Assembly (NCBI GenBank): GCA_006218035.1
Contig: VBWC01000002.1
Span: 62,001-126,000, forward strand
DNA: 64,000 bases
Direction of reading: 5' to 3'
Source of the DNA: Gammaproteobacteria bacterium
Lineage (GTDB): Bacteria > Pseudomonadota > Gammaproteobacteria > VBWC01
Below the pieces are notes generated by a model. It was not told the origin of the DNA. It ran no database searches and worked only from the letters and a program-made list of their open reading frames with translations. Positions 1-64,000 of this stretch are shown here, one piece after another. The translations under genes and the position numbers were made by a program. The stretch's first letter is position 1. Each line of letters starts with the position of its first letter.

Positions 1-397
1 GATTGGTAGCAATCTGACCGAGGTTCACAACCGTATATGTCTTATTGCTGTCGCCGCTGCTATTTATCTTGTTCTCAAAAACATTGGAAAAGCGATCTTT
101 TTCGTCCACCCCCATGCCTTCAGCGAAACTATCGCCCAGAACCAGTATTTTGGATGAATCCCGTTTGTTTAACTCATACAGGTCGGGCCCCCGAAAACCA
201 CTCTGGTTATAGCAGTGAGTTGTTCTGTATTCCAACTGATCCAGTTCGAGGCATTGTGAAGCGCTCGATAAATCTATCGGCCTGAATCCGGACAGCGGCT
301 TTACCAAATGATGCGTGACTTGCAGATACCCCTCTGCTGCGGATAGAGCTGCGACTATAGATCCGCACACTAACAGCAACGGAATCGAATATTTCAT
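1..397 (-). CDS. SGNH/GDSL hydrolase-like secreted protein, 3' end cut by window edge
   Basis: An open frame of 132 codons runs from an ATG at 397 leftward off the window with no stop, so the C-terminus is missing. The first 20 or so residues (MKYSIPLLLVCGSIVAALSA) look like a signal peptide or membrane anchor. Around residues 93-99 is GDSFAEG, the block I GDS motif carrying the nucleophile serine of SGNH hydrolases, followed by GMGVDEKDRFSN. In polysaccharide loci such proteins often de-acetylate or acetylate sugars in the periplasm, but the remaining SGNH blocks lie outside the window, so the reaction is unknown. It is the last visible gene of the O-antigen-type locus, 163 bases downstream of asnB and on the same strand. 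No strong ribosome binding site precedes the ATG. Confidence 0.72.
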   Translation of the reverse strand, partial: MKYSIPLLLVCGSIVAALSAAEGYLQVTHHLVKPLSGFRPIDLSSASQCLELDQLEYRTTHCYNQSGFRGPDLYELNKRDSSKILVLGDSFAEGMGVDEKDRFSNVFENKINSSGDSNKTYTVVNLGQIATN

Positions 398-560
398 CCC
401 AAAACGACCAGTAAGGTTTTCCGGAAAATCACAAGTTGATTTGCCTGATCGACACTATCAAGCACCTGTGTATTCCCGGGTGTGGAGCCGTAAATAACTT
501 TGCGATATTTCGTTCTTTATGTTTCGTACTTCGGCGCATATTCCTTGGCCTAATCAGATT

Positions 561-2429
561 CTATATGGAAATGCGATACTCCCGCCGCCATAACTCGAAT
601 AGTACCAGCGCGTACAGACGCTCACTGTTTGCCCTTCCCTTCGCTTGTCCAGCCAGCAAGCTTTCTACTGTCTTGCGATCGAATACAGTCGAACCAGGAT
701 CGAGGAGAATCTCTTTGAAATAGTCCTTCCATACGCCTGTAGACAGCCATGACGCCAGCGGGATTGAAAATCCCTGTTTACGCGCCTGGTCAAATTCCGG
801 CGGCAACAGGCGACCGGCAAGTTTTTTCAGCAATATCTTGCGTAGATACGCCGTGGTCTTGAGAGACGATGGTACCTTGCCGAATGCAAATTCAATTAGA
901 CGATAATCCAGAAAAGGTGCGCGTACTTCAAGAGAAGTCAACATGCTCGCCCGATCCACTTTGACCAATATGTCTTCGGCAAGGTAGTTATCGAAATCCA
1001 TGCGCGTCGCCCGCTGCAGCAAGTCGTTGCTCACGGGAATGCGCTTCCGGCGTATCTCTTCGGCCATCAGCGCCCAGTCTTTTCGTCCGGCCATTAACCG
1101 CCGTCTGGTGCTACGATCGTAATAGGACGCGATTAGTGGTAAACCGGACTGAAGATCGAAGTCGAGGCCCTGTAACCAGTTGCGGCCCTTGAAGCCGACC
1201 GGTAGTAACCATTCGGCTCCGGTAGCAGCATACCGCCTGAGCCATCCCGGAACGTGCCGCAATTTCTGTTGTAACCAGAGCAGCCGGTCATAATGGCGAT
1301 ATCCGCCGAATAACTCATCACCGCCATCGCCACCCAAAGCCACCGTGCAATGCTGACGAATCATTCGACTCACAAGGAAGGTAGGGATCATCGAAGAATC
1401 TACCATGGGCTCGTCGAATTGTCTGGCGAGCAGAGGCAATAAATCGACATTCGCCTTGCCGCCGTCGAGTTCGACGTGCTCTGTTCCAAAATGCCTGGCG
1501 ATCAGTCGGGCATGTTCCGTTTCGTCATATTGCCCGGCACCCGGGAAACGTACGGTAAAAGTCTTTACCTTGCGGGTGTTTCTGACAGCCATGGCAGTTA
1601 TCAGACTTGAATCCAGACCGCCGCTTAGCAAAACGCCCACCGGTACATCAGCCACTAATTGCTTGCTTACGGAATCTGAAAGCAGACGCTCGAGTTCATC
1701 CAGCAGCGCCACGTCATCCTGCCCGGAAGCTTCCTGAGTATTCAGGGCCGGCAAACTCCAGAAGCGCCACAAACGTGTGTCGCCTTGTCGCAGATTGAAT
1801 AGCATAGCGTGGGCAGGCGGCAATTTTCTGACGTCCCGCAATATGCACCTTTCACCAGGCACGTATCCCATTGCCAGGAAGCAATCCAATGCCTCGCGGT
1901 CTATTACCCGCGGCAGCGACGGATCTGCCATCAGCCCTTTTAACTCGGAGGAGAAGCGCAATACGCCGTTGGCCAACGTGTAGAACAGGGGCTTTTCGCC
2001 CGCCCTGTCACGCGCCAGGAAAATGTGTCTTGTTCGGGAATCATAAATGGCAAAAGAAAACATACCATTGAGACGAGTTAGGCAGTCCGTAGCCCATTCG
2101 CGATAGGCGGCGAGTATCACTTCGGTGTCGGAGTTAGAGCGAAAGATGTGACCAGCTGCTCTCAACTCATCCCGCAGTTCAGAATAATTGTAGATCTCGC
2201 CATTGAATACGATGCATAACTCACCGGTAAGGTCGTGCATCGGCTGGTGCCCGGCGGGAGAAAGATCAATAATGGCCAGGCGACGGTGCGCGAATCCCAC
2301 GCAGCCATCCTCTGACCACCATTCTCCGGCGTCGTCCTGCCCCCGGTGACGCATTGAATCCCGGCCTTGCTCAAGCCAGCGTTTATCAACGACCGTGGTT
2401 CTGGAAGCTACGCCAATAATACCGCACAT
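561..2429 (-). CDS. asnB: Asparagine synthase-like glutamine amidotransferase
   Basis: This 622-residue protein has the two-domain layout of class B asparagine synthetases. Cys2 directly after Met (MCGIIGV) is the N-terminal nucleophile of the class II glutaminase domain (residues 1 to about 200). The synthetase domain has the pyrophosphate loop SGGLDSS at about 269-275. The family transfers ammonia from glutamine to an adenylated carboxylate, aspartate in the housekeeping enzyme. It starts 12 bases after the GT2 gene in an O-antigen locus, where AsnB homologues such as WbpS of Pseudomonas are thought to amidate uronic acids of the repeat unit. That role is inferred from context, and plain asparagine synthesis cannot be excluded. 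The start is fixed because the mature enzyme needs Cys at position 2. Confidence 0.93.
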   Translation of the reverse strand: MCGIIGVASRTTVVDKRWLEQGRDSMRHRGQDDAGEWWSEDGCVGFAHRRLAIIDLSPAGHQPMHDLTGELCIVFNGEIYNYSELRDELRAAGHIFRSNSDTEVILAAYREWATDCLTRLNGMFSFAIYDSRTRHIFLARDRAGEKPLFYTLANGVLRFSSELKGLMADPSLPRVIDREALDCFLAMGYVPGERCILRDVRKLPPAHAMLFNLRQGDTRLWRFWSLPALNTQEASGQDDVALLDELERLLSDSVSKQLVADVPVGVLLSGGLDSSLITAMAVRNTRKVKTFTVRFPGAGQYDETEHARLIARHFGTEHVELDGGKANVDLLPLLARQFDEPMVDSSMIPTFLVSRMIRQHCTVALGGDGGDELFGGYRHYDRLLWLQQKLRHVPGWLRRYAATGAEWLLPVGFKGRNWLQGLDFDLQSGLPLIASYYDRSTRRRLMAGRKDWALMAEEIRRKRIPVSNDLLQRATRMDFDNYLAEDILVKVDRASMLTSLEVRAPFLDYRLIEFAFGKVPSSLKTTAYLRKILLKKLAGRLLPPEFDQARKQGFSIPLASWLSTGVWKDYFKEILLDPGSTVFDRKTVESLLAGQAKGRANSERLYALVLFELWRREYRISI

Positions 2430-2441
2430 GACTTTACGTTC

Positions 2442-3467
2442 TTATAAATCTGGCGTGTAGCCGACGGTATTCTTTATGCGCATAATAAGGCGGTCTGTAA
2501 ATTTTTCGCCGAATAACGCCAGCCCCCATTTATATAAATAATAGTGCGGGGTACAGCCGAATCCCGCTTCCTTTTCCAGCCGTTTTGCATATTTAAGGAA
2601 AGGCCCGATGCCACGCCTGCGCTGAATGGAAAGAAACGGATACGAGTACTTTGACAATATTGTCCTGACCCGCCGGGTGAGGTGCGTAGCATATTTCCTG
2701 TCCAGATAATCCGTCAGCTCAAAGTACGACTTGGTAAAATTGATGGAATTATCCTGCGAAATAGACCCCGGTGTATATCTGCTTTTTTCCGCCTCGGCGT
2801 TACCAAAATGCGGATTATCGCCTCTAAACGACTGCACGGCATGAGCGACCGGATGCTCGTAATATATCGACTCGTTGTCCATACAAACACACGCCATCAA
2901 GTAAACCTGGTAAAGAAGCGTTCCATCCAGATCGGACGTCGACGCTGCATAGGCAGCGTCTCTCGATATCGTGAAGCCACTTATAGTAACGCTGCGCTTG
3001 AAAAGCCAGGCGACGGTTTCTTCCCCGGCCGGCAATACAGTGGTTTTCGGTAAATACCTGAAATGTTCGATACAACCATCCGGATGAACCGAAATATACG
3101 AGCGAAGAATATACTTTATGTCGCCATTTTCACTGAGAAACCAAAGAAACCGGTCAAGCGCTAATGGTACAAATAGATCATCGTCACCCATAAACATGAC
3201 GAAATTTCCTTCCGCGAGCTCTATTAACCTTCTTATATTGCCGTCATAGCCAAGATTCTTCGGATTCTCGAAATAACGTATTTTATATCTTGAATTACTC
3301 TTGAATACATTTACACAATTACGGATCTCATCTCTCTTCGGCGATTGATCTTCGCAAATTACAATCTCGATATTTTCTGGATTGCAATCTATTGAATCGA
3401 GGAGCGCCGATAATTGATCCGGCCTGTTAAAGCTGGGTATGCATATCGAGAGCAGAGGCCTCTTCAT
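2442..3467 (-). CDS. Glycosyltransferase family 2
   Basis: A 341-residue protein beginning RPLLSICIPSFNRPDQLSAL, the usual first strand and helix of the GT-A fold of GT2 enzymes. ICEDQSP at about 38-44 fits the nucleotide-binding Asp, and FMGDDDLF at about 93-100 is the DxD metal site. It likely transfers one sugar of the O-antigen repeat at the cytoplasmic face of the inner membrane; donor and acceptor cannot be read from sequence. Its ATG overlaps the stop of a short leftover frame upstream (ATGA at 3464-3467), suggesting it was once coupled to a gene now largely deleted. Confidence 0.88.
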   Translation of the reverse strand: MKRPLLSICIPSFNRPDQLSALLDSIDCNPENIEIVICEDQSPKRDEIRNCVNVFKSNSRYKIRYFENPKNLGYDGNIRRLIELAEGNFVMFMGDDDLFVPLALDRFLWFLSENGDIKYILRSYISVHPDGCIEHFRYLPKTTVLPAGEETVAWLFKRSVTISGFTISRDAAYAASTSDLDGTLLYQVYLMACVCMDNESIYYEHPVAHAVQSFRGDNPHFGNAEAEKSRYTPGSISQDNSINFTKSYFELTDYLDRKYATHLTRRVRTILSKYSYPFLSIQRRRGIGPFLKYAKRLEKEAGFGCTPHYYLYKWGLALFGEKFTDRLIMRIKNTVGYTPDL

Positions 3468-3564
3468 TTTTTAATCCCTGGCTTACGTAGTTGCGACATC
3501 CTTTCCTTGTAGCGCAGAAAGCGTTCATTGTCACCAACCGGCGTGCGATTACTATTTTAAGCAT
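3464..3564 (-). pseudogene. Remnant of a gene formerly upstream of the GT2 gene
   Basis: A frame of 30 codons from 3556 to the TGA at 3464-3466 encodes a protein-like tail including VGDNERFLRYKERMSQLRK, and its stop overlaps the ATG of the GT2 gene in ATGA fashion as in an intact operon. In another frame, an ATG at 3564 (MLKIVIARR) is preceded by GAGAG. One reading is that the start and end of a gene remain and the middle has been deleted with loss of frame. The parent family was not recognised. Confidence 0.4.
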
Positions 3565-3575
3565 AACGACTCTCG

Positions 3576-3692
3576 TCACTCTTCCCTCGACGCGTCATTA
3601 ATCTCCGTCCGGTTTATATAATTATCCCAACTGCACCGTGACGTATTGGCGCGTGCTTCGAGTATGTCGATATTTTTCCGAATATTGCATAT
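3576..3692 (-). pseudogene. Second gene-tail remnant in the same gap
   Basis: An open stretch of 38 codons ends at the TGA at 3576-3578 and is closed upstream by a TGA at 3693-3695. It has no good start codon. The translation (for example DILEARANTSRCSWDNYIN) has balanced composition with Trp, Asp and Asn, as in a real C-terminus rather than random sequence. It may be the 3' end of another glycosyltransferase or modifying enzyme lost by recombination. The parent family is unknown. Confidence 0.3.
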
Positions 3693-3731
3693 TCACGTGT
3701 TCTGTTCTTTATGCGTCATCATCACTAATGA

Positions 3732-4430
3732 TTACTTAACTGCCTCCACAAAAAGAGATTCGTCAGGCCGGTTATCCAGGATGTCTATGTCCGGTGTTTG
3801 TCCCTGTCGATAATCGCAGCGGCGAATGTTCTGGAATCCCGCCAGACGCAGTAAACTCGAAAGCATGTCGTAATCGTACATATATTTATGGCGCGCATAG
3901 TGGCTATCATCATCGTCAACAAAAAAGTACGCTGACAACATTTTATCCTTCTCACCCATCTTATATAAGGAAATCGCATATTCCAGATCAGGAACTGATA
4001 TTCGGAGCGTCGCGCCCGTCTTCAGAACTCGATGGCATTCGCCCAGCAAATGTTCGGCATCCTTACGGTAGAGATGCTCTACAAAGTGAGACGAATACAG
4101 GAAATCTACCGTTCCTTCCGCTAGCGGAAGTCCATAGGCCAGATCGTGATACACAAAGCGATGTTCTCTGATCAGCCGGAGATACTCAGCCTCGCTGTAG
4201 TAACGGTTAGCGCCAGATAGACGATACGCCAGACGATGCAGAAAGCGCGGCAAGACAGCAACGAGCGTATTGAGGCTGCCATCAATATTTATCCAACCCG
4301 TCGTCACGGCCAGGCCGCAGCCCATATTTACCTTGATCGCCTGACCCGCAGGCAGATCAATACGCTGGTTACGCTTGATTTTGCCGATCAAAAAAGAAGC
4401 GCCGTCAATCACACGCCTAAATATTCTCAT
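3732..4430 (-). CDS. SAM-dependent methyltransferase, class I
   Basis: A 232-residue protein with a Rossmann-type methyltransferase domain. KVNMGCGLAVTTGWINIDGS is motif I with its glycine-rich loop followed by the acidic residue for the SAM ribose. VDFLYSSHFVEHL is the usual motif II region, and ECHRVLKTGATLRISVPDLE is the post-II strand typical of methyltransferase type 11 proteins. The ATG at 4430 is preferred over a GTG at 4442 because GGGAG lies five bases before it. It overlaps the 3' end of the CgeB-like gene by 14 bases, so the two are probably translationally coupled. In this locus it likely methylates a repeat-unit sugar or caps the chain; the target is unknown. Confidence 0.85.
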   Translation of the reverse strand: MRIFRRVIDGASFLIGKIKRNQRIDLPAGQAIKVNMGCGLAVTTGWINIDGSLNTLVAVLPRFLHRLAYRLSGANRYYSEAEYLRLIREHRFVYHDLAYGLPLAEGTVDFLYSSHFVEHLYRKDAEHLLGECHRVLKTGATLRISVPDLEYAISLYKMGEKDKMLSAYFFVDDDDSHYARHKYMYDYDMLSSLLRLAGFQNIRRCDYRQGQTPDIDILDNRPDESLFVEAVK

Positions 4431-5496
4431 GCGCGCTCCCACGCTTATTCGCTACCGTGTCCAACACATACCTCATTCGAGACACTACATCGTGACCATC
4501 CTTGTATACTCTTCTGAACCCGGCATCCGCTACCGCTTTGCGCCGCGTTGCGTCCACCATATAGAGTTCGATTTTAGCTATCATTTCTTCAGGTGTCCGG
4601 AAATATTCCGCTTCCTCCCCTTCCCGATACAAGCTCGCGAGATCATCGGTGTATTCGGCAAGCATAAGTGTTCCGGAAGCCGGAATCTCGAAACATCGCC
4701 TCGTATAGGTATCGCGATTGAGCTTCGACAAAAAGCAGAGCGCGATTTTTGCCCCGCACAACGCCTTGTTGTAATCTTGCCCCCAAACCAGTCGTACAGG
4801 CATCAAAGGCGCCAGTTCCTGTGATTGGCGGATTACCGGATCCCAGTCGTATCCGGGCCCGAACAAACGCAATTGCCATCCTTGTTTCACAACTGATTCC
4901 AGCAACGCCTTTCTTTCATCCGCCTCGTAATGTCCGACGAATACCACGTCACTTTCGTACGTCTCCCGATCTCGATCAGTTAGATCGATCGGTTGGTTAA
5001 GCCACGGTATGAACCAGGATCTTAACAACTCAACCCGTTTCGCGCCGATACGGCGTAGTTGCTCGATATTCCTGTGCCTGTAGGCGAACACCACATCGTA
5101 ATGCGGAACGGAAGCAATATAATTTTTCCATAAGTGTCGAGAGTGTCCGGGCGCAAAGGGATCGTCGTTGTTATATCCAACTATTGCACAGCTCGGAATA
5201 CGCGTCTTTATATCGAGTATCGTGGAAAGCAGCACATGCGTTCCACGGTAGATAAATATCATTTCCGGTATGAATCGATGAGCCGTTGCCGCGAGATCGC
5301 GATTGAGCGCTGTAATTCGCGGTCCTTGAATGAACTTGTTTTGCGCTCGCAACCAATATCGTGCTACCGGATTATTTGTTATGAAATACTTATGCCAGTA
5401 GAATACCTCTACCTCATGACCGAGCTCCCGAAAGGCCTTCGCTACGGCCACCTCATGAATCTCCGAGTGTCCGTCTCCCACAACCAATATCTTCAT
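4417..5496 (-). CDS. CgeB-like glycosyltransferase (GT-B fold)
   Basis: This 359-residue protein starts MKILVVGDGHSEIHEVAVAK, a GT-B N-terminal strand and loop. Near the C-terminus, RRCFEIPASGTLMLAEYTDD and EYFRTPEEMIAKIELY match the C-terminal block of CgeB/YkvP-type glycosyltransferases, in which the conserved Glu contacts the nucleotide-sugar. It probably adds one sugar to the lipid-linked O-unit. It lies 34 bases downstream of the fucosyltransferase gene and overlaps the following methyltransferase gene, so it sits in the middle of one operon. Donor specificity cannot be assigned. Confidence 0.82.
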   Translation of the reverse strand: MKILVVGDGHSEIHEVAVAKAFRELGHEVEVFYWHKYFITNNPVARYWLRAQNKFIQGPRITALNRDLAATAHRFIPEMIFIYRGTHVLLSTILDIKTRIPSCAIVGYNNDDPFAPGHSRHLWKNYIASVPHYDVVFAYRHRNIEQLRRIGAKRVELLRSWFIPWLNQPIDLTDRDRETYESDVVFVGHYEADERKALLESVVKQGWQLRLFGPGYDWDPVIRQSQELAPLMPVRLVWGQDYNKALCGAKIALCFLSKLNRDTYTRRCFEIPASGTLMLAEYTDDLASLYREGEEAEYFRTPEEMIAKIELYMVDATRRKAVADAGFRRVYKDGHDVVSRMRYVLDTVANKRGSAHENI

Positions 5497-5530
5497 ACAA
5501 TAACTATTTTAGTTCTGTTATCCGGACGGG

Positions 5531-6421
5531 TTACGTCTCCAACCATCCCGCTGGAATTAATCCGTCGAAACCCCAGTTTGTTTTTTCTATCGTCTCTTGC
5601 CTAATTGCAGGTGTTACCACAAGTTTATTCTCCTCGTTTCCCAACCAGGCACCCCACCAACTGAAGGTGCTGTTGGCGGTAATAAAATGCTTGCATTGAG
5701 TCATCAGCCATAAATCCGCGTAGGCATTTTCATCGCCCCGATTATGCGCAACGACGACCACGCGGTCCTCGGGTAACGACAGCTTTGTTCGCGCCGCTTC
5801 CGGATCATCGGAGAATAAATAGTAGCAAGGCGAATCTATCTTGCTCCCGATCAACGCTATGGCGCGCTTATAGTAATCGACGGAAGCATTGTGCGTAGAC
5901 ACGCTTCCATGCCCATCAAACCAGCGCACATGCAATGCCACTGAATTACTATTGCGAGCGTTTTCCGCCATTCTTCGATTCAATTCATCCGCAGGCGGAA
6001 TAATGAGGAGATCTTTCCGGATAATCTTCTCAACGTCTTTGAAATAATTTTCACTATGCCACTGGCCATCTAGATAGAGGGTTTTATTTACCTTGAAGTC
6101 GAGAATCCTTTTATCGAAAGCTATCCCTTCGTTTTCAAGATAGCGCCTTGCTGCAAACGGCTGCCTACGTGCTATCCACTTTGCAACGCCGCGTCGATGA
6201 CGCTCGAACGGTTCCATTCGCTCTGCCGCCGTAGCTTTACGCGCCGGAATATGAAAGTGGTCGAGCATATATCTACGACAATATTGCCTGTCGCGTGCAA
6301 AACCGCTAACGTGATCGATTACCAGCTCGACATTGTTGGCCAGCGCCAGCCGTCGTGCGACCGCGTAACAAAAAAGCTGGTTGCCAAGGCCTCCTTTGAT
6401 ACGGGAAATAACGAAAGCCAA
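5531..6421 (-). CDS. Alpha-1,2-fucosyltransferase, GT11 family
   Basis: A 296-residue protein of the usual length for bacterial GT11 enzymes. The opening IKGGLGNQLFCYAVARRLAL is the hallmark N-terminal motif. SDDPEAAR and TANSTFSWWGAWLG near the C-terminus match the later GT11 motifs. The GDP-binding motif, normally HxRRxD, reads HVRWFD at 164-169, so the second Arg of the pair is Trp. It would use GDP-L-fucose, which the gmd and fcl products at 36.6-38.7 kb and ManC at 12.4-13.9 kb can supply. It lies directly after the wzy-like gene with a 7-base gap, so it is part of the O-antigen operon. Confidence 0.88.
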   Translation of the reverse strand: MAFVISRIKGGLGNQLFCYAVARRLALANNVELVIDHVSGFARDRQYCRRYMLDHFHIPARKATAAERMEPFERHRRGVAKWIARRQPFAARRYLENEGIAFDKRILDFKVNKTLYLDGQWHSENYFKDVEKIIRKDLLIIPPADELNRRMAENARNSNSVALHVRWFDGHGSVSTHNASVDYYKRAIALIGSKIDSPCYYLFSDDPEAARTKLSLPEDRVVVVAHNRGDENAYADLWLMTQCKHFITANSTFSWWGAWLGNEENKLVVTPAIRQETIEKTNWGFDGLIPAGWLET

Positions 6422-6428
6422 AACTACC

Positions 6429-7892
6429 TCAGAACGATCCGGGAGACGGACGGACTGTATCAGGACGTATCTCGGTTTTGGTCATGCGTATCCTGTACAG
6501 AACTGACAATACTATCCAGAGAATCAACGCGTTCATTATATATTTTTCCCCGTACCACATCCAATGAGGGGTCGCCATCGCAACGATTCCCAGCAACGTG
6601 ATATTTGCGACGGTCAGGCGCCTAATCGCGATTTGTTCACTTTTCGCGAATAGATAGCTCCAGATTGCCATTATGAGGAAGACACCGGCCATTCTGAAAT
6701 CAAGAAACGGGACAACCACGGCGTGGGTACCCCCGATACCATAGGTCATTTCCCACGCAGGGCCATGAAATGCATCAATCGGTCTTTCATAGCCAATCCA
6801 GTCGGCAAGAAATCCGGGGATTATTGACCCCACCAGGTCCAAATAGGTTTTACCGTACTGTATTGCCAGTGACCCATTAATGTAGTCGCCGGCAATCGAT
6901 AACGGCGTTAGCAATACGCCCGACCATGTTCCCGCCATCATATTGTCAAAGGGAAGCGCGCCCGACTTGCCGATTTGTTCCAAATTATTCGATAATTCGG
7001 AAATGGTGCTCGTGCCCGCCAACATCGACCTGAGGCTGCCTACGAAAAACGCGGCAGCAAATACCATTACCGCCACCAAGAATATCTTCGACCCGCTTAG
7101 TCCGCGCCTCCCGCTTACGACGCCGCGTATACTCCTCCCCCAAGCGTAGTACATGAGTGCCGCTGCGACAACAAAAGTCAAGCTTTCCCGATCCCCTCTT
7201 AACAGCTGAAACCAGATCACGACTAGCAGGATGGTCAACATGATCACCGTACGCTTAAGTTTTCCTATACCAGGACGGAACTCAAACATCGCATCCGCTA
7301 ACGCGAACGTGAGCACCGCATAGGACACCATCCATGCTGCCGAGAAACCCCAATTTATGTTGATGGGTTCCGACTGCGTATAGGCGGCGGTAAATATTGT
7401 CTCCTTGGGAGCTGAAACCCAGGTTAACGCGATGGAAACAACAATCCAGACCAGAAATACCGGTAGCGACAGCGTTTTCGTAGTATTTCCCCAGCTTATA
7501 CTTTCATTATTTTCCATGCCCGTCGGCCGACGCACCCGGCCCAGCAACGCACCGAAAACAAATCCGGTAGCACCTACCGCGCCGATCATCGACATTAACT
7601 CAATCACCGACTTGTCCGTCATGTACGGGTTTACCGCGAGCCCCCACATCACCGGGGGCGGTGTCGCGTCAAAATCGAACCATAAATACGGAATAACATG
7701 GATGAATGGCAGTGCATATACGGCAAACAATAGCAACGTCAGCACACCGACACGGGAGTTTTGATACAGCCACATTAGATATATTGCGGCCATTATAATT
7801 ATTGTGGCCGATACCGGAATCGGAAGATAGATTCCTTGGTGGAAATAGAGAACACCCAAGGCGCCCAGTATCAATAACGATATTTTAGCCAC
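6429..7892 (-). CDS. wzy: O-antigen polymerase-like membrane protein (Wzy type)
   Basis: A very hydrophobic protein with about a dozen predicted membrane spans (for example SLLILGALGVLYFHQGIYL and VFLVWIVVSIALTW) and a large loop near the C-terminal third, the layout of oligosaccharide repeat-unit polymerases that join O-units at the periplasmic face. The GTG at 7892 gives a start that overlaps the preceding methyltransferase stop by 8 bases; a farther start at 8009 would overlap that gene by 125 bases and encode a hydrophilic head, so it is unlikely. Wzy proteins are called by topology and context more than by motifs. It sits with Wzx and Wzz genes, which supports a Wzy-dependent pathway. 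Confidence 0.78.
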   Translation of the reverse strand: MAKISLLILGALGVLYFHQGIYLPIPVSATIIIMAAIYLMWLYQNSRVGVLTLLLFAVYALPFIHVIPYLWFDFDATPPPVMWGLAVNPYMTDKSVIELMSMIGAVGATGFVFGALLGRVRRPTGMENNESISWGNTTKTLSLPVFLVWIVVSIALTWVSAPKETIFTAAYTQSEPININWGFSAAWMVSYAVLTFALADAMFEFRPGIGKLKRTVIMLTILLVVIWFQLLRGDRESLTFVVAAALMYYAWGRSIRGVVSGRRGLSGSKIFLVAVMVFAAAFFVGSLRSMLAGTSTISELSNNLEQIGKSGALPFDNMMAGTWSGVLLTPLSIAGDYINGSLAIQYGKTYLDLVGSIIPGFLADWIGYERPIDAFHGPAWEMTYGIGGTHAVVVPFLDFRMAGVFLIMAIWSYLFAKSEQIAIRRLTVANITLLGIVAMATPHWMWYGEKYIMNALILWIVLSVLYRIRMTKTEIRPDTVRPSPGSF

Positions 7893-8598
7893 GTTTGTGA
7901 TCCGAATCAGTCGACTCCCTAACTGCCAGACAATGCCAACCGAAACAAGCCAAGTCGTCTGCCCGTGCGCCACCTCTGATTCTGAAATGCAACGCTCCGA
8001 GACCACCAATCACGTATGCTAGTGGCCAACTCCAGTCCCCGCAGGCTCGCGCTGTGCTTCCCAACCGCATCAGTTCTTGCCCGCAAAAGGAAAACCAGTC
8101 CCCATTCGGGACCAGTTCCTCGATGCAGAATCCTCGCACCGGCAGATGATGTTCATACCAGTAACGGCTGAAACCCGAGCAGTAGTGATGCGGCGCCATA
8201 TGCACCAGCGATAAGAACGGCGCAGTCAAGATCAACTTGCTGCCCGGCCTAATCAGACGTGAAAATTCATCGAATACCTCGGTTGGCTGCGGTATGTGCT
8301 CCAATACCTCAGTGCATAGAATCGAATCGAACGCGGCATCTGGCTCCGGTATGGTGATAATGTCGCAGACCAGATCGATCTGGCCTGTGTCCCAACTGCC
8401 GGTTTGATGACCTCTGCCATCCCCCGATCCCTCATACTTACAAAAATCCTGCGAGACATAGTCTAGATGACTGCAAAACTGACGATTGCGTTGCTCGCCT
8501 ACACCGGCGTCGAGTATACGCGAATGCTCCGGCAGCGAACGTAGAACCCGCCCTAACCATTCCTGACGCGTATTGTCATTATCATTCCTATAAAACAT
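7885..8598 (-). CDS. SAM-dependent methyltransferase, type 11 like
   Basis: A 237-residue protein with SRILDAGVGEQRNRQF as motif I (DxGxG), DLVCDIITIPEPDAAFDSIL leading to CTEVLEHIPQP as the acidic and motif II region, and RPGSKLILTAPF as the post-II strand. These match class I methyltransferases such as those acting on sugars or lipids in O-antigen loci. It starts 2 bases after the DUF268 gene stop and overlaps the polymerase gene start, so co-translation is likely. The substrate is unknown. It differs from the methyltransferase at 3732 in the residues around each motif, so the two are not a recent duplication. Confidence 0.85.
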   Translation of the reverse strand: MFYRNDNDNTRQEWLGRVLRSLPEHSRILDAGVGEQRNRQFCSHLDYVSQDFCKYEGSGDGRGHQTGSWDTGQIDLVCDIITIPEPDAAFDSILCTEVLEHIPQPTEVFDEFSRLIRPGSKLILTAPFLSLVHMAPHHYCSGFSRYWYEHHLPVRGFCIEELVPNGDWFSFCGQELMRLGSTARACGDWSWPLAYVIGGLGALHFRIRGGARADDLACFGWHCLAVRESTDSDHKRG

Positions 8599-8600
8599 AC

Positions 8601-9410
8601 CTATATCCCAGCCATATTCTTTCGGAGGGTCTTATTGAACTCAAATATTCCCAGTGCATAACGCTGGTTGGCAAGTCTATCAAGTGATTTACCGACTAAT
8701 GTAAGTTCTTCAATACGGTTTCCATCCTTTATTACAGTAAGTGCCGTCATTTCTAGTTTGTTATCTGCTGCAATGTTCACTATCGTACGCGGATCAAATA
8801 TATGTTGTGCATTAAATTCCACTCTTGGTGTACCCAAGGGAACAGAGAGATAAAGTACACCATCGGTTTTTAACAGGGCCGCGATACTTTTAATTGCACA
8901 TTCAAAGCCCTTGGGATGTATCGGGTCGTTGTAACGCCCAAGACCAAAGTGTTCCAGAGCATGTAAACAGGAAATCGAGTCACAGTATTCTTCCTTTCCT
9001 TCAATCGGCTTCATCAAATCCGCTTGGGTAATAGTTATACCCGGGATTCTCATATCTATTGGGCGAACGTCGAATATCTCAATTTCACGAAAGCTTGCAA
9101 CATGCGCAACGAAGCCGTCTACCCGAGAGCCGATATCAACATGTCTATCTGGCCTAGCGTCGAAGATTTTTCTGGCCACCAGCAAATCCTGCCAGAAGTA
9201 TTCTGTTTTGGTAGAACCACCTTCTTCATACCAGTCATGCAAGCACGGCACTATTTCCAGGCGACCCTTGTAGCCAGATCGAAACCTGAAATAATCCCGG
9301 ATATAGCGAGGTAATCCTCTTACCGAACGGCCGAATTGACGTAAATCGATACCAAATTGCGCGCTTAACACCCAGTAGATTCGATAACAGACTGCAACAA
9401 TCTTCTTCAT
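8601..9410 (-). CDS. DUF268 family protein, methyltransferase-like fold
   Basis: This 269-residue protein carries RHVDIGSRVDGFVAHVASF at about residues 95-113 followed by IEIFDVRPI, the signature of DUF268, a family seen in polysaccharide loci and in nematodes. DIGSRVDGFV resembles a methyltransferase glycine loop, and DSISCLHALEHFGLGRY followed by TDGVLYLSVPLG look like motif II and post-II strands, so a SAM-dependent role is plausible but unproven. It precedes the methyltransferase gene by 2 bases on the same strand. The start MKKIVAVCYRIYWVL fits a short hydrophobic or amphipathic head. Confidence 0.75.
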   Translation of the reverse strand: MKKIVAVCYRIYWVLSAQFGIDLRQFGRSVRGLPRYIRDYFRFRSGYKGRLEIVPCLHDWYEEGGSTKTEYFWQDLLVARKIFDARPDRHVDIGSRVDGFVAHVASFREIEIFDVRPIDMRIPGITITQADLMKPIEGKEEYCDSISCLHALEHFGLGRYNDPIHPKGFECAIKSIAALLKTDGVLYLSVPLGTPRVEFNAQHIFDPRTIVNIAADNKLEMTALTVIKDGNRIEELTLVGKSLDRLANQRYALGIFEFNKTLRKNMAGI

Positions 9411-9537
9411 GATGAATTAGCGCAATAAACCGTTTGGCCCTGAACTCCGCACCCCTCATTCACCATGGAAACATCGAGATATACAGCGATAACAGATTGC
9501 TTTCATATTCTACTTCCTATAGTTATACGGCCGTAAT

Positions 9538-9657
9538 TTAGCATGACACCAAGGCGTCCATATACTTCGGCAATACGAGCTGCCCCTTAATTAATTCGTC
9601 TCCGGTACCGGCAAGGCGCCCGGCATGTCTCCAATTCCATCGCGGTATGGCTGCCAT
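9538..9657 (-). pseudogene. Short leftover frame downstream of wzx, probable gene remnant
   Basis: A 39-codon frame from an ATG at 9657 to a TAA at 9538 reads MAAIPRWNWRHAGRLAG and ends KYMDALVSC. Composition (Trp, Arg, Pro, Leu, Lys) is protein-like, the frame lies 27 bases after the flippase stop, and the ATG has no ribosome binding site. It looks like the tail of a gene lost from the locus. A short frame just downstream (ATG at about 9503, preceded by AGGAAG) begins MKAICYRC, vaguely like the DUF268 protein start. Neither was assigned to a family. Apart from these, nothing was seen in 9411-9684. Confidence 0.33.
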
Positions 9658-9684
9658 TTTGTGCAACGAGCCTAACCGCGGGTA

Positions 9685-10992
9685 TCATAGCAACGATTTC
9701 CCTACCTCGTGCTTAGACAGACCTGCCATCCAGAGGAAATATATTGCTGAAAATAATACAGCAGCAACCACCACCCCCTGTAAATCGTACCAGTAGGCGC
9801 CCATCACGTTGAACACTATACCCAGTAGGGCTGTAACTATTTTCGCTGCAAGCATTCTATGGGGCCTCATCAGACTCATCAGATTAAGTGCCGTCGTCTG
9901 CCCAGCTGCGAAGAGCCCACCAGCAAGGAGCATCCAGGGAAGCAGATACGAAACAGGGCTGTACTCACCCGCCACGAGATATCGAAATAACGTCGCATGA
10001 AACAGCAGCGCCGCAACAAACGCAACGCAAGTAAGCAACAACACCACGCAGCTGAGATTCCAACTTATCTTATAAACATGCGCGTTGCGACGACTGTCGC
10101 TTGCATCGCCAGCCCTTTGGAAAATAATCGGCCCAACAAATTGCTGAACCATACCGGCCGCGATTGACATTGGATAATATCCCAGCTGATACAATACGGC
10201 ATAAAAGCCGACCTCTTGAGTGGTCGTAAAAAGACCCAGTGCCCACCGATCCGACACCAGTTGCGCCCAGGTAAATATTCCAAATATCGCGAAGGGCCAT
10301 GAATATTTCCAAATCCTCATCTGCCAGTCGTTACTATTTATGACTGACACTCCCTGCCCTTGTATAGTACTTTTCTTAAAAGTAATAAGCTGTGAAGTCA
10401 GCACCAAGGTTACGGCGGTTGCATAACCAAACATCGCTACTGTGCTTGTCGCGCCCATCCACAAAAGCATACCAGCGGCAACTAAAAAACGCGCCCATGA
10501 CTCCATTCCCTGGTGGAGCGCTACAATAACCCTTTGCCTTGCGGCGTTCTGGATTCCGCCAATAATCGCACCGTATCCGCCAACGATAGCAAAGATGAAT
10601 GCCATGATTGTCATTGGTATCCATTCGGCATATCCGATGATCATGAGCCCGATATTGGCAACCAGAATTAACAGAACAATAACTAAAGTTGCTGCAAACC
10701 CCGATCGTTGTAATGCGCTTAAATAGCCGCCGAGATCATCGAGCTCGACTGCCGGCGCATAGAACCTGGCTGCCCCATTACCCAACGGCCCAAGTATTAC
10801 TTGATTGACCAAGGTCGCCACGGTAAGTCCCAAAGCGAGTTCGCCGTATGCTATGGGGTCTAGTAATTCAGTTAACAAGCGAACGCCGAACAAGGTACCG
10901 AGCACCGCCATTGCCTGCCCCAGGGTAATCCAAATACCCTCTTGAGCCAGACGGAAAAATCGATCGGATGTCACCTTGGCTAAATCCAACAT
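9685..10992 (-). CDS. wzx: Polysaccharide flippase, Wzx-like (MOP superfamily)
   Basis: A 435-residue membrane protein with an N-terminal amphipathic stretch and a long series of hydrophobic segments spaced as in Wzx/MATE-type exporters, for example VLGTLFGVRLLTELLDPIAY near the start, and YSWPFAIFGIFTWAQLVSDR in the middle where family members have a conserved region before the seventh helix. It likely flips the lipid-linked O-unit across the inner membrane for polymerisation by the Wzy-like protein at 6.4-7.9 kb. It is preceded by the wzz gene, separated by 177 bases with no clear gene. The end of the protein is hydrophilic and Lys rich, facing the cytoplasm. Confidence 0.87.
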   Translation of the reverse strand: MLDLAKVTSDRFFRLAQEGIWITLGQAMAVLGTLFGVRLLTELLDPIAYGELALGLTVATLVNQVILGPLGNGAARFYAPAVELDDLGGYLSALQRSGFAATLVIVLLILVANIGLMIIGYAEWIPMTIMAFIFAIVGGYGAIIGGIQNAARQRVIVALHQGMESWARFLVAAGMLLWMGATSTVAMFGYATAVTLVLTSQLITFKKSTIQGQGVSVINSNDWQMRIWKYSWPFAIFGIFTWAQLVSDRWALGLFTTTQEVGFYAVLYQLGYYPMSIAAGMVQQFVGPIIFQRAGDASDSRRNAHVYKISWNLSCVVLLLTCVAFVAALLFHATLFRYLVAGEYSPVSYLLPWMLLAGGLFAAGQTTALNLMSLMRPHRMLAAKIVTALLGIVFNVMGAYWYDLQGVVVAAVLFSAIYFLWMAGLSKHEVGKSLL

Positions 10993-11169
10993 TGGTCATC
11001 AAGTGGCCGAGAGAGAATATTCGTTGCCTGTTTGAGTGTGGCTGATTTTCCTTCTATATATTGTTTGCAGTTAACCGAGGTTCCGCTCCGCGAATTAGAC
11101 CAGTAAATCATTCGCGTAACAGTAAACAGGCGCAATTCCAAATTGCTTCCGTCATTTTCCGAAATTCCG

Positions 11170-12252
11170 CTAGCGGGTTCGCTCGCCAGCAATTTTTTTC
11201 TCGTAGTTGACTCTGGCGAAGAATTCAATAACGAATACGATAACAAGACCCAGCATTAGCCCGGCCACTACGGCGGTAAATAATATCGCCGCCTTTTTTG
11301 GCTTTATAGGTTTAAATGGGATAAATATTTCCCCATCCTGCGCATATGGCATAAATTCGGCTGGCCTCAGTTCTAACCTATTCAGCCTCTCGAGCTCCGT
11401 TTGCTTTTCACGCAAATCAACAATGTATGGATCATTGGACTCCCGCTTTGATAGCGCCTTTAGTTCCGCCTGCAAAGCAGTAGAGCCGCGCATATAGCTT
11501 TGCACCGTTTCGTTTGTGGCCAGTATTGATACATTACTCCCTGTACGAGTGGCGCCCGAAGAACGGACAAGCATGTTGTCGACTATTCTTAGCTCTTGCG
11601 CCAATTCGAGAGCATACTTCAGTCTCTCCACCTCATCTTGACGAACAAGACCAGCCGTTTCTCGAATCAAACCAATTTCCGCAGAAATGCTTTGTTTCTT
11701 TCGATCGATTAGATTGCGAAACTCGGCCGCAGTATCAGCGACATATTTTTCACGCATGAACTTGATGTATTCACGCAATATTGCAGCAGATATTGCGGCA
11801 TTATGGTGTTGGTACTTAATATCAATATGCGTTACCGGGAAGTTACCCTGCTTGTTAAACTCTAATGGCGTGTCCTCCTGGTATTGTTCGGGATTTCCTT
11901 TTTGAACCGCCGGGAACAACTCAGGACTCTCGTTTACAAATAAACGCCATTGCTGCGTTGACATGATCCTTGAAACAAAGTCCCTAAACACCGTTTCCGT
12001 TTCCAAGACAAGAAGCGGATGTCCCGGTGTAACCAACGATATGGTGTCAGGTTTCGGCGCTAATAACCTAACCTTTGCCTCGTAAGTCGGCGGAACAATT
12101 ACCAGATACAGAATTGCTAATAGCATGGTAACTATCAGCACCGACAATACAACTACCTTCCTTTTAACCAATTTAAGATATGTATCAACCAGCGAGATAT
12201 CGTCGTTTCCTGCTCGATAAGGGGGTTTGTACTGCTCGTTACCGTTTCTCAT
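11170..12252 (-). CDS. wzz: O-antigen chain-length determinant, Wzz-like
   Basis: A 360-residue polysaccharide co-polymerase. A membrane span at about 32-53 (VVVLSVLIVTMLLAILYLVI) follows a short cytoplasmic head, the periplasmic part is rich in Glu, Leu and Arg with likely helices, and a second span near residues 320-345 (ILFTAVVAGLMLGLVIVFVI) is preceded by IPFKPIKPKKA, the proline-rich motif of Wzz proteins. There is no kinase domain. It would set O-chain modal length together with the Wzy-like polymerase. It is the second gene of the locus after manC. A 27-base inverted repeat lies 39 bases upstream of the ATG. Confidence 0.88.
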   Translation of the reverse strand: MRNGNEQYKPPYRAGNDDISLVDTYLKLVKRKVVVLSVLIVTMLLAILYLVIVPPTYEAKVRLLAPKPDTISLVTPGHPLLVLETETVFRDFVSRIMSTQQWRLFVNESPELFPAVQKGNPEQYQEDTPLEFNKQGNFPVTHIDIKYQHHNAAISAAILREYIKFMREKYVADTAAEFRNLIDRKKQSISAEIGLIRETAGLVRQDEVERLKYALELAQELRIVDNMLVRSSGATRTGSNVSILATNETVQSYMRGSTALQAELKALSKRESNDPYIVDLREKQTELERLNRLELRPAEFMPYAQDGEIFIPFKPIKPKKAAILFTAVVAGLMLGLVIVFVIEFFARVNYEKKIAGERTR

Positions 12253-12290
12253 ATGGCTTTGCTCTGAATAGAAAGTTCTGATAAATGCAT

Positions 12291-12317
12291 CTTGGTGCCT
12301 TGTGGATAAGCACCAAG
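12291..12317. repeat. Inverted repeat upstream of wzz
   Basis: The arms CTTGGTGC (12291-12298) and GCACCAAG (12310-12317) pair perfectly over 8 bases with an 11-base loop. On the minus strand no T run follows, so it is not a simple terminator. It lies in the manC-wzz gap, 39 bases before the wzz ATG, and could be an operator or an mRNA hairpin. Function is not known. Confidence 0.45.
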
Positions 12318-12413
12318 ACTTTCGCCTGACGTCGCTATGCTCAATTCTATAGGCTTTTCTTTACGTAAATTGAGCTATCGCCACCTGTAGTTCACAAGAC
12401 GGTCTTTTTAGTC

Positions 12414-13880
12414 TTAGCTCTTTCGTCCATAGATATCGTCAAACCTGACAATATCATCCTCGCCCAGGTATCCACCCGACTGGACTTCAATCAATTCCAG
12501 CAGCAACGTCCCCGGATTCGCCAGCCGGTGGGTTACGCCGATAGGAATGTAGGTCGATTCGTTCTCGCTGAGCAGGAACTCCTCCTGTCCCCGTGTGACA
12601 CGCGCGGTACCTTTAACCACGATCCAGTGTTCAGCCCGGTGATGGTGCATCTGCAACGACAGCGAGGCGCCCGGTTTGACGACGATTCTTTTCACCTGGA
12701 ATCGGTCGCCGCTATCGATACCCTCGTAGGAGCCCCACGGCCGATAGACGCGACGGTGAAACATATGCTCCGTCCGCTTGTCGTTTTTCAGACGTTCAAC
12801 GACATGCTTGACGTCCTGCGCATGAGACTTGTGCAACACCATGACGGCGTCGCCTGTTTCGATCACTATCATGTCTTCCAGGCCAATACCGGCGAGCAGG
12901 CGGTTCTCGGCGATGAGCAAGGAGTTCTTGCTGTTAAATGCGTATACGTCGCCCTTGATGACGTTACCGTTTTCATCCTGGGCGCTGACTTCCCACAACG
13001 CTGACCACGCTCCGATATCGGACCAACCGGCGTCCAGCGGAAACACCACCGCGCGCGCCCGGCCGTTGCCGTCATCGCTGGCGGCCTTCTCCATCACGGC
13101 ATAATCGACTGAATCCGACGGGCACGCACGGAAGGCGTCCGGATTTACCCGGTAGAAATCCTGATCGCGGGAACCGCTCGCGTACGCCGCTGCGGCGGCC
13201 TTGGCGATATCCGGCCGATAGCGCGAAATCGCGGTCAGCCATGTCGATGACTTCATCATGAATATGCCGCTGTTCCAGAGAAACTGGCCTGATGCGACAT
13301 ATTGCCGAGCTGTTTCAGCGTCTGGTTTCTCGACGAACGTATCGACATAACAACCGGCCGCCGCTGGCTCGATCCGGGCACCTTGTTTAATGTACCCGTA
13401 GCCGGTTTCCGGGGCGCCGGGCGTAATACCAAACGTGACCAGGCATCCCTGCTCTGCGAGCACCGCGCCTTGCCTGACCACTTCACTGAATGCCGCCGGG
13501 TTCTTGATGACATGATCCGCCGGCATCACCAGCATAACTGCGTCGCTGTGCAACTCGTTCACCATGTGGGCCGCAAGCGTCAGCGCCGGCGCGGTGTTCC
13601 TTCCCACCGGCTCCAGGATGATTCCGGCGGACTCCCGGCCCAGCTGCCTTATTTGTTCTGCTACCAGGAAGCGATGCTCTTCATTACAGACCAGAAGAGG
13701 CCCGGCGACGTTTGCAAAAGATCCTTTTACCGATGATAGATCATCCAGGCGCTGCACGGTCGCCTGTAGCAGGCTGTGGTCGCCCAGCAGGGACAACAGC
13801 TGTTTCGGGTAATGTTCGCGGGACAACGGCCACAAACGACTACCTGATCCCCCGGACAAAATGACGGGTTGAATAATCAA
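12414..13880 (-). CDS. manC: Mannose-1-phosphate guanylyltransferase / mannose-6-phosphate isomerase
   Basis: A 488-residue bifunctional enzyme of the ManC/AlgA/WbpW type. IIQPVILSGGSGSRLWPLSR is the N-terminal nucleotidyltransferase signature, and VEKPD at about residue 180 is the second guanylyltransferase motif. The C-terminal part from RPWGSYEGID through LQMHHHRAEHWIVVKGTA is the type II phosphomannose isomerase cupin. It makes GDP-mannose from GTP and mannose-1-phosphate and feeds Gmd/Fcl for GDP-fucose. A TTG at 13880 is the likely start: it begins the conserved strand and has AGAG about 13 bases before it, whereas the farther start at 13937 adds 19 residues not seen in the family. It is the first gene of the O-antigen locus. 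Confidence 0.96.
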   Translation of the reverse strand: MIIQPVILSGGSGSRLWPLSREHYPKQLLSLLGDHSLLQATVQRLDDLSSVKGSFANVAGPLLVCNEEHRFLVAEQIRQLGRESAGIILEPVGRNTAPALTLAAHMVNELHSDAVMLVMPADHVIKNPAAFSEVVRQGAVLAEQGCLVTFGITPGAPETGYGYIKQGARIEPAAAGCYVDTFVEKPDAETARQYVASGQFLWNSGIFMMKSSTWLTAISRYRPDIAKAAAAAYASGSRDQDFYRVNPDAFRACPSDSVDYAVMEKAASDDGNGRARAVVFPLDAGWSDIGAWSALWEVSAQDENGNVIKGDVYAFNSKNSLLIAENRLLAGIGLEDMIVIETGDAVMVLHKSHAQDVKHVVERLKNDKRTEHMFHRRVYRPWGSYEGIDSGDRFQVKRIVVKPGASLSLQMHHHRAEHWIVVKGTARVTRGQEEFLLSENESTYIPIGVTHRLANPGTLLLELIEVQSGGYLGEDDIVRFDDIYGRKS

Positions 13881-14007
13881 TTTAATAAGACTTTCTCTTA
13901 TGGTCTTCAGTGGGTGGTATTTTGCGGGAAAACCCATGTACTGCGGACTAATGATACCAGTTGGCGGAACAAACCGGCACCCCTGACTAAACTCGCCAAG
14001 GTAAAAG

Positions 14008-14037
14008 GCCCCGGTGCCGGCACATGCGCGCCGGGGC
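14008..14037 (-). terminator. Likely rho-independent terminator after the comEA-like gene
   Basis: On the minus strand GCCCCGG (14037-14031) pairs with CCGGGGC (14014-14008), and the hairpin is followed by CTTTTA. It lies about 44 bases past the comEA-like stop and before manC, so it probably separates the housekeeping block from the O-antigen operon. The T tract is short. Confidence 0.6.
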
Positions 14038-14080
14038 GCTATACACGCCTAACGTTCACATGGCGACGCCATGTGAACAA

Positions 14081-14350
14081 CTACTTTGCGGCGGTTCCCA
14101 CCGAAATCTTGCCACGGTTAAGCTCGATAAGCTTCTCACCGATCCCTTTGACATTGGCAAGCTCTTCCACAGTCTTGAACGGCCCGTTTGCATTACGGTA
14201 GGCAATGATCGCCTCGGCTTTCGCGTCACCGACTCCGTCGAGCGTTGCGAGGGCCGCGGCGTCAGCCGTGTTAATGTTAACGGAAGCCGCAATCGCAGTT
14301 TGTACGAACAGGAACAGCAACAGTGACAGCAGTAATACGCGAATCGACAT
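14081..14350 (-). CDS. ComEA-like helix-hairpin-helix protein
   Basis: An 89-residue protein with a signal peptide (about residues 1-21, ending AIA) and a mature part of two helix-hairpin-helix motifs: VNINTADAAALATLDGVG, then VEELANVKGIGEKLI. The arrangement matches small ComEA proteins that bind double-stranded DNA in the periplasm during natural transformation. AGGGAG lies 8 bases before the ATG. It is preceded by pyrF with a 111-base gap. Many Gammaproteobacteria carry such a short form, and its role in uptake here is inferred. Confidence 0.9.
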   Translation of the reverse strand: MSIRVLLLSLLLFLFVQTAIAASVNINTADAAALATLDGVGDAKAEAIIAYRNANGPFKTVEELANVKGIGEKLIELNRGKISVGTAAK

Positions 14351-14461
14351 AAAGATTTCTCCCTAGTTGTTTATTGGTTACTCCAGGACCGTACGTCTTC
14401 GCCATTTAGCATCAGGGTACTGTCAGCAACTATCACCTCCGACCATATGGCGCCGAAGATT

Positions 14462-15205
14462 TTAACCAATACCACGGGCACCAACAAGTGACGCGTTTAT
14501 TGCATTGTTGATCAGCGATAACGTCGCCACCGGATCCCGCGACTCGGTCAAGGGCCGCCCCACCACCAGATAGTTCGCACCAACCTGGATCGCTTCGGCA
14601 GGGGTCATGACCCGCTTTTGATCATCACGACTGAATCCCTCCGGGCGAATCCCGGGCGTTACCAGTAAAAATCCCGCGGGCAGTTCCTGGCGCAACAGCG
14701 ACACTTCACGCGGTGAACATACCACACCATCGAGCCCTGCCTCGCGCACCAGCCTGGCCAGCCTGACAACGTGATCCGGAACGTCCCCATGCAGACCTAC
14801 CTCGGCCAGATCCTCCCGCTCAAGACTGGTCAGTATTGTCACAGCGGTTATCAGTGGTCGCAGGTGCGAATTGGCTACCGCCTCGCCAGCGGCTTCAAGC
14901 ATGCGTCGGCCGCCCAGCGCATGCACATTGATCATCCAAACGCCCAGGCTTGCGGCCGTCCGGCAGGCGCGCGCAACCGTGTTGGGAATATCGTGAAATT
15001 TCAGATCGAGGAAGACGTCGAAATTACGCCCGACAAGATACTCGACGACGGCAGGACCGACTGCGGTAAAGAGCTCCTTTCCAACCTTCATCCGACAGGT
15101 GGATGGGTTAACCAGGCCGGCAAACCGCCGCGCCGCGTCCATGGTGTCGAAATCAAGTGCCGCGATAACGCGCGGATCGCTGTTCAACACATCACTGTCT
15201 CGCAT
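14462..15205 (-). CDS. pyrF: Orotidine 5'-phosphate decarboxylase
   Basis: A 247-residue enzyme that decarboxylates OMP to UMP in the last step of pyrimidine synthesis. VIAALDFDTMDAARRF opens the TIM barrel and FLDLKFHDIPNTVARA carries the catalytic Lys-Asp-Lys network motif (DLKFHD). VTPGIRPEG and NYLVVGRPLTES are the phosphate-binding strands. The ATG at 15205 is chosen because the protein then begins just before the first barrel strand; a farther in-frame start at 15319 would overlap lapB by 100 bases. It is 14 bases after lapB, and the lapA-lapB-pyrF order is common in this class. Confidence 0.97.
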   Translation of the reverse strand: MRDSDVLNSDPRVIAALDFDTMDAARRFAGLVNPSTCRMKVGKELFTAVGPAVVEYLVGRNFDVFLDLKFHDIPNTVARACRTAASLGVWMINVHALGGRRMLEAAGEAVANSHLRPLITAVTILTSLEREDLAEVGLHGDVPDHVVRLARLVREAGLDGVVCSPREVSLLRQELPAGFLLVTPGIRPEGFSRDDQKRVMTPAEAIQVGANYLVVGRPLTESRDPVATLSLINNAINASLVGARGIG

Positions 15206-15219
15206 ACCTGTTTCGGGTC

Positions 15220-16386
15220 CTAGATTTCCAACCCCTGAAGCGGCTTCACCCCACTCCAGATTTTGCAGCTCGGACACTGCCAGTGCATCTTCCGACCACT
15301 GAATCCGCAATGAGTGCATTTGTACAACGGCGATCGCTCCACGATGCGCCCGATAACCTTCGCTATCGTATCCAGTCTCGCCAGGGCGGACTCTTTCGCC
15401 TGCGAGCGTTCAATTTCTATATATTTAAGGACGCCCTTTAGCGACGATTGCTTTTGCAGATAAGCCTCAACGAACGCCGCCGCTTCGGCGCTCCCACGCC
15501 GCGCCTGTATCAGGTCCGCCAACAGCAACGTCGTTTTCAGTCCGCCATTCTGCCCGTGCTTCTCTCTCAGATTATCGAGAACCCGGTCGGGCTTATTGAG
15601 TTCGCAGTAACACTCATACATCAGCGTGATAACCTCGTCGACATACCCCGGGTCCTGCATCTCGACCCGTTCAAATGCCAGTAACGCGGCCCGACAATTG
15701 CCAACCGTTCTTTCAATATGCCCCTCGAGAATACTGGCACGGACACAATGCTCATCAATGGCAAGCGCGTTACGGATATAACGCCTTGCGGCGTCATAAT
15801 CACACGCCTCCTTCGCCTCAGTGGCCATTTCGCAAAAATAATGCGCAATTACATCGTTCCATCGTACACCGGTCTTGGTTTCGATCTGCCGCGCGGTCAA
15901 TATGGCGTCTTCCCACTCCTTCTCTGTCTCGTACACTGTATTGAGAAATTCCAGCGCCCTTAGTGAATGAAGATCCAGCTCCACGAGCTCTTTGAATAAC
16001 GCCTCGGCGCGATCGAGAACACCGGCACTCATGTAATCCCGCCCGAGGTCCAGCATGGCCTGGGCGCGCTGGTCGAGACTCAACGTGGTACGCGCGACGA
16101 GATTCTGGTGAATGCGTATCGCGCGATCGACTTCACCGCGCTGACGGAAAAGGCTACCAAGAGCGAGATGAGTTTCGACGGTCTCGCTGTCGACCTCAAC
16201 CATTTTGACGAAGACCTCAATCGCCTTGTCGGGCTGCTCGTTAAGCAGGTAATTAAGCCCTTCAAAGTAATGCGGCGACAGATTGAACATGGCCGGGCGG
16301 GACGATCGTGACGACGCCCGTCTGGCGGCAATCCAGCCGGAAGCCGCCGCGACAGGCAATAAAAGCCACAACACTTCTAGCGGCAT
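15220..16386 (-). CDS. lapB: Lipopolysaccharide assembly protein B
   Basis: A 388-residue protein with an N-terminal membrane anchor (residues 1-20, LEVLWLLLPVAAASGWIAA), a series of tetratricopeptide repeats, and a C-terminal rubredoxin-like zinc or iron module with YKCTHCGFSGRKMHWQCPSC, two CxxC pairs. This is the LapB (YciM) layout. In Escherichia coli LapB controls LpxC breakdown by FtsH and so balances LPS against phospholipid synthesis. It begins 1 base after lapA. The neighbouring O-antigen locus makes the LPS link natural, though lapAB near pyrF is common without one. Confidence 0.95.
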   Translation of the reverse strand: MPLEVLWLLLPVAAASGWIAARRASSRSSRPAMFNLSPHYFEGLNYLLNEQPDKAIEVFVKMVEVDSETVETHLALGSLFRQRGEVDRAIRIHQNLVARTTLSLDQRAQAMLDLGRDYMSAGVLDRAEALFKELVELDLHSLRALEFLNTVYETEKEWEDAILTARQIETKTGVRWNDVIAHYFCEMATEAKEACDYDAARRYIRNALAIDEHCVRASILEGHIERTVGNCRAALLAFERVEMQDPGYVDEVITLMYECYCELNKPDRVLDNLREKHGQNGGLKTTLLLADLIQARRGSAEAAAFVEAYLQKQSSLKGVLKYIEIERSQAKESALARLDTIAKVIGRIVERSPLYKCTHCGFSGRKMHWQCPSCKIWSGVKPLQGLEI

Positions 16387-16387
16387 A

Positions 16388-16690
16388 TCAGCTGCTTTCT
16401 TTTACACCGACGGATTGCAGATTCACGACCTCCTTCTCCGTCTTTTTCAACGTCCTGCGCAGCTTGCTTGCGTGATGCCTGGATTTCAGCACTAACCCCA
16501 GGCTCGCGGCAATTCCGAGCAACGCGCCAAACATGATCGCAAGGAGAATGACAACAGGAAGAGGAAGCTCACGGCTACCGAAATAATAATTTACCAGCAC
16601 ATTCTCGCTATTCAGCGCGGAAAAGCTGAACGCAACAAAAACAACCAGAATGAGGATCAGCAGGTTGAGTAGCAAACCGATTATTCGCAC
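16388..16690 (-). CDS. lapA: Lipopolysaccharide assembly protein A domain protein
   Basis: A 100-residue inner-membrane protein with two hydrophobic spans (residues 4-25, LLLNLLILILVVFVAFSF; and about 45-68, LPVVILLAIMFGALLGIAAS) and a C-terminal basic helix with Lys and Glu pairs (LRRTLKKTEKEVVNLQ). This is the layout of LapA/YciS (DUF1049), partner of LapB. It lies between ihfB (87-base gap upstream) and lapB (1 base downstream). Coupled expression with lapB is likely from the spacing. Confidence 0.92.
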   Translation of the reverse strand: MRIIGLLLNLLILILVVFVAFSFSALNSENVLVNYYFGSRELPLPVVILLAIMFGALLGIAASLGLVLKSRHHASKLRRTLKKTEKEVVNLQSVGVKESS

Positions 16691-16777
16691 GCTGTCGCTT
16701 CCTCTTTATCCTACCGCGGTCTCACCCGATCCTCATCTGGTCCACGGCGCCTTACTTTCCACACCGCGGGTGGATCA

Positions 16778-17062
16778 TCATTCGGAAGAATTCACACGCT
16801 CTCGCAAGTCCTTACCGGGCTTGAAGTGCGGTACGTATTTGCCCGATAACGGCACTGCCGTTCCTGTTTTAGGGTTTCTGCCCATGCGCGGCGGACGGTA
16901 GTGCAGCGAAAAACTGCCAAAACCACGAATTTCGACGCGGTCACCGCTCGCCAACGCCTGGACCAGCTGCTCAAGTAACGCCTTGACGGCGAATTCAACG
17001 TCCTTGTATGGCAAATGATTCTGCTTCTGCGCCAGCTTCTCAATCAGTTCTGATTTCGTCAT
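16778..17062 (-). CDS. ihfB: Integration host factor subunit beta
   Basis: A 94-residue HU/IHF family protein. [17 protein letters not shown] is the classic beta-subunit start, [20 protein letters not shown] covers the beta-arm with the Arg-Pro that intercalates DNA, and [20 protein letters not shown] is the family signature following it. With IhfA, encoded elsewhere, it bends DNA in replication, recombination and transcription. The ATG at 17062 gives the usual length; a farther start at 17119 adds 19 atypical residues and almost meets rpsA. G-rich sequence precedes the ATG. The rpsA-ihfB order is conserved in Gammaproteobacteria. Confidence 0.97.
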
Positions 17063-17121
17063 TGAACCCACCCCATTACTACGAACCCCTTTGAACGGAA
17101 CTGTCCGACCATCGTCCATGG

Positions 17122-18798
17122 CTAGGTGTTTTTATTTTCCATTTGTTCCTTCAACAGATCGCCGAGTGTCGTCATACCACCACCCTCGGAAGCCCGATAA
17201 CCCTGCACCGCCTCCGCTTCCTCCTGATCATCCTTCGCCTTGATTGACAGTACGATCGTCCGGTTCTTGCGATCAATGGCAACAAATTTGGCTTCCACCT
17301 CATCGCCGACCTTCAGCACAGTCCGGGCGTCGTCCACCCTTTCCCGACTCAGCTCGACCACACTCAGATTCCCCGTAACGCCACCGGCCAGATCAATAAC
17401 CGCACCCTTGATATCGACCTCTGACACTGTGCCTTTCACAATACTTCCTTTGGCATGATCAGCAACAAAGAACGTGAAAGGATCTTTTTCGAGCTGCTTG
17501 ATGCCCAGTGAAATTCGCTCCCGTTCAGGATCAATGGCCAGAATAACGGCTTCGATCTCGTCGCCCTTGCTGAATTTTCTGACTGCGTCCTCGCCCGGCT
17601 CGCTCCAGGACAGATCCGAAAGATGCAGCAGGCCGTCGATATTCCCGGGTAATCCGACGAATATACCGAAATCAGTGATCGACTTGATGCTGCCTTTGAC
17701 CGAATCACCCTTTTTATTGGTTGCCGCGAATTCCTCCCACGGATTCATCTGGCATTGTTTCATGCCCAGGGAGATACGACGGCGGCTTTCGTCGATATCA
17801 AGCACCATAACCTCAACTTCATCGCCAACGCTGACTATCTTCGACGGGTGCACATTGCGGTTGGTCCAGTCCATCTCGGACATGTGAACCAGTCCTTCGA
17901 CACCGTTTTCGATTTCGACGAAACAGCCGTAGTCGGCGATATTGGTCACCTTGCCGTACAAACGGGTGTTGACCGGATAACGGCGCGCCAGATCCTGCCA
18001 CGGGTCGTCGCCGAGTTGCTTGAGCCCCAGCGATACGCGCTTGCGCTCCTTGTCGAACTTCAGCACCTTGACCTCGATCTCATCACCGACATTGACGATT
18101 TCGCTCGGTTGCTTGACGCGCTTCCACGCCATGTCGGTAATATGCAGCAGACCGTCCACGCCACCAAGATCAATGAAGGCGCCGTAATCGGTAAGGTTCT
18201 TGACGTAACCCTTGACGATCTGGCCTTCCTCAAGCGTTTCGAGCAACGCTTCGCGCTCTGCGCTGGTATCCTTTTCAACCACGGCACGACGCGAGACGAC
18301 AACGTTGTTCCGTTTGCGATCGAGCTTGACGACCTTGAAATCCAGTTCCTTGCCTTCGAGGTAGGTGGTATCGCGCACCGGTCGAACGTCGACCAGCGAC
18401 CCAGGCAAAAATGCGCGGATCTCGCCGATATCGACGGTGAATCCGCCCTTGACCTTGCCCGTGATGATGCCCGTAACGGTGGAACCCTTCTCCATGGACT
18501 CTTCCAGCATGGTCCACAGCTTGGCGCGCTTGGCCTTTTCGCGTGAAAGCTTCGTTTCGCCGAAACCGTCCTCGACAGTCTCGAGAGCCACTTCGACCGT
18601 ATCACCCACCTGAACTTCGACGATGCCGCGCTCATTCCGGAACTGCTCGATCGGAATGATACTTTCCGATTTCAGGCCGGCGTTAACCATCACGGAGTCA
18701 TTAGCGATTTTGACGACAGTGCCGATTACCAGCGCACCCGGACGCATCATACTTTCTACATGACTCTGCTCGAATAATTCTGCGAAACTTTCACTCAT
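17122..18798 (-). CDS. rpsA: 30S ribosomal protein S1
   Basis: A 558-residue protein with six S1 (OB-fold) repeats, as in other Gammaproteobacteria. Examples are [20 protein letters not shown] (repeat 1), [20 protein letters not shown] (repeat 3) and [20 protein letters not shown] (repeat 4), each followed by the usual HI or HMSE segment. S1 helps unfold and hold mRNA on the 30S subunit, needed for leaders with weak ribosome binding sites. It lies between cmk (57 bases upstream) and ihfB (59 bases downstream). The start [12 protein letters not shown] is the standard one. Confidence 0.99.
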
Positions 18799-18855
18799 TG
18801 ACGTTGGCTACCCTGTTCTCCCGAAACAGACAGGTGTCGTTCCGGGGCGTTGTTA

Positions 18856-19566
18856 TTAAAAAAATTTACTTTCCCACAAAGACAATACGCGAGTCACGAC
18901 TTCTTCTATCGAGAATCCCGTTGTGTCGATCACCTTGGCGTCAGGCGCAGGCTTCATGGGGGCCGTCTCCCGGTGACTGTCGCGTTCATCGCGCGCGACA
19001 ATCTCGCCCAAGAGGCGCGAAAGGTTAACACTAATCCCTTTTTCCTTCAACTGCTTATAGCGCCTTTGCGCCCGCTCCTCGGCGCTGGCCGTCAAATAGA
19101 TTTTCAGCGCAGCGTCCGGGAACACCACGGTACCCATATCCCGTCCGTCAGCGACCAGGCCGGGTTGCTGCCGAAAATCGCGCTGCCGTTGCAAAAGAGC
19201 GCGCCTGACGGCCGGTATCACCGCGATCCTCGACGCGACATCGCCAGAGGCCTCACTTCTCACGACCGTGGTAACGTCCGCCCCCGACAGTAATATTTGC
19301 TCCCGCCCATTTGCCAAGGTCCGGAAATCCGTGTCCAGGCGCTCGGCCAGCCCGGTAAGGGCAGCGACATCGTCCATGGCAACTCCCCGATCTTGCGCAG
19401 CCACGCCGACCAGCCGGTACAAGGCGCCGCTGTCAAGAAACTGCCATTCCAACCGCTGCGCGACTACTCGACTGACTGTCCCTTTACCCGATCCGCCGGG
19501 TCCATCGAGCGTGATCACCGGAACGACCTTGGCCGGCTGCCGCATGTTTGTCCCGGCGCCACTCAT
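18856..19566 (-). CDS. cmk: Cytidylate kinase
   Basis: A 236-residue CMP/dCMP kinase. ITLDGPGGSGKGTVSRVVAQ contains the P-loop (GPGGSGKGT), DSGALYRLVG the CMP-binding start, and GRDMGTVVFPDAALKIYLTA the GRD motif with the following strand. The ATG at 19566 overlaps the aroA stop in ATGA, indicating translational coupling; a farther start at 19674 would overlap aroA by 112 bases. It recycles CMP from RNA and lipid turnover. The aroA-cmk-rpsA order is widespread in Proteobacteria. Confidence 0.97.
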   Translation of the reverse strand: MSGAGTNMRQPAKVVPVITLDGPGGSGKGTVSRVVAQRLEWQFLDSGALYRLVGVAAQDRGVAMDDVAALTGLAERLDTDFRTLANGREQILLSGADVTTVVRSEASGDVASRIAVIPAVRRALLQRQRDFRQQPGLVADGRDMGTVVFPDAALKIYLTASAEERAQRRYKQLKEKGISVNLSRLLGEIVARDERDSHRETAPMKPAPDAKVIDTTGFSIEEVVTRVLSLWESKFF

Positions 19567-20912
19567 TGTCCGGACGTCCGGGCCGCTGGACGATCCTCGA
19601 ACACCGACAGCCGGAGTCCTGCACTGTTCGCCAGTTGGGCAAACCCGGGAAATGAGGTGCCAACGTTCTCGCAATCATGAACAATAATGGCGTCGCGCGC
19701 GGCAAGCCCGGCGATAGCGAACGCCATGGCGATTCTATGATCGCCGTGGCTGTCAATGTCTCCACCGCCCAAAGAACCTCCGTCGATAACAATGCCTGCG
19801 GCAGTCGGCTCGGCGGACACGCCCAGAACTTGCAGTCCGTCGGCCATCGCCTGGATGCGATCGCTTTCTTTGACGCGCAATTCGCCGGCCCCGGTCAGTA
19901 CGGTCCTTCCTTCCGCACACGCGGCCGCAACGAAAATCGCCGGAAACTCGTCAATCGCCAGCGGCACTTGCGCCTCGGGAATAGCGATCCCCTTGAGGCG
20001 CGCCGAACGCACCCGGATATCCGCCACTGGCTCACCGCCGATAATCTGTTCACTAAGAACCGTGATATCCGCTCCCATCAGACGAAGAATCTGAATAATG
20101 CCGGTACGCGTCGGATTGATACCGACATGCCGGAGCGTTATGTCCGACCCTGCGGCGACTGTCGCGCCCACGATGAAAAAAGCGGCCGACGAGATATCGG
20201 CCGGCACATCGATGGACATGCCGCGCAGCCGGCCACCGCCTGTCACGCAACAGCGGCTGCCGTGTCGCGTCACCTCATAGCCGAAGCCCTGCAGCATCCG
20301 TTCGGTATGATCCCGCGTCGGGGCAGGCTCGGTCACGCAGGTCTGCCCCTCTGCATACAGTCCGGCCAGCAAAAACGCCGACTTGACCTGCGCGCTTGCG
20401 ACGGGCATGCGGTAATCGATCCCGCGCAGCCGCTGTGCACCGTGGACCTTCAGCGGCGCGGTGCCGCTCGGCGTGGTTTCGATGACCGCGCCCATGCGCC
20501 CCAACCCGTCGCTGACCCGACGCATTGGCCGGCGCGACAGCGATTCGTCGCCCACCAGCTCGCTATCAAAGGACTGGCCGGCCAGCAGCCCGGCCATTAG
20601 GCGCATCGACGTACCGGAATTTCCCAGATCGAGCGCCCCGTTCGGCACCTGCAGGCCATGCAAACCGACACCACGGATCTCAACTCGACCCTGTTCCGGT
20701 CCGTCGATATGAACACCCATCGCGCGAAACGCCAGCAAGGTCGCGAGACTGTCCGCACCTTCAAGAAAACCGCGGATAGACGTCGTGCCATCCGCCAATG
20801 AACCGAGCATGATGGACCGGTGCGAGATGGATTTGTCGCCGGGTACCCGCAGCGCGCCGGACAATTTCCCGCCAGGCGCTATTTTGTAAGTAATCGAGTC
20901 GGATTTTTTCAT
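19563..20912 (-). CDS. aroA: 3-phosphoshikimate 1-carboxyvinyltransferase (EPSP synthase)
   Basis: A 449-residue enzyme of the shikimate pathway that joins PEP to shikimate-3-phosphate. LRVPGDKSISHRSIMLGSLA is the N-terminal signature with catalytic Lys, LDLGNSGTSMRLMAGLLAGQ the second signature, RVKESDRIQAMADGL the third, and GDHRIAMAFAIAGL the C-terminal one. Gly-96-type context (LGNSGTSMRL) means class I or II assignment needs alignment. The ATG at 20912 is preferred; a GTG at 20933 is possible. tyrA ends 30 bases upstream. In Pseudomonas tyrA and aroA are fused, but here they are separate. Confidence 0.97.
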   Translation of the reverse strand: MKKSDSITYKIAPGGKLSGALRVPGDKSISHRSIMLGSLADGTTSIRGFLEGADSLATLLAFRAMGVHIDGPEQGRVEIRGVGLHGLQVPNGALDLGNSGTSMRLMAGLLAGQSFDSELVGDESLSRRPMRRVSDGLGRMGAVIETTPSGTAPLKVHGAQRLRGIDYRMPVASAQVKSAFLLAGLYAEGQTCVTEPAPTRDHTERMLQGFGYEVTRHGSRCCVTGGGRLRGMSIDVPADISSAAFFIVGATVAAGSDITLRHVGINPTRTGIIQILRLMGADITVLSEQIIGGEPVADIRVRSARLKGIAIPEAQVPLAIDEFPAIFVAAACAEGRTVLTGAGELRVKESDRIQAMADGLQVLGVSAEPTAAGIVIDGGSLGGGDIDSHGDHRIAMAFAIAGLAARDAIIVHDCENVGTSFPGFAQLANSAGLRLSVFEDRPAARTSGQ

Positions 20913-20942
20913 GTTTGTAGGAGTGGCAATCACCTGGCACCG

Positions 20943-21797
20943 TTATTTAAATCTGTCGCGCGTCTGTTTCGCCCGTGTAAACATCGAGGCGATGAACCGC
21001 GAGTCCTCCTGTTCTATCGCCTGACCAAGCTTTTCGAGTGATGCCCGGTAGGACTCGATCACCGCGACTACCGCGTCGCGGTTGGCCAGACAGATGTCGT
21101 GCCACATCTGCGGATCACCGGACGCAATGCGCGTGAAATCGCGAAAACCACTACCGGCGTAGCTGAATACGTCGGTTTTCCCGTCCATCTGCGCCAGCAG
21201 ATCGACCAGCGCGAACGCCAGTACATGGGGCAAATGACTCGTCGCGGCGAGTATCCGGTCGTGTTCCCTGGCATCCATTTCCACAACGTCTGCCCCAGCA
21301 TTGGTCCACATATCCCGGACGATTTTCACAGCACCCCGATCCGTCCCGGCGGTCGGCGTCAGCACCACTTTGGCATGGGCAAACAGTCCGGCATCGGACG
21401 CCTCCACACCCGCTTTTTCGCTACCCGCGATTGGATGCCCGGGCACAAACCTGGCCAGATGATGTTGCAGATGCACCGCAGCGGATCGTATGACGCTTTC
21501 CTTGGTACTGCCGACGTCCGTAATAATGGCGCCGGACGACGCCGCACCAGCGATTTCAGCGAACACGGTATCAAAAGCACCGACCGGCACGGCGATAACG
21601 ATGACGTCGGCATTCCTGATGGCATCCGCGACCGTCTGCTCATAACGGTCGATGACACCCAGTTCGACGGCGCGTTGCAGATGCCCGACATGGCGGCTGT
21701 AGCCGATGACTTCATGACACGCGCCTTTCGCCTTCAGCGCCCGTGCGAGTGATCCGCCGATCAGGCCTACACCGATTATGCACAACCGATTAATCAT
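20943..21797 (-). CDS. tyrA: Prephenate dehydrogenase
   Basis: A 284-residue TyrA-family oxidoreductase. MINRLCIIGVGLIGGSLARA is the Rossmann loop, ITDVGSTKESVI the substrate-adjacent strand, and FVPGHPIAGSEKAGVEASDA the prephenate-binding signature with the catalytic His. It lacks a chorismate mutase domain and an ACT domain. It converts prephenate (or arogenate) to the tyrosine precursor; cofactor choice is not read here. It follows pheA by 63 bases and precedes aroA. A hisC-type aminotransferase, found next to pheA in Pseudomonas, is not present between pheA and tyrA. Confidence 0.95.
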   Translation of the reverse strand: MINRLCIIGVGLIGGSLARALKAKGACHEVIGYSRHVGHLQRAVELGVIDRYEQTVADAIRNADVIVIAVPVGAFDTVFAEIAGAASSGAIITDVGSTKESVIRSAAVHLQHHLARFVPGHPIAGSEKAGVEASDAGLFAHAKVVLTPTAGTDRGAVKIVRDMWTNAGADVVEMDAREHDRILAATSHLPHVLAFALVDLLAQMDGKTDVFSYAGSGFRDFTRIASGDPQMWHDICLANRDAVVAVIESYRASLEKLGQAIEQEDSRFIASMFTRAKQTRDRFK

Positions 21798-21860
21798 CTC
21801 GTTACTCAGATGTAGATACGGGCATCGTCTGCGACAACTTCGCGTGCCAATACGTCGTTA

Positions 21861-22946
21861 TTAAAGAATGGCCTTGGGATACGACCCGAGAACTTTCAAC
21901 ATGGCCGCCTCGCTATTGAGCGCCTTTAACGCCTCCGCCACATTGGCATCCTGGGCATGCCCGTCGATATCGATAAAGAACACATATTCCCACATCCCTC
22001 GGCGCGACGGCCGGGATTCGATACGACTCATCGAAATACCGTGACGCATCAACGGATCGAGCAACCGATGCAGCGCTCCCGGCCGGTTTGGCGCGGACAG
22101 AAGTAATGACGTCTTGTCATGACCGCTCGGTACCGGCGCACGATGCCCGATCACCAAGAACCGTGTCGTATTATCAGGCTCATCCTCTATATTCGATGCG
22201 AGGACTTTCAAACCGTAAAGTTCGGCGGCGGTGGCGCCGGCGATTGCCGCGGCGCCCTCTTCGGTTGCGGCGCGGCGCGCCGCCTCGGCATTACTGCTTT
22301 CAAAATAATGCTCGGCAGACTCCAGATGGGTGGCCAACCAGTTGCTGCACTGGGCAAGCGCCTGTTGATGCGCATACACCCTTTTGATGTCCGCGATGTT
22401 ACCGGCCTTGCTCAACAAATGATGATGAATGCGCAGTTCAACCTCACCGCATACCCTGAGCGGCGAATTGATGAACATATCCAGCGTATGCCGGACCACC
22501 CCTTCGGTAGAATTTTCGACGGGTACAACCCCGAAATGCGCCGCTCGCGATTCCACATCGCGAAATACCTCATCGATAGATCCACTCGAATGGGTTTGCA
22601 CCGAATGTCCGAAATGTTTAAGCGCGGCAGCCTGGGTAAACGTACCTTCGGGACCGAGATAGGCGACTTTCATCGGTTGCTGCAATGACAGACATGCGGA
22701 CATAATCTCGCGAAATAATCGCGCTATCTCTTCGCCGCTTAACGGGCCCTGGTTACGCTCAACGACTTTACGTAACACCTCGGCTTCGCGTTCCGGACGG
22801 TAATAGCTGTCCGCATCACCGCCGCCCTGCTTAAGACGCGCGATCTCCTGGGCCATCGCGGCACGCTCATTGATCAGCTTCTGGATATGCTGATCCAACG
22901 CATCAATGCGGTCACGAATTTCCTGAAGTTTACTGGTGTCGTTCAT
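21861..22946 (-). CDS. pheA: Bifunctional chorismate mutase / prephenate dehydratase
   Basis: A 361-residue P-protein with three parts. Residues about 5-90 are an AroQ-type chorismate mutase (IRDRIDALDQHIQKLINERA). From about 92, VAYLGPEGTFTQAAALKHFG opens the prephenate dehydratase domain, which ends with NTTRFLVIG, the TRF catalytic motif. The C-terminal ACT domain holds GALHRLLDPLMRHGISMSRI and ESRPSRRGMWEYVFF, where the GAL and ESRP motifs bind phenylalanine for feedback inhibition. It carries chorismate to phenylpyruvate. It sits between serA and tyrA in the amino-acid block on the same strand. Confidence 0.98.
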   Translation of the reverse strand: MNDTSKLQEIRDRIDALDQHIQKLINERAAMAQEIARLKQGGGDADSYYRPEREAEVLRKVVERNQGPLSGEEIARLFREIMSACLSLQQPMKVAYLGPEGTFTQAAALKHFGHSVQTHSSGSIDEVFRDVESRAAHFGVVPVENSTEGVVRHTLDMFINSPLRVCGEVELRIHHHLLSKAGNIADIKRVYAHQQALAQCSNWLATHLESAEHYFESSNAEAARRAATEEGAAAIAGATAAELYGLKVLASNIEDEPDNTTRFLVIGHRAPVPSGHDKTSLLLSAPNRPGALHRLLDPLMRHGISMSRIESRPSRRGMWEYVFFIDIDGHAQDANVAEALKALNSEAAMLKVLGSYPKAIL

Positions 22947-23018
22947 GAGTTCAGGCCGAATCTACCTACACCGGCTTGACGTCAAGGTAACGTCTTGAAT
23001 CCGGCAGCGCAATCCCGG

Positions 23019-24188
23019 CTACACATTGATTACGCGGACCGACAGGACACCGTCTATCGCGGCGATTTCATGCACCACGGATGCCGGCAGCCTCTTGTCG
23101 ACGTCCGCCACCGTATAGGCAAGATCGCCCAGCGACTTGTTGAGCAGGTCGAGAATATTCAACCCTGCCCTGGCCATCGCCGTGGAAATCTGACCGACCA
23201 TGTTCGGCACGTTGGAATTGGCGATAGCAATGCGGAAACCCTCGGTGCGCGGCATCACTGCCTCGGGGAAATTAACGGCGTTACGTATATTGCCATTTTC
23301 CAGGAAATCCCTGACCTGGTCGACGACCATGACGGCGCAGTTGTCTTCCGCCTCCGCCGTCGACGCGCCAAGATGCGGCAGCGTAATGACACGGTCGCTG
23401 GTCTTCAGCAGATTCGACGGAAAATCATTGATGTACGCAAAAACCTTTCCACTCTTGATCGCATCGAGCACCGCCGCATCGTCAACGATCCCCTCGCGGG
23501 CGAAATTCAGGATTACCGCACCCTTCTTCATCAACCCAAGGCGTTCCGCATTGAGCATGCATTTCGTGGAATCCATCAACGGTACATGGAAGGTCACAAA
23601 GTCCACTTTTGACAGCAAATCGTCGATGCTCGTTGCCTGCTGAACATCGGACGACATACGCCACGCGCTCTGCACGGTAATCTTCGGGTCGTAACCATAT
23701 ACTCGCATGCCGAGTTTCAGCGCGGTATTCGCAACCTGTACACCGATGGCGCCTAACCCGATCACACCCAGCACGCGGCCGGGCAGTTCATATCCGACAA
23801 ACTGTTTTTTACCCGCCTCGACCTGCTTGCCGATCGCTGCATCGTCACCGACGACTTGGCGAGCAAAGTCCCACGCCTGGCAAATATTCCGACACGCCAG
23901 AAACATCCCGCCGATGACCAGTTCGCAGACGGCGTTGGCGTTGGCGCCCGGCGAATTGAACACCGGTATGCCTCGCTTGCTCAGCGCTTCCACGGGAATA
24001 TTGTTCACACCTGCGCCGGCGCGGCCTACCGCCTTCAGCGAATCGGGGATGACCATGCCGTGCATCTTGTATGACCGTAACAGCACGGCATCGGGATGCT
24101 GAATTTCCGAGGCGATTTCGTACTTGTCACGCGGCATTCGCTCCAGGCCACGAACGGAAATATTATTCAGCGTAAGAATCTTGAACAC
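23019..24188 (-). CDS. serA: D-3-phosphoglycerate dehydrogenase
   Basis: A 389-residue SerA that starts serine synthesis by oxidising 3-phosphoglycerate. VGRAGAGVNNIPVEALSKRG is the substrate-side signature, LGVIGLGAIGVQVANTALKL the NAD Rossmann loop, and ITLPHLGASTAEAEDNCAVM holds the catalytic His. The C-terminal 70 residues resemble an ACT domain (PNMVGQISTAMARAGLNILD), so serine feedback is possible. It is shorter than the 410-530-residue forms and belongs to the compact group. serC lies 9 bases upstream, so the two are surely one transcript; pheA follows after 72 bases. Confidence 0.96.
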   Translation of the reverse strand: MFKILTLNNISVRGLERMPRDKYEIASEIQHPDAVLLRSYKMHGMVIPDSLKAVGRAGAGVNNIPVEALSKRGIPVFNSPGANANAVCELVIGGMFLACRNICQAWDFARQVVGDDAAIGKQVEAGKKQFVGYELPGRVLGVIGLGAIGVQVANTALKLGMRVYGYDPKITVQSAWRMSSDVQQATSIDDLLSKVDFVTFHVPLMDSTKCMLNAERLGLMKKGAVILNFAREGIVDDAAVLDAIKSGKVFAYINDFPSNLLKTSDRVITLPHLGASTAEAEDNCAVMVVDQVRDFLENGNIRNAVNFPEAVMPRTEGFRIAIANSNVPNMVGQISTAMARAGLNILDLLNKSLGDLAYTVADVDKRLPASVVHEIAAIDGVLSVRVINV

Positions 24189-24197
24189 TGCCTGTCC

Positions 24198-25280
24198 TTA
24201 GCCGTAGCGTTTTTCAAAGTCTTTCATAAAACCCACCAGCGCATCGACGCCGGCTTCGGGCATCGCGTTATAAATACTCGCACGCATGCCCCCGACAGAT
24301 CGATGCCCCTTCAACGCCACCAGACCGGCTTTAGCCGATTCTTGCAGGAACACCGCATCGAGTTTCGCGTCCTGCAGTGTAAACGGAATATTCATCCAGG
24401 ACCGGCACGCGGGGTCCACAGGATTACTGTAAAACCCCGAGTCATCAATGGTTTTGTACAGCTTGTCCGCCTTGCGCCGGTTGATTTCCGCCATTCTGGC
24501 TAAGCCGCCTTTCTGCTTCAGCCAATCGAACACCAACCCCGCCACATACCAGCAAAAGCTCGACGGCGTATTGTACATGGAATCGTTTTCCAGCTGCGTC
24601 TTGTAGCTAAAAACGGCAGGCGTGCCGGGATGCTCCCCGCCAACCAGATCCTCACGAACGATGACGATCGTCAGGCCAGCCGGTCCAATGTTCTTCTGGG
24701 CGCCTGCATAGATCACTCCGTACTTCGACACATCGAACGGCCGCGACAATATCGTCGACGACATGTCCGCCACCAGCGGCACGGCGCCGGTTTCGGGTAT
24801 CCAGTGATATTCCACACCGCCGATCGTTTCGTTTGGCGTGTAATGCACGTAGGCGGAAAACGGTTCAAGCTTCCAGTCCTGCTGCAACGGGATGGTGGTG
24901 AACTTGCTGCGCTCCGCCGATGCCGCGACGTTCACGCGGCAGTATTTCCCGGCCTCTTCGATCGCCTTTTTCGACCAGATGCCCGTGTTGATATAGTCGG
25001 CCTGACTCTTGCCGCCGAGAAGATTCATCGGCACGGCGGCAAATTGTCCGGTCGCGCCACCCTGCAGAAACAGCACGCGATAATTGTCCGGAATCGCCAG
25101 CAATTCGCGTAAATCCGCGAGCGATTTCGTCGCAATCGACATGAATGCGTTACCGCGATGACTCATTTCCATCACCGACATTCCGCGGCCTTCCCAATCC
25201 AGTAATTCGTGCTGGACCCGCTGCAACACTTCCTCGGGCAGCATGGCCGGCCCGGGGCTGAAGTTATACACACGCGACAT
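24198..25280 (-). CDS. serC: Phosphoserine aminotransferase
   Basis: A 360-residue class V aminotransferase that turns 3-phosphohydroxypyruvate and glutamate into phosphoserine; it also acts in pyridoxine synthesis. RVYNFSPGPAMLPEEVLQRV is the usual N-terminus, LFLQGGATGQFAAVPMNLLG the phosphate-binding stretch, and YGVIYAGAQKNIGPAGLTIV carries the PLP lysine (AQKNIGPAG). The ATG at 25280 is taken; a TTG one codon earlier is unlikely. It lies between gyrA (67 bases upstream) and serA (9 bases downstream). Confidence 0.97.
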   Translation of the reverse strand: MSRVYNFSPGPAMLPEEVLQRVQHELLDWEGRGMSVMEMSHRGNAFMSIATKSLADLRELLAIPDNYRVLFLQGGATGQFAAVPMNLLGGKSQADYINTGIWSKKAIEEAGKYCRVNVAASAERSKFTTIPLQQDWKLEPFSAYVHYTPNETIGGVEYHWIPETGAVPLVADMSSTILSRPFDVSKYGVIYAGAQKNIGPAGLTIVIVREDLVGGEHPGTPAVFSYKTQLENDSMYNTPSSFCWYVAGLVFDWLKQKGGLARMAEINRRKADKLYKTIDDSGFYSNPVDPACRSWMNIPFTLQDAKLDAVFLQESAKAGLVALKGHRSVGGMRASIYNAMPEAGVDALVGFMKDFEKRYG

Positions 25281-25347
25281 CAAATATGCTCCCTTTGTCT
25301 GCTAACCCGGAACGGTGCAGAGTATTGTCACCACGCGTTCGAAATTG

Positions 25348-27885
25348 TCAGGTTTCTTCCTGAAGATTTTCCACTTTCTCAAGACCCACGAGCGCCTCAT
25401 CGTCCGCCAGGCGAATCAAACGCACGCCCTGGGTATTGCGCCCCATCGTGGATATCTCGTTGACCGACGTCCGTACCAACGTACCGCCGTTACTGATCAG
25501 CATGATTTCGTCGCTTTCGGCGACCAGTGCCGCTGCTACCACCGCGCCGTTTCTCTCCGTGGTGCGGATCGAAATAACGCCTTTACCGCCCCGGCCGTGA
25601 CAGGGATAGTCCCCGACAGGCGTGCGCTTGCCATAGCCGCGCGCCGTTACCGTGAGCACCTCTCCATCGTCGGCAATGATCAACGAAATGACATGCTCCC
25701 CTGGTGTCAGGCGGATACCGCGAATTCCCCTTGCCGTACGCCCCATTGGCCTGACCGCCGCTTCACTGAACCGCGCTGCCTTGCCATCACTCGCAAACAG
25801 CATCACGTTTTTGGATCCGTCTGTGATATCGACGCCGACCAGCGTATCGCCTTCCTGCAGTTCGAGCGCAATGATACCGTTGGAACGCGGCCGCGAAAAT
25901 CCGCTCAGCGCGGTCTTCTTCACGACGCCGGCACCGGTCGCCATGAACACGTACTTGTTCTCGTGATATTCGCGAATAGGAAGTATCGCCGTAATCCGTT
26001 CGCCTTCTTCCAGCGGTAGCAGATTGACGATTGGCTTGCCCCGCGCGATGCGACTGGCCTGCGGCAGCTCATAGACCTTCTTCCAGTACACCTTGCCACG
26101 GGTTGAGAAACACAGGATCGTGTCATGCGTACTCGCGACAAAGATTTTTTCAATAAAATCCTCTTCCTTGACGCGCGTCGCGCTCTTGCCCTTGCCGCCA
26201 CGCCGCTGGGCGGCGTATGCCGACAAGGGCTGTGACTTCGCATAGCCCTCGTGGGACAGCGTGACGACGACATCTTCCTCGCTGATAAGGTCCTCGAGGC
26301 TCAAATCCTGATGGGTAAGAAGAATCTCGGTGCGCCGCTTGTCGCCGTACTGCTCGCGGATCTGCATCAATTCGTCGCGGATGACGCCCATCAATTTGTC
26401 CGGGTCCGCCAGTATCGCGAGCAGGCCGCGGATCACTTCCAGCACCTCGCGATATTCCGTGACGATTTTTTCCTGCTCCAGCCCGGTCAGGCGGTGCAGA
26501 CGCAGATCCAGAATCGCCTGTGCCTGCTGTTCCGACAAGCGGTAGCCTTTCGCAGCGAGGCCAAAATCGGGAGCCAACCCTTCGGGGCGTGACTCCTGTG
26601 CGCCAATCGCCTGGAGCATGTCCGCGACAACGCCGGCTTTCCAGACTTTTTCCACCAGGCGGGTCTTCGCTTCAGACGGGCTTGAAGCCGCCTTGATCAT
26701 CGCGATCACTTCGTCGATATTCGCCAGCGCCACCGCCAGACCTTCCAGCAGATGGGCGCGGTCACGCGCCTTGCGCACCTCGAATATCGTGCGCCGCGTG
26801 ACCACCTCGCGACGATGCCGCACAAAGGCCTGGAGCATCCGCTTCAGATCCAGCAACTGCGGCCGGCCATCGGCGAGCGCCACCATGTTGATGCCGAACA
26901 CGCTCTGCATCTGCGTATGCTGATACAGGTTATTCAACAGTACTTCCGCCATCTCGCCGCGCCGCAGCTCGATCACCATGCGCATGCCGTCCTTGTCGGA
27001 CTCATCGCGCAGCTCGCTGATGCCTTCGATACGCTTTTCCTTGACGAGCATTGCGATTTTTTCGAGCAGCAGCGCCTTGTTCACCTGGTACGGCAGCTCG
27101 GTCACGACAATAGTGTCGCGGCCGCGCTGCTCGTCGGTTTCCACATGCGTCTTGGCACGGATATAAATACGGCCGCGACCAGTGTGGTACGCCTCGTGAA
27201 TGCCACGCGCGCCGTTGATGATGGCACCGGTCGGAAAATCCGGCCCGGGCACATGCTCCATCAAGCCGGCGATGTCGATGTCCGGATTATCAATCAACGC
27301 AAGACAGGCGCTAATCACTTCCGTCAGATTGTGCGGCGGGATATTGGTCGCCAGACCCACCGCGATACCGGCCGAGCCGTTAACCAGCAGATTGGGAAAC
27401 TTCGCCGGCAGCACCCTCGGTTCTGTCTCGGACTCGTCGTAGTTCAGCGCAAAATCGACCGTTTCCTTATCCAGGTCTGCCAGCAATTCATGGGCAATGC
27501 GCGACATGCGCACTTCGGTATAACGCATTGCCGCTGGCGCATCGCCATCGACGGAGCCGAAATTTCCCTGACCATCCACGAGCATGTAACGCAACGAGAA
27601 CGGCTGCGCCATACGCACGATGGTGTCGTATACAGCGGAGTCGCCATGCGGATGGTACTTACCGATGACGTCACCGACCACGCGGGCCGATTTCTTGTAA
27701 GGCTTGTTCCAGTCGTTACCCAGCACGCTCATTGCGTAGAGTACGCGCCGATGCACCGGCTTCAGCCCGTCCCTGACGTCCGGGAGCGCGCGACCGACGA
27801 TGACGCTCATCGCGTACTCCATGTACGACTTCTTCATCTCCTCCTCGATGTTGACGGAGAGAATCTCTTTGGCAAACTGGCTCAT
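25348..27885 (-). CDS. gyrA: DNA gyrase subunit A
   Basis: An 845-residue GyrA that breaks and rejoins DNA for negative supercoiling with GyrB. Residue numbering matches Escherichia coli through the N-terminal region: Ser83 and Asp87 in [13 protein letters not shown], the quinolone-resistance positions, are wild type, and the catalytic Tyr is Tyr122 in [11 protein letters not shown]. The C-terminal beta-pinwheel holds the GyrA box QRRGGKG, needed for DNA wrapping. The start [20 protein letters not shown] is standard. It is 67 bases upstream of serC, on the same strand as mtnA, which ends 155 bases before it. Confidence 0.99.
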
Positions 27886-28040
27886 CGTATGGCTGGATCG
27901 ATCAACTGTGTTTCGGTGCGGGCATCATGATTTTTGTTTATTGGTCCGCCTTGAACCTGGATACTTCGTGAAGCGGGAATTTTAGCATAAATAGCCGCGT
28001 AAAATTCATCCGAAATAACGCGATGCCGTAAACCAAGTCG

Positions 28041-29093
28041 CTAACGAGCGGCCTTCATCAAGGCAGCCATTTTTCGGGCATCCGGCGCAGCGACAACACC
28101 CTTTTCGGTGACTATGACATCGATCAGGTCCGCTGGCGTCACGTCGAACACCGGATTCCAGGCCTGCGCGCCCTCGGCGGCAATCCTGACACCGGCAACG
28201 CTCAGCAACTCATCGGCCGCGCGCTCCTCGATGGGGATGTCGTGGCCGGTTGCTGTCTGCATATCGATCGTCGATGTCGGTGCCACCACCATAAACTTCA
28301 CGCCATGGTGGCGCGCTACTACCGCCAGATTGTAGGTGCCGATCTTGTTGGCGGCATCGCCGTTCGCGGCGATACGGTCCGCACCAACGATAATCCACTT
28401 GACACCGCCCTGTCTGAGCAAGTGTGCCGCGGCGCCATCACCTATCAGCGTTACCGGAATGTGGTCCTGCACGAGTTCCCATGCTGTCAGCCGGGACCCT
28501 TGCAACCACGGCCGCGTCTCGTCGGCATACACCAGCGAAATGTGCCCGCTCGCATAGGCCGCCCGGACCACGCCAAGGGCGGTTCCATAACCACCGGTCG
28601 CGAGCGCGCCGGCATTGCAATGGGTCAGCACTGCACAGCGTTGATCGATAAGCTGCGCACCCAGTTCGCCCATGCGGCGGTTGGCCGCGATGTCCTCCTC
28701 TTGGATACGGCGCGCTTCGGCAAGCAGAGCGGGCTCGGGATCGCCGGAAATGTCGCCCAGCCGGGACTTCATGCGATCCAGCGCCCAGCGCAGATTAACG
28801 GCCGTCGGACGGCTGCCGGCAAGCTCGGCAAAATCCGCAGCAATTTCCTGCTGCCAGGTTCCGGGCGATATTGCGAACCGGCGGCGCGCTGCACAAACGA
28901 CGCCATAGGCCGCCGCAATACCGATCGCCGGCGCACCGCGTACGACCATCTCCCGTATTGCCGACGCGACGCCGGATGATTCCTTATAAAACAGATAGTT
29001 AATTTTTCCCGGCAGGATGCGCTGATCGAGCAGCCGCAAGCCGCCATCGGCCCATTCCACTGCCTTTATTACCGAACCTTGCGTGCTCGCCAT
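28041..29093 (-). CDS. mtnA: S-methyl-5-thioribose-1-phosphate isomerase
   Basis: A 350-residue MtnA of the eIF2B-like fold that isomerises methylthioribose-1-phosphate to the ribulose form in methionine salvage. [16 protein letters not shown] is the substrate-binding motif (RGAP), [20 protein letters not shown] carries the catalytic Cys, and [20 protein letters not shown] the catalytic Asp and the signature NKIGT. The ATG at 29093 gives the usual N-terminus; ATG 29126 and a start at 29222 are alternatives with atypical heads. It diverges from the OmpA-like gene at 29295. The deaminase at 30016 would supply an earlier step through methylthioinosine. Confidence 0.95.
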
Positions 29094-29294
29094 CGCCCTG
29101 ACCCGATTGATCCGAGAAACAGCCATAATAAGTTTGTTGGCTTCGTGACACCAGCAGAATAGCCTCCGCACAGAACTCAGCCGGCTCGAAACCCGGGGAT
29201 TCCGCAACTTAAGAAGGGGCACGTTTTGCCGATATCTGGAGGTAATACGGCAGTTTTTGCCACCCTGCCATAACCAGCCTGGGTGCTGTCACCA

Positions 29295-29885
29295 ATGGAA
29301 AAACAACGGAAGCTCGGCGCCATTTCCCTCGCGATATCGGGCTGGTTAGTCACCGGGTTCGTCGTCGGAGACACTGGCGTGCCGGAACCTATCACCGTGG
29401 CAATGGCGCCACAGGCATCGTCGGCGCCAGGTGCCCCGACCATCCGGCAGTCAGCCGATGCGCTGTTCGAATGCCCGCCGCTCAATATTGATCCCAAGGC
29501 GATGAGTTGTGTGGGGACGGAATTCGCGTACGTGACACTCGCGAGAGTGCCTTTCGACCATGACAAATCGTCGGTTAACGGACAGGCGGTCCGGTCACTC
29601 GATGCCGCCGCCATATATCTGTTACTCAATCTTGATAACGTCCATCGGGTGTATATCAACGGGCATACCGATAGCACCGGCACTGAGGGATATAACGATA
29701 GCCTGGCGGAGAAGCGCGCCATGGCGGTCAAAAAGTATCTGATCAATCGCGGCGTCGCCGACGAACGGCTGGCAATGGGCGCGGCCGGCGAACGTGACCC
29801 CGTCGACGAACACTGGACCGCCGAAGGCCGCGCCAACAATCGTAACGTTAGCTTGTACGTCGTGATGCGCCGCCCGGCGCAGTGA
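29295..29885 (+). CDS. OmpA-family peptidoglycan-binding protein
   Basis: A 196-residue protein with a short hydrophobic N-terminal segment (LGAISLAISGWLVTGFVV), an intermediate region with two cysteines, and a C-terminal OmpA-like domain. VPFDHDKSSVNGQAV, VYINGHTDSTGTEGYNDSLA and AEKRAMAVKKYLINRGV hold the family NGHTDxxG motif and the Asp and Arg that bind diaminopimelate. It probably tethers to peptidoglycan in the periplasm, with the head in the inner membrane or cleaved. The ATG at 29295 is taken; a GTG at 29283 is possible. It is divergent from mtnA, and a promoter between them is expected. A specific role is not known. Confidence 0.85.
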   Translation: MEKQRKLGAISLAISGWLVTGFVVGDTGVPEPITVAMAPQASSAPGAPTIRQSADALFECPPLNIDPKAMSCVGTEFAYVTLARVPFDHDKSSVNGQAVRSLDAAAIYLLLNLDNVHRVYINGHTDSTGTEGYNDSLAEKRAMAVKKYLINRGVADERLAMGAAGERDPVDEHWTAEGRANNRNVSLYVVMRRPAQ

Positions 29886-29962
29886 GAATCGCAGCGCCGG
29901 TCCTGCGCCGCTGACCAGTTAGCACCCCGCCCTTCGTTCCGATCGCCTCGTACTTCGCGGTC

Positions 29963-29993
29963 TTGGCGAAAATTTCTCCGTTCGGGTTATACT
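29963..29993 (+). promoter_or_regulatory. Candidate sigma-70 promoter for the deaminase-ubiG genes
   Basis: TTGGCG at 29963-29968 and TATACT at 29988-29993 resemble -35 and -10 hexamers with 19-base spacing (18 if the -10 is read as TTATAC). It lies 22 bases before the ATG at 30016. Called by eye only. Confidence 0.4.
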
Positions 29994-30015
29994 GCCTGCG
30001 GAAAAATTCTTGCCT

Positions 30016-31359
30016 ATGAATACTGCCGATCTGATCGCTCATGCGCGCTGGCTCATCCCGGTCGAACCGGAAGGCGTGACATATGAAAATCACGCGCTGG
30101 TGGTGCACAGCGGTCGCATTGTCGCGATCTTGCCGTCCGACGAGGCTGACCAAAGATATCAGGCGAACACGACCGTACGCCTGACCGATCACGCCATTAT
30201 CCCCGGCCTGGTAAACGCCCACACGCACGCGGCCATGACGTTGTTCCGCGGTCTCGCCGACGATCTGCCGCTGATGGACTGGCTGAACAAACACATCTGG
30301 CCGGCCGAACAAGCCTGGGTCAGCGCGGAATTTGCCAACGATGGCACCAAACTCGCTGTTGCAGAAATGCTGCGTGGCGGCATCACCTGCTTCAACGACA
30401 TGTATTTTTTTGCCGATGAAACCGCACGCGTCGCGGCTGACGCCGGTATGCGTGCCATGGTTGGTCTGATACTCATCGACTTTCCGACCGTGTGGGCAAC
30501 GAGCAGCGATGAATACATCAGCAAGGGGCTGGCGATACATGACCAGTACCGTTCTGATCCGTTGATACGCACCGCATTCGCGCCCCACGCGCCTTACACG
30601 GTTTCCAACAGTCCGCTGGAGAAAGTGCGGGTGCTGGCGGACGAACTCGACATTCCAATACATATGCACGTGCACGAAACGGCGGACGAGATCCGTCAAA
30701 GTCTCGTACAGCATAACGAGCGTCCTTTACAACGTCTCGCCCGCATCGGCCTGTTGTCGCCGCGGCTGATGGCGGTTCACATGACACAACTCAACGATGA
30801 TGAAATCGCCATGATCGCTGCTACCGGTGCGCATATTATTCATTGCCCGGAATCGAATCTGAAACTGGCGAGTGGCTTCTGCCCTGTCGCGAACGTTGCG
30901 CGGTCTGGAATCAACATCGGCCTGGGCACCGATGGCGCGGCCAGCAATAATGATCTGGATATGTTCGGGGAAATGCGCACGGCGGCCCTGATTGCCAAAG
31001 CAGTCGCCGGTGATGCCAGCGCGCTGCCGGCAATGCAGGCGTTGAAGATCGCGACGCTCGGCGGCGCGACGGCCATGGGGATGGACAATGAGATCGGCTC
31101 GCTGCTGCCGGGGAAAGCGGCGGATTTTACGGCGGTCAGACTGGATGACATCGAAACGCAGCCGTTGTATGACCCGGTCTCCCATCTCGTCTACGCCGCA
31201 AGCCGCCAACAGGTAACCGATGTCTGGGTCGCCGGCAGGCAATTGCTGAAAAACCGTGAGTTGCTGACGCTTGATACGGCGGCCGTGCTTGCCAAGGCAC
31301 GGCAATGGCGGGAACGCATTGCCGCAACGAACGGTTTCCCCGGCCGCGCGTCCCATTAG
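30016..31359 (+). CDS. mtaD: 5-methylthioadenosine / S-adenosylhomocysteine deaminase (TRZ/ATZ family)
   Basis: A 447-residue amidohydrolase. IPGLVNAHTHAAMTLFRGLA carries the HxH metal site, and MHVHETADE and LMAVHMTQLNDDEIAM the other metal His residues, with GLGTDGAASNN the Asp strand. Length and motifs match the TRZ/ATZ hydrolase next to ubiG in Pseudomonas (PA3170, reported as a methylthioadenosine deaminase). It would deaminate methylthioadenosine to methylthioinosine, and MtnA at 28.0-29.1 kb acts two steps later, so this window holds two parts of one salvage route. The ATG at 30016 is preferred to a TTG two codons upstream. Another amidohydrolase substrate is possible. Confidence 0.88.
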   Translation: MNTADLIAHARWLIPVEPEGVTYENHALVVHSGRIVAILPSDEADQRYQANTTVRLTDHAIIPGLVNAHTHAAMTLFRGLADDLPLMDWLNKHIWPAEQAWVSAEFANDGTKLAVAEMLRGGITCFNDMYFFADETARVAADAGMRAMVGLILIDFPTVWATSSDEYISKGLAIHDQYRSDPLIRTAFAPHAPYTVSNSPLEKVRVLADELDIPIHMHVHETADEIRQSLVQHNERPLQRLARIGLLSPRLMAVHMTQLNDDEIAMIAATGAHIIHCPESNLKLASGFCPVANVARSGINIGLGTDGAASNNDLDMFGEMRTAALIAKAVAGDASALPAMQALKIATLGGATAMGMDNEIGSLLPGKAADFTAVRLDDIETQPLYDPVSHLVYAASRQQVTDVWVAGRQLLKNRELLTLDTAAVLAKARQWRERIAATNGFPGRASH

Positions 31360-31430
31360 CGTCGAAAACACTTAGCTCGTAACACGCAGCCCCCGATAGT
31401 CCCCGACGAGTTGACGTATAATGCCGGGCT

Positions 31431-32138
31431 ATGTCCAGCGTCACTGAAAATGTCGACCCGCGAGAAGTTGCCAAGTTCGAGGAACTGGCGGCGCGCTGGT
31501 GGGACTCCGCCGGTGAGTGCAAACCACTCCACGACATCAATCCGTTGCGGCTCAACTTCATCGCGGGGTATGTCGATCTCTCCGGAGCCCGGGTGGTCGA
31601 CGTCGGCTGTGGCGGAGGAATTCTGTCAGAGGCACTCGCCCAACGTGGCGCGCAGGTGACCGGCATCGATATGGCCGGGGCGTCGTTGTCGGTGGCAAGT
31701 CTGCACCTGGCTGAGAGTGGTATGGCCGTGGACTACCGGCAGTCCACGGCGGAATCATTCGCAACCGGGCAGCCGGAATCATTCGATGTTGTCACCTGTA
31801 TGGAGCTGCTGGAGCATGTTCCGGATCCGGTATCACTGGTGCGGGCCTGCGCGGCGCTCGTTCGTCCGGGCGGCCACGTGTTCTTCTCGACGATCAATCG
31901 CAACCCCAAGGCCTACCTGCTAGCGGTAATCGGCGCGGAGTACCTGCTGAACATGTTACCCAAGGGTACACATGACTACCGGCGGTTCGTCCGGCCCTCG
32001 GAGCTCGGCGCCTGGTCTCGCCGGGCAGGCCTGTCATTAGAAGCGTTGGCCGGTATCAGCTATAACCCGCTGACGCGACTGTATTCGTTGAACAACAACG
32101 TGGACGTCAACTACCTGGCCTGCTTTCGTAAGTCCTGA
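31431..32138 (+). CDS. ubiG: 3-demethylubiquinol / polyprenyl-6-hydroxyphenol methylase
   Basis: A 235-residue UbiG that does both O-methylations of ubiquinone synthesis. [20 protein letters not shown] is the characteristic start, [20 protein letters not shown] the SAM motif I, and [20 protein letters not shown] motif [22 protein letters not shown] is the membrane-associating insertion typical of UbiG. A TATAAT sequence stands at 31417-31422, only 8 bases before the ATG, with no good -35, so it may be chance. It lies between the deaminase and the HAD phosphatase, the same order as in Pseudomonas. Confidence 0.97.
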
Positions 32139-32210
32139 GCCGCTCTGCCGTCCAAACGAATTTGATTGTGATAACGACACAAGCGCCTAAAACTACAAGC
32201 TATTATTTTC

Positions 32211-32900
32211 ATGAGATCGCCTGACGGACCTACCTGCATACGTACCGTGCTCTTCGATCTCGACGGCACGCTGGCGGATACCGCCCCCGATCTCGCCCAC
32301 GCGTTGAATCAGACGCTCGCCGGGCAGGGTCGCGCGCCGCTGCCGTTTGAACAGATCCGTCCGGTGGTATCGCATGGCGGCACCGCATTACTGCGCCTTG
32401 GCTTTCAAATACCAGCCGATACCCCTGAATTCGAAGGACTACGCGAACAGTTCTTGCAAACCTACCGGCGGCACATTGGCGACCGCACGCGGTTGTTTCC
32501 CGGCATCGATGAGGTATTGGCGGCGTTGCAGGTACAAGGACTCAACTGGGGCGTGGTCACCAACAAACCCCGCTGGCTGACGGAACCGCTAATGGCGGCA
32601 CTGGGACTTACCGCCCGCGCGGCCAGTATCGTCAGCGGCGACAGCACCACCAACCGCAAGCCGCATCCGGAACCGATGCTGCGTGCGTGCCGCGAAGCGG
32701 GCAGCGACGCACGCCATTGCCTTTACGTCGGCGATGCCGAGCGCGACATCGAGGCCGGCCGGCGCGCCGGCATGAAGACACTGGTCGCGCTGTTCGGCTA
32801 TCTTGGCGATGACGACCACCCGGAAACCTGGCAGGCGGACGGCATGGTAAAGCAGCCGCTGGAAATTCTTGACTGGATAAAGGCACACGGCAATGAGTAA
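32211..32900 (+). CDS. HAD phosphatase of the MupP / Gph type
   Basis: A 229-residue HAD-like hydrolase. VLFDLDGTLADTAPDLAHAL holds the nucleophile Asp (DxDGT) and the cap start, WGVVTNKPRWLTEPLMAALG motif II, KPHPEPMLRA the catalytic Lys, and CLYVGDAERDIEAGRRAGMK motif IV. The position directly after ubiG, and the NWGVVTNKP and YVGDAERDIEAG stretches, match MupP, the MurNAc-6-phosphate phosphatase of peptidoglycan recycling in Pseudomonas, better than phosphoglycolate phosphatase, but the two families are close and function is not settled. Confidence 0.88.
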   Translation: MRSPDGPTCIRTVLFDLDGTLADTAPDLAHALNQTLAGQGRAPLPFEQIRPVVSHGGTALLRLGFQIPADTPEFEGLREQFLQTYRRHIGDRTRLFPGIDEVLAALQVQGLNWGVVTNKPRWLTEPLMAALGLTARAASIVSGDSTTNRKPHPEPMLRACREAGSDARHCLYVGDAERDIEAGRRAGMKTLVALFGYLGDDDHPETWQADGMVKQPLEILDWIKAHGNE

Positions 32901-32963
32901 GACGGTAACCGACGCCTCACCACTCGGGGCGGCCACGCGCTCTAACGGCAGGCGTAACCGGCG

Positions 32964-34232
32964 ATGAGTCCGGGATTGCCCATCCTGATCACGGTCGCCG
33001 TCGCCGCGCTGGTCATCGGCTGGCTGATCGCGCGTCTGTCTGCCCATCGCGAGATCGCACAACTGCGGGAGCATAACGCCGCTCTGGGCGCGGAGCTCGG
33101 CGCAGAGCGTCGGGCGGCAGCCGAACGGATCGCCGCAATGGAAAACGCGCGTGCAACCCTGTCGGATACGTTTACGGCGTTGTCGCACCAGGCGCTCAAG
33201 AGCAACACGGAAGAATTTCTCAAGCTCGCGAACGAAAACCTCAAAGGTTTTCATGCCCAGGCACAAGGTGAACTGAAAACGCGCGAGAAGGCGATCGAAG
33301 GATTCGTCAAACCGATCCGGGAAGCACTCGAAAAAACGGAGCGCCAGATAAACGAGCTCGAGAATTCGCGCAAGGAGGCCTATGGATCGCTCACCAGGCA
33401 CATGGAATCAATGGCGCAGACCCAGCAGCTACTGCATAGCGAAACACGCAATCTGGTGCAGGCCCTGCGCCGCCCGGAGGTACGCGGTCAATGGGGAGAA
33501 ATGACGTTACGGCGGCTGGTGGAACTCGCCGGCATGGTCGAACACTGCGATTTCTTCGAGCAGGAGCACACGGTTTCCGGCGACGGAGCGATGCGCCCGG
33601 ATATGATCGTACGGATGCCGGATGAGCGCGAGATTATTGTCGACGTCAAAACGCCGCTCGATGCGTACCTGAACGCCGTCGAAGCGACTGACGACGACGC
33701 CCGCACCCGATTTCTTGAAAAACACGCGCGCAACGTTCGCGAGCGGGTACGCGAACTTGCCAACAAGGCCTACTGGGATCAGTTTGCCCGAAGCCCGGAT
33801 TTCATCGTGCTGTTTATCCCAGGGGATCAGTTTCTCAGCGCGGCGCTAGACCATGACCGCACCCTGCTGGAGGACGCGCTGCGTCAGAAGGTGATACTGG
33901 CGACACCGACCAGTTTAGTCGCGCTGCTGCGCGCGGTCGCCTATGGCTGGCGGCAACAGGTGCTGGCCGATAACGCCGAGCATATTCGCCATGTCGGCGA
34001 GGAACTGTACAAGCGGCTGGCTACATTTAGCGAACACCTGGGGCGGCTGGGAAAAACACTCAACAGCAGCCTGGATCATTACAACCGGGCGGTAGGTTCA
34101 TTCGAACGTCAGGTGGTTCCCGGAGCGCGCAAATTCACGGAAATGGGCATCCACGCCAATCGCCCCCTCGACCCGCTGGAACCGCTCGAGAAAAGCGCAC
34201 GAGAAGTCGCGCAGGAATCACCCGATCACTGA
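32964..34232 (+). CDS. rmuC: RmuC family protein
   Basis: A 422-residue protein with an N-terminal membrane span (ILITVAVAALVIGWLIARLS), a long Glu, Arg and Ala-rich coiled coil to about residue 170, and the RmuC core: RRPEVRGQWGEMTLRRLVEL, RPDMIVRMPDEREIIVDVKT, and DFIVLFIPGDQFLSAALDHD. VDVKTPLDAYL resembles the restriction-fold active site. RmuC limits inversions at short inverted repeats. Its TGA at 34230-34232 overlaps the stop of the convergent TPR lipoprotein gene by 7 bases (34226-34232), so the two share their ends. Confidence 0.93.
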   Translation: MSPGLPILITVAVAALVIGWLIARLSAHREIAQLREHNAALGAELGAERRAAAERIAAMENARATLSDTFTALSHQALKSNTEEFLKLANENLKGFHAQAQGELKTREKAIEGFVKPIREALEKTERQINELENSRKEAYGSLTRHMESMAQTQQLLHSETRNLVQALRRPEVRGQWGEMTLRRLVELAGMVEHCDFFEQEHTVSGDGAMRPDMIVRMPDEREIIVDVKTPLDAYLNAVEATDDDARTRFLEKHARNVRERVRELANKAYWDQFARSPDFIVLFIPGDQFLSAALDHDRTLLEDALRQKVILATPTSLVALLRAVAYGWRQQVLADNAEHIRHVGEELYKRLATFSEHLGRLGKTLNSSLDHYNRAVGSFERQVVPGARKFTEMGIHANRPLDPLEPLEKSAREVAQESPDH

Positions 34233-36655
34233 GCAGGGGCCAGCCTTTCCAGTGTCTCCCTAGCAACCGCCAGACCGGTAAATTCCTGACCGGCATCAAC
34301 GGCGCGCCGCAGGTGGGCCACCGCCTCTTCGTTCTGCTGGTTCAGCGCGTATGCCATGCCCAGATGGTATTGCAGCAGCGGAATCTGTGGCGCCAGATCC
34401 GCCGCGTTCTTTAACCGGGCAATCGCCGCGATGGCGTCGCCCTGGTGATAGTGGATCCAGCCAAGCGTGTCGAGATACTCGGGATTGGTGGAACCCTCAA
34501 ACGCCCTGGCGTAATCCAGCGCCTTGCGCAACGCAGCAGGATCGCCGCGGCGCTCGGTCAACAGCCGCGCCAGCCGGTTGGCCGCATCGGACTGCGCCGG
34601 ATTCCGCGTGGCTATCTCCTCGTATGTCTGCATCGCATCGTCAAACTGACCGTTACTCTCATACGCACCGGCCAGCAACATCGCCAACTGGAATTTTCCA
34701 GGCGCGATGGCGAGCGCCTCCTTGTAAACCGTGATCGCGCTATCCAGATCGCCGCGCGCCGTGTAGAGATTGGTCAGATTTCTATAGGGTTCCGGCTGTT
34801 TTGGATTCAGGTTTATCGCCTTGCGAAACGCCGTAATCGCTTCTTTTTCCTTGTTCTGGTAGAGATACACCTCACCGAGCAGATCATAGGCGCCCGCGCT
34901 GGCCGGATACGCCTTGATAAAGCGCTGCACATGCTGCACGGCGGGCGCCGGGTTGTTCGTCGCAAGATAACTACGAACAACCGCCGCGTTCGTTTCGAAC
35001 ACCTCGGGCGCCTTCTCGACGGCGATCACATACTGCTTGATCGCCGCATCATGCTTGCCTTGCTTGCCGAGCGTTTCACCGAGCTTGAAATAGCCGACCG
35101 CCTGGTCCGGATATGTACGCGTAATTACCTCGGCAGTACTGGCCGCCGCCGTCCAGTCCTTACGCGCAATCTGCAGGTCAACGACCAGCTTGAGCGCCTG
35201 GATGTCTCCAGGCGAAACCGCCAGCAGATCCCTGGCGACCTGATCCGCCGCAGCAAAATCCTGCGCGGTCACCAACATGTTGATTAATGCGTAACGCGCT
35301 TCCAGGGCGCGAGGATGCGCCGCGATCGCCTTGCGTAATATGTCATTGGCCTTTTCCGGCTCGTTATTGGCGACATAAGCGTCCGCCAGATTGCCGACAA
35401 CGACTACCGCGTCCGGCTGCACCGACAACACCTTCTCGAAATCCCGGATCGCGCCCGCCGCATCGCGATCAGCGAGCGCCATCCTGCCCCGGATGGCCAG
35501 CGCATCGACATTAGCGGGATTTTCGTCGAGTATTTCCGTAATCAACTGCAACGCTTCCGGCTTGCGGCCCTTGTCCATCAATATCAGCGCCAGCTTGTTT
35601 TTCGCCAGCACATTATCCGGACCGCTACGGCTTAACTTGATGATGTCGCGGTAGGTCTTTTCCGCCCGATCAAGTTCGTTCGCCGATTCGTAAAGCCTGG
35701 CCAGCCGGAAGCGGACGGAAAACGCACCGGGTTCCTCATCCAGAAACGCGAGCAGCTCCTTCTCCGCAACCTGCGCGCTACGCTTCGCTACCAGAAACTC
35801 GGCCAGTAACAACCGCCGACTTTCATCATCCGGGTCGGCACTTATCGCATCCCACAAGACCTTCTCGGCTTGATCAAGATGGCCCAGTTTCGAATAAAAC
35901 TCGGCCAATTGCGCCCGATAGGCGGTCTGTTCTGGCGCCAGCGCGACGAGTTCCTGAAACAGCGCCTCGGCGCGATCATATTCGTTACGCTCACTGAATG
36001 CGTTCGCAAGCTGAAGGCGCAGCGGCACGCTGCGCGGCAGGTCCTTGATGCCTTGCTCCAGAAATCCTATCGCCTTTTCCGGGAGGCTTTCGTGCTGATA
36101 TATCAACGCCAGTAGCGAAATCGTATCCTCATTGCCGGGATCCAGCCGGTACGCCGACTCGGCCACGCGCAACGCCTCCGACCAGTCACCCAAATGGGAA
36201 ACCGCCGCCGCTTTTAATGTCAGAGCGCGCGAATTCTCTGGCTCGCGCGTCAGCACGCTGTCCGCAGCGCGCAATGCCTGTTCCGCTTGTCGTCCGAGCA
36301 GGTAGAGGCGGCCGAGCCGGATTTGGGCATCCGCGTGCGCGGGATCGAGCTCAATAGTCTTGCGAAAATTGGCAAATGCTTCGCGCCAGTTCTGCTGCTT
36401 CTCCCCAATCAGCCCGAGGTAGTAATAGCCTTCGGCAACACCACCGTCAATCGCAAGCAACTGCGTAAACTCAGTGTGCGCCTTTGCGAGATCGCCGGCT
36501 TCATACAGCGACTTGCCCAGGTGCAGATGCTCGCGCTTCTGCTCGTCGACATTTGTGCAAGCGGCAATCAGCAATATCGCCAGCAACACCAAAATTAATC
36601 GTACCGTGTTACGAGCGCCTGTCAATTTGCGATCACGTACCCGCAGCGACCTCAT
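34226..36655 (-). CDS. TPR-repeat lipoprotein, PrsT-like (exosortase-linked family)
   Basis: An 809-residue protein that begins with an Arg-rich head, a hydrophobic stretch and a lipobox (LLIAAC, Cys33), then is almost wholly tetratricopeptide repeats to the C-terminus, for example AYDLLGEVYLYQNKEKEAIT and PYRNLTNLYTARGDLDSAIT. Length, lipobox and repeat layout resemble the TPR lipoprotein of PEP-CTERM/exosortase loci (PrsT). The ATG at 36655 overlaps the fcl stop in ATGA, so it is coupled to fcl, and the farther start at 36688 is unlikely. It may act as a periplasmic scaffold for polymer assembly or export. Generic TPR similarity makes a family call tentative. Confidence 0.72.
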   Translation of the reverse strand: MRSLRVRDRKLTGARNTVRLILVLLAILLIAACTNVDEQKREHLHLGKSLYEAGDLAKAHTEFTQLLAIDGGVAEGYYYLGLIGEKQQNWREAFANFRKTIELDPAHADAQIRLGRLYLLGRQAEQALRAADSVLTREPENSRALTLKAAAVSHLGDWSEALRVAESAYRLDPGNEDTISLLALIYQHESLPEKAIGFLEQGIKDLPRSVPLRLQLANAFSERNEYDRAEALFQELVALAPEQTAYRAQLAEFYSKLGHLDQAEKVLWDAISADPDDESRRLLLAEFLVAKRSAQVAEKELLAFLDEEPGAFSVRFRLARLYESANELDRAEKTYRDIIKLSRSGPDNVLAKNKLALILMDKGRKPEALQLITEILDENPANVDALAIRGRMALADRDAAGAIRDFEKVLSVQPDAVVVVGNLADAYVANNEPEKANDILRKAIAAHPRALEARYALINMLVTAQDFAAADQVARDLLAVSPGDIQALKLVVDLQIARKDWTAAASTAEVITRTYPDQAVGYFKLGETLGKQGKHDAAIKQYVIAVEKAPEVFETNAAVVRSYLATNNPAPAVQHVQRFIKAYPASAGAYDLLGEVYLYQNKEKEAITAFRKAINLNPKQPEPYRNLTNLYTARGDLDSAITVYKEALAIAPGKFQLAMLLAGAYESNGQFDDAMQTYEEIATRNPAQSDAANRLARLLTERRGDPAALRKALDYARAFEGSTNPEYLDTLGWIHYHQGDAIAAIARLKNAADLAPQIPLLQYHLGMAYALNQQNEEAVAHLRRAVDAGQEFTGLAVARETLERLAPAQ

Positions 36656-37593
36656 GATGCATCGCCCGGGGGATGCTGCAGAAACCACCGATATGCCTGC
36701 CGGATACCGTCAGCAAGCGGGATAGACGCGGTCCAGCCGAGCGCAGTCAATTTGCCGACATCCACCAGTTTTCGTGGCGTACCGTCCGGCTTCGACGTGT
36801 CAAATACAATATCGCCCCTGTATCCAACCGCCTCACCGACAAGCATTGCCAGCTCCCTGATCGGAATGTCCTTGCCGACGCCGATATTAATGATGCCTTC
36901 GTTATCATACGCCCCCATCAAAAACAGGCAAGCATCGGCGCAATCATCACTGTGCAGAAATTCGCGACGCGGACTGCCGGTGCCCCAAACCGTGACAGTG
37001 GGAGCACCGCTCAGCCGGGCATCGTGGAACTTGCGTATCAACGCCGGCAGTACATGCGAATTGTTCAGATCGAAATTGTCACCCGGCCCATACAAATTCG
37101 TCGGCATCGCGGCGATAAAACGGCAACCGTACTGCCGGCGATAGGCCTGGCAAAGTTTGATACCGGCGATCTTCGCCACCGCGTACCACTCGTTTGTCGG
37201 CTCCAGAGCACCCGTTAACAGATATTCCTCTTTCAACGGTTGTGGCGCGAGTTTCGGATAGATACAGGTGCTACCCAGAAACAGCAGCTTTTCGACACCG
37301 CTGCGGTAGGCTTCGTGTATCAGATTCGCCTCAATCATGAGGTTGTCGTAAAGAAACTCCGCCGGATAGGTATCGTTGGCGAGAATGCCGCCAACCTTGG
37401 CCGCGGCCACATACACGTAATCCGGCCGTTCACTGCTGAAGAATTTGGCAACCGCCGCGTTGTCACGCAGGTCGAGCTGTTTTCTCGTCGCTGTCACAAT
37501 ATTCGAGAAGCCCTGCTCCTCCAACTTGCGGACAAGCGCGGAACCGACCAGGCCGAGATGACCAGCAACGTATATCTTCGCTTGTTTGTCCAT
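36652..37593 (-). CDS. fcl: GDP-L-fucose synthase
   Basis: A 313-residue short-chain dehydrogenase-type epimerase/reductase. KIYVAGHLGLVGSALVRKLE holds the NADP loop GHxGLVG, LLFLGSTCIYPKLAPQPLKE the catalytic Ser, and NEWYAVAKIAGIKLCQAYR the YxxxK pair. It turns GDP-4-keto-6-deoxymannose into GDP-L-fucose. The ATG at 37593 is chosen because the Rossmann strand begins just after it; a start at 37644 would overlap gmd. It lies 8 bases after gmd and overlaps the TPR gene start. The product fits the GT11 fucosyltransferase in the first locus. Confidence 0.97.
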   Translation of the reverse strand: MDKQAKIYVAGHLGLVGSALVRKLEEQGFSNIVTATRKQLDLRDNAAVAKFFSSERPDYVYVAAAKVGGILANDTYPAEFLYDNLMIEANLIHEAYRSGVEKLLFLGSTCIYPKLAPQPLKEEYLLTGALEPTNEWYAVAKIAGIKLCQAYRRQYGCRFIAAMPTNLYGPGDNFDLNNSHVLPALIRKFHDARLSGAPTVTVWGTGSPRREFLHSDDCADACLFLMGAYDNEGIINIGVGKDIPIRELAMLVGEAVGYRGDIVFDTSKPDGTPRKLVDVGKLTALGWTASIPLADGIRQAYRWFLQHPPGDAS

Positions 37594-37601
37594 TGACGGG
37601 A

Positions 37602-38708
37602 TTATTCTATGTTGTCGAAGATGCGGAAGCCCTCGCGCCGGCACAGATCATCCTTCTCGGCGTTTTTTAAGTCCTCACGCACCATTTCTCCGACCATTTC
37701 CTCCAGCGATGTCGTCGACGACCAACCGAGCTTCACCTTCGCCTTGCTGGCGTCACCGAGCAATGTGTCGACTTCAGTTGGCCGGAAATATCGAGGATCT
37801 ACTTCAACGAGTACCCGCCCGGATCTGGTATCCACCCCCGTTTCATCGACTCCCTTGCCTTGCCAATCGAGCGTGACACCGATTTCCGCAAAGGCCGCAT
37901 CGACAAACTGACGCACCGACCACTGTCGCCCGGTTGCGATCACGTAATCATCCGGCTCATCTTGCTGCAGCATCAACCACTGCGCCTCCACGTAGTCCCG
38001 CGCATGACCCCAGTCCCGCAATGCATCAAGATTTCCCAGATACAGCTTGTCTTGTAGCTCCAGCTTCATCCTCGCCACAGCACGCGTGATCTTACGCGTG
38101 ACAAACGTTTCACCACGGATCGGCGACTCATGATTAAACAAGATGCCGTTGCACGCGTACATGCCGTACGCCTCGCGATAATTCACCGTAATCCAGTAAG
38201 CATATACCTTCGCCGCGCCATATGGGCTGCGCGGATAAAACGGTGTCGTTTCCTTTTGCGGAATCTCCTGAACCTTGCCGAACATTTCACTGGTCGACGC
38301 CTGATAGAACCGTGTCTGGCCGCCAAGACCAAGAATCCGGATGGCCTCCAGCAGACGCAGCGTACCCAGCGCGTCGGAATTCGCGGTGTATTCCGGAGTT
38401 TCAAACGACACCGCGACATGGCTTTGCGCGGCTAGGTTGTAAATCTCGTCCGGCTGGACTTCCTGTATGATACGGATCAGGTTGGTGGCGTCGCCAAGGT
38501 CACCGTAATGCAGCACGAGCCGCTGATCACGATCGTGCGGATCCTGGTAAAGATGGTCAATACGACCGGTATTAAAAGAAGACGAACGGCGTTTAATGCC
38601 GTGCACAATATAATTCTTTTGCAAGAGAAACTCGGCTAGATACGCGCCATCCTGCCCTGTCACGCCAGTTATCAACGCCACCTTACGATCCAGAATCCGC
38701 TCTGACAT
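37602..38708 (-). CDS. gmd: GDP-mannose 4,6-dehydratase
   Basis: A 368-residue SDR enzyme. [20 protein letters not shown] is the NADP loop with the GVTGQDG of Gmd, [20 protein letters not shown] the GDP-mannose region, and [20 protein letters not shown] the catalytic Tyr-x-x-x-Lys. It makes GDP-4-keto-6-deoxy-D-mannose, the substrate of Fcl. The start at 38708 ([15 protein letters not shown]) is preferred to one at 38756, which gives an atypical head. It follows the epimerase gene by 71 bases and precedes fcl by 8. Confidence 0.97.
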
Positions 38709-38779
38709 TACCGCCCCGTTCTCTGTTGTTCCGTTACACGTCTCAAAATCCGGCATTCCCTGTCGTCATAGCAACCTGC

Positions 38780-39805
38780 TTACCGGCGCGCCGATCCGGC
38801 GTAGTACTCCCGATACCACTCGACAAATTTCCGGACGCCTACCTCGATCGTCGTCGCTGGCTTATAGCCAACCGCACGCTCCAGTTCCGTTGTATCCGCC
38901 ATGGTCGCCGGTACATCTCCCAGCTGCATCGGCAAAAGATCGAGTTTCGCCTTCCTGCCCAACGCGGCCTCGAGAACCTCGATATACCTCGTCAGCTTTT
39001 CCGGTTGATTGTTGCCGATATTGAATACCCGATACGGCGCATAGCTCGTCGCCGGGTCGGGATCGTTGCCAGACCAGGCCTTGTCAGAAACCGGCGCCTT
39101 GTCCATCACCTTGGTAACCCCGTCCACGATGTCGTCAATATACGTAAAATCGCGCGTCATCTCGCCTTTATTAAAAACCGGAATCGGCTCATCAGCAAGA
39201 ATTCCCTTGGTAAACTTGAATAGGGCCATATCCGGCCTGCCCCACGGACCATATACCGTAAAGAAACGCAGACCCGTGACAGGCAAGCCGTAAAGATGCG
39301 CATAGCTGTGCGCCATCAGTTCGTTCGCTTTCTTGGTTGCCGCGTAAAGTGACACCGGATGATCAACGTTGTCGTGCTCCGAAAAAGGCAGCCTGGTATT
39401 CGCGCCATATACCGAGCTGGTGGACGCAAACACCAGATGTTTGACCTTCGCGTGCCGGCAGCCCTCCAGGATGTTGCAAAATCCGACCAGATTGGCGTCA
39501 ATGTACGCGTGGGGATTCTCGATTGAATAACGCACGCCGGCCTGCGCCGCGAGATTAACGACCACATCAAACCGATGCTTGCCAAACAACGCGGCCATCG
39601 CGGCGCGATCCGCAATATCGAGCTTGTCGAACGTAAAATTTCCGGACGCGACACACCGCGCCAGACGCGCCTCCTTCAGCGATACATCGTAATAGTCGTT
39701 CAGGTTGTCGATTCCATGGACCTGGTCGCCCTGGGCAAGAAGTCTGAGCGAGAGCGTCGACCCGATGAATCCGGCAGAGCCGGTAACCAGTACTTTACGT
39801 GACAT
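38780..39805 (-). CDS. UDP-uronate 4-epimerase (NAD-dependent epimerase/dehydratase)
   Basis: A 341-residue extended [23 protein letters not shown] is the NAD loop, [20 protein letters not shown] matches the UDP-glucuronate 4-epimerase (LspL/CapI) signature, and [20 protein letters not shown] has the YxxxK pair. It would interconvert UDP-GlcA and UDP-GalA, or the N-acetylated uronates if it follows the product of the upstream dehydrogenase. The ATG at 39805 overlaps the stop of the dehydrogenase gene by one base (TGATG), so the two are coupled. The precise sugar is uncertain because the dehydrogenase looks like the GlcNAc/GalNAc type. Confidence 0.85.
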
Positions 39806-41085
39806 CAAAGCCTCCACACTTCGAGGCCGGCACTCTTCAATGCACCCCGATCAAAAGCCGACTTGACGTCGACGAAAACACCCCCGGAGACAATCTTACC
39901 TGCATAATCGGATACGTCCTTGGCGGTAAAAGCATCATGCGCAACTGCCACAACCATGGCATCGGCCACGGGCAGATCGTCCCACGACACAAGCTCGATC
40001 CCGTACTCATGGCGGGCATGGCCGCTATCGACAACTGGATCGTGCACCGACACGTCGATGCCATAGGAACGCAGCTCATTGATCACATCGATGACTCGCG
40101 TATTGCGCAAATCATTACAGTTTTCCTTGAAACTCAAGCCAAGCACACTGACCTTGGCGCCACGAATGGCGCTGCCGCTGGCGATCAATTTCTTTACGGT
40201 CTGCTCAGCGACGAACTTGCCCATCCCGTCATTGATACGCCGGCCTGCGAGTATCACCTGCGGATGATATCCGAGCGTTTCGGCCTTGTGTGTCAGGTAG
40301 TATGGATCAACGCCTATGCAATGTCCGCCAACGAGGCCGGGCCGGAACGGCAGAAAATTCCACTTCGTGCCAGCCGCTTCCAGCACCTCGACGGTATCGA
40401 TTCCCATAATGTTAAAAACCATGGCCAACTCGTTCATCAACGCGATATTCAGGTCACGCTGCGTATTTTCGATAACTTTTGCCGCCTCGGCTGCCTTGAT
40501 ACTTGACGCGCGGCAGACACCCGCCGTGATAACACTCGCATACAATTCGGCGACTTTATTGAGAGTCGCTGCGCAATCGCCCGAAACAACCTTGACGATA
40601 TTCTCCAGCGTATGTTTCTTGTCGCCGGGGTTAATTCGCTCAGGAGAATAACCGACGTTGAAACCTTCACGCCATTTCATTCCGGAGTGACTCTCCAGCA
40701 CCGGCACGCAGACCTCCTCGGTAGCCCCCGGGTACACCGTCGACTCATATATAACGATGGCATTTTTCTTGAGGTGCTTTCCGACCAGCGTACTGGCCGA
40801 GATCAACGGGCCGAAATCGGGGCGATGCGCTCCATCAACCGGCGTCGGCACCGCAATTACCACGTAATCTGCCCGTTTCAGCGCCGCCGGATCGTCGGTA
40901 ATTTCGAGCAGCCGCGCCTGTTTGAAATCGTCCGGTGTAATATCCAGGTCAATCCCGTCGCCCTGGCGACATCTCCGTATTCTTTCCGGATTGATGTCAA
41001 AACCGATGGTCGGAAACTTCTTGCCGAATGCAATAGCAAGCGGCAATCCGACGTATCCCAACCCTATCACTGCAACCGTTTTCAC
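39805..41085 (-). CDS. UDP-N-acetylhexosamine 6-dehydrogenase (TviB/WbpA type)
   Basis: A 426-residue UDP-sugar dehydrogenase. [20 protein letters not shown] is the NAD loop, [15 protein letters not shown] and [18 protein letters not shown] are family signatures, and [20 protein letters not shown] carries the catalytic Cys in the form usual for TviB, WbpA and WbpO rather than glucose-specific Ugd (GGxCxxKD). It oxidises C6 of a UDP-HexNAc to the uronate. The gene precedes the epimerase with a 1-base overlap and follows the VanZ-like gene by 33 bases. The choice of GlcNAc or GalNAc cannot be read. Confidence 0.9.
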
Positions 41086-41118
41086 ATGCCCTCCACTACT
41101 CGATGATATTGTTTGTGA

Positions 41119-41508
41119 TTATCCATGTCCCGCCTTGTTGACAGGCAGCCGGAAACGATAGGCACCGGCCGTTGCCACAAAACCTCCCGCGGCATCCGCC
41201 ATCACATCGCCGGCGCTCGAAGTTCGCCCCGGCACGAAACTCTGATGGAACTCGTCCAGCACGCCGTATAGTGCCACGACAACCGTCACCAGCAAAATCC
41301 GGCCCCACGGGGCGCCTGTTCCTGGCCGACCAAGCGCACCTGTTATCAGCAACCCAAGCATGCCAAAAACAGCAAAATGGACAAGTTTATCGGCGCCAAC
41401 AAACATCGCCGGGAAATCACTGCCGGGACGTGACGAGAGAAAGTATATGACCGCCATCCATAAGATGGACAGGTACGCGAACGGCCTGCTCCGGATATGC
41501 AGACTCAT
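41119..41508 (-). CDS. VanZ-like membrane protein
   Basis: A 129-residue protein with about four hydrophobic spans. FAYLSILWMAVIYFLSSRPG, ADKLVHFAVFGMLGLLITGA and LYGVLDEFHQSFVPGRTSSA match the VanZ-like family (K-xx-HF-x-x-FG and D-E-x-HQ-x-x-x-x-R motifs). Family members appear in polysaccharide and exosortase loci and in teicoplanin resistance clusters; the mechanism is unknown. The ATG at 41508 overlaps the galE stop in ATGA, so it is translationally coupled. Farther starts add an unlikely hydrophilic head. It sits in the middle of the second polysaccharide locus. Confidence 0.83.
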   Translation of the reverse strand: MSLHIRSRPFAYLSILWMAVIYFLSSRPGSDFPAMFVGADKLVHFAVFGMLGLLITGALGRPGTGAPWGRILLVTVVVALYGVLDEFHQSFVPGRTSSAGDVMADAAGGFVATAGAYRFRLPVNKAGHG

Positions 41509-42509
41509 TTGACGCGCGCCGCAGTGCTGCCCACTTCCCGCTGATGCCACTGCCAAGCCGTGGCTATGATCGTGGTCAGGTCTTCATAGCGCGGTTTCCA
41601 TCCCAGTTCCTCACGAATTTTTCGGGAATCAGCAACAAGCACGGCAGGATCTCCAGCACGCCGAGGTGCTTCTATACACGGAATCGCGTGCCCGGTGACG
41701 GCGCGTGCGGTATCGAGCACCTCCCGCACGGAGCGTCCGCGAGAATTACCGAGGTTGTATATCTTGCTTTGTCCGCCGGCCAATAACGAATCCAGTGCCA
41801 GCAGGTGGGCCTGTGCAAGGTCGTTCACGTGCACGTAATCCCGGATACAGGTGCCGTCCGGTGTCGGATAATCCGTGCCAAATATCTTGACCTGATCCCG
41901 AATGCCCGCAGCGACCTGCAATATGATTGGAATGAGGTGCGTTTCCGGTTCATGACGCTCGCCCAGGCGGCCGGACTCGTCAGCACCGGCGGCATTGAAA
42001 TATCGCAAACACACGGACTTGAGACCGTGCGACCGGCTGCAATCCTGGAGCACACGCTCGATGACCATTTTGGTAACGCCATATGGATTTAACGGATCAC
42101 AGCGACGGCCCTCATCGATCGGCCCGTCATCACACTCACCGTAAACCGCTGCTGTCGAGGAAAAAATAAATTTGTCCACGCCGAAAAGATCCATCTGCTC
42201 AATAAGCGTCAAGGTTTTCGCGACGTTGTTCTCATAATAGAGTAACGGCTTCTCCACTGACTCGCCCACAAGCGACAACGCCGCAAAATGCATGACGGCG
42301 TCAATGCGATGAGTGTCGAATATGCCCTCAAGCACCGGCCTATCACCCAGGTCGCCCTCGACAAATGTCCCGCCGACAACCAGATCGCGGTGTCCGCGCG
42401 ACAAATCGTCCAGCACGACAACGCGATGGCCGGCCCCGAGCAATGCCTTCACCATGTGCGAACCAATATAGCCGGCACCGCCAACAACCAGTACGGTGGA
42501 ATTACTCAT
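41505..42509 (-). CDS. galE: UDP-glucose 4-epimerase
   Basis: A 334-residue GalE. VLVVGGAGYIGSHMVKALLG is the NAD loop, FIFSSTAAVYGECDDGPIDE carries the catalytic Ser/Thr, and NPYGVTKMVIERVLQDCSRS the YxxxK pair. DGTCIRDYVHVNDLAQAHL is the GalE-type later signature. It interconverts UDP-glucose and UDP-galactose and may also act on UDP-GlcNAc. It begins 156 bases after the BY-kinase-like gene, with no gene seen in that gap, and is coupled to the VanZ-like gene. Confidence 0.96.
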   Translation of the reverse strand: MSNSTVLVVGGAGYIGSHMVKALLGAGHRVVVLDDLSRGHRDLVVGGTFVEGDLGDRPVLEGIFDTHRIDAVMHFAALSLVGESVEKPLLYYENNVAKTLTLIEQMDLFGVDKFIFSSTAAVYGECDDGPIDEGRRCDPLNPYGVTKMVIERVLQDCSRSHGLKSVCLRYFNAAGADESGRLGERHEPETHLIPIILQVAAGIRDQVKIFGTDYPTPDGTCIRDYVHVNDLAQAHLLALDSLLAGGQSKIYNLGNSRGRSVREVLDTARAVTGHAIPCIEAPRRAGDPAVLVADSRKIREELGWKPRYEDLTTIIATAWQWHQREVGSTAARVK

Positions 42510-42665
42510 AACTGCTCATTGCACCCCATATGAATAAACCCGGGAGAAAACCGCAGAACCCCGCGAATATAAAGATGGACAGGGATTTTCAACACGAATG
42601 ATGTCAACCAGGCCGCGTTCCATATTCGTCGCCTGACACGGTGCGACGGTCATATAATATTGGTT

Positions 42666-43553
42666 TCAGATGCTACTTTCCAGCGCCTTGTTCAGCACCA
42701 TATCCACGTGCTCGACGTTTTTCAGCTTGCCCAATACCCGCAGAACATCCTCCCGCGGGGTCTTCCCCTCCTCGACTACCAGCACAACGTGATCCACAAT
42801 ACCTTCAAATATTGACGTATCGATGTTCAATGACAACGGCGGCAGGTCAACGATCAATGCAGACGACGGAAACAGCGACCGCAGCTTCCCGATAACAGCG
42901 CGCACGTTGTCGCGCGTGAGTAACGCCACATGGCTACGGGATCGCGGTCCCGCAGGAACAAGTATCAACTTTTCCGCTTCTGCCCGAACAAGGATCTCCG
43001 CTATTGCCTTGCCGCCCCCCAGGACATCCGTCAATCCGGCGTCCGGCTGAATCTCGAGAAATGCATGTATTGCCGGCTTGAAGAAATCCATATCCACCAG
43101 TATCACCGGCTCCGCACCTGACGCCGCCAAACTCATCGCCAGATTAATCGCGCACAATGTCCTGCCCTCGCGCGGGTTAGCACTCATCACTGCGACGACA
43201 GGCGCACGCGATTTAATGAGACCGGATCCTTGAACAGCTAGCTGAAGATCGCGGAACCGTGCGACCCACCTGCTTTTATCGCCCGCGGTAATAACCCTGT
43301 TCTTTCTCAGCCTGGAGAACGGTACGTTGACTATCCGTCCATCGTCAAAACGAAAACTGATGCCGGGCGGCGCAACGACTGGTCGAACAGCGGGCCGCAC
43401 AACCGGCGATACGGGTGGTTCCGAAACAGGGATATTAGTCGGCTCGCTGATGGCCGCCTGTGGTGCACGATCCACGGGCTGCCTGACCGGCGACGGCGCC
43501 TGCTTTGCCTCCTTCGCCTTCCGGAGCGCCTCTTCGATGCGGGTAATTGACAT
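42666..43553 (-). CDS. BY-kinase-like ATPase (CpsD/CapB family) with altered Walker A
   Basis: A 295-residue protein homologous to the tyrosine autokinases of capsule and exosortase loci. The Pro-rich first 65 residues are followed by the ATPase domain. VVAVMSANPREGRTLCAINL (residues 119-138) is the Walker A region, but the usual P-G-E-G-K-[ST] reads P-R-E-G-R-T: Gly128 and Lys131 are Arg. Walker A' (ILVDMDFFKP) and Walker B (ALIVDLPPLS) are present. The C-terminus (VDMVLNKALESSI) has no tyrosine cluster. So it may bind nucleotide poorly or not phosphorylate itself, perhaps acting as a scaffold for the GumC-like protein encoded 27 bases upstream. The family assignment is solid; loss of kinase activity is inferred. 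Confidence 0.85.
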   Translation of the reverse strand: MSITRIEEALRKAKEAKQAPSPVRQPVDRAPQAAISEPTNIPVSEPPVSPVVRPAVRPVVAPPGISFRFDDGRIVNVPFSRLRKNRVITAGDKSRWVARFRDLQLAVQGSGLIKSRAPVVAVMSANPREGRTLCAINLAMSLAASGAEPVILVDMDFFKPAIHAFLEIQPDAGLTDVLGGGKAIAEILVRAEAEKLILVPAGPRSRSHVALLTRDNVRAVIGKLRSLFPSSALIVDLPPLSLNIDTSIFEGIVDHVVLVVEEGKTPREDVLRVLGKLKNVEHVDMVLNKALESSI

Positions 43554-43580
43554 TAAAATATACGTCTTTCCGGTCGTTGA

Positions 43581-45311
43581 TCAAAACAGCTGGGCAAACA
43601 ATTCGCTCAACGGGTGCCGCACGTAATTCGCGGCCACGATTAATAGCAACCCGCCTCCCGCCAATGCCACACCGCTGAGCGCGGACCGCATCCGGACATG
43701 CCGGAGTTCCGCCTCCGTGAAAATATACGGTATCACAACGGTGGACCGGGCCGTCCCCGTCAATCGCGCCAGCATAGCGATGCTCCGCACTACCACATCT
43801 CCCCGACTCCTCAACCATACGTAGAGCACGCCGAGCGCCAAGGAAACAACCACGCCGACAATTAACACGAGATAACTGCCCGATTTTTCCGAGTAGGCCG
43901 CTAACTGCGCCGCCTTGACGAGCGTCACCTCGCTACCCCCGTCCGCTTGTGTAAGATCGCTCGCTTTGGAAAGTTTTTCCAGTTCCGCAACAGCCGCGGC
44001 ATAACTTGCCTGCAGCGCCTGCTGTTGCCGAACCAGGTCATCCTGGTCCCGGTCGGCAGCCCCCAGCCTGATCGATTCCTCTTCCAGCGCGCCAACGGAA
44101 GCGCGCAAGGCGTTGGCTGTTTCGACAGCCACTTTGTGACGTTCCCGCACCGCGCGCAAATTGCTTTCGAGCGACTGATATTCAGGATTCGGGCGCTTGG
44201 TCTCGATTACACGGGTTTCTATCAGCTCCGGCGACTGCGTGGCGATTTCCTGCACGAACCTTTGTTCAAGGTCACTCATCATCATGATATCCGGATCGTT
44301 GGCCGGCTTGGTTTTGCGCATACGATCGAGCACCTTGCGCAGCTCGCTCAATTCAGCTCGTTTTGTTTGCGCCGCGCCCCGCTGCCGAATGCGGAGGTTT
44401 ATCTCATCCAGCGACTTCTGCATTTTCTTTACTTCCGCGTGACCGCTCCCATGGCGCGCCCTCGCTGCTTCAAGTTCGATAGTGAGCTCTGTCTTTCTGG
44501 TATCAAGGTTGATCGCTATTTTTTCCTCACGCGTGACCACTATCACCGGCTCGTGCCCGGCCAGCGCGTGTTCCAAGCGGCCTTGCTCATCCTCCAGTCC
44601 AGCGATACTGCTCACCGTGGAGTCAAGATTCGTGCGGGCCGCGGCCGCGCGCTGTTTCGCGTCGGCCGCTTGCAACGCTCGATTTTCGGCATCCGCCGGT
44701 CGCGATTGATCGATGCGCTTATTGATCGCTTCAAGTTGACCGCCCAAAGCCAGCCGTTTCTCATCGATCTGCACTTGACGTTCTGTTAGCCGCGCGCTCC
44801 GCTCCGCGCGTTTGCTTGCCATTAACCGCCTGTTCTCAGCCATATGTGTTTCGGCCAGGCTGTCGGCCACCTGTTTCGCGACGGTCGGATCCGTATCACG
44901 GTAGGCGACCGTATAGGTCAAATTCATCTTACCGGCCCTTTCCCCGTCGACCGGCTCGACCTTCACACCGACCAGATCGATCGACGCGCGACGCCGCACA
45001 AAGTCCGCCAGTCCGTTATCGTTCGCCGGTCCCCGCTTTTCCGAATATACGCCGGCGGCGGATATCGTATTAACCAGACTTTCTTTCGTACTGGTAAGCG
45101 AATTGATTTGCCGCAGCCGCGCGGCGGCATACTCGACGACTGAGACACCTTGAAGATCGCCTGCGGCCACGTACTCCTCGATGGAAATCGTCGCCGTCGA
45201 ACGGTAAAAACTCGGCCAGCTGGTGACCAGCGCCAACGTTAACGCCAGCCCGATACTGACGAGAATAAGAAATGACCACTTCCGACGGCGCAGCAACGAG
45301 AATAAGTCCAT
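43581..45311 (-). CDS. GumC-like polysaccharide chain-length / export protein
   Basis: A 576-residue protein of the Wzz/GumC group, close to the XrtA-system chain-length determinant. A membrane span at about 12-32 (SFLILVSIGLALTLALVTSW) precedes a Wzz-like domain, a long Glu/Arg/Ala coiled coil follows to about residue 450, and a second span (YLVLIVGVVVSLALGVLYVW) comes after. A tail of some 80 residues ends in a third hydrophobic stretch (ALSGVALAGGGLLLIVAANY). No kinase domain is fused; the BY-kinase-like protein downstream is separate. AGGAGG lies 14 bases before the ATG at 45311, rather far, so a TTG 15 bases earlier is possible. It is the first gene of the second locus. Confidence 0.85.
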   Translation of the reverse strand: MDLFSLLRRRKWSFLILVSIGLALTLALVTSWPSFYRSTATISIEEYVAAGDLQGVSVVEYAAARLRQINSLTSTKESLVNTISAAGVYSEKRGPANDNGLADFVRRRASIDLVGVKVEPVDGERAGKMNLTYTVAYRDTDPTVAKQVADSLAETHMAENRRLMASKRAERSARLTERQVQIDEKRLALGGQLEAINKRIDQSRPADAENRALQAADAKQRAAAARTNLDSTVSSIAGLEDEQGRLEHALAGHEPVIVVTREEKIAINLDTRKTELTIELEAARARHGSGHAEVKKMQKSLDEINLRIRQRGAAQTKRAELSELRKVLDRMRKTKPANDPDIMMMSDLEQRFVQEIATQSPELIETRVIETKRPNPEYQSLESNLRAVRERHKVAVETANALRASVGALEEESIRLGAADRDQDDLVRQQQALQASYAAAVAELEKLSKASDLTQADGGSEVTLVKAAQLAAYSEKSGSYLVLIVGVVVSLALGVLYVWLRSRGDVVVRSIAMLARLTGTARSTVVIPYIFTEAELRHVRMRSALSGVALAGGGLLLIVAANYVRHPLSELFAQLF

Positions 45312-45358
45312 TAGGCCTAGCAAAGCCTCCTGATATATAATGCTTTTTTTTATTAATG

Positions 45359-45371
45359 TCGGATGATCCGA
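45359..45371. promoter_or_regulatory. Short palindrome upstream of the GumC-like gene
   Basis: TCGGAT-G-ATCCGA is a perfect 6-base inverted repeat with a 1-base centre, 48 bases before the ATG of the GumC-like gene and between it and divergent hpnC. AT-rich sequence with a TATATA run lies between it and the gene. It may be an operator for the locus; no regulator is known. Confidence 0.3.
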
Positions 45372-45555
45372 ACCGGACGTGCGTGCTTCCCGCAGCCCGC
45401 GCCCAGAACTCTGCAACCAATTAGCGGCGAAGAAGCGATGGATTTTAACCTAAACGGACGCGCCAGGGGCAGTCAGCGTCGGAAAATCACACGGATAGCC
45501 TATGTTTTCGTCGAACGACCAGTCGAGACCGGCAACCAGGAGGCGCCCGCAGATC

Positions 45556-46419
45556 ATGACCCGCGACGATCCAAGCCTGAAGCAGGCATATGACCACTGT
45601 GCGACGATTACGCGCCGTCACTACGAAAATTTCCCGGTTGCCTCGCTGTTGCTGCCGGCGAAACTTCGGCGCCCGATCAGCGTCATTTACGCCTTTGCCC
45701 GCACTGCAGACGATTTCGCCGACGAAGGCGATATCCCTGACGAACAACGTCTGGCCTTGCTCGACGGATATGCTCGCGCCCTGGACGCGTTAAACCAGCA
45801 CAGCAGCGTCGAAGAACAGCCGATCTTTATCGCTCTACGCGATGTCGTCAGCCGGCACCAACTGTCCATTGGTCATTTCCACGACCTGCTCACGGCGTTC
45901 CGTATGGACGTGACAAAAAAGCGCTACGCCAGCTTTACGGAATTGTCCGGTTACTGTCGCTATTCAGCGAACCCGATCGGTCGACTGGTTCTGGAGCTAT
46001 GTGGACAAAACAATACCCGAAACGTAAACGATTCCGACAACATCTGCACCGCGCTGCAACTGATCAATTTTCTGCAGGACATCAGGCAGGACTACGGCGA
46101 AAACAACCGCATCTACCTGCCGCAGGATGAACTGGCACGGTTCGACGTCACGGAAGGGGATATATCGCAACAGCGGAATGGACCCGCGATGAAACGCCTC
46201 GTCGAATTTCAAACCGATCGTGCCCGTACGCTGCTGCAGTCCGGAATGCCGCTCGGCGCGCGCTTGCCCGGACGGATTGGCCTGGAAATCCGCTGCACCG
46301 TCATGGGTGGATTACGCGTGCTTGACGCGCTCGCCACACAACCGGATGTTTATGCCCGACCACGCCTCAGAAAAAAAGACTGGATCAGCATCATCGCACG
46401 AGCGTGCCTGCGCAGATAG
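45556..46419 (+). CDS. hpnC: Hydroxysqualene synthase HpnC
   Basis: A 287-residue squalene/phytoene synthase family protein. VIYAFARTADDFADEGDIPD is the first Asp-rich motif and INFLQDIRQDYGENNRIYLP the second, which bind magnesium and diphosphate. HpnC converts presqualene diphosphate to hydroxysqualene in the three-gene bacterial route. It is followed by hpnD and hpnE on the same strand, and the trio assigns the function. The ATG at 45556 is chosen; a farther start at 45502 adds 18 residues not typical of the family. It diverges from the GumC-like gene. Confidence 0.93.
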   Translation: MTRDDPSLKQAYDHCATITRRHYENFPVASLLLPAKLRRPISVIYAFARTADDFADEGDIPDEQRLALLDGYARALDALNQHSSVEEQPIFIALRDVVSRHQLSIGHFHDLLTAFRMDVTKKRYASFTELSGYCRYSANPIGRLVLELCGQNNTRNVNDSDNICTALQLINFLQDIRQDYGENNRIYLPQDELARFDVTEGDISQQRNGPAMKRLVEFQTDRARTLLQSGMPLGARLPGRIGLEIRCTVMGGLRVLDALATQPDVYARPRLRKKDWISIIARACLRR

Positions 46420-46549
46420 ATACGAGCTGGCGGCAGAATGGCCTGGTACCGTATCATCGTGAACCGTGGCGGGCCGTATCAATCGGGATTCGTGCCATAA
46501 CGGCACCGCAGCGAGGCAACATCAGGCCCATTAACCGACGGAACACTCA

Positions 46550-47422
46550 TTGACCCCGCAACAGTACTGCGAAAACAAGGCCGCCAAGAGCGGCTCAAGC
46601 TTTTACTACAGCTTCCTGTTCCTGCCTACCGAACGGCGTGAGGCTATTACTGCGTTATACGCGTTTTGCCGTGAGGTCGACGATGTGGTGGACGAGTGCC
46701 ACGATGCAGCGGTCGCGCGGACCAAGTTACAGTGGTGGCGTGAGGAGATCGCCAGAATGTTCGACGACGCGCCGCGACACCCGGTGACCAAGGCGCTGCT
46801 CCCGGCGATACGCCGCTATGAACTGCCGGCAGAATATTTCCAGGAAATCATCGATGGCATGGAAATGGACCTCGCCTATTCCTCGTACCCTTCATTTCGT
46901 GAACTCGCCCTCTATTGTTATCGCGTCGCCGGCGTCGTCGGCCTGATGGCTGCCGAGATATTCGGCTACCAGGACCGTCAAACACAAAAGTATGCCAAGG
47001 ACCTGGGAACGGCGTTTCAATTGACGAATATCCTGCGCGACGTGCGTGAAGACGCCGGCCGCGGCCGGGTGTATATCCCGCTGGACGAGGTCTCGCGCTT
47101 CAGTGTCAGTCACAGCGACATCACCGAGCATCGCATGTCCGACAACATGCGCCAGCTGCTGGAGTATCAAGGCGAGCGGGCGCGGCGCTACTATCAGCAG
47201 GCCTTCCAGCAATTACCGGATATTGACCGCTACGCGCAGCGTGCCGGACTTATCATGGCGGCCATTTATCTGAAGACTCTCGATGAAATCGCCGTTGACG
47301 GCTACCGGGTGCTTGAGCATCGGGTCGCGTTAACGCCGTTGCGCAAGCTCTGGATCGCATGGCGTACATCGCGCAGCGAAAAGCGGCGCGATGCACAACT
47401 GCAACGAAAGCGGAATAAATAG
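46550..47422 (+). CDS. hpnD: Presqualene diphosphate synthase HpnD
   Basis: A 290-residue squalene/phytoene synthase family protein. FYYSFLFLPTERREAITALY and FCREVDDVVDECHDAAVART hold the first Asp-rich motif, and TNILRDVREDAGRGRVYIP the second. HpnD joins two farnesyl diphosphates to presqualene diphosphate. The start is a TTG at 46550; there is no upstream in-frame ATG, and TPQQYCENKAAKSGSSFYYS is the usual N-terminus. The gap to hpnC is 130 bases and to hpnE 56 bases. Confidence 0.94.
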   Translation: MTPQQYCENKAAKSGSSFYYSFLFLPTERREAITALYAFCREVDDVVDECHDAAVARTKLQWWREEIARMFDDAPRHPVTKALLPAIRRYELPAEYFQEIIDGMEMDLAYSSYPSFRELALYCYRVAGVVGLMAAEIFGYQDRQTQKYAKDLGTAFQLTNILRDVREDAGRGRVYIPLDEVSRFSVSHSDITEHRMSDNMRQLLEYQGERARRYYQQAFQQLPDIDRYAQRAGLIMAAIYLKTLDEIAVDGYRVLEHRVALTPLRKLWIAWRTSRSEKRRDAQLQRKRNK

Positions 47423-47478
47423 CTGGCAACGGTCCGCATGATCGCGATCCGCGTCAACCTTGAGGAGCATCTCCGCCG

Positions 47479-48795
47479 ATGACGCCGGTCACTATTGTCG
47501 GGGGTGGCTGGGCGGGGCTGGCCGCGGCGGTTGAGCTGACTTCGCACCGGATCCCGGTCACAGTGTTCGAAGCAGCCGGCCAGCTAGGCGGCCGCGCACG
47601 CACGGTCGAGGTCAATCGTTACCGCATCGATAACGGCCAGCATCTGATGCTCGGCGCCTATCACGAGATGTTGCGCCTGATGCATATCGTCGGTGTCAAC
47701 GAAGAAGACGTATTCGATCGGCTTCCGCTGGAGCTGTTCATGACAGGGCTGCGCACAACTCCTGTCCGAATATCGCTGCCGCGGCAACCAGCGCCGCTTC
47801 ATCTGGTCTCCGGACTGTACCGCGCGACCGGCATAAAGTTTAGCGAAAAAATGGATCTCGTACGCCTGTGCACCTCGTTGCTGTTACGGCGCGATACCAC
47901 CGACCGCGATATCAGCCTCGCGCAATGGCTGGAACAGCATCGGCAACCGGATTCGCTGCGGCAACGGCTATGGGAACCCCTGTGTCTCGCTACCATGAAT
48001 ACCCCGCTGGACGAAGCATCGACACGGTTGTTTCTACGAGTTATGCGCGACGTATTCACCCGTCAGTCCCGCGACGCCGATTTATTACTCACCCGCCGGG
48101 ATCTCGGCGCAGTATTTCCTGAACCGGCCGGGCGCTACGTCGAAGCGCACGGCGGAACGATACGAATGAAACACCGCGTCAACGCCTTGCGGATCAGCGA
48201 ATACGCGATTAGCGCAGTATCCGTGGCACACCAGAATGTCCTATCGGACCACGTCATTCTCGCTGTACCGCCGTCTACGTGTCATCGCTTGCTCGCACCC
48301 CACCCGATACTGCTCCCGCTCGCCGAAACGATCGGTGCAATACCGGCGGCGCCAATCTGCACGATCTATATACAGTATGCGTCGGGAACCACACTGGGCC
48401 GACCACTGATAGGCCTGGTGGACACCACCGCGCAATGGATGTTTGATCGCGCTCGCAACGGGCAGGCGGGCCTCATGGCCGTGGTCATCAGCGGCGCCGG
48501 CAACCACATGGACGCCGATAAAAAAACACTCGCGGAAACCGTCATCCGCGAAATGGCCCTGCTTTTCCCGCACTGGCCACCGCCGGTCGACTGGCACGTG
48601 ATACGGGAGAAACACGCAACCTTCGTTGCGCGACCCGAGGTTAACGCCATGCGCCCGGCAAATCGTACGCCGGTGCGCGGCCTGTGGCTGGCGGGAGATT
48701 ATACGGCGACCGGCTATCCGGCCACACTTGAGGGCGCGATACGCAGCGGTATCGCGGCGGCGCGTGGCGTCATGCAGGAATCAGGGGCTGCCTGA
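47479..48795 (+). CDS. hpnE: Hydroxysqualene dehydroxylase HpnE
   Basis: A 438-residue FAD-dependent amine-oxidase-type protein. TPVTIVGGGWAGLAAAVELT is the dinucleotide-binding start, GGRARTVEVNRYRIDNGQHL the second glycine-rich motif with the family's GQH, and PVRGLWLAGDYTATGYPATL the C-terminal FAD motif. HpnE reduces hydroxysqualene to squalene. With hpnC and hpnD it gives squalene, the precursor of hopanoids, but no squalene-hopene cyclase lies in the window. It is convergent with the GspE-like gene, whose stop is 17 bases away. Confidence 0.94.
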   Translation: MTPVTIVGGGWAGLAAAVELTSHRIPVTVFEAAGQLGGRARTVEVNRYRIDNGQHLMLGAYHEMLRLMHIVGVNEEDVFDRLPLELFMTGLRTTPVRISLPRQPAPLHLVSGLYRATGIKFSEKMDLVRLCTSLLLRRDTTDRDISLAQWLEQHRQPDSLRQRLWEPLCLATMNTPLDEASTRLFLRVMRDVFTRQSRDADLLLTRRDLGAVFPEPAGRYVEAHGGTIRMKHRVNALRISEYAISAVSVAHQNVLSDHVILAVPPSTCHRLLAPHPILLPLAETIGAIPAAPICTIYIQYASGTTLGRPLIGLVDTTAQWMFDRARNGQAGLMAVVISGAGNHMDADKKTLAETVIREMALLFPHWPPPVDWHVIREKHATFVARPEVNAMRPANRTPVRGLWLAGDYTATGYPATLEGAIRSGIAAARGVMQESGAA

Positions 48796-48812
48796 AGTCA
48801 TTAGGCGGAAGT

Positions 48813-50561
48813 CTACTCCAGCGCGATGCCAATCACTTCCTCGATCGAGGTGCGTCCTGATCTTGCCAGACTCAAGGCATTGTCGCGCAAGCGAGTCATG
48901 CCCTGTGATACGGCCATTTCCGTAATAACGTTACTCGGTTTTCCGGCAACAATCAGATTGGCGATTTCCGGTGTAACCACCAGCAACTCGCAGACCGACG
49001 TACGCCCGCGATAACCGGTAAAGTTGCACTCCATGCAGCCCTTTCCACTGAAAAACTTTTCGTGTTCGCCAAGATTCAGCGCACGTCGCATATACGGCTC
49101 GACATGAACATCCGCCTTGCAGATTTCGCAATTCAAACGAATCAATCGCTGCGCCATAACGCCGAGCATCGTCGTGCTCAGCAGATACGATTCAATACCC
49201 ATATCGGCAAGACGGGTCACGGCACTCGCCGCATCATTGGTATGCAGAGTGCTCAGGACCAGATGCCCGGTCAGCGATGCCTTGGCAGCAATCTTGGCCG
49301 TTTCCTGGTCGCGGATCTCGCCAACCATAATAACGTCCGGATCATGCCGCAGGAAGTGACGCAATACTGATGAAAACGTCGTCCCTTTTACCTTGGAAAT
49401 CTGCACCTGTTCGATATTCTCGATATCGTACTCGACAGGGTCCTCGACGGTCAGAATGTGCGGCCCGCGTTTCTTCAGCTCGTTCAGCAATGCGTAAAGC
49501 GTCGTTGATTTACCGGACCCGGTCGGCCCGGTTACCAGAAACATGCCATGGGCCCGATTCAGCAACCGCTTGACGGTATGAACCTCGGTCGGGTTCATAC
49601 CGAGCCGGTCGAGCGATTTCATACCCGCTTCCTTGTCGAGGATACGGATGACAACGCTTTCGCCCTTGACGGTCGGAATAATGGAAATGCGCAGGTCTAT
49701 GGTCTGCCGGCCGCGCACCATGCGTGCATGACCGTCCTGTGGCAACCGCCGTTCCGCGATATCCATCTGGCCGATGATCTTGACGCGACTCACCAGGGTC
49801 GGCAATACAGAACGCGGCAACGCCCGGGAGAACTGCACCTTGCCATCGATCCGGTAATAGATTGCGATACGATCACCTTCCGGACGGATGTTGATGTCGG
49901 AAGCGCCACGTGTCACAGCCTGCAACAGGACGGCGTTCAGCAGCCGAACAATGGGTTTCTTCTTCGCCTGCTGTTCGATCAGGTGGATGGCTTCTTCACC
50001 GCCCGGAACATCCTCAACGGCCTGCAATGCCATGTCTTCCAGCGCCGCGTCCTCGTCCGCCTGGCTGTAGTATTTGCTGCGCGCCCGGGCGATGTCGTCG
50101 GGGGCGGCAATGACCGTTTCAATATTTAGATTTGTGTTGAAGCGCAGCACCTCGATACCGGTACTGTCGAGAGGATTCTCCATCGCAACGATCAGGCGCC
50201 CGCCGGATTTCCCCAGCGGCAACAAATTGTATTGCAGCGCGATGTCGGCCGGCACCCGCGACAAAATCTGTGGCGATATGTCGAAGTCATCGAGCTTGAC
50301 GTACGGAATATGAAATTTTCGGGCGAGCGCGGTATTGATCTGCTCGGTGGTGATCAAACCCATTTCGACCAGGATACGTCCAAGATGTTTGCCGACCTGC
50401 TCGCGCTGCAGCTCAAGCGCCTGCGCCAACTGCTGTCGATTGATCACCCCGCCGTCGACGAGGGCGTCGCCCAGATATATCTCCGGTTGAGACGCCCAGC
50501 TGCGTGTCGTCAGCAACGCCTCCAAGTCTTCGAAGTTTTTAACTGCTTCCGCGCGCACCAT
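48813..50561 (-). CDS. Type II secretion / type IV pilus assembly ATPase, GspE/PilB-like
   Basis: A 582-residue AAA-type secretion ATPase. The N-terminal GspE/MshEN domain has YLGDALVDGGVINRQQLAQA; the ATPase has GMFLVTGPTGSGKSTTLYAL (Walker A), VEDPVEYDIENIEQVQI (Asp box), RHDPDVIMVGEIRDQETAKI (Walker B) and STLHTNDAASAVTRL (His box). A tetracysteine zinc module (CEIC and CMEC) follows. Inner-membrane partners such as GspF or PilC are not in the window, so which machine it powers is unknown. The ATG at 50561 (with GGGAG upstream) is taken; a GTG at 50573 is possible. It is divergent from the GGDEF gene. Confidence 0.93.
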   Translation of the reverse strand: MVRAEAVKNFEDLEALLTTRSWASQPEIYLGDALVDGGVINRQQLAQALELQREQVGKHLGRILVEMGLITTEQINTALARKFHIPYVKLDDFDISPQILSRVPADIALQYNLLPLGKSGGRLIVAMENPLDSTGIEVLRFNTNLNIETVIAAPDDIARARSKYYSQADEDAALEDMALQAVEDVPGGEEAIHLIEQQAKKKPIVRLLNAVLLQAVTRGASDINIRPEGDRIAIYYRIDGKVQFSRALPRSVLPTLVSRVKIIGQMDIAERRLPQDGHARMVRGRQTIDLRISIIPTVKGESVVIRILDKEAGMKSLDRLGMNPTEVHTVKRLLNRAHGMFLVTGPTGSGKSTTLYALLNELKKRGPHILTVEDPVEYDIENIEQVQISKVKGTTFSSVLRHFLRHDPDVIMVGEIRDQETAKIAAKASLTGHLVLSTLHTNDAASAVTRLADMGIESYLLSTTMLGVMAQRLIRLNCEICKADVHVEPYMRRALNLGEHEKFFSGKGCMECNFTGYRGRTSVCELLVVTPEIANLIVAGKPSNVITEMAVSQGMTRLRDNALSLARSGRTSIEEVIGIALE

Positions 50562-50847
50562 GACTACCGGCACTCCCTCTGCCGCCCGAACGTGGGAACA
50601 GATGTCATAAAAGAATTATCATTCAGATTCGGCCTTCACTCTCGCGCAATATTACCGCCGTTGCGGAGGTAAAATGCCACTTTTCCGCCAGATTATTGGC
50701 AAGCGCTGTCGGAAATGCTTACGAATTATAACAAAAACCGCTAACCAACTGAATCTAATTCCCAAATATCCGTGTCGCCCGACCCATGGCACAGAAATAG
50801 CATGTCTACCACGGCGTCATCAAGGGCAACTGGGAGATATCTTACTC

Positions 50848-51792
50848 GTGTCAGGCGTAACACAGTCAAAAACGGCGTTAGACGACGCCGGGTTGCGAAA
50901 CCTGGAGGTGCTGGCGTCACCGCCGCTCAACGATTCCGGTCCTGGCAAACAATACCTGAACCGGCTGCTGCATATTACGGGAGCGTTGCAGACATCGCTG
51001 GACGTCAATAAGGTAATCGAGACATTTTCCATTGAAATCAAATCTATACTGCCTCATCACAGCATCCACTATCACTATCTGGAACAGCAGATCACCGTCG
51101 AAGTCGGCGACAAAGCGCGGAATTCGTGCAGTTATCAACTGGTGGTCTGCGGGCAATCACTGGGCCAGATCACGCTGTCCCGCAGCAAAAAATTCTCGTC
51201 GCAGGAAACCGCGCTTCTCGAAAAGCTGCTGTGCTGCCTGGTTTATCCATTACGAAACTCATTGCTATTCCGTAACGCTCAGCAGGCCGCTCTAAAAGAC
51301 CCGTTAACCGGCATTAATAATCGTGCCGCGATGGACATTACACTGGCACGCGAGCTTGAGCTGGCGCGGCGTCACAAGACCCCGCTGACGTTGATCACGC
51401 TGGATATCGACAGATTCAAGCAGATCAACGATACGCACGGGCATCTGGCCGGCGACCATGTACTTAAGGCCGTGACGGATATCATTGCCGAATGTATGCG
51501 CAGCTCCGATATTCTGTTTCGCTACGGTGGCGAAGAATTTACGATCATATTGAGCAATACCGGACTCAGAGGCGCGACATTGCTTGCCGAGCGCGTCCGA
51601 AAAGCAATTGAATCCAGGACCATCACGGCCAATAACCGGCACATCCCGCTCACCGTCAGCATCGGACTTGCCACCGCCAATGCCGCCGACACACGGGAAT
51701 CGCTGTTCGACAAGGCAGATGTCGCCATGTACCAGGCGAAATCGGCCGGGCGCAACTGCGTCATCGCCTACGAAGCAGCCCCCGCCGCCTGA
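50848..51792 (+). CDS. GGDEF domain diguanylate cyclase
   Basis: A GGDEF protein with a sensor-like N-terminal part (about 150 residues, GAF-like in length) and a complete GGDEF domain. KDPLTGINNRAAMDITLARE starts it, LDIDRFKQINDTHGHLAGDH is the metal and guanine region, and LFRYGGEEFTIILSNTGLRG the active site GGEEF. An RxxD inhibitory site is not obvious at the usual spot. A GTG at 50848 with GGGAG upstream gives 314 residues; an ATG at 50674 with GGAGGT 3 bases before it would add 58 Arg-rich residues and is not excluded. It would make cyclic di-GMP, which could affect the polysaccharide loci or the nearby secretion ATPase. Confidence 0.9.
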   Translation: MSGVTQSKTALDDAGLRNLEVLASPPLNDSGPGKQYLNRLLHITGALQTSLDVNKVIETFSIEIKSILPHHSIHYHYLEQQITVEVGDKARNSCSYQLVVCGQSLGQITLSRSKKFSSQETALLEKLLCCLVYPLRNSLLFRNAQQAALKDPLTGINNRAAMDITLARELELARRHKTPLTLITLDIDRFKQINDTHGHLAGDHVLKAVTDIIAECMRSSDILFRYGGEEFTIILSNTGLRGATLLAERVRKAIESRTITANNRHIPLTVSIGLATANAADTRESLFDKADVAMYQAKSAGRNCVIAYEAAPAA

Positions 51793-51916
51793 TCCGCTCC
51801 ACGATCGGTGGCGGCGGGCATCCTCTGACGGCGCTGTCTTTACGCGGGGTTTCGCAGCACGGTATTCTCTTCCCCACCTTGCCTCGGACATCGGGCCCGC
51901 TATCAGGAAAACTGTA

Positions 51917-52178
51917 GTGAAAAAAAACACTGATTTGCGCCGTAGTCGCCGCCATGCTGTCACTTGGAGGAGTCAGCGCCGTCGCTGACAACGGAAGTCC
52001 TGGCGACGCACGCTCAGTCACCGGGCAACCGACCCGCGGCGTGTCTATGCAGGATGTGGAACGCCGTTTCGGCACACCGCTGCGAACGCTTGTACCGGCA
52101 GGCGACCCGCCGATCAGTCGCTGGGGATACGCGGCATATACCGTATACTTCGAGGGCCAGTATGTGATCATACAGTGA
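51917..52178 (+). pseudogene. Small secreted protein with an apparent frameshift in its signal peptide
   Basis: From an ATG at 51954 a 74-residue frame encodes a periplasmic-type protein with RGVSMQDVERRFGTPLRTLV and RWGYAAYTVYFEGQYVIIQ, recalled as a small conserved proteobacterial family. The ATG would start inside the signal peptide. Just upstream, GTG at 51917 followed by eight A residues (51920-51927) lies one base out of frame; with seven A residues the reading would be GTG-K-K-T-L-I-C-A-V-V-A-A-M-L-S-L, a normal signal peptide, and AGGAAA stands 8 bases before the GTG. So the gene may carry a one-base insertion, a sequencing error in the A8 run, or slippage. Confidence 0.6.
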
Positions 52179-52278
52179 TCGCACCCGCTACACCCTGAAG
52201 CGGCGCCTGACGGCGCGCATGGCGGATTGCCATCGTCTGCCGATTATTGTCTATCTCACTACAACTCACGGGCTGCTT

Positions 52279-53313
52279 ATGTGTAATACCTATTTCCTGC
52301 CGCCCGAATGGGCGCCACAACGCGGTGTATTGCTCACCTGGCCGCATGACCGCTCCGACTGGGGCAGCAATCTGCCGGGCGCCGAACGGGTCTTTGTCGA
52401 TCTCGCCACACATATCGCCCGTTTCGAAAACCTGATCGTCGTCTGCCATGACGTTAACCATCGGCGGTACGTCACTCATCTGCTAACGTCCCGAGGACTC
52501 GACTTAGCACGTCTGTCCACGTTCATCGCACCGTCCAACGACTGCTGGGTACGTGACCATGGACCGATCACCGTCTTCAGCGCCGATGGCAAGGTGTTGA
52601 TGGATTTCGTGTTCAACGGCTGGGGCGGGAAATTTTCCGCCACACTGGACAATAAAGTGACCACAAGCATCCATGCCCAGGGGGCATTCGCCGACAACAC
52701 CTTGCACCATATCGATTTCGTACTCGAAGGCGGCAGCATCGATGTCGACGGGCACGGAACATTGCTGACAACCGAAAAATGTCTGCTGGCGCCGTCGCGC
52801 AATCCTTCTTGCGACCGCGCGACCATCGAAGCGATGCTGCATGAAACCCTCGGTATCAATCGTGTGCTGTGGCTGACCGAAGGGCATCTTGCGGGCGACG
52901 ACACGGATAGCCACATCGATATCCTGGCAAGGTTCTGCGATCCCGACACGATTGCCTATGTCGCCTGCGATGACCCCGCTGACGAACATTACGGGCCGCT
53001 GGCACGGATGCAGAAGGAGCTGCAGGCATTCCGCTCCTGGACCGGGGCACCCTACCGTCTCGTGCCGCTGCCGTGGCCGCAGCCGAAATATGGCGAGGAC
53101 GGACGTCGGCTGCCAGCCGGCTACGCGAACTTCCTGATCATCAATGGCGCGGTCCTCGTACCCACCTATGATGATCCGGCAGACGTCGTGGCGCTGCAGC
53201 GCTTGCGCGACTGCTTTCCCGGGCGCGAGATTGTCGGAGTACCGTCGTTGCCGCTGATTACCCAGGGCGGCAGCCTGCACTGTGTCACCATGCAGCTCCC
53301 GGCCGATCGCTGA
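52279..53313 (+). CDS. aguA: Agmatine deiminase
   Basis: A 344-residue member of the guanidino-group modifying superfamily that turns agmatine into N-carbamoylputrescine. YFLPPEWAPQRGVLLTWPHD is the start, NDCWVRDHGPITVFSADGKV the arginine/agmatine-binding stretch, LEGGSIDVDGHGTLLTTEKC the beta-gamma region, HLAGDDTDSHIDILARFCDP the His-Asp stretch, and QGGSLHCVTMQL the catalytic Cys335. The ATG at 52279 gives a typical N-terminus; a farther start at 52219 is unlikely. aguB follows after 81 bases, giving a complete two-step route from agmatine to putrescine. Confidence 0.96.
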   Translation: MCNTYFLPPEWAPQRGVLLTWPHDRSDWGSNLPGAERVFVDLATHIARFENLIVVCHDVNHRRYVTHLLTSRGLDLARLSTFIAPSNDCWVRDHGPITVFSADGKVLMDFVFNGWGGKFSATLDNKVTTSIHAQGAFADNTLHHIDFVLEGGSIDVDGHGTLLTTEKCLLAPSRNPSCDRATIEAMLHETLGINRVLWLTEGHLAGDDTDSHIDILARFCDPDTIAYVACDDPADEHYGPLARMQKELQAFRSWTGAPYRLVPLPWPQPKYGEDGRRLPAGYANFLIINGAVLVPTYDDPADVVALQRLRDCFPGREIVGVPSLPLITQGGSLHCVTMQLPADR

Positions 53314-53394
53314 TTACCGCGCTTTACCGCTGCAATCCGGCGCGGATGTTTTACAATAAGGCCGCGCCTTCGAAAATTCAGGAACACCGAAACC

Positions 53395-54291
53395 ATGGTA
53401 ACCGGGAAATTGACAGTCGGACTGGTACAGCACGAGTGCTCGGCCGATGCCGAGGCGAATATCGACAAATGTATCGCGGGCATACGCGCGGCGGCCGGCA
53501 ATGGCGCTCGACTAGTCATCCTGCCCGAGCTGCATAACACGCGGTACTTCTGCCAGACAGAGAATGATGCAAATTTCGACCTGGCAGAAACCATTCCCGG
53601 CCCGACCACGCAGCGGCTGTCGCAGCTGGCCGCGGAACTGCGGGTTGTCATTGTTGGCTCGCTGTTCGAGCGCCGCGCGCGCGGTGTTTATCACAACACC
53701 GCGGCTGTCATCGACAGTGACGGCTCGCTGGCCGGCATTTACCGCAAGATGCATATACCGGACGACCCCGGCTATTACGAGAAATATTACTTCACGCCGG
53801 GCGATCTCGGGTTCACGCCGATCGACACCGCGGTTGGACGCCTGGGCGTGCTGATCTGCTGGGACCAGTGGTTTCCCGAAGCGGCGCGATTGATGACGCT
53901 GGCGGGAGCCGACCTGCTGATCTATCCGACGGCGATCGGCTGGAATCCCGACGATGAACTGGCGGAACGTCAGCGTCAGCTCGACGCGTGGATCACCGTG
54001 CAGCGCGCCCACGCGATCGCCAACGGCAACCCGGTGATTGTCTGCAATCGCACCGGCCACGAAGACGATCCGTCCGGGCAGTCCGCCGGTATCGATTTCT
54101 GGGGATCGAGCTTCGTCGCGGGACCGCAGGGAGAAACGATCGTGATGGCCGCGCCGGACCAGCCGGCGGTGATCAACGCGGAAGTTGATTTCGATCGCAG
54201 CGAGCAGGTACGCCGCGTCTGGCCCTACCTGCGCGACCGGCGCATTGACGCGTATCATGATCTGGAACGCCGTTACCTCGACGCCCGGTGA
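53395..54291 (+). CDS. aguB: N-carbamoylputrescine amidase
   Basis: A 298-residue nitrilase-family enzyme with the Glu-Lys-Cys triad: Glu45 in VILPELHNTR, Lys118 in YRKMHIPDD, and Cys155 in LICWDQWFPEAARL. It hydrolyses N-carbamoylputrescine to putrescine, CO2 and ammonia. YYEKYYFTPGDLGF and NPVIVCNRTGHE are typical of the AguB group. It begins 81 bases after aguA on the same strand. Polyamines are needed by most Gammaproteobacteria, and arginine decarboxylase is not in the window. Confidence 0.96.
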   Translation: MVTGKLTVGLVQHECSADAEANIDKCIAGIRAAAGNGARLVILPELHNTRYFCQTENDANFDLAETIPGPTTQRLSQLAAELRVVIVGSLFERRARGVYHNTAAVIDSDGSLAGIYRKMHIPDDPGYYEKYYFTPGDLGFTPIDTAVGRLGVLICWDQWFPEAARLMTLAGADLLIYPTAIGWNPDDELAERQRQLDAWITVQRAHAIANGNPVIVCNRTGHEDDPSGQSAGIDFWGSSFVAGPQGETIVMAAPDQPAVINAEVDFDRSEQVRRVWPYLRDRRIDAYHDLERRYLDAR

Positions 54292-54312
54292 TGAACGGCC
54301 AGAATGCGAAGA

Positions 54313-54477
54313 ACTAACAGGATGTTGAAAAAGTCCATCCATGGCCTTTTTCAACGCGCAAAGCAAAAATGTGATTTTTGCTTTGCTTCATTTTTCAAAC
54401 AGTTGAAAACCTGTTTGAAAAATAATGGCAGTGCATCCATGCACCGCACGCAGGCTGTTTTTCAACAGCCTGCTAAC
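54313..54477. repeat. Multi-hairpin intergenic element
   Basis: Between aguB and the DAHP synthase gene lie five stem-loops in a row: GTTGAAAAAG/CTTTTTCAAC (54324-54333 / 54346-54355), a 13-base perfect stem GCAAAGCAAAAAT/ATTTTTGCTTTGC (54358-54370 / 54374-54386, 3-base loop), ATTTTTCAAACAG/CTGTTTGAAAAAT (54390-54402 / 54411-54423, 8-base loop), GTGCAT/ATGCAC (54431-54436 / 54439-54444) and GCAGGCTGTT/AACAGCCTGC (54450-54459 / 54464-54473). The outer ends are imperfect inverted repeats of each other (around CTAACAGGATGTTGAAAAA and its counterpart). This looks like a MITE or composite REP element. Confidence 0.7.
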
Positions 54478-54521
54478 GGACAATATATCGACAATCGACT
54501 AACAGCGAGTCACCCAGCCTC

Positions 54522-55637
54522 ATGATACTGATTCTCGAATCCGACATTGACAAGCAAGGACCCAAATACGTCTCGTTGATCGACTACTTGTCCAAGCTGC
54601 CGGCCATTCAGATACGCACCCATGAAGAACACGGTACACAGCAGGTGCTCACGGAGATATACCTCGTCGGCGACACCGGTGCATTGGTGACCGATGACAT
54701 GCAGGCGCTGCCGGGTGTCGAACGCGTCGTACGGATTTCACGGGAATACCGTGTGCTCGGTCGTCACAAGGACGACAAACGCTCGACACACTTCGAATAC
54801 AACGGCGTTCTTTTCAGCCAGGACAATCTGAACGTGTTCGCGGGCCTGTGCGCCGTCGATAATCCGAAGCACGTCGAGATGATGATGAAAGCGCTGCGCG
54901 ACAATGGTCAGACATGTACGCGCATGGGGGCCTACAAGCCACGCTCCAGCCCCTACGCGTTCCAGGGACACGGCAAGGCGTGCCTGGCATACACGTTTGA
55001 ACTCGCCGGAAAATACGGCATCAAGGTCATCGCGATGGAGGTCACGCATGAATCGCACGTCGACGAAATCCGGAACGCGCTCGATACCACCGGCAGCCCG
55101 ACCGGGGTAATGCTGCAGATCGGAACGCGCAACACCCAGAACTTCGAGTTGCTAAAGGCAGTGGGTCGGCAGAACGAATTTCCGGTGCTGCTGAAACGCG
55201 GCTTCGGCATCACGCTGCATGAATCATTGAACGCGTCGGAGTATCTGGCGAGCGAAGGTAACCGCAAGGTGATATTCGGCCTGCGTGGCATGAAAACCCA
55301 TCATGATGACCCGCACCGAAATTTCGTCGATTTCGCACTGGTTCCGGCAATCAAGCGCCTGACCCGCATGCCGGTCTGCATCGACCCGTCCCATTCGGTC
55401 GGCAACCGCGATCGGGATCCGGATGGCATACTTGACCTTTTTCATGTCACCGCGCAGGCAGTCGTTGCCGGCGCCAACATGATACTGGTCGACTTTCATC
55501 CGGTGCCAAGGCAGGCACTGGTCGATGGGCCGCAGGCATTGTTGATCGAGGAGTTACCCTACTTCCTCGAGGATGTCCGTATTGCCCGCGGCGCTTACGA
55601 AGCACGCAAGAAATTGCGGCAGCATCAGCCTGTCTAG
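54522..55637 (+). CDS. Divergent type I-beta DAHP synthase
   Basis: A 371-residue 3-deoxy-7-phosphoheptulonate synthase-like protein that would open the shikimate pathway from PEP and erythrose-4-phosphate. Residues 1-75 look like the ferredoxin-like regulatory domain of I-beta enzymes. AYKPRSSPYAFQG (137-149) is the phosphate and PEP signature, LLKRGFG a catalytic Lys stretch, and CIDPSHSVG holds the metal His291. The usual GPCSVE is GLCAVD (108-113, Cys110 kept) and the metal Glu of EVHP is Asp324 in VDFHP, while the later ligand Asp335 is kept. So the metal site appears intact but altered. It lies alone 230 bases after aguB, far from the other aro genes. Confidence 0.82.
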   Translation: MILILESDIDKQGPKYVSLIDYLSKLPAIQIRTHEEHGTQQVLTEIYLVGDTGALVTDDMQALPGVERVVRISREYRVLGRHKDDKRSTHFEYNGVLFSQDNLNVFAGLCAVDNPKHVEMMMKALRDNGQTCTRMGAYKPRSSPYAFQGHGKACLAYTFELAGKYGIKVIAMEVTHESHVDEIRNALDTTGSPTGVMLQIGTRNTQNFELLKAVGRQNEFPVLLKRGFGITLHESLNASEYLASEGNRKVIFGLRGMKTHHDDPHRNFVDFALVPAIKRLTRMPVCIDPSHSVGNRDRDPDGILDLFHVTAQAVVAGANMILVDFHPVPRQALVDGPQALLIEELPYFLEDVRIARGAYEARKKLRQHQPV

Positions 55638-55783
55638 TTCCCGCTTGCGCGGACCCATCATCGCTGCGAAGTACATTCCACGCGGGATTTAACGACGCCT
55701 GTCGCTGTCTATAGATTTATCATTTGCCGAGGACAGCCGGCGCGTATCGGCATTATGCAATGCGCCAGGTATGCGAATACGCC

Positions 55784-56452
55784 ATGCCAGAAATCGTGCC
55801 AAATGGATGGTTAGACCTCTATCCGACGTTACGGTCGGTCGATGAGCCTGTGTGGAACGTCATGGCGGCGACGGCGAGGCTGGCGCGCATACCGGCGGGA
55901 ACCTCCGTATTCCGTGAAGGCGACGCTGGCAACCATTACATTCTGGTGCTCGAAGGCTCGATAAAGGTACAGAAGGCCACCGGAGACGGCCATGAGATCG
56001 TGCTGTATCACGTCGAACCTGGTCAAACCTGCGCACTGACCGCCTGCTCCCTGCTTAGCGACAACCGTTTGACGGCCAGCGCGATCGCGGAAACGGCGCT
56101 GACGCTGGTCAGGATTCCGAAACGGCCGTTTCTTGACGCGCTGGACCAATCACCGCCGCTCAGGCAATTCGTCTACCGCTCCATCGACGGCCGCGTGACC
56201 GAACTGATATCCGTCATCGAAACCGTCGCGTTCGTGCCGACGCACGAACGCCTCGGTGGATTTTTGCTGACAAAAATGTCCGGGCAGAACCAGATTCATC
56301 TTACTCACCAGGAACTGGCGAACGAACTCGGTACTGCCAGAGAAGTTGTCAGCCGATTGCTGAAGGAATTCGAACATCACGGCTGGGTAAAGCTGCATCG
56401 CGGGTGGATTGAGATTACGAACGCAACCTCTCTGCAGAACATCGCGACCTGA
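55784..56452 (+). CDS. Crp/Fnr family transcriptional regulator
   Basis: A 222-residue regulator with an N-terminal cyclic-nucleotide-binding-like beta barrel (TSVFREGDAGNHYILVLEGS and IVLYHVEPGQTCALTACSLL) and a C-terminal winged helix (QIHLTHQELANELGTAREVV, LKEFEHHGWVKLHRGWIEI). TAREVVSRLLKEFE is the recognition helix. The Cys pattern of true FNR iron-sulfur sensors is not evident, and the cAMP-binding residues of Crp were not found, so the signal is unknown. The start is uncertain: ATG 55784, ATG 55760 and a TTG at 55724 are in frame. It stands 100 bases before a DUF2892 gene on the same strand, which it probably controls. Confidence 0.9.
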   Translation: MPEIVPNGWLDLYPTLRSVDEPVWNVMAATARLARIPAGTSVFREGDAGNHYILVLEGSIKVQKATGDGHEIVLYHVEPGQTCALTACSLLSDNRLTASAIAETALTLVRIPKRPFLDALDQSPPLRQFVYRSIDGRVTELISVIETVAFVPTHERLGGFLLTKMSGQNQIHLTHQELANELGTAREVVSRLLKEFEHHGWVKLHRGWIEITNATSLQNIAT

Positions 56453-56510
56453 CGGTGTTGCGCGACATAGTCACAGAACTATCTGCCTGGCGGCTGTCCA
56501 ATCAGGTATA

Positions 56511-56528
56511 GCCCGATTAATAACGGGC
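56511..56528. promoter_or_regulatory. Inverted repeat before the DUF2892 gene, possible regulator site
   Basis: GCCCG (56511-56515) and CGGGC (56524-56528) form an inverted repeat around an AT-rich centre (ATTAATAA). It lies 24 bases before the ATG at 56553 and could be the binding site of the upstream Crp/Fnr regulator. It does not match the FNR or CRP consensus. Confidence 0.25.
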
Positions 56529-56552
56529 ATCGTACACAGGAGGTGATACATC

Positions 56553-56954
56553 ATGAAACGCGTCAGAGAGGCAATTGGCGTAGTAGAAAATATCAGTGTC
56601 GTGGACAGGACGATCCGCGTACTGATCGGGCTGGCCCTGGTCGCCGGCATGATCGTCCAGATACAGATCTCGATGACCCATCCCGGGCTTGTCAAATCGC
56701 TGACTTGGGAAAGCTACGCGGCATTAGCATCGTTCTACCCGCTGTTGACCGCGATGCTGGGCTGGGATCCGTTCTATGCGCTGTTTCACGCCAGATCCTG
56801 CGGCACGTCCGATCGTAACCGCTGCGGCACCGTCAGCTATCAGGTCGATGCAGCATTAGGCCATGACCCGGACCACGACAAGGGCTACGAGGTCCATGGC
56901 CGCGACGAGCGTGAACGTGTGCACGGCGTGGACTTGGGCGGCAACTACGTCTAG
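56553..56954 (+). CDS. DUF2892 (YgaP transmembrane) protein
   Basis: A 133-residue protein. VVDRTIRVLIGLALVAGMIV (about 16-35) is the DUF2892 signature and first span, LASFYPLLTAMLGWDPFYAL (about 59-78) the second span, and a Cys stands after it in ARSCGTS. A hydrophilic tail with many His, Asp and Arg (DPDHDKGYEVHGRD) follows and is unusual. The ATG is preceded by AGGAGGTGAT (56538-56547), a perfect ribosome binding site, suggesting strong translation. Homologous domains form the membrane part of YgaP rhodanese. Pairing with a Crp/Fnr gene suggests a role in sulfur or redox stress, but this is inferred. Confidence 0.85.
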   Translation: MKRVREAIGVVENISVVDRTIRVLIGLALVAGMIVQIQISMTHPGLVKSLTWESYAALASFYPLLTAMLGWDPFYALFHARSCGTSDRNRCGTVSYQVDAALGHDPDHDKGYEVHGRDERERVHGVDLGGNYV

Positions 56955-56998
56955 AACATTCCGCGCCGGGCACCGACCGTCACCGGCCGCGGGGAGTA

Positions 56999-57030
56999 CT
57001 TCCCGGCTTCTCATCCCGGGAGCCGGGAAG
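56999..57030. terminator. Hairpin between convergent genes
   Basis: CTTCCCGGCT (56999-57008) and AGCCGGGAAG (57021-57030) form a 10-base perfect stem with a 12-base loop, between the DUF2892 gene (plus strand) and truD (minus strand). There is no clear T run on either side, so termination may be weak or factor dependent. Confidence 0.45.
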
Positions 57031-57058
57031 CGCGCGGCCGCAGACCGGGGGCCACCGG

Positions 57059-58078
57059 TTACACGGCGGAACAGTCAATAATTTCTCGCAACAATACCGT
57101 CGCGTAACTACCTGCTGGCAGCTGAAAAGAGAGCTCCAGCGTGTCGTTGTAAAGCTTCCAGTCGAGGCCGGTCGCCGTTATACGCAGCGCGCGCCGCTGC
57201 TGTGTACAACCGAATTGCTCCAGCCCGTTCCGCCAGATACCATCACCATCCAGCGCGGCCAGCTCCAGTTCGCGCGCCGTCAGGCGCGTGGCGATGTCGC
57301 CGCGGCCCCACAGCGGTCCGGTTGGGTGGATATCACCGACAGCCGCGCGCTCGACGGTTGCCGCATCGATGTTATCGATAACAAAAAAACTGTTGCTGCC
57401 GTCCAATGACATGGCATCCCCATCGATCGGCTGGTCCCATGTGCCGTCGACGACACGTCTTGACAGTATCTTGTTGAACAGAAAAGCGCGTGCCGCCGAT
57501 AAATAAAGACCGCGCAAATGGCGGTCGCGCACCTTTTGTTTTCCGGTGAACATCGCTTCCGCACGGCCCACGTTGTCTGAACCGAACCGCTGCTTGCCGA
57601 AGTAGTTCGGCACGCCCCGGATTTTTACCTGCTCCAGCCGTGCAACGATATCAGTGTGATTTCCACGAATCTCCCGGACGCACATGACAAATCGGTTGCC
57701 ACTCAGAGTGCCCCGCCGCAATTTGCGCTGGTGGCGCGCGACGCGCAGCACATGGATATCCGGCGATTCGATTTGCGTCCAGTCCGGTTCAGGCCGGCCT
57801 GCCAGATCGATGCTGAACCATTGCGACGTGACGGCGTGCCGATCCTTCAGACCGGCATAACCGACGTCTGACTGACGCACGCCGGCGATTTTTTCCAGGC
57901 GTCGGGCCACCCACTCGGTATTGCAATTCTGCTTGCGGATATGAACAAGCACGTGTTGCCCCGCGCCGTCCGGTTCGAAACCAAGAATCTCGTCTACCTG
58001 GAAGTCCTGCGGCATAACCGGAAAACAACCCGCCGCCGGCGCGCCGCCCAAGGCTCGCGGGAGGGCATCAATATTCAT
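57059..58078 (-). CDS. truD: tRNA pseudouridine(13) synthase
   Basis: A 339-residue TruD that makes pseudouridine 13 in tRNA-Glu. [20 protein letters not shown] holds the catalytic Asp (GLKDR), and [20 protein letters not shown] and [13 protein letters not shown] are family motifs. The ATG at 58078 gives the usual N-terminus ([12 protein letters not shown]) and overlaps the end of ispF by 11 bases; a farther start at 58249 is unlikely. The usual downstream surE-pcm-nlpD-rpoS genes are not here: the next gene is convergent. Confidence 0.96.
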
Positions 58079-58541
58079 CGAGCAATGTAACGGCATGCGC
58101 AGCGATGCCTTCGCCGCGGCCGGTATAACCCATACCCTCGGTGGTCGTCGCCTTGACGTTGATACGATCCGGTTCCACACCCAGATCCTCAGCGAGCGTC
58201 TCTTTGATTGCGGGAATGTGTGGCGCAAGCCGCGGCGCCTCGGCAACAACGGTCACATCGACGTTCGAGATAGTCAGCGACTGCGCATTGAGCAACGTCA
58301 CGACGCGCCGCAACAGTATGCGGCTATCGATATCCCGGTACGAGGCATCGCCCGGCGGAAAATGCCGACCGATGTCACCGAGACCGGCGGCACCGAGCAG
58401 CGCATCGCACAAGGCGTGAATCAGTACATCGCCGTCGGAATGCGCCACCAGCCCCTTGTGGTAGGGGATATCGACACCCCCCAGTACCAGTCGCCGACCC
58501 GCCTCAAGCCGGTGCGCATCAAAACCGTGGCCGATTCTCAT
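58068..58541 (-). CDS. ispF: 2-C-methyl-D-erythritol 2,4-cyclodiphosphate synthase
   Basis: A 157-residue IspF of the MEP pathway. [20 protein letters not shown] carries the DAH zinc motif, [20 protein letters not shown] the next His and Asp, and [20 protein letters not shown] the C-terminal signature. It cyclises CDP-methylerythritol-2-phosphate. It overlaps ispD by 4 bases (58538-58541) and truD by 11. The MEP route here also feeds the squalene genes at 45-49 kb. Confidence 0.98.
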
Positions 58542-59233
58542 AGACTCACCTGTTGTTGTTTCAAATACAGCGCCGCCAGCGCCAGGTCCTGCTGATGGGT
58601 AATCTTGATGTTGTCGGCGCGTCCTTCGATCATGACTGGCCGGTGCCCCATCTGCTCCATTGCAGCCGCCTCATCCGTCACCGGATCACCACGCCGGATT
58701 GCCGTAGCCAACGCCTGCGTGAGCATCCCGACGCGAAACATCTGTGGCGTCATCGCCCGCCATAAACCCGCCCGATCGATAGTCTCGACCACGTTCCCGT
58801 GCATGTCGGCACGCTTCACGGTATCGGCTACCGGCACGCCCAGCAGGCCGCCGATCGGGTGATCCTTCAGCGTATCGATCAGGCGGTCAACATCGCTACG
58901 CATCACGCACGGTCGGGCCGCATCGTGTACCAGCACCCAGTCATCGGGGGCCGCAGCATAGAGCGCCTGCAAACCATTGAGCACCGAATGGCGCCGCTCC
59001 GGACCGCCGTCTACCGCTTTCGGCGGCGTCCTGAAATCCAGCGTCAGTGTGGGCCACCAGCGGTCGTCACTGGCGATGGCAACCACCACACCGGTAACAC
59101 GCGGATGCTCACAGATAACCGCCAGCGCGTGTTCGATCACGCACCGGCCGTCGAGAAGCAGATACTGTTTCGGGATATCGGCCTGCATGCGCCGCCCGGT
59201 CCCGGCAGCGGGCACTACCGCCCAGATATTCAT
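58538..59233 (-). CDS. ispD: 2-C-methyl-D-erythritol 4-phosphate cytidylyltransferase
   Basis: A 231-residue Isp[21 protein letters not shown] is the CTP-binding loop with catalytic Arg and Lys (GxGxRM...PKQY), [20 protein letters not shown] the Asp-Ala-Ala-Arg substrate motif, and [20 protein letters not shown] the C-terminal signature. It makes CDP-methylerythritol from CTP. It is separated from ftsB by 205 bases that include a repeat, where many genomes have nearly no gap. The ispF stop-start overlap couples it to ispF. Confidence 0.98.
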
Positions 59234-59310
59234 CGCTAGCCATACCTCAGCCGATCCGCCGGATAACCGCTATAACTTAACTAAGGAAGCTCTGATTTAT
59301 TCTGATATTG

Positions 59311-59382
59311 TCATTCCCGTACCCTCCAGGCATAAACTTCGCGGGAATCCAGTAACACCCTGTTTCGAAAGCACTGGATTCC
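59311..59382. repeat. REP-like palindromic repeat between ispD and ftsB
   Basis: GGAATCCAGT (59344-59353) and ACTGGATTCC (59373-59382) pair perfectly over 10 bases with a 19-base loop, and ATTCCCG (59313-59319) pairs with CGGGAAT (59342-59348). The ATTCCCG...CGGGAATCCAG pattern is typical of interspersed palindromic repeats in Proteobacteria. It occupies most of the 205-base ispD-ftsB gap. No other feature was seen in this gap. Confidence 0.6.
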
Positions 59383-59438
59383 GGGTCTCCGCTACGCTGC
59401 TTCCCTAATTATTATGCATTGGAAAAGCAATAGAACGC

Positions 59439-59717
59439 TCATTCATCCACGATGTGATAGAACGTCTCGTCCTTTTTTATCATGCCCAGATCGTTACGGG
59501 CACGCTCCTCGATCGCTTCGGTACCGCTCTTGAGGTCGCGCACTTCGGCGTGCAGCGCCTGGTTACGATCACGCAGACCTTTATTTTCCATCTGCTGCGT
59601 TTCGATCGCATCCTGCAACCGCCAAACCTCGGCGATACTGCCGGCCCCGACCCACAACTTGTACTGCAGCAGCAGAATCACCAATAGCAGTACCGCCATC
59701 AGGATTTTTGTACTCAT
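59439..59717 (-). CDS. ftsB: Cell division protein FtsB
   Basis: A 92-residue inner-membrane divisome protein. MSTKILMAVLLLVILLLQYK is a membrane span, then WVGAGSIAEVWRLQDAIETQ begins the periplasmic coiled coil (VWRL, LRDRNQALHAEVRDLKSG), ending with EERARNDLGMIKKDETFYHI, the FtsB signature. It forms a complex with FtsL and FtsQ. The ATG at 59717 is chosen for the membrane span; a farther start at 59936 would overlap eno. It lies 40 bases after eno, the usual eno-ftsB-ispD order. Confidence 0.96.
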   Translation of the reverse strand: MSTKILMAVLLLVILLLQYKLWVGAGSIAEVWRLQDAIETQQMENKGLRDRNQALHAEVRDLKSGTEAIEERARNDLGMIKKDETFYHIVDE

Positions 59718-59757
59718 GTTCGCCGACCATGCGGCGGCGCCGAACCGGACCGGCGTA

Positions 59758-61056
<1,299 letters not shown>

Positions 61057-61140
61057 CTACACTACTTGTTTCTGAAATCACTGCCGAACTATCGCCGCCG
61101 CGCTCACGCCTGTACGCAGACGAGCCGCGCAACGCTAGCG

Positions 61141-64000
<2,860 letters not shown>

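Follow-up and report, generated by a model that had tools for sequence, protein, structure and literature searches.

The window, a stretch of 64,000 nucleotides of gammaproteobacterial DNA, carries a short palindromic element in the gap between two plus-strand ORFs, an upstream one at 53395..54291, read as aguB in the initial annotation, and a downstream one at 54522..55637, read there as a DAHP synthase gene. That annotation placed a five-stem composite palindrome at 54313-54477. Indeed, the sequence there is as described, and the exact limits of the element are 54318..54472 on the plus strand, a length of 155 bp, leaving 26 bases between it and the upstream ORF and 49 between it and the downstream one. 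The element has no coding capacity; among the listed ORFs of at least 90 amino acids just one overlaps it, and that one runs antisense to the upstream ORF. Its termini, CAGGATGTTGAAAAA on the left and CAGGCTGTTGAAAAA on the right when read as the reverse complement, form terminal inverted repeats, imperfect as had been noticed, and the left terminal inverted repeat, CAGGATGTTGAAAAAGTCC, occupies 54318..54336 on the plus strand. The same four bases, CTAA, flank the element at 54314..54317 and 54473..54476; they fit the consensus YTAR and make up a target-site duplication.

Local folding resolved the element into five consecutive plus-strand hairpins. H1 (54321..54357) has 15 pairs, the loop TCCA and a 5′ arm overlapping the left terminal repeat. 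H2 (54358..54386) and H3 (54390..54423) have 13 perfect pairs each, H4 (54428..54447) has 7 pairs and again the loop TCCA, and H5 (54451..54472) has 9 pairs, with its 3′ half forming part of the right terminal inverted repeat. The stems had been given as 10, 13, 13, 6 and 10 bases; both mismatch-free 13-base stems agree with our folding, whereas the other three are revised to 15, 7 and 9 pairs. Folding the region as the annotation had proposed, we found it far more stable than its dinucleotide shuffles: the energy of 54300-54490 was -70.2 kcal/mol against -40.4 (sd 4.0), with none of 200 shuffles as low (z -7.4). With local pairs only, the element alone gave -64.2, whereas 1000 shuffles averaged -29.1 and reached -48.0 at the lowest.

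A mobile miniature element had been among the suggested readings, to be doubted if only a single copy existed. The genome of origin (G000; 3.0 Mb in 62 contigs) gave 36 BLAST match rows to the window element; these include its match to itself, complete and partial further copies, some of which take up two rows, and 2 opposite-strand self-matches. The end motif, allowing at most 2 mismatches, matched 53 times in this genome; a reversed control pattern matched once. In a genome of the same genus (G001), both flanks are joined at one TTAA, an exact empty site, so the insertion either postdates the divergence of these genomes or has disappeared from G001. To characterize the group, we extracted 67 elements in sets of 47 and 20 and kept 61, leaving out four of another, single-palindrome type (L163, L176, L181 and L190), the incomplete L082, and L118, a copy from Magnetococcales with a final stem that pairs no more than 4 bases; the right end of L016 was not obtained in the second extraction. 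In 33 of the 61 the two flanking 4-mers were identical, whereas permutation gave 6.5 on average and never more than 15; YTAR fitted 43 left and 33 right flanks. Where several right ends were candidates, as in 4 of the 47 elements of the first set, the end was picked by flank likeness; as a check for bias, 27 of 47 flank pairs are identical as chosen and 26 of 47 if the last candidate is always taken. Together with the terminal repeats and with IS5-family insertion sequences (ISs) bearing the same ends in other genomes, described below, the copies, the 4-bp target duplication and the empty site bear out the mobile-element reading.

For several copies (L116, L120, L131, L138, L144 and L177), the stop codon of a long ORF immediately adjoins the start or the end of the element. 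The YTAR target includes the stop codons TAA and TAG, and its duplication can restore the stop. Other copies in the genome of origin (among L019-L034) are cut short 55-57 bases from an end, in some cases at N runs or contig ends. We considered these short copies as a second, smaller element and rejected that on account of the broken ends, N runs and contig ends. The break-off pattern would fit the limits of k-mer assembly, so we did not treat these copies as a form in their own right, and this assembly is probably unreliable at the repeats owing to short-read limits. The element itself is not an assembly product, since the closed single-contig genomes G125, G020 and G261 carry it. G020 contains three tandem H1-H4 units with a period of 124 bp at one place (L267, C1:2568700-2570000) and two tandem H1-H4 units at another (L266, C1:1594100-1595500); tandem units in a closed genome indicate that the unit can amplify in place.

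Smaller relatives also occur. Solo forms of about 22-44 bp, consisting of H5 alone or H1 alone, lie between YTAR repeats in the genome of origin (L038), in G001 (L083) and in G327 (L187); L037 in the genome of origin is a degraded counterpart of L083. Counting L189 as well, the one-hairpin and three-hairpin forms between YTAR repeats may have arisen via deletion or via transposition. Some small elements share these ends, exactly or nearly, and differ in the interior; they were seen in the genome of origin (L068, L069 at 825-973, L070, L071 and L073) and in other genomes (L163, L165, L176, L181 and L190). Several of these differing-interior elements consist of a long palindrome with an interruption and contain inner repeats similar to TCAAAATGCTCAT.

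We then examined the fold across the collection. Exactly five hairpins of at least 5 pairs were present in 59 of the 61 elements, the exceptions being L137 with four and L160 with seven; with the dropped L118 included, the count is 59 of 62. Lengths ran from 138 to 179 with a median of 152. A single Magnetococcales MAG supplied 16 of the 61, and reducing the set at 90% identity leaves 34. Because H1 or the end sequences had served to pick the elements, H1 and H5 do not count as independent evidence. RNAalifold on a first alignment (A1) missed H3 and H5, and the structure was therefore tested with named pairs on a structure-free MAFFT alignment of H1-H4 (A2), made from 27 of 30 reference elements (L150, L168 and L085 were left out). 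In A2, 86.2% of 1297 cells were paired, compared with 71.6% when partners were shuffled and 50-52% when one side was slid by one column. Both sides had changed in 35 of 49 pairs. Swapping arms among 10 dissimilar elements made each hairpin weaker on average, and native arms were better than swapped ones in 72, 86, 90, 79 and 82 of 90 swaps for H1 to H5, respectively; two members of this set (L127 and L130) have inserts, and some hairpins there are not matched one to one. Hairpins 1-4 covary strongly.

The loops were compared with the stems in two alignments. In a model-aligned set (A3; 62 of 75 rows used, 34 after thinning at 85% identity), loops carried a mean information of 1.24 bits and stems 0.96, the model favouring both pairing and these loops. 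There was no difference in the MAFFT set, with 1.10 bits for loops and 1.13 for stems. TCC was found in the H1 loop of all 34 thinned A3 rows and in the H4 loop of 33-34 of them, among hits from a model search that favours such loops.

The plan is widespread. An exact H1 pattern matched 49 stretches in named genomes, most of them from one Magnetococcales MAG. The other sources were gammaproteobacterial, Nevskia, Sedimenticola, Muproteobacteria, Acidiferrobacterales, Natronospirales and Desulfarculus MAGs, together with a Deltaproteobacteria, a Nitrospirae and a Peptococcaceae MAG; MAG binning was taken as given, so the out-of-phylum names may reflect contamination. A covariance model of H1-H4, whose E-values are rough and stand without shuffled-genome calibration, matched at E ≤1e-4 in 59 of 274 genomes of the window's class, from 45 of 221 genera, and the best E was ≤1e-10 in 42 of the 274; the genomes searched include several that supplied rows to the model, and the number of matches scored in any one genome was limited by a cap. 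With the same rough E-values, 46 of 398 genomes drawn from the phylum had matches at E ≤1e-6, 43 of them outside the class, of which 35 belong to one family (f207). In matches fetched from 10 genomes outside the class, the hairpins were visible by eye where the locus was long enough. Among the plasmids and phages searched, we found no matches. The superfamily spans many families of the window's class and at least one other class of the phylum, and it reaches other phyla if the binning of the MAGs is right.

A fold so strongly covarying could be selected in RNA. The initial annotation had mentioned a source of structured RNA, and one can picture the same MITE with hairpins that act in read-through transcripts to protect, terminate or regulate neighbouring mRNAs. 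The covariation and the conserved loops would fit such a role, and so would the placement of the copies, which by long ORFs rather than annotated genes, and with the limits of some elements approximate, fall into 29 tandem, 20 convergent and only 7 divergent gaps; of 76 places, 18 lacked a pair of neighbours and 2 fell within an ORF. Transcribed MITEs are described for Coxiella in the available part of PMC5896051. Selection on RNA should tolerate G·U pairs, and here the answer depends on the pairs that close the loops. Without them, G·U and A·C occurred in 28 and 29 of 1505 cells of the thinned, model-aligned A3 (34 rows), and in 33 and 23 of 886 cells of the thinned A2 (p 0.23). With the loop-closing pairs the counts were 34 and 29 in A3, and 47 and 24 in A2 (p 0.009), the last of which counts against a DNA-level reading. 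Orientation showed no preference: in tandem gene pairs where the strand of the element was known, 12 elements lay along the genes and 15 opposite. Rfam gave no family for window positions 53800-55000 at E ≤1, and 25 further loci returned one tRNA only. Moreover, copies that share a site mostly lose their pairing, as detailed below. G·U being about as rare as A·C and the strands being used alike, the fold is probably kept at the DNA level; selection on DNA probably fits these observations better than selection on one RNA strand, and we regard the RNA explanation as unlikely.

Pairing could also be kept by mutation rather than selection. In this explanation, template switching in quasi-palindromes copies one arm onto the other, so that stems stay perfect as their letters drift; near-perfect pairing with no clear excess of G·U is what it would produce. 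Five sites common to the genome of origin and G001 bear on this directly. Between their copies 35 stem pairs had changed: 18 were broken, 9 had become G·U, 1 had a gap and 7 were still Watson-Crick. One site, L016 in the genome of origin and L076 in G001, accounts for 5 of those 7. Its H2 differs on both arms and pairs in both genomes, which template switching would explain; the change may reflect recombination between copies, a templated change or re-insertion. At the other four sites, only 2 of 24 changed pairs stayed Watson-Crick, contrary to continual correction. Such correction would not preserve loops, yet TCC is constant in the H1 and nearly or fully constant in the H4 loops counted above, with the model's preference for such hits noted there, and it leaves the order and spacing of the five hairpins unexplained. 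We consider template switching improbable, a little more so than a role in RNA. Since copies at fixed sites mostly decay, pairing across the family follows most simply from selection among the copies that transpose.

If the element is moved in trans, a partner IS should share its ends. One candidate is a 1.3-kb IS present in four copies in G262, with ends CAGGCTGTTGAAAATTCC and CAGGCTGTTGAAAAAGTCC; these ends are of the CAGGCTGTTGAAAA type, close to the left terminal repeat of the window element. Two copies are flanked by TTAA on both sides, and the other two have unlike flanks. This IS encodes a transposase of the IS5 family, which matches NCBIfam transpos_IS5_4 (E 1.2e-79) as well as Pfam DUF772 and DDE_Tnp_1. 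The transposase of G040, a genome that also carries relatives of the window element, is 59% identical to it and belongs to the same family (transpos_IS5_4, E 9.6e-79), and the IS there has CTAG next to CAGGCTGTTGA at one end and CTAG next to CAGGTTGTTGA at the other, that is, CTAG followed by CAGG. No homologue of the G262 transposase was found in the genome of origin or in G001; the assembly of the former is in 62 contigs, so the partner may have been lost in assembly. CAGG ends were found at 0 of 6 PF01609 loci of these two genomes, one of which, L093 (G001 C6:251527-254865), has the related end GAGGCTGTAGAAAAA. L093 is a 2.3-kb element with GAGGCTGTAGAAAAA ends and two opposed sets of ORFs that we take to be transposase-like, perhaps one IS inside another.

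The five-hairpin plan occurs with quite different terminal repeats across lineages. In G261, three fetched IS copies end in YTAR followed by GGAAACGCTGA, and the elements there have GAAGCGCTGA at one end and GGAAACGCTGA or GGAACCGCTGA at the other. Four IS copies in G125 have the ends GGAACTTCTGCAAAAGTCC and GGATGCTCTGAACAAGT, with identical YTAR repeats in 3 of the 4; elements of that genome end in GGAAG[G/C]TCTGAATAAG. Two of the four fetched copies (L297 and L311) adjoin the end of a five-hairpin element, with the YTAR common to both. The genome of origin has an IS (L088) with the ends of another element type, GGAAACTCTGA and GGAACCTCTGC rather than CAGG, and the element of that type (L035) ends in GGAAACTCTGA and GGAACCTCTGA. 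In all, the ends of resident ISs resemble those of elements in six genomes (G000, G081, G091, G125, G150 and G261), by a search of 38 loci at up to 3 mismatches, with likeness judged by motif and loci available for 30 of 57 listed rows. G010 is an exception, with CTCTG ends on its IS5-family IS and GAGGGTGTCGCAAAA ends on its element. For G020, G022, G133, G159 and G163, the loci that were fetched showed no IS to match the element. All transposases checked, from G000, G001, G040, G081, G091, G010, G125 and G261, pass the transpos_IS5_4 cut-off. Terminal repeats differ between lineages and often resemble those of a resident IS5-family element.

The remaining suggestion of the initial annotation, a REP or BIME cluster mobilised by a RAYT (Y1 transposase), draws on the array of palindromes near gene ends and on Y1_Tnp genes in 5 of 5 genomes tested (23 match rows), and we give it almost no credence: CAGG ends were missing from all 20 Y1 loci fetched from those 5 genomes (L094-L113), on which we rejected a RAYT origin; neither GTAG nor CGTC, the tags that adjoin REP palindromes according to the available part of PMC3733652, occurs on either strand of 54314-54476; and the 4-bp target duplications and the empty site contradict it. 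REP/RAYT elements are not known to make a 4-bp target duplication.

Taken together, these data make it likely that the window element is a 155-bp non-autonomous IS5-type MITE of a five-hairpin superfamily, mobilised in trans, with its fold selected on DNA among transposing copies. An IS5-family transposase would recognise the terminal repeats and move the element, which would insert into YTAR and duplicate 4 bp, as the anatomy of the ends and the empty site indicate. The terminal repeats vary by lineage, and the four inner hairpins keep their order, spacing and loops (TCCN in H1 and H4). Near-strict Watson-Crick pairing, the lack of strand preference and the loss of most pairing at fixed sites argue that selection among transposing copies would act on DNA rather than RNA. 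The hairpins most likely extrude as cruciforms or on single-stranded DNA, and once extruded they could bring the two ends of the 155-bp element together in the transposition complex by shortening or hinging it. Against a hinge role, forms that lack the inner hairpins (L038, L083, L187 and L189) also lie between YTAR repeats. A bolder proposal, which we offer tentatively and with more doubt than confidence, is that the identity of the superfamily lies in the DNA fold rather than in a sequence. The five hairpins with their fixed loops would form a cruciform or single-strand scaffold, needed by an IS5-family transposase or by a host factor to mobilise very short DNA, while the ends would change to follow the resident transposase.

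MITEs are usually viewed as internally deleted insertion sequences whose interior is irrelevant. Here, in 45 genera of one class and beyond, the architecture of the interior has persisted while most of its sequence, and even the terminal repeats, changed. Relatives with differing letters and the same fold in many bacteria suggest that the folded shape itself matters for spread. Selection of DNA secondary structure inside a miniature transposon, for transposition, thereby becomes testable. The covariance model also provides a route to annotate a repeat that seemingly breaks short-read assemblies and could pass for structured RNA or for terminators.

We compared the element with known systems. 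A description of the five-hairpin element was not found in the open-licence literature by end sequence or topic, including the accessible part of PMC4853749 and with ISfinder outside the search; it is possible that a member has already been described under another name. ERIC and Correia/NEMIS, intergenic repeats with stable stem-loops, have fewer stems; we set them apart by description only. REP, BIME and REPIN sequences with their RAYTs share short-palindrome arrays near gene ends and differ in that the window copy lacks GTAG and CGTC, has a real target duplication and shows no Y1 association that we could find. Chunjie of Geobacter and Nezha of cyanobacteria, compared by description only, are likewise bacterial MITEs with direct repeats, and Chunjie has size variants according to the consulted part of PMC10969869. 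The available portions of PMC10969869 and PMC5896051 describe MITEs as having a core between terminal repeats that folds into a long stem-loop. The closest relatives by type are the IS5-family MITEs, which are short and non-coding, with IS5-like terminal inverted repeats, many mostly intergenic copies and the same 4-bp YTAR target duplication. YTAR is a target of IS5 itself. Unlike these MITEs, however, the element described here has a fixed hairpin array with constant loops, common to lineages whose terminal repeats differ.
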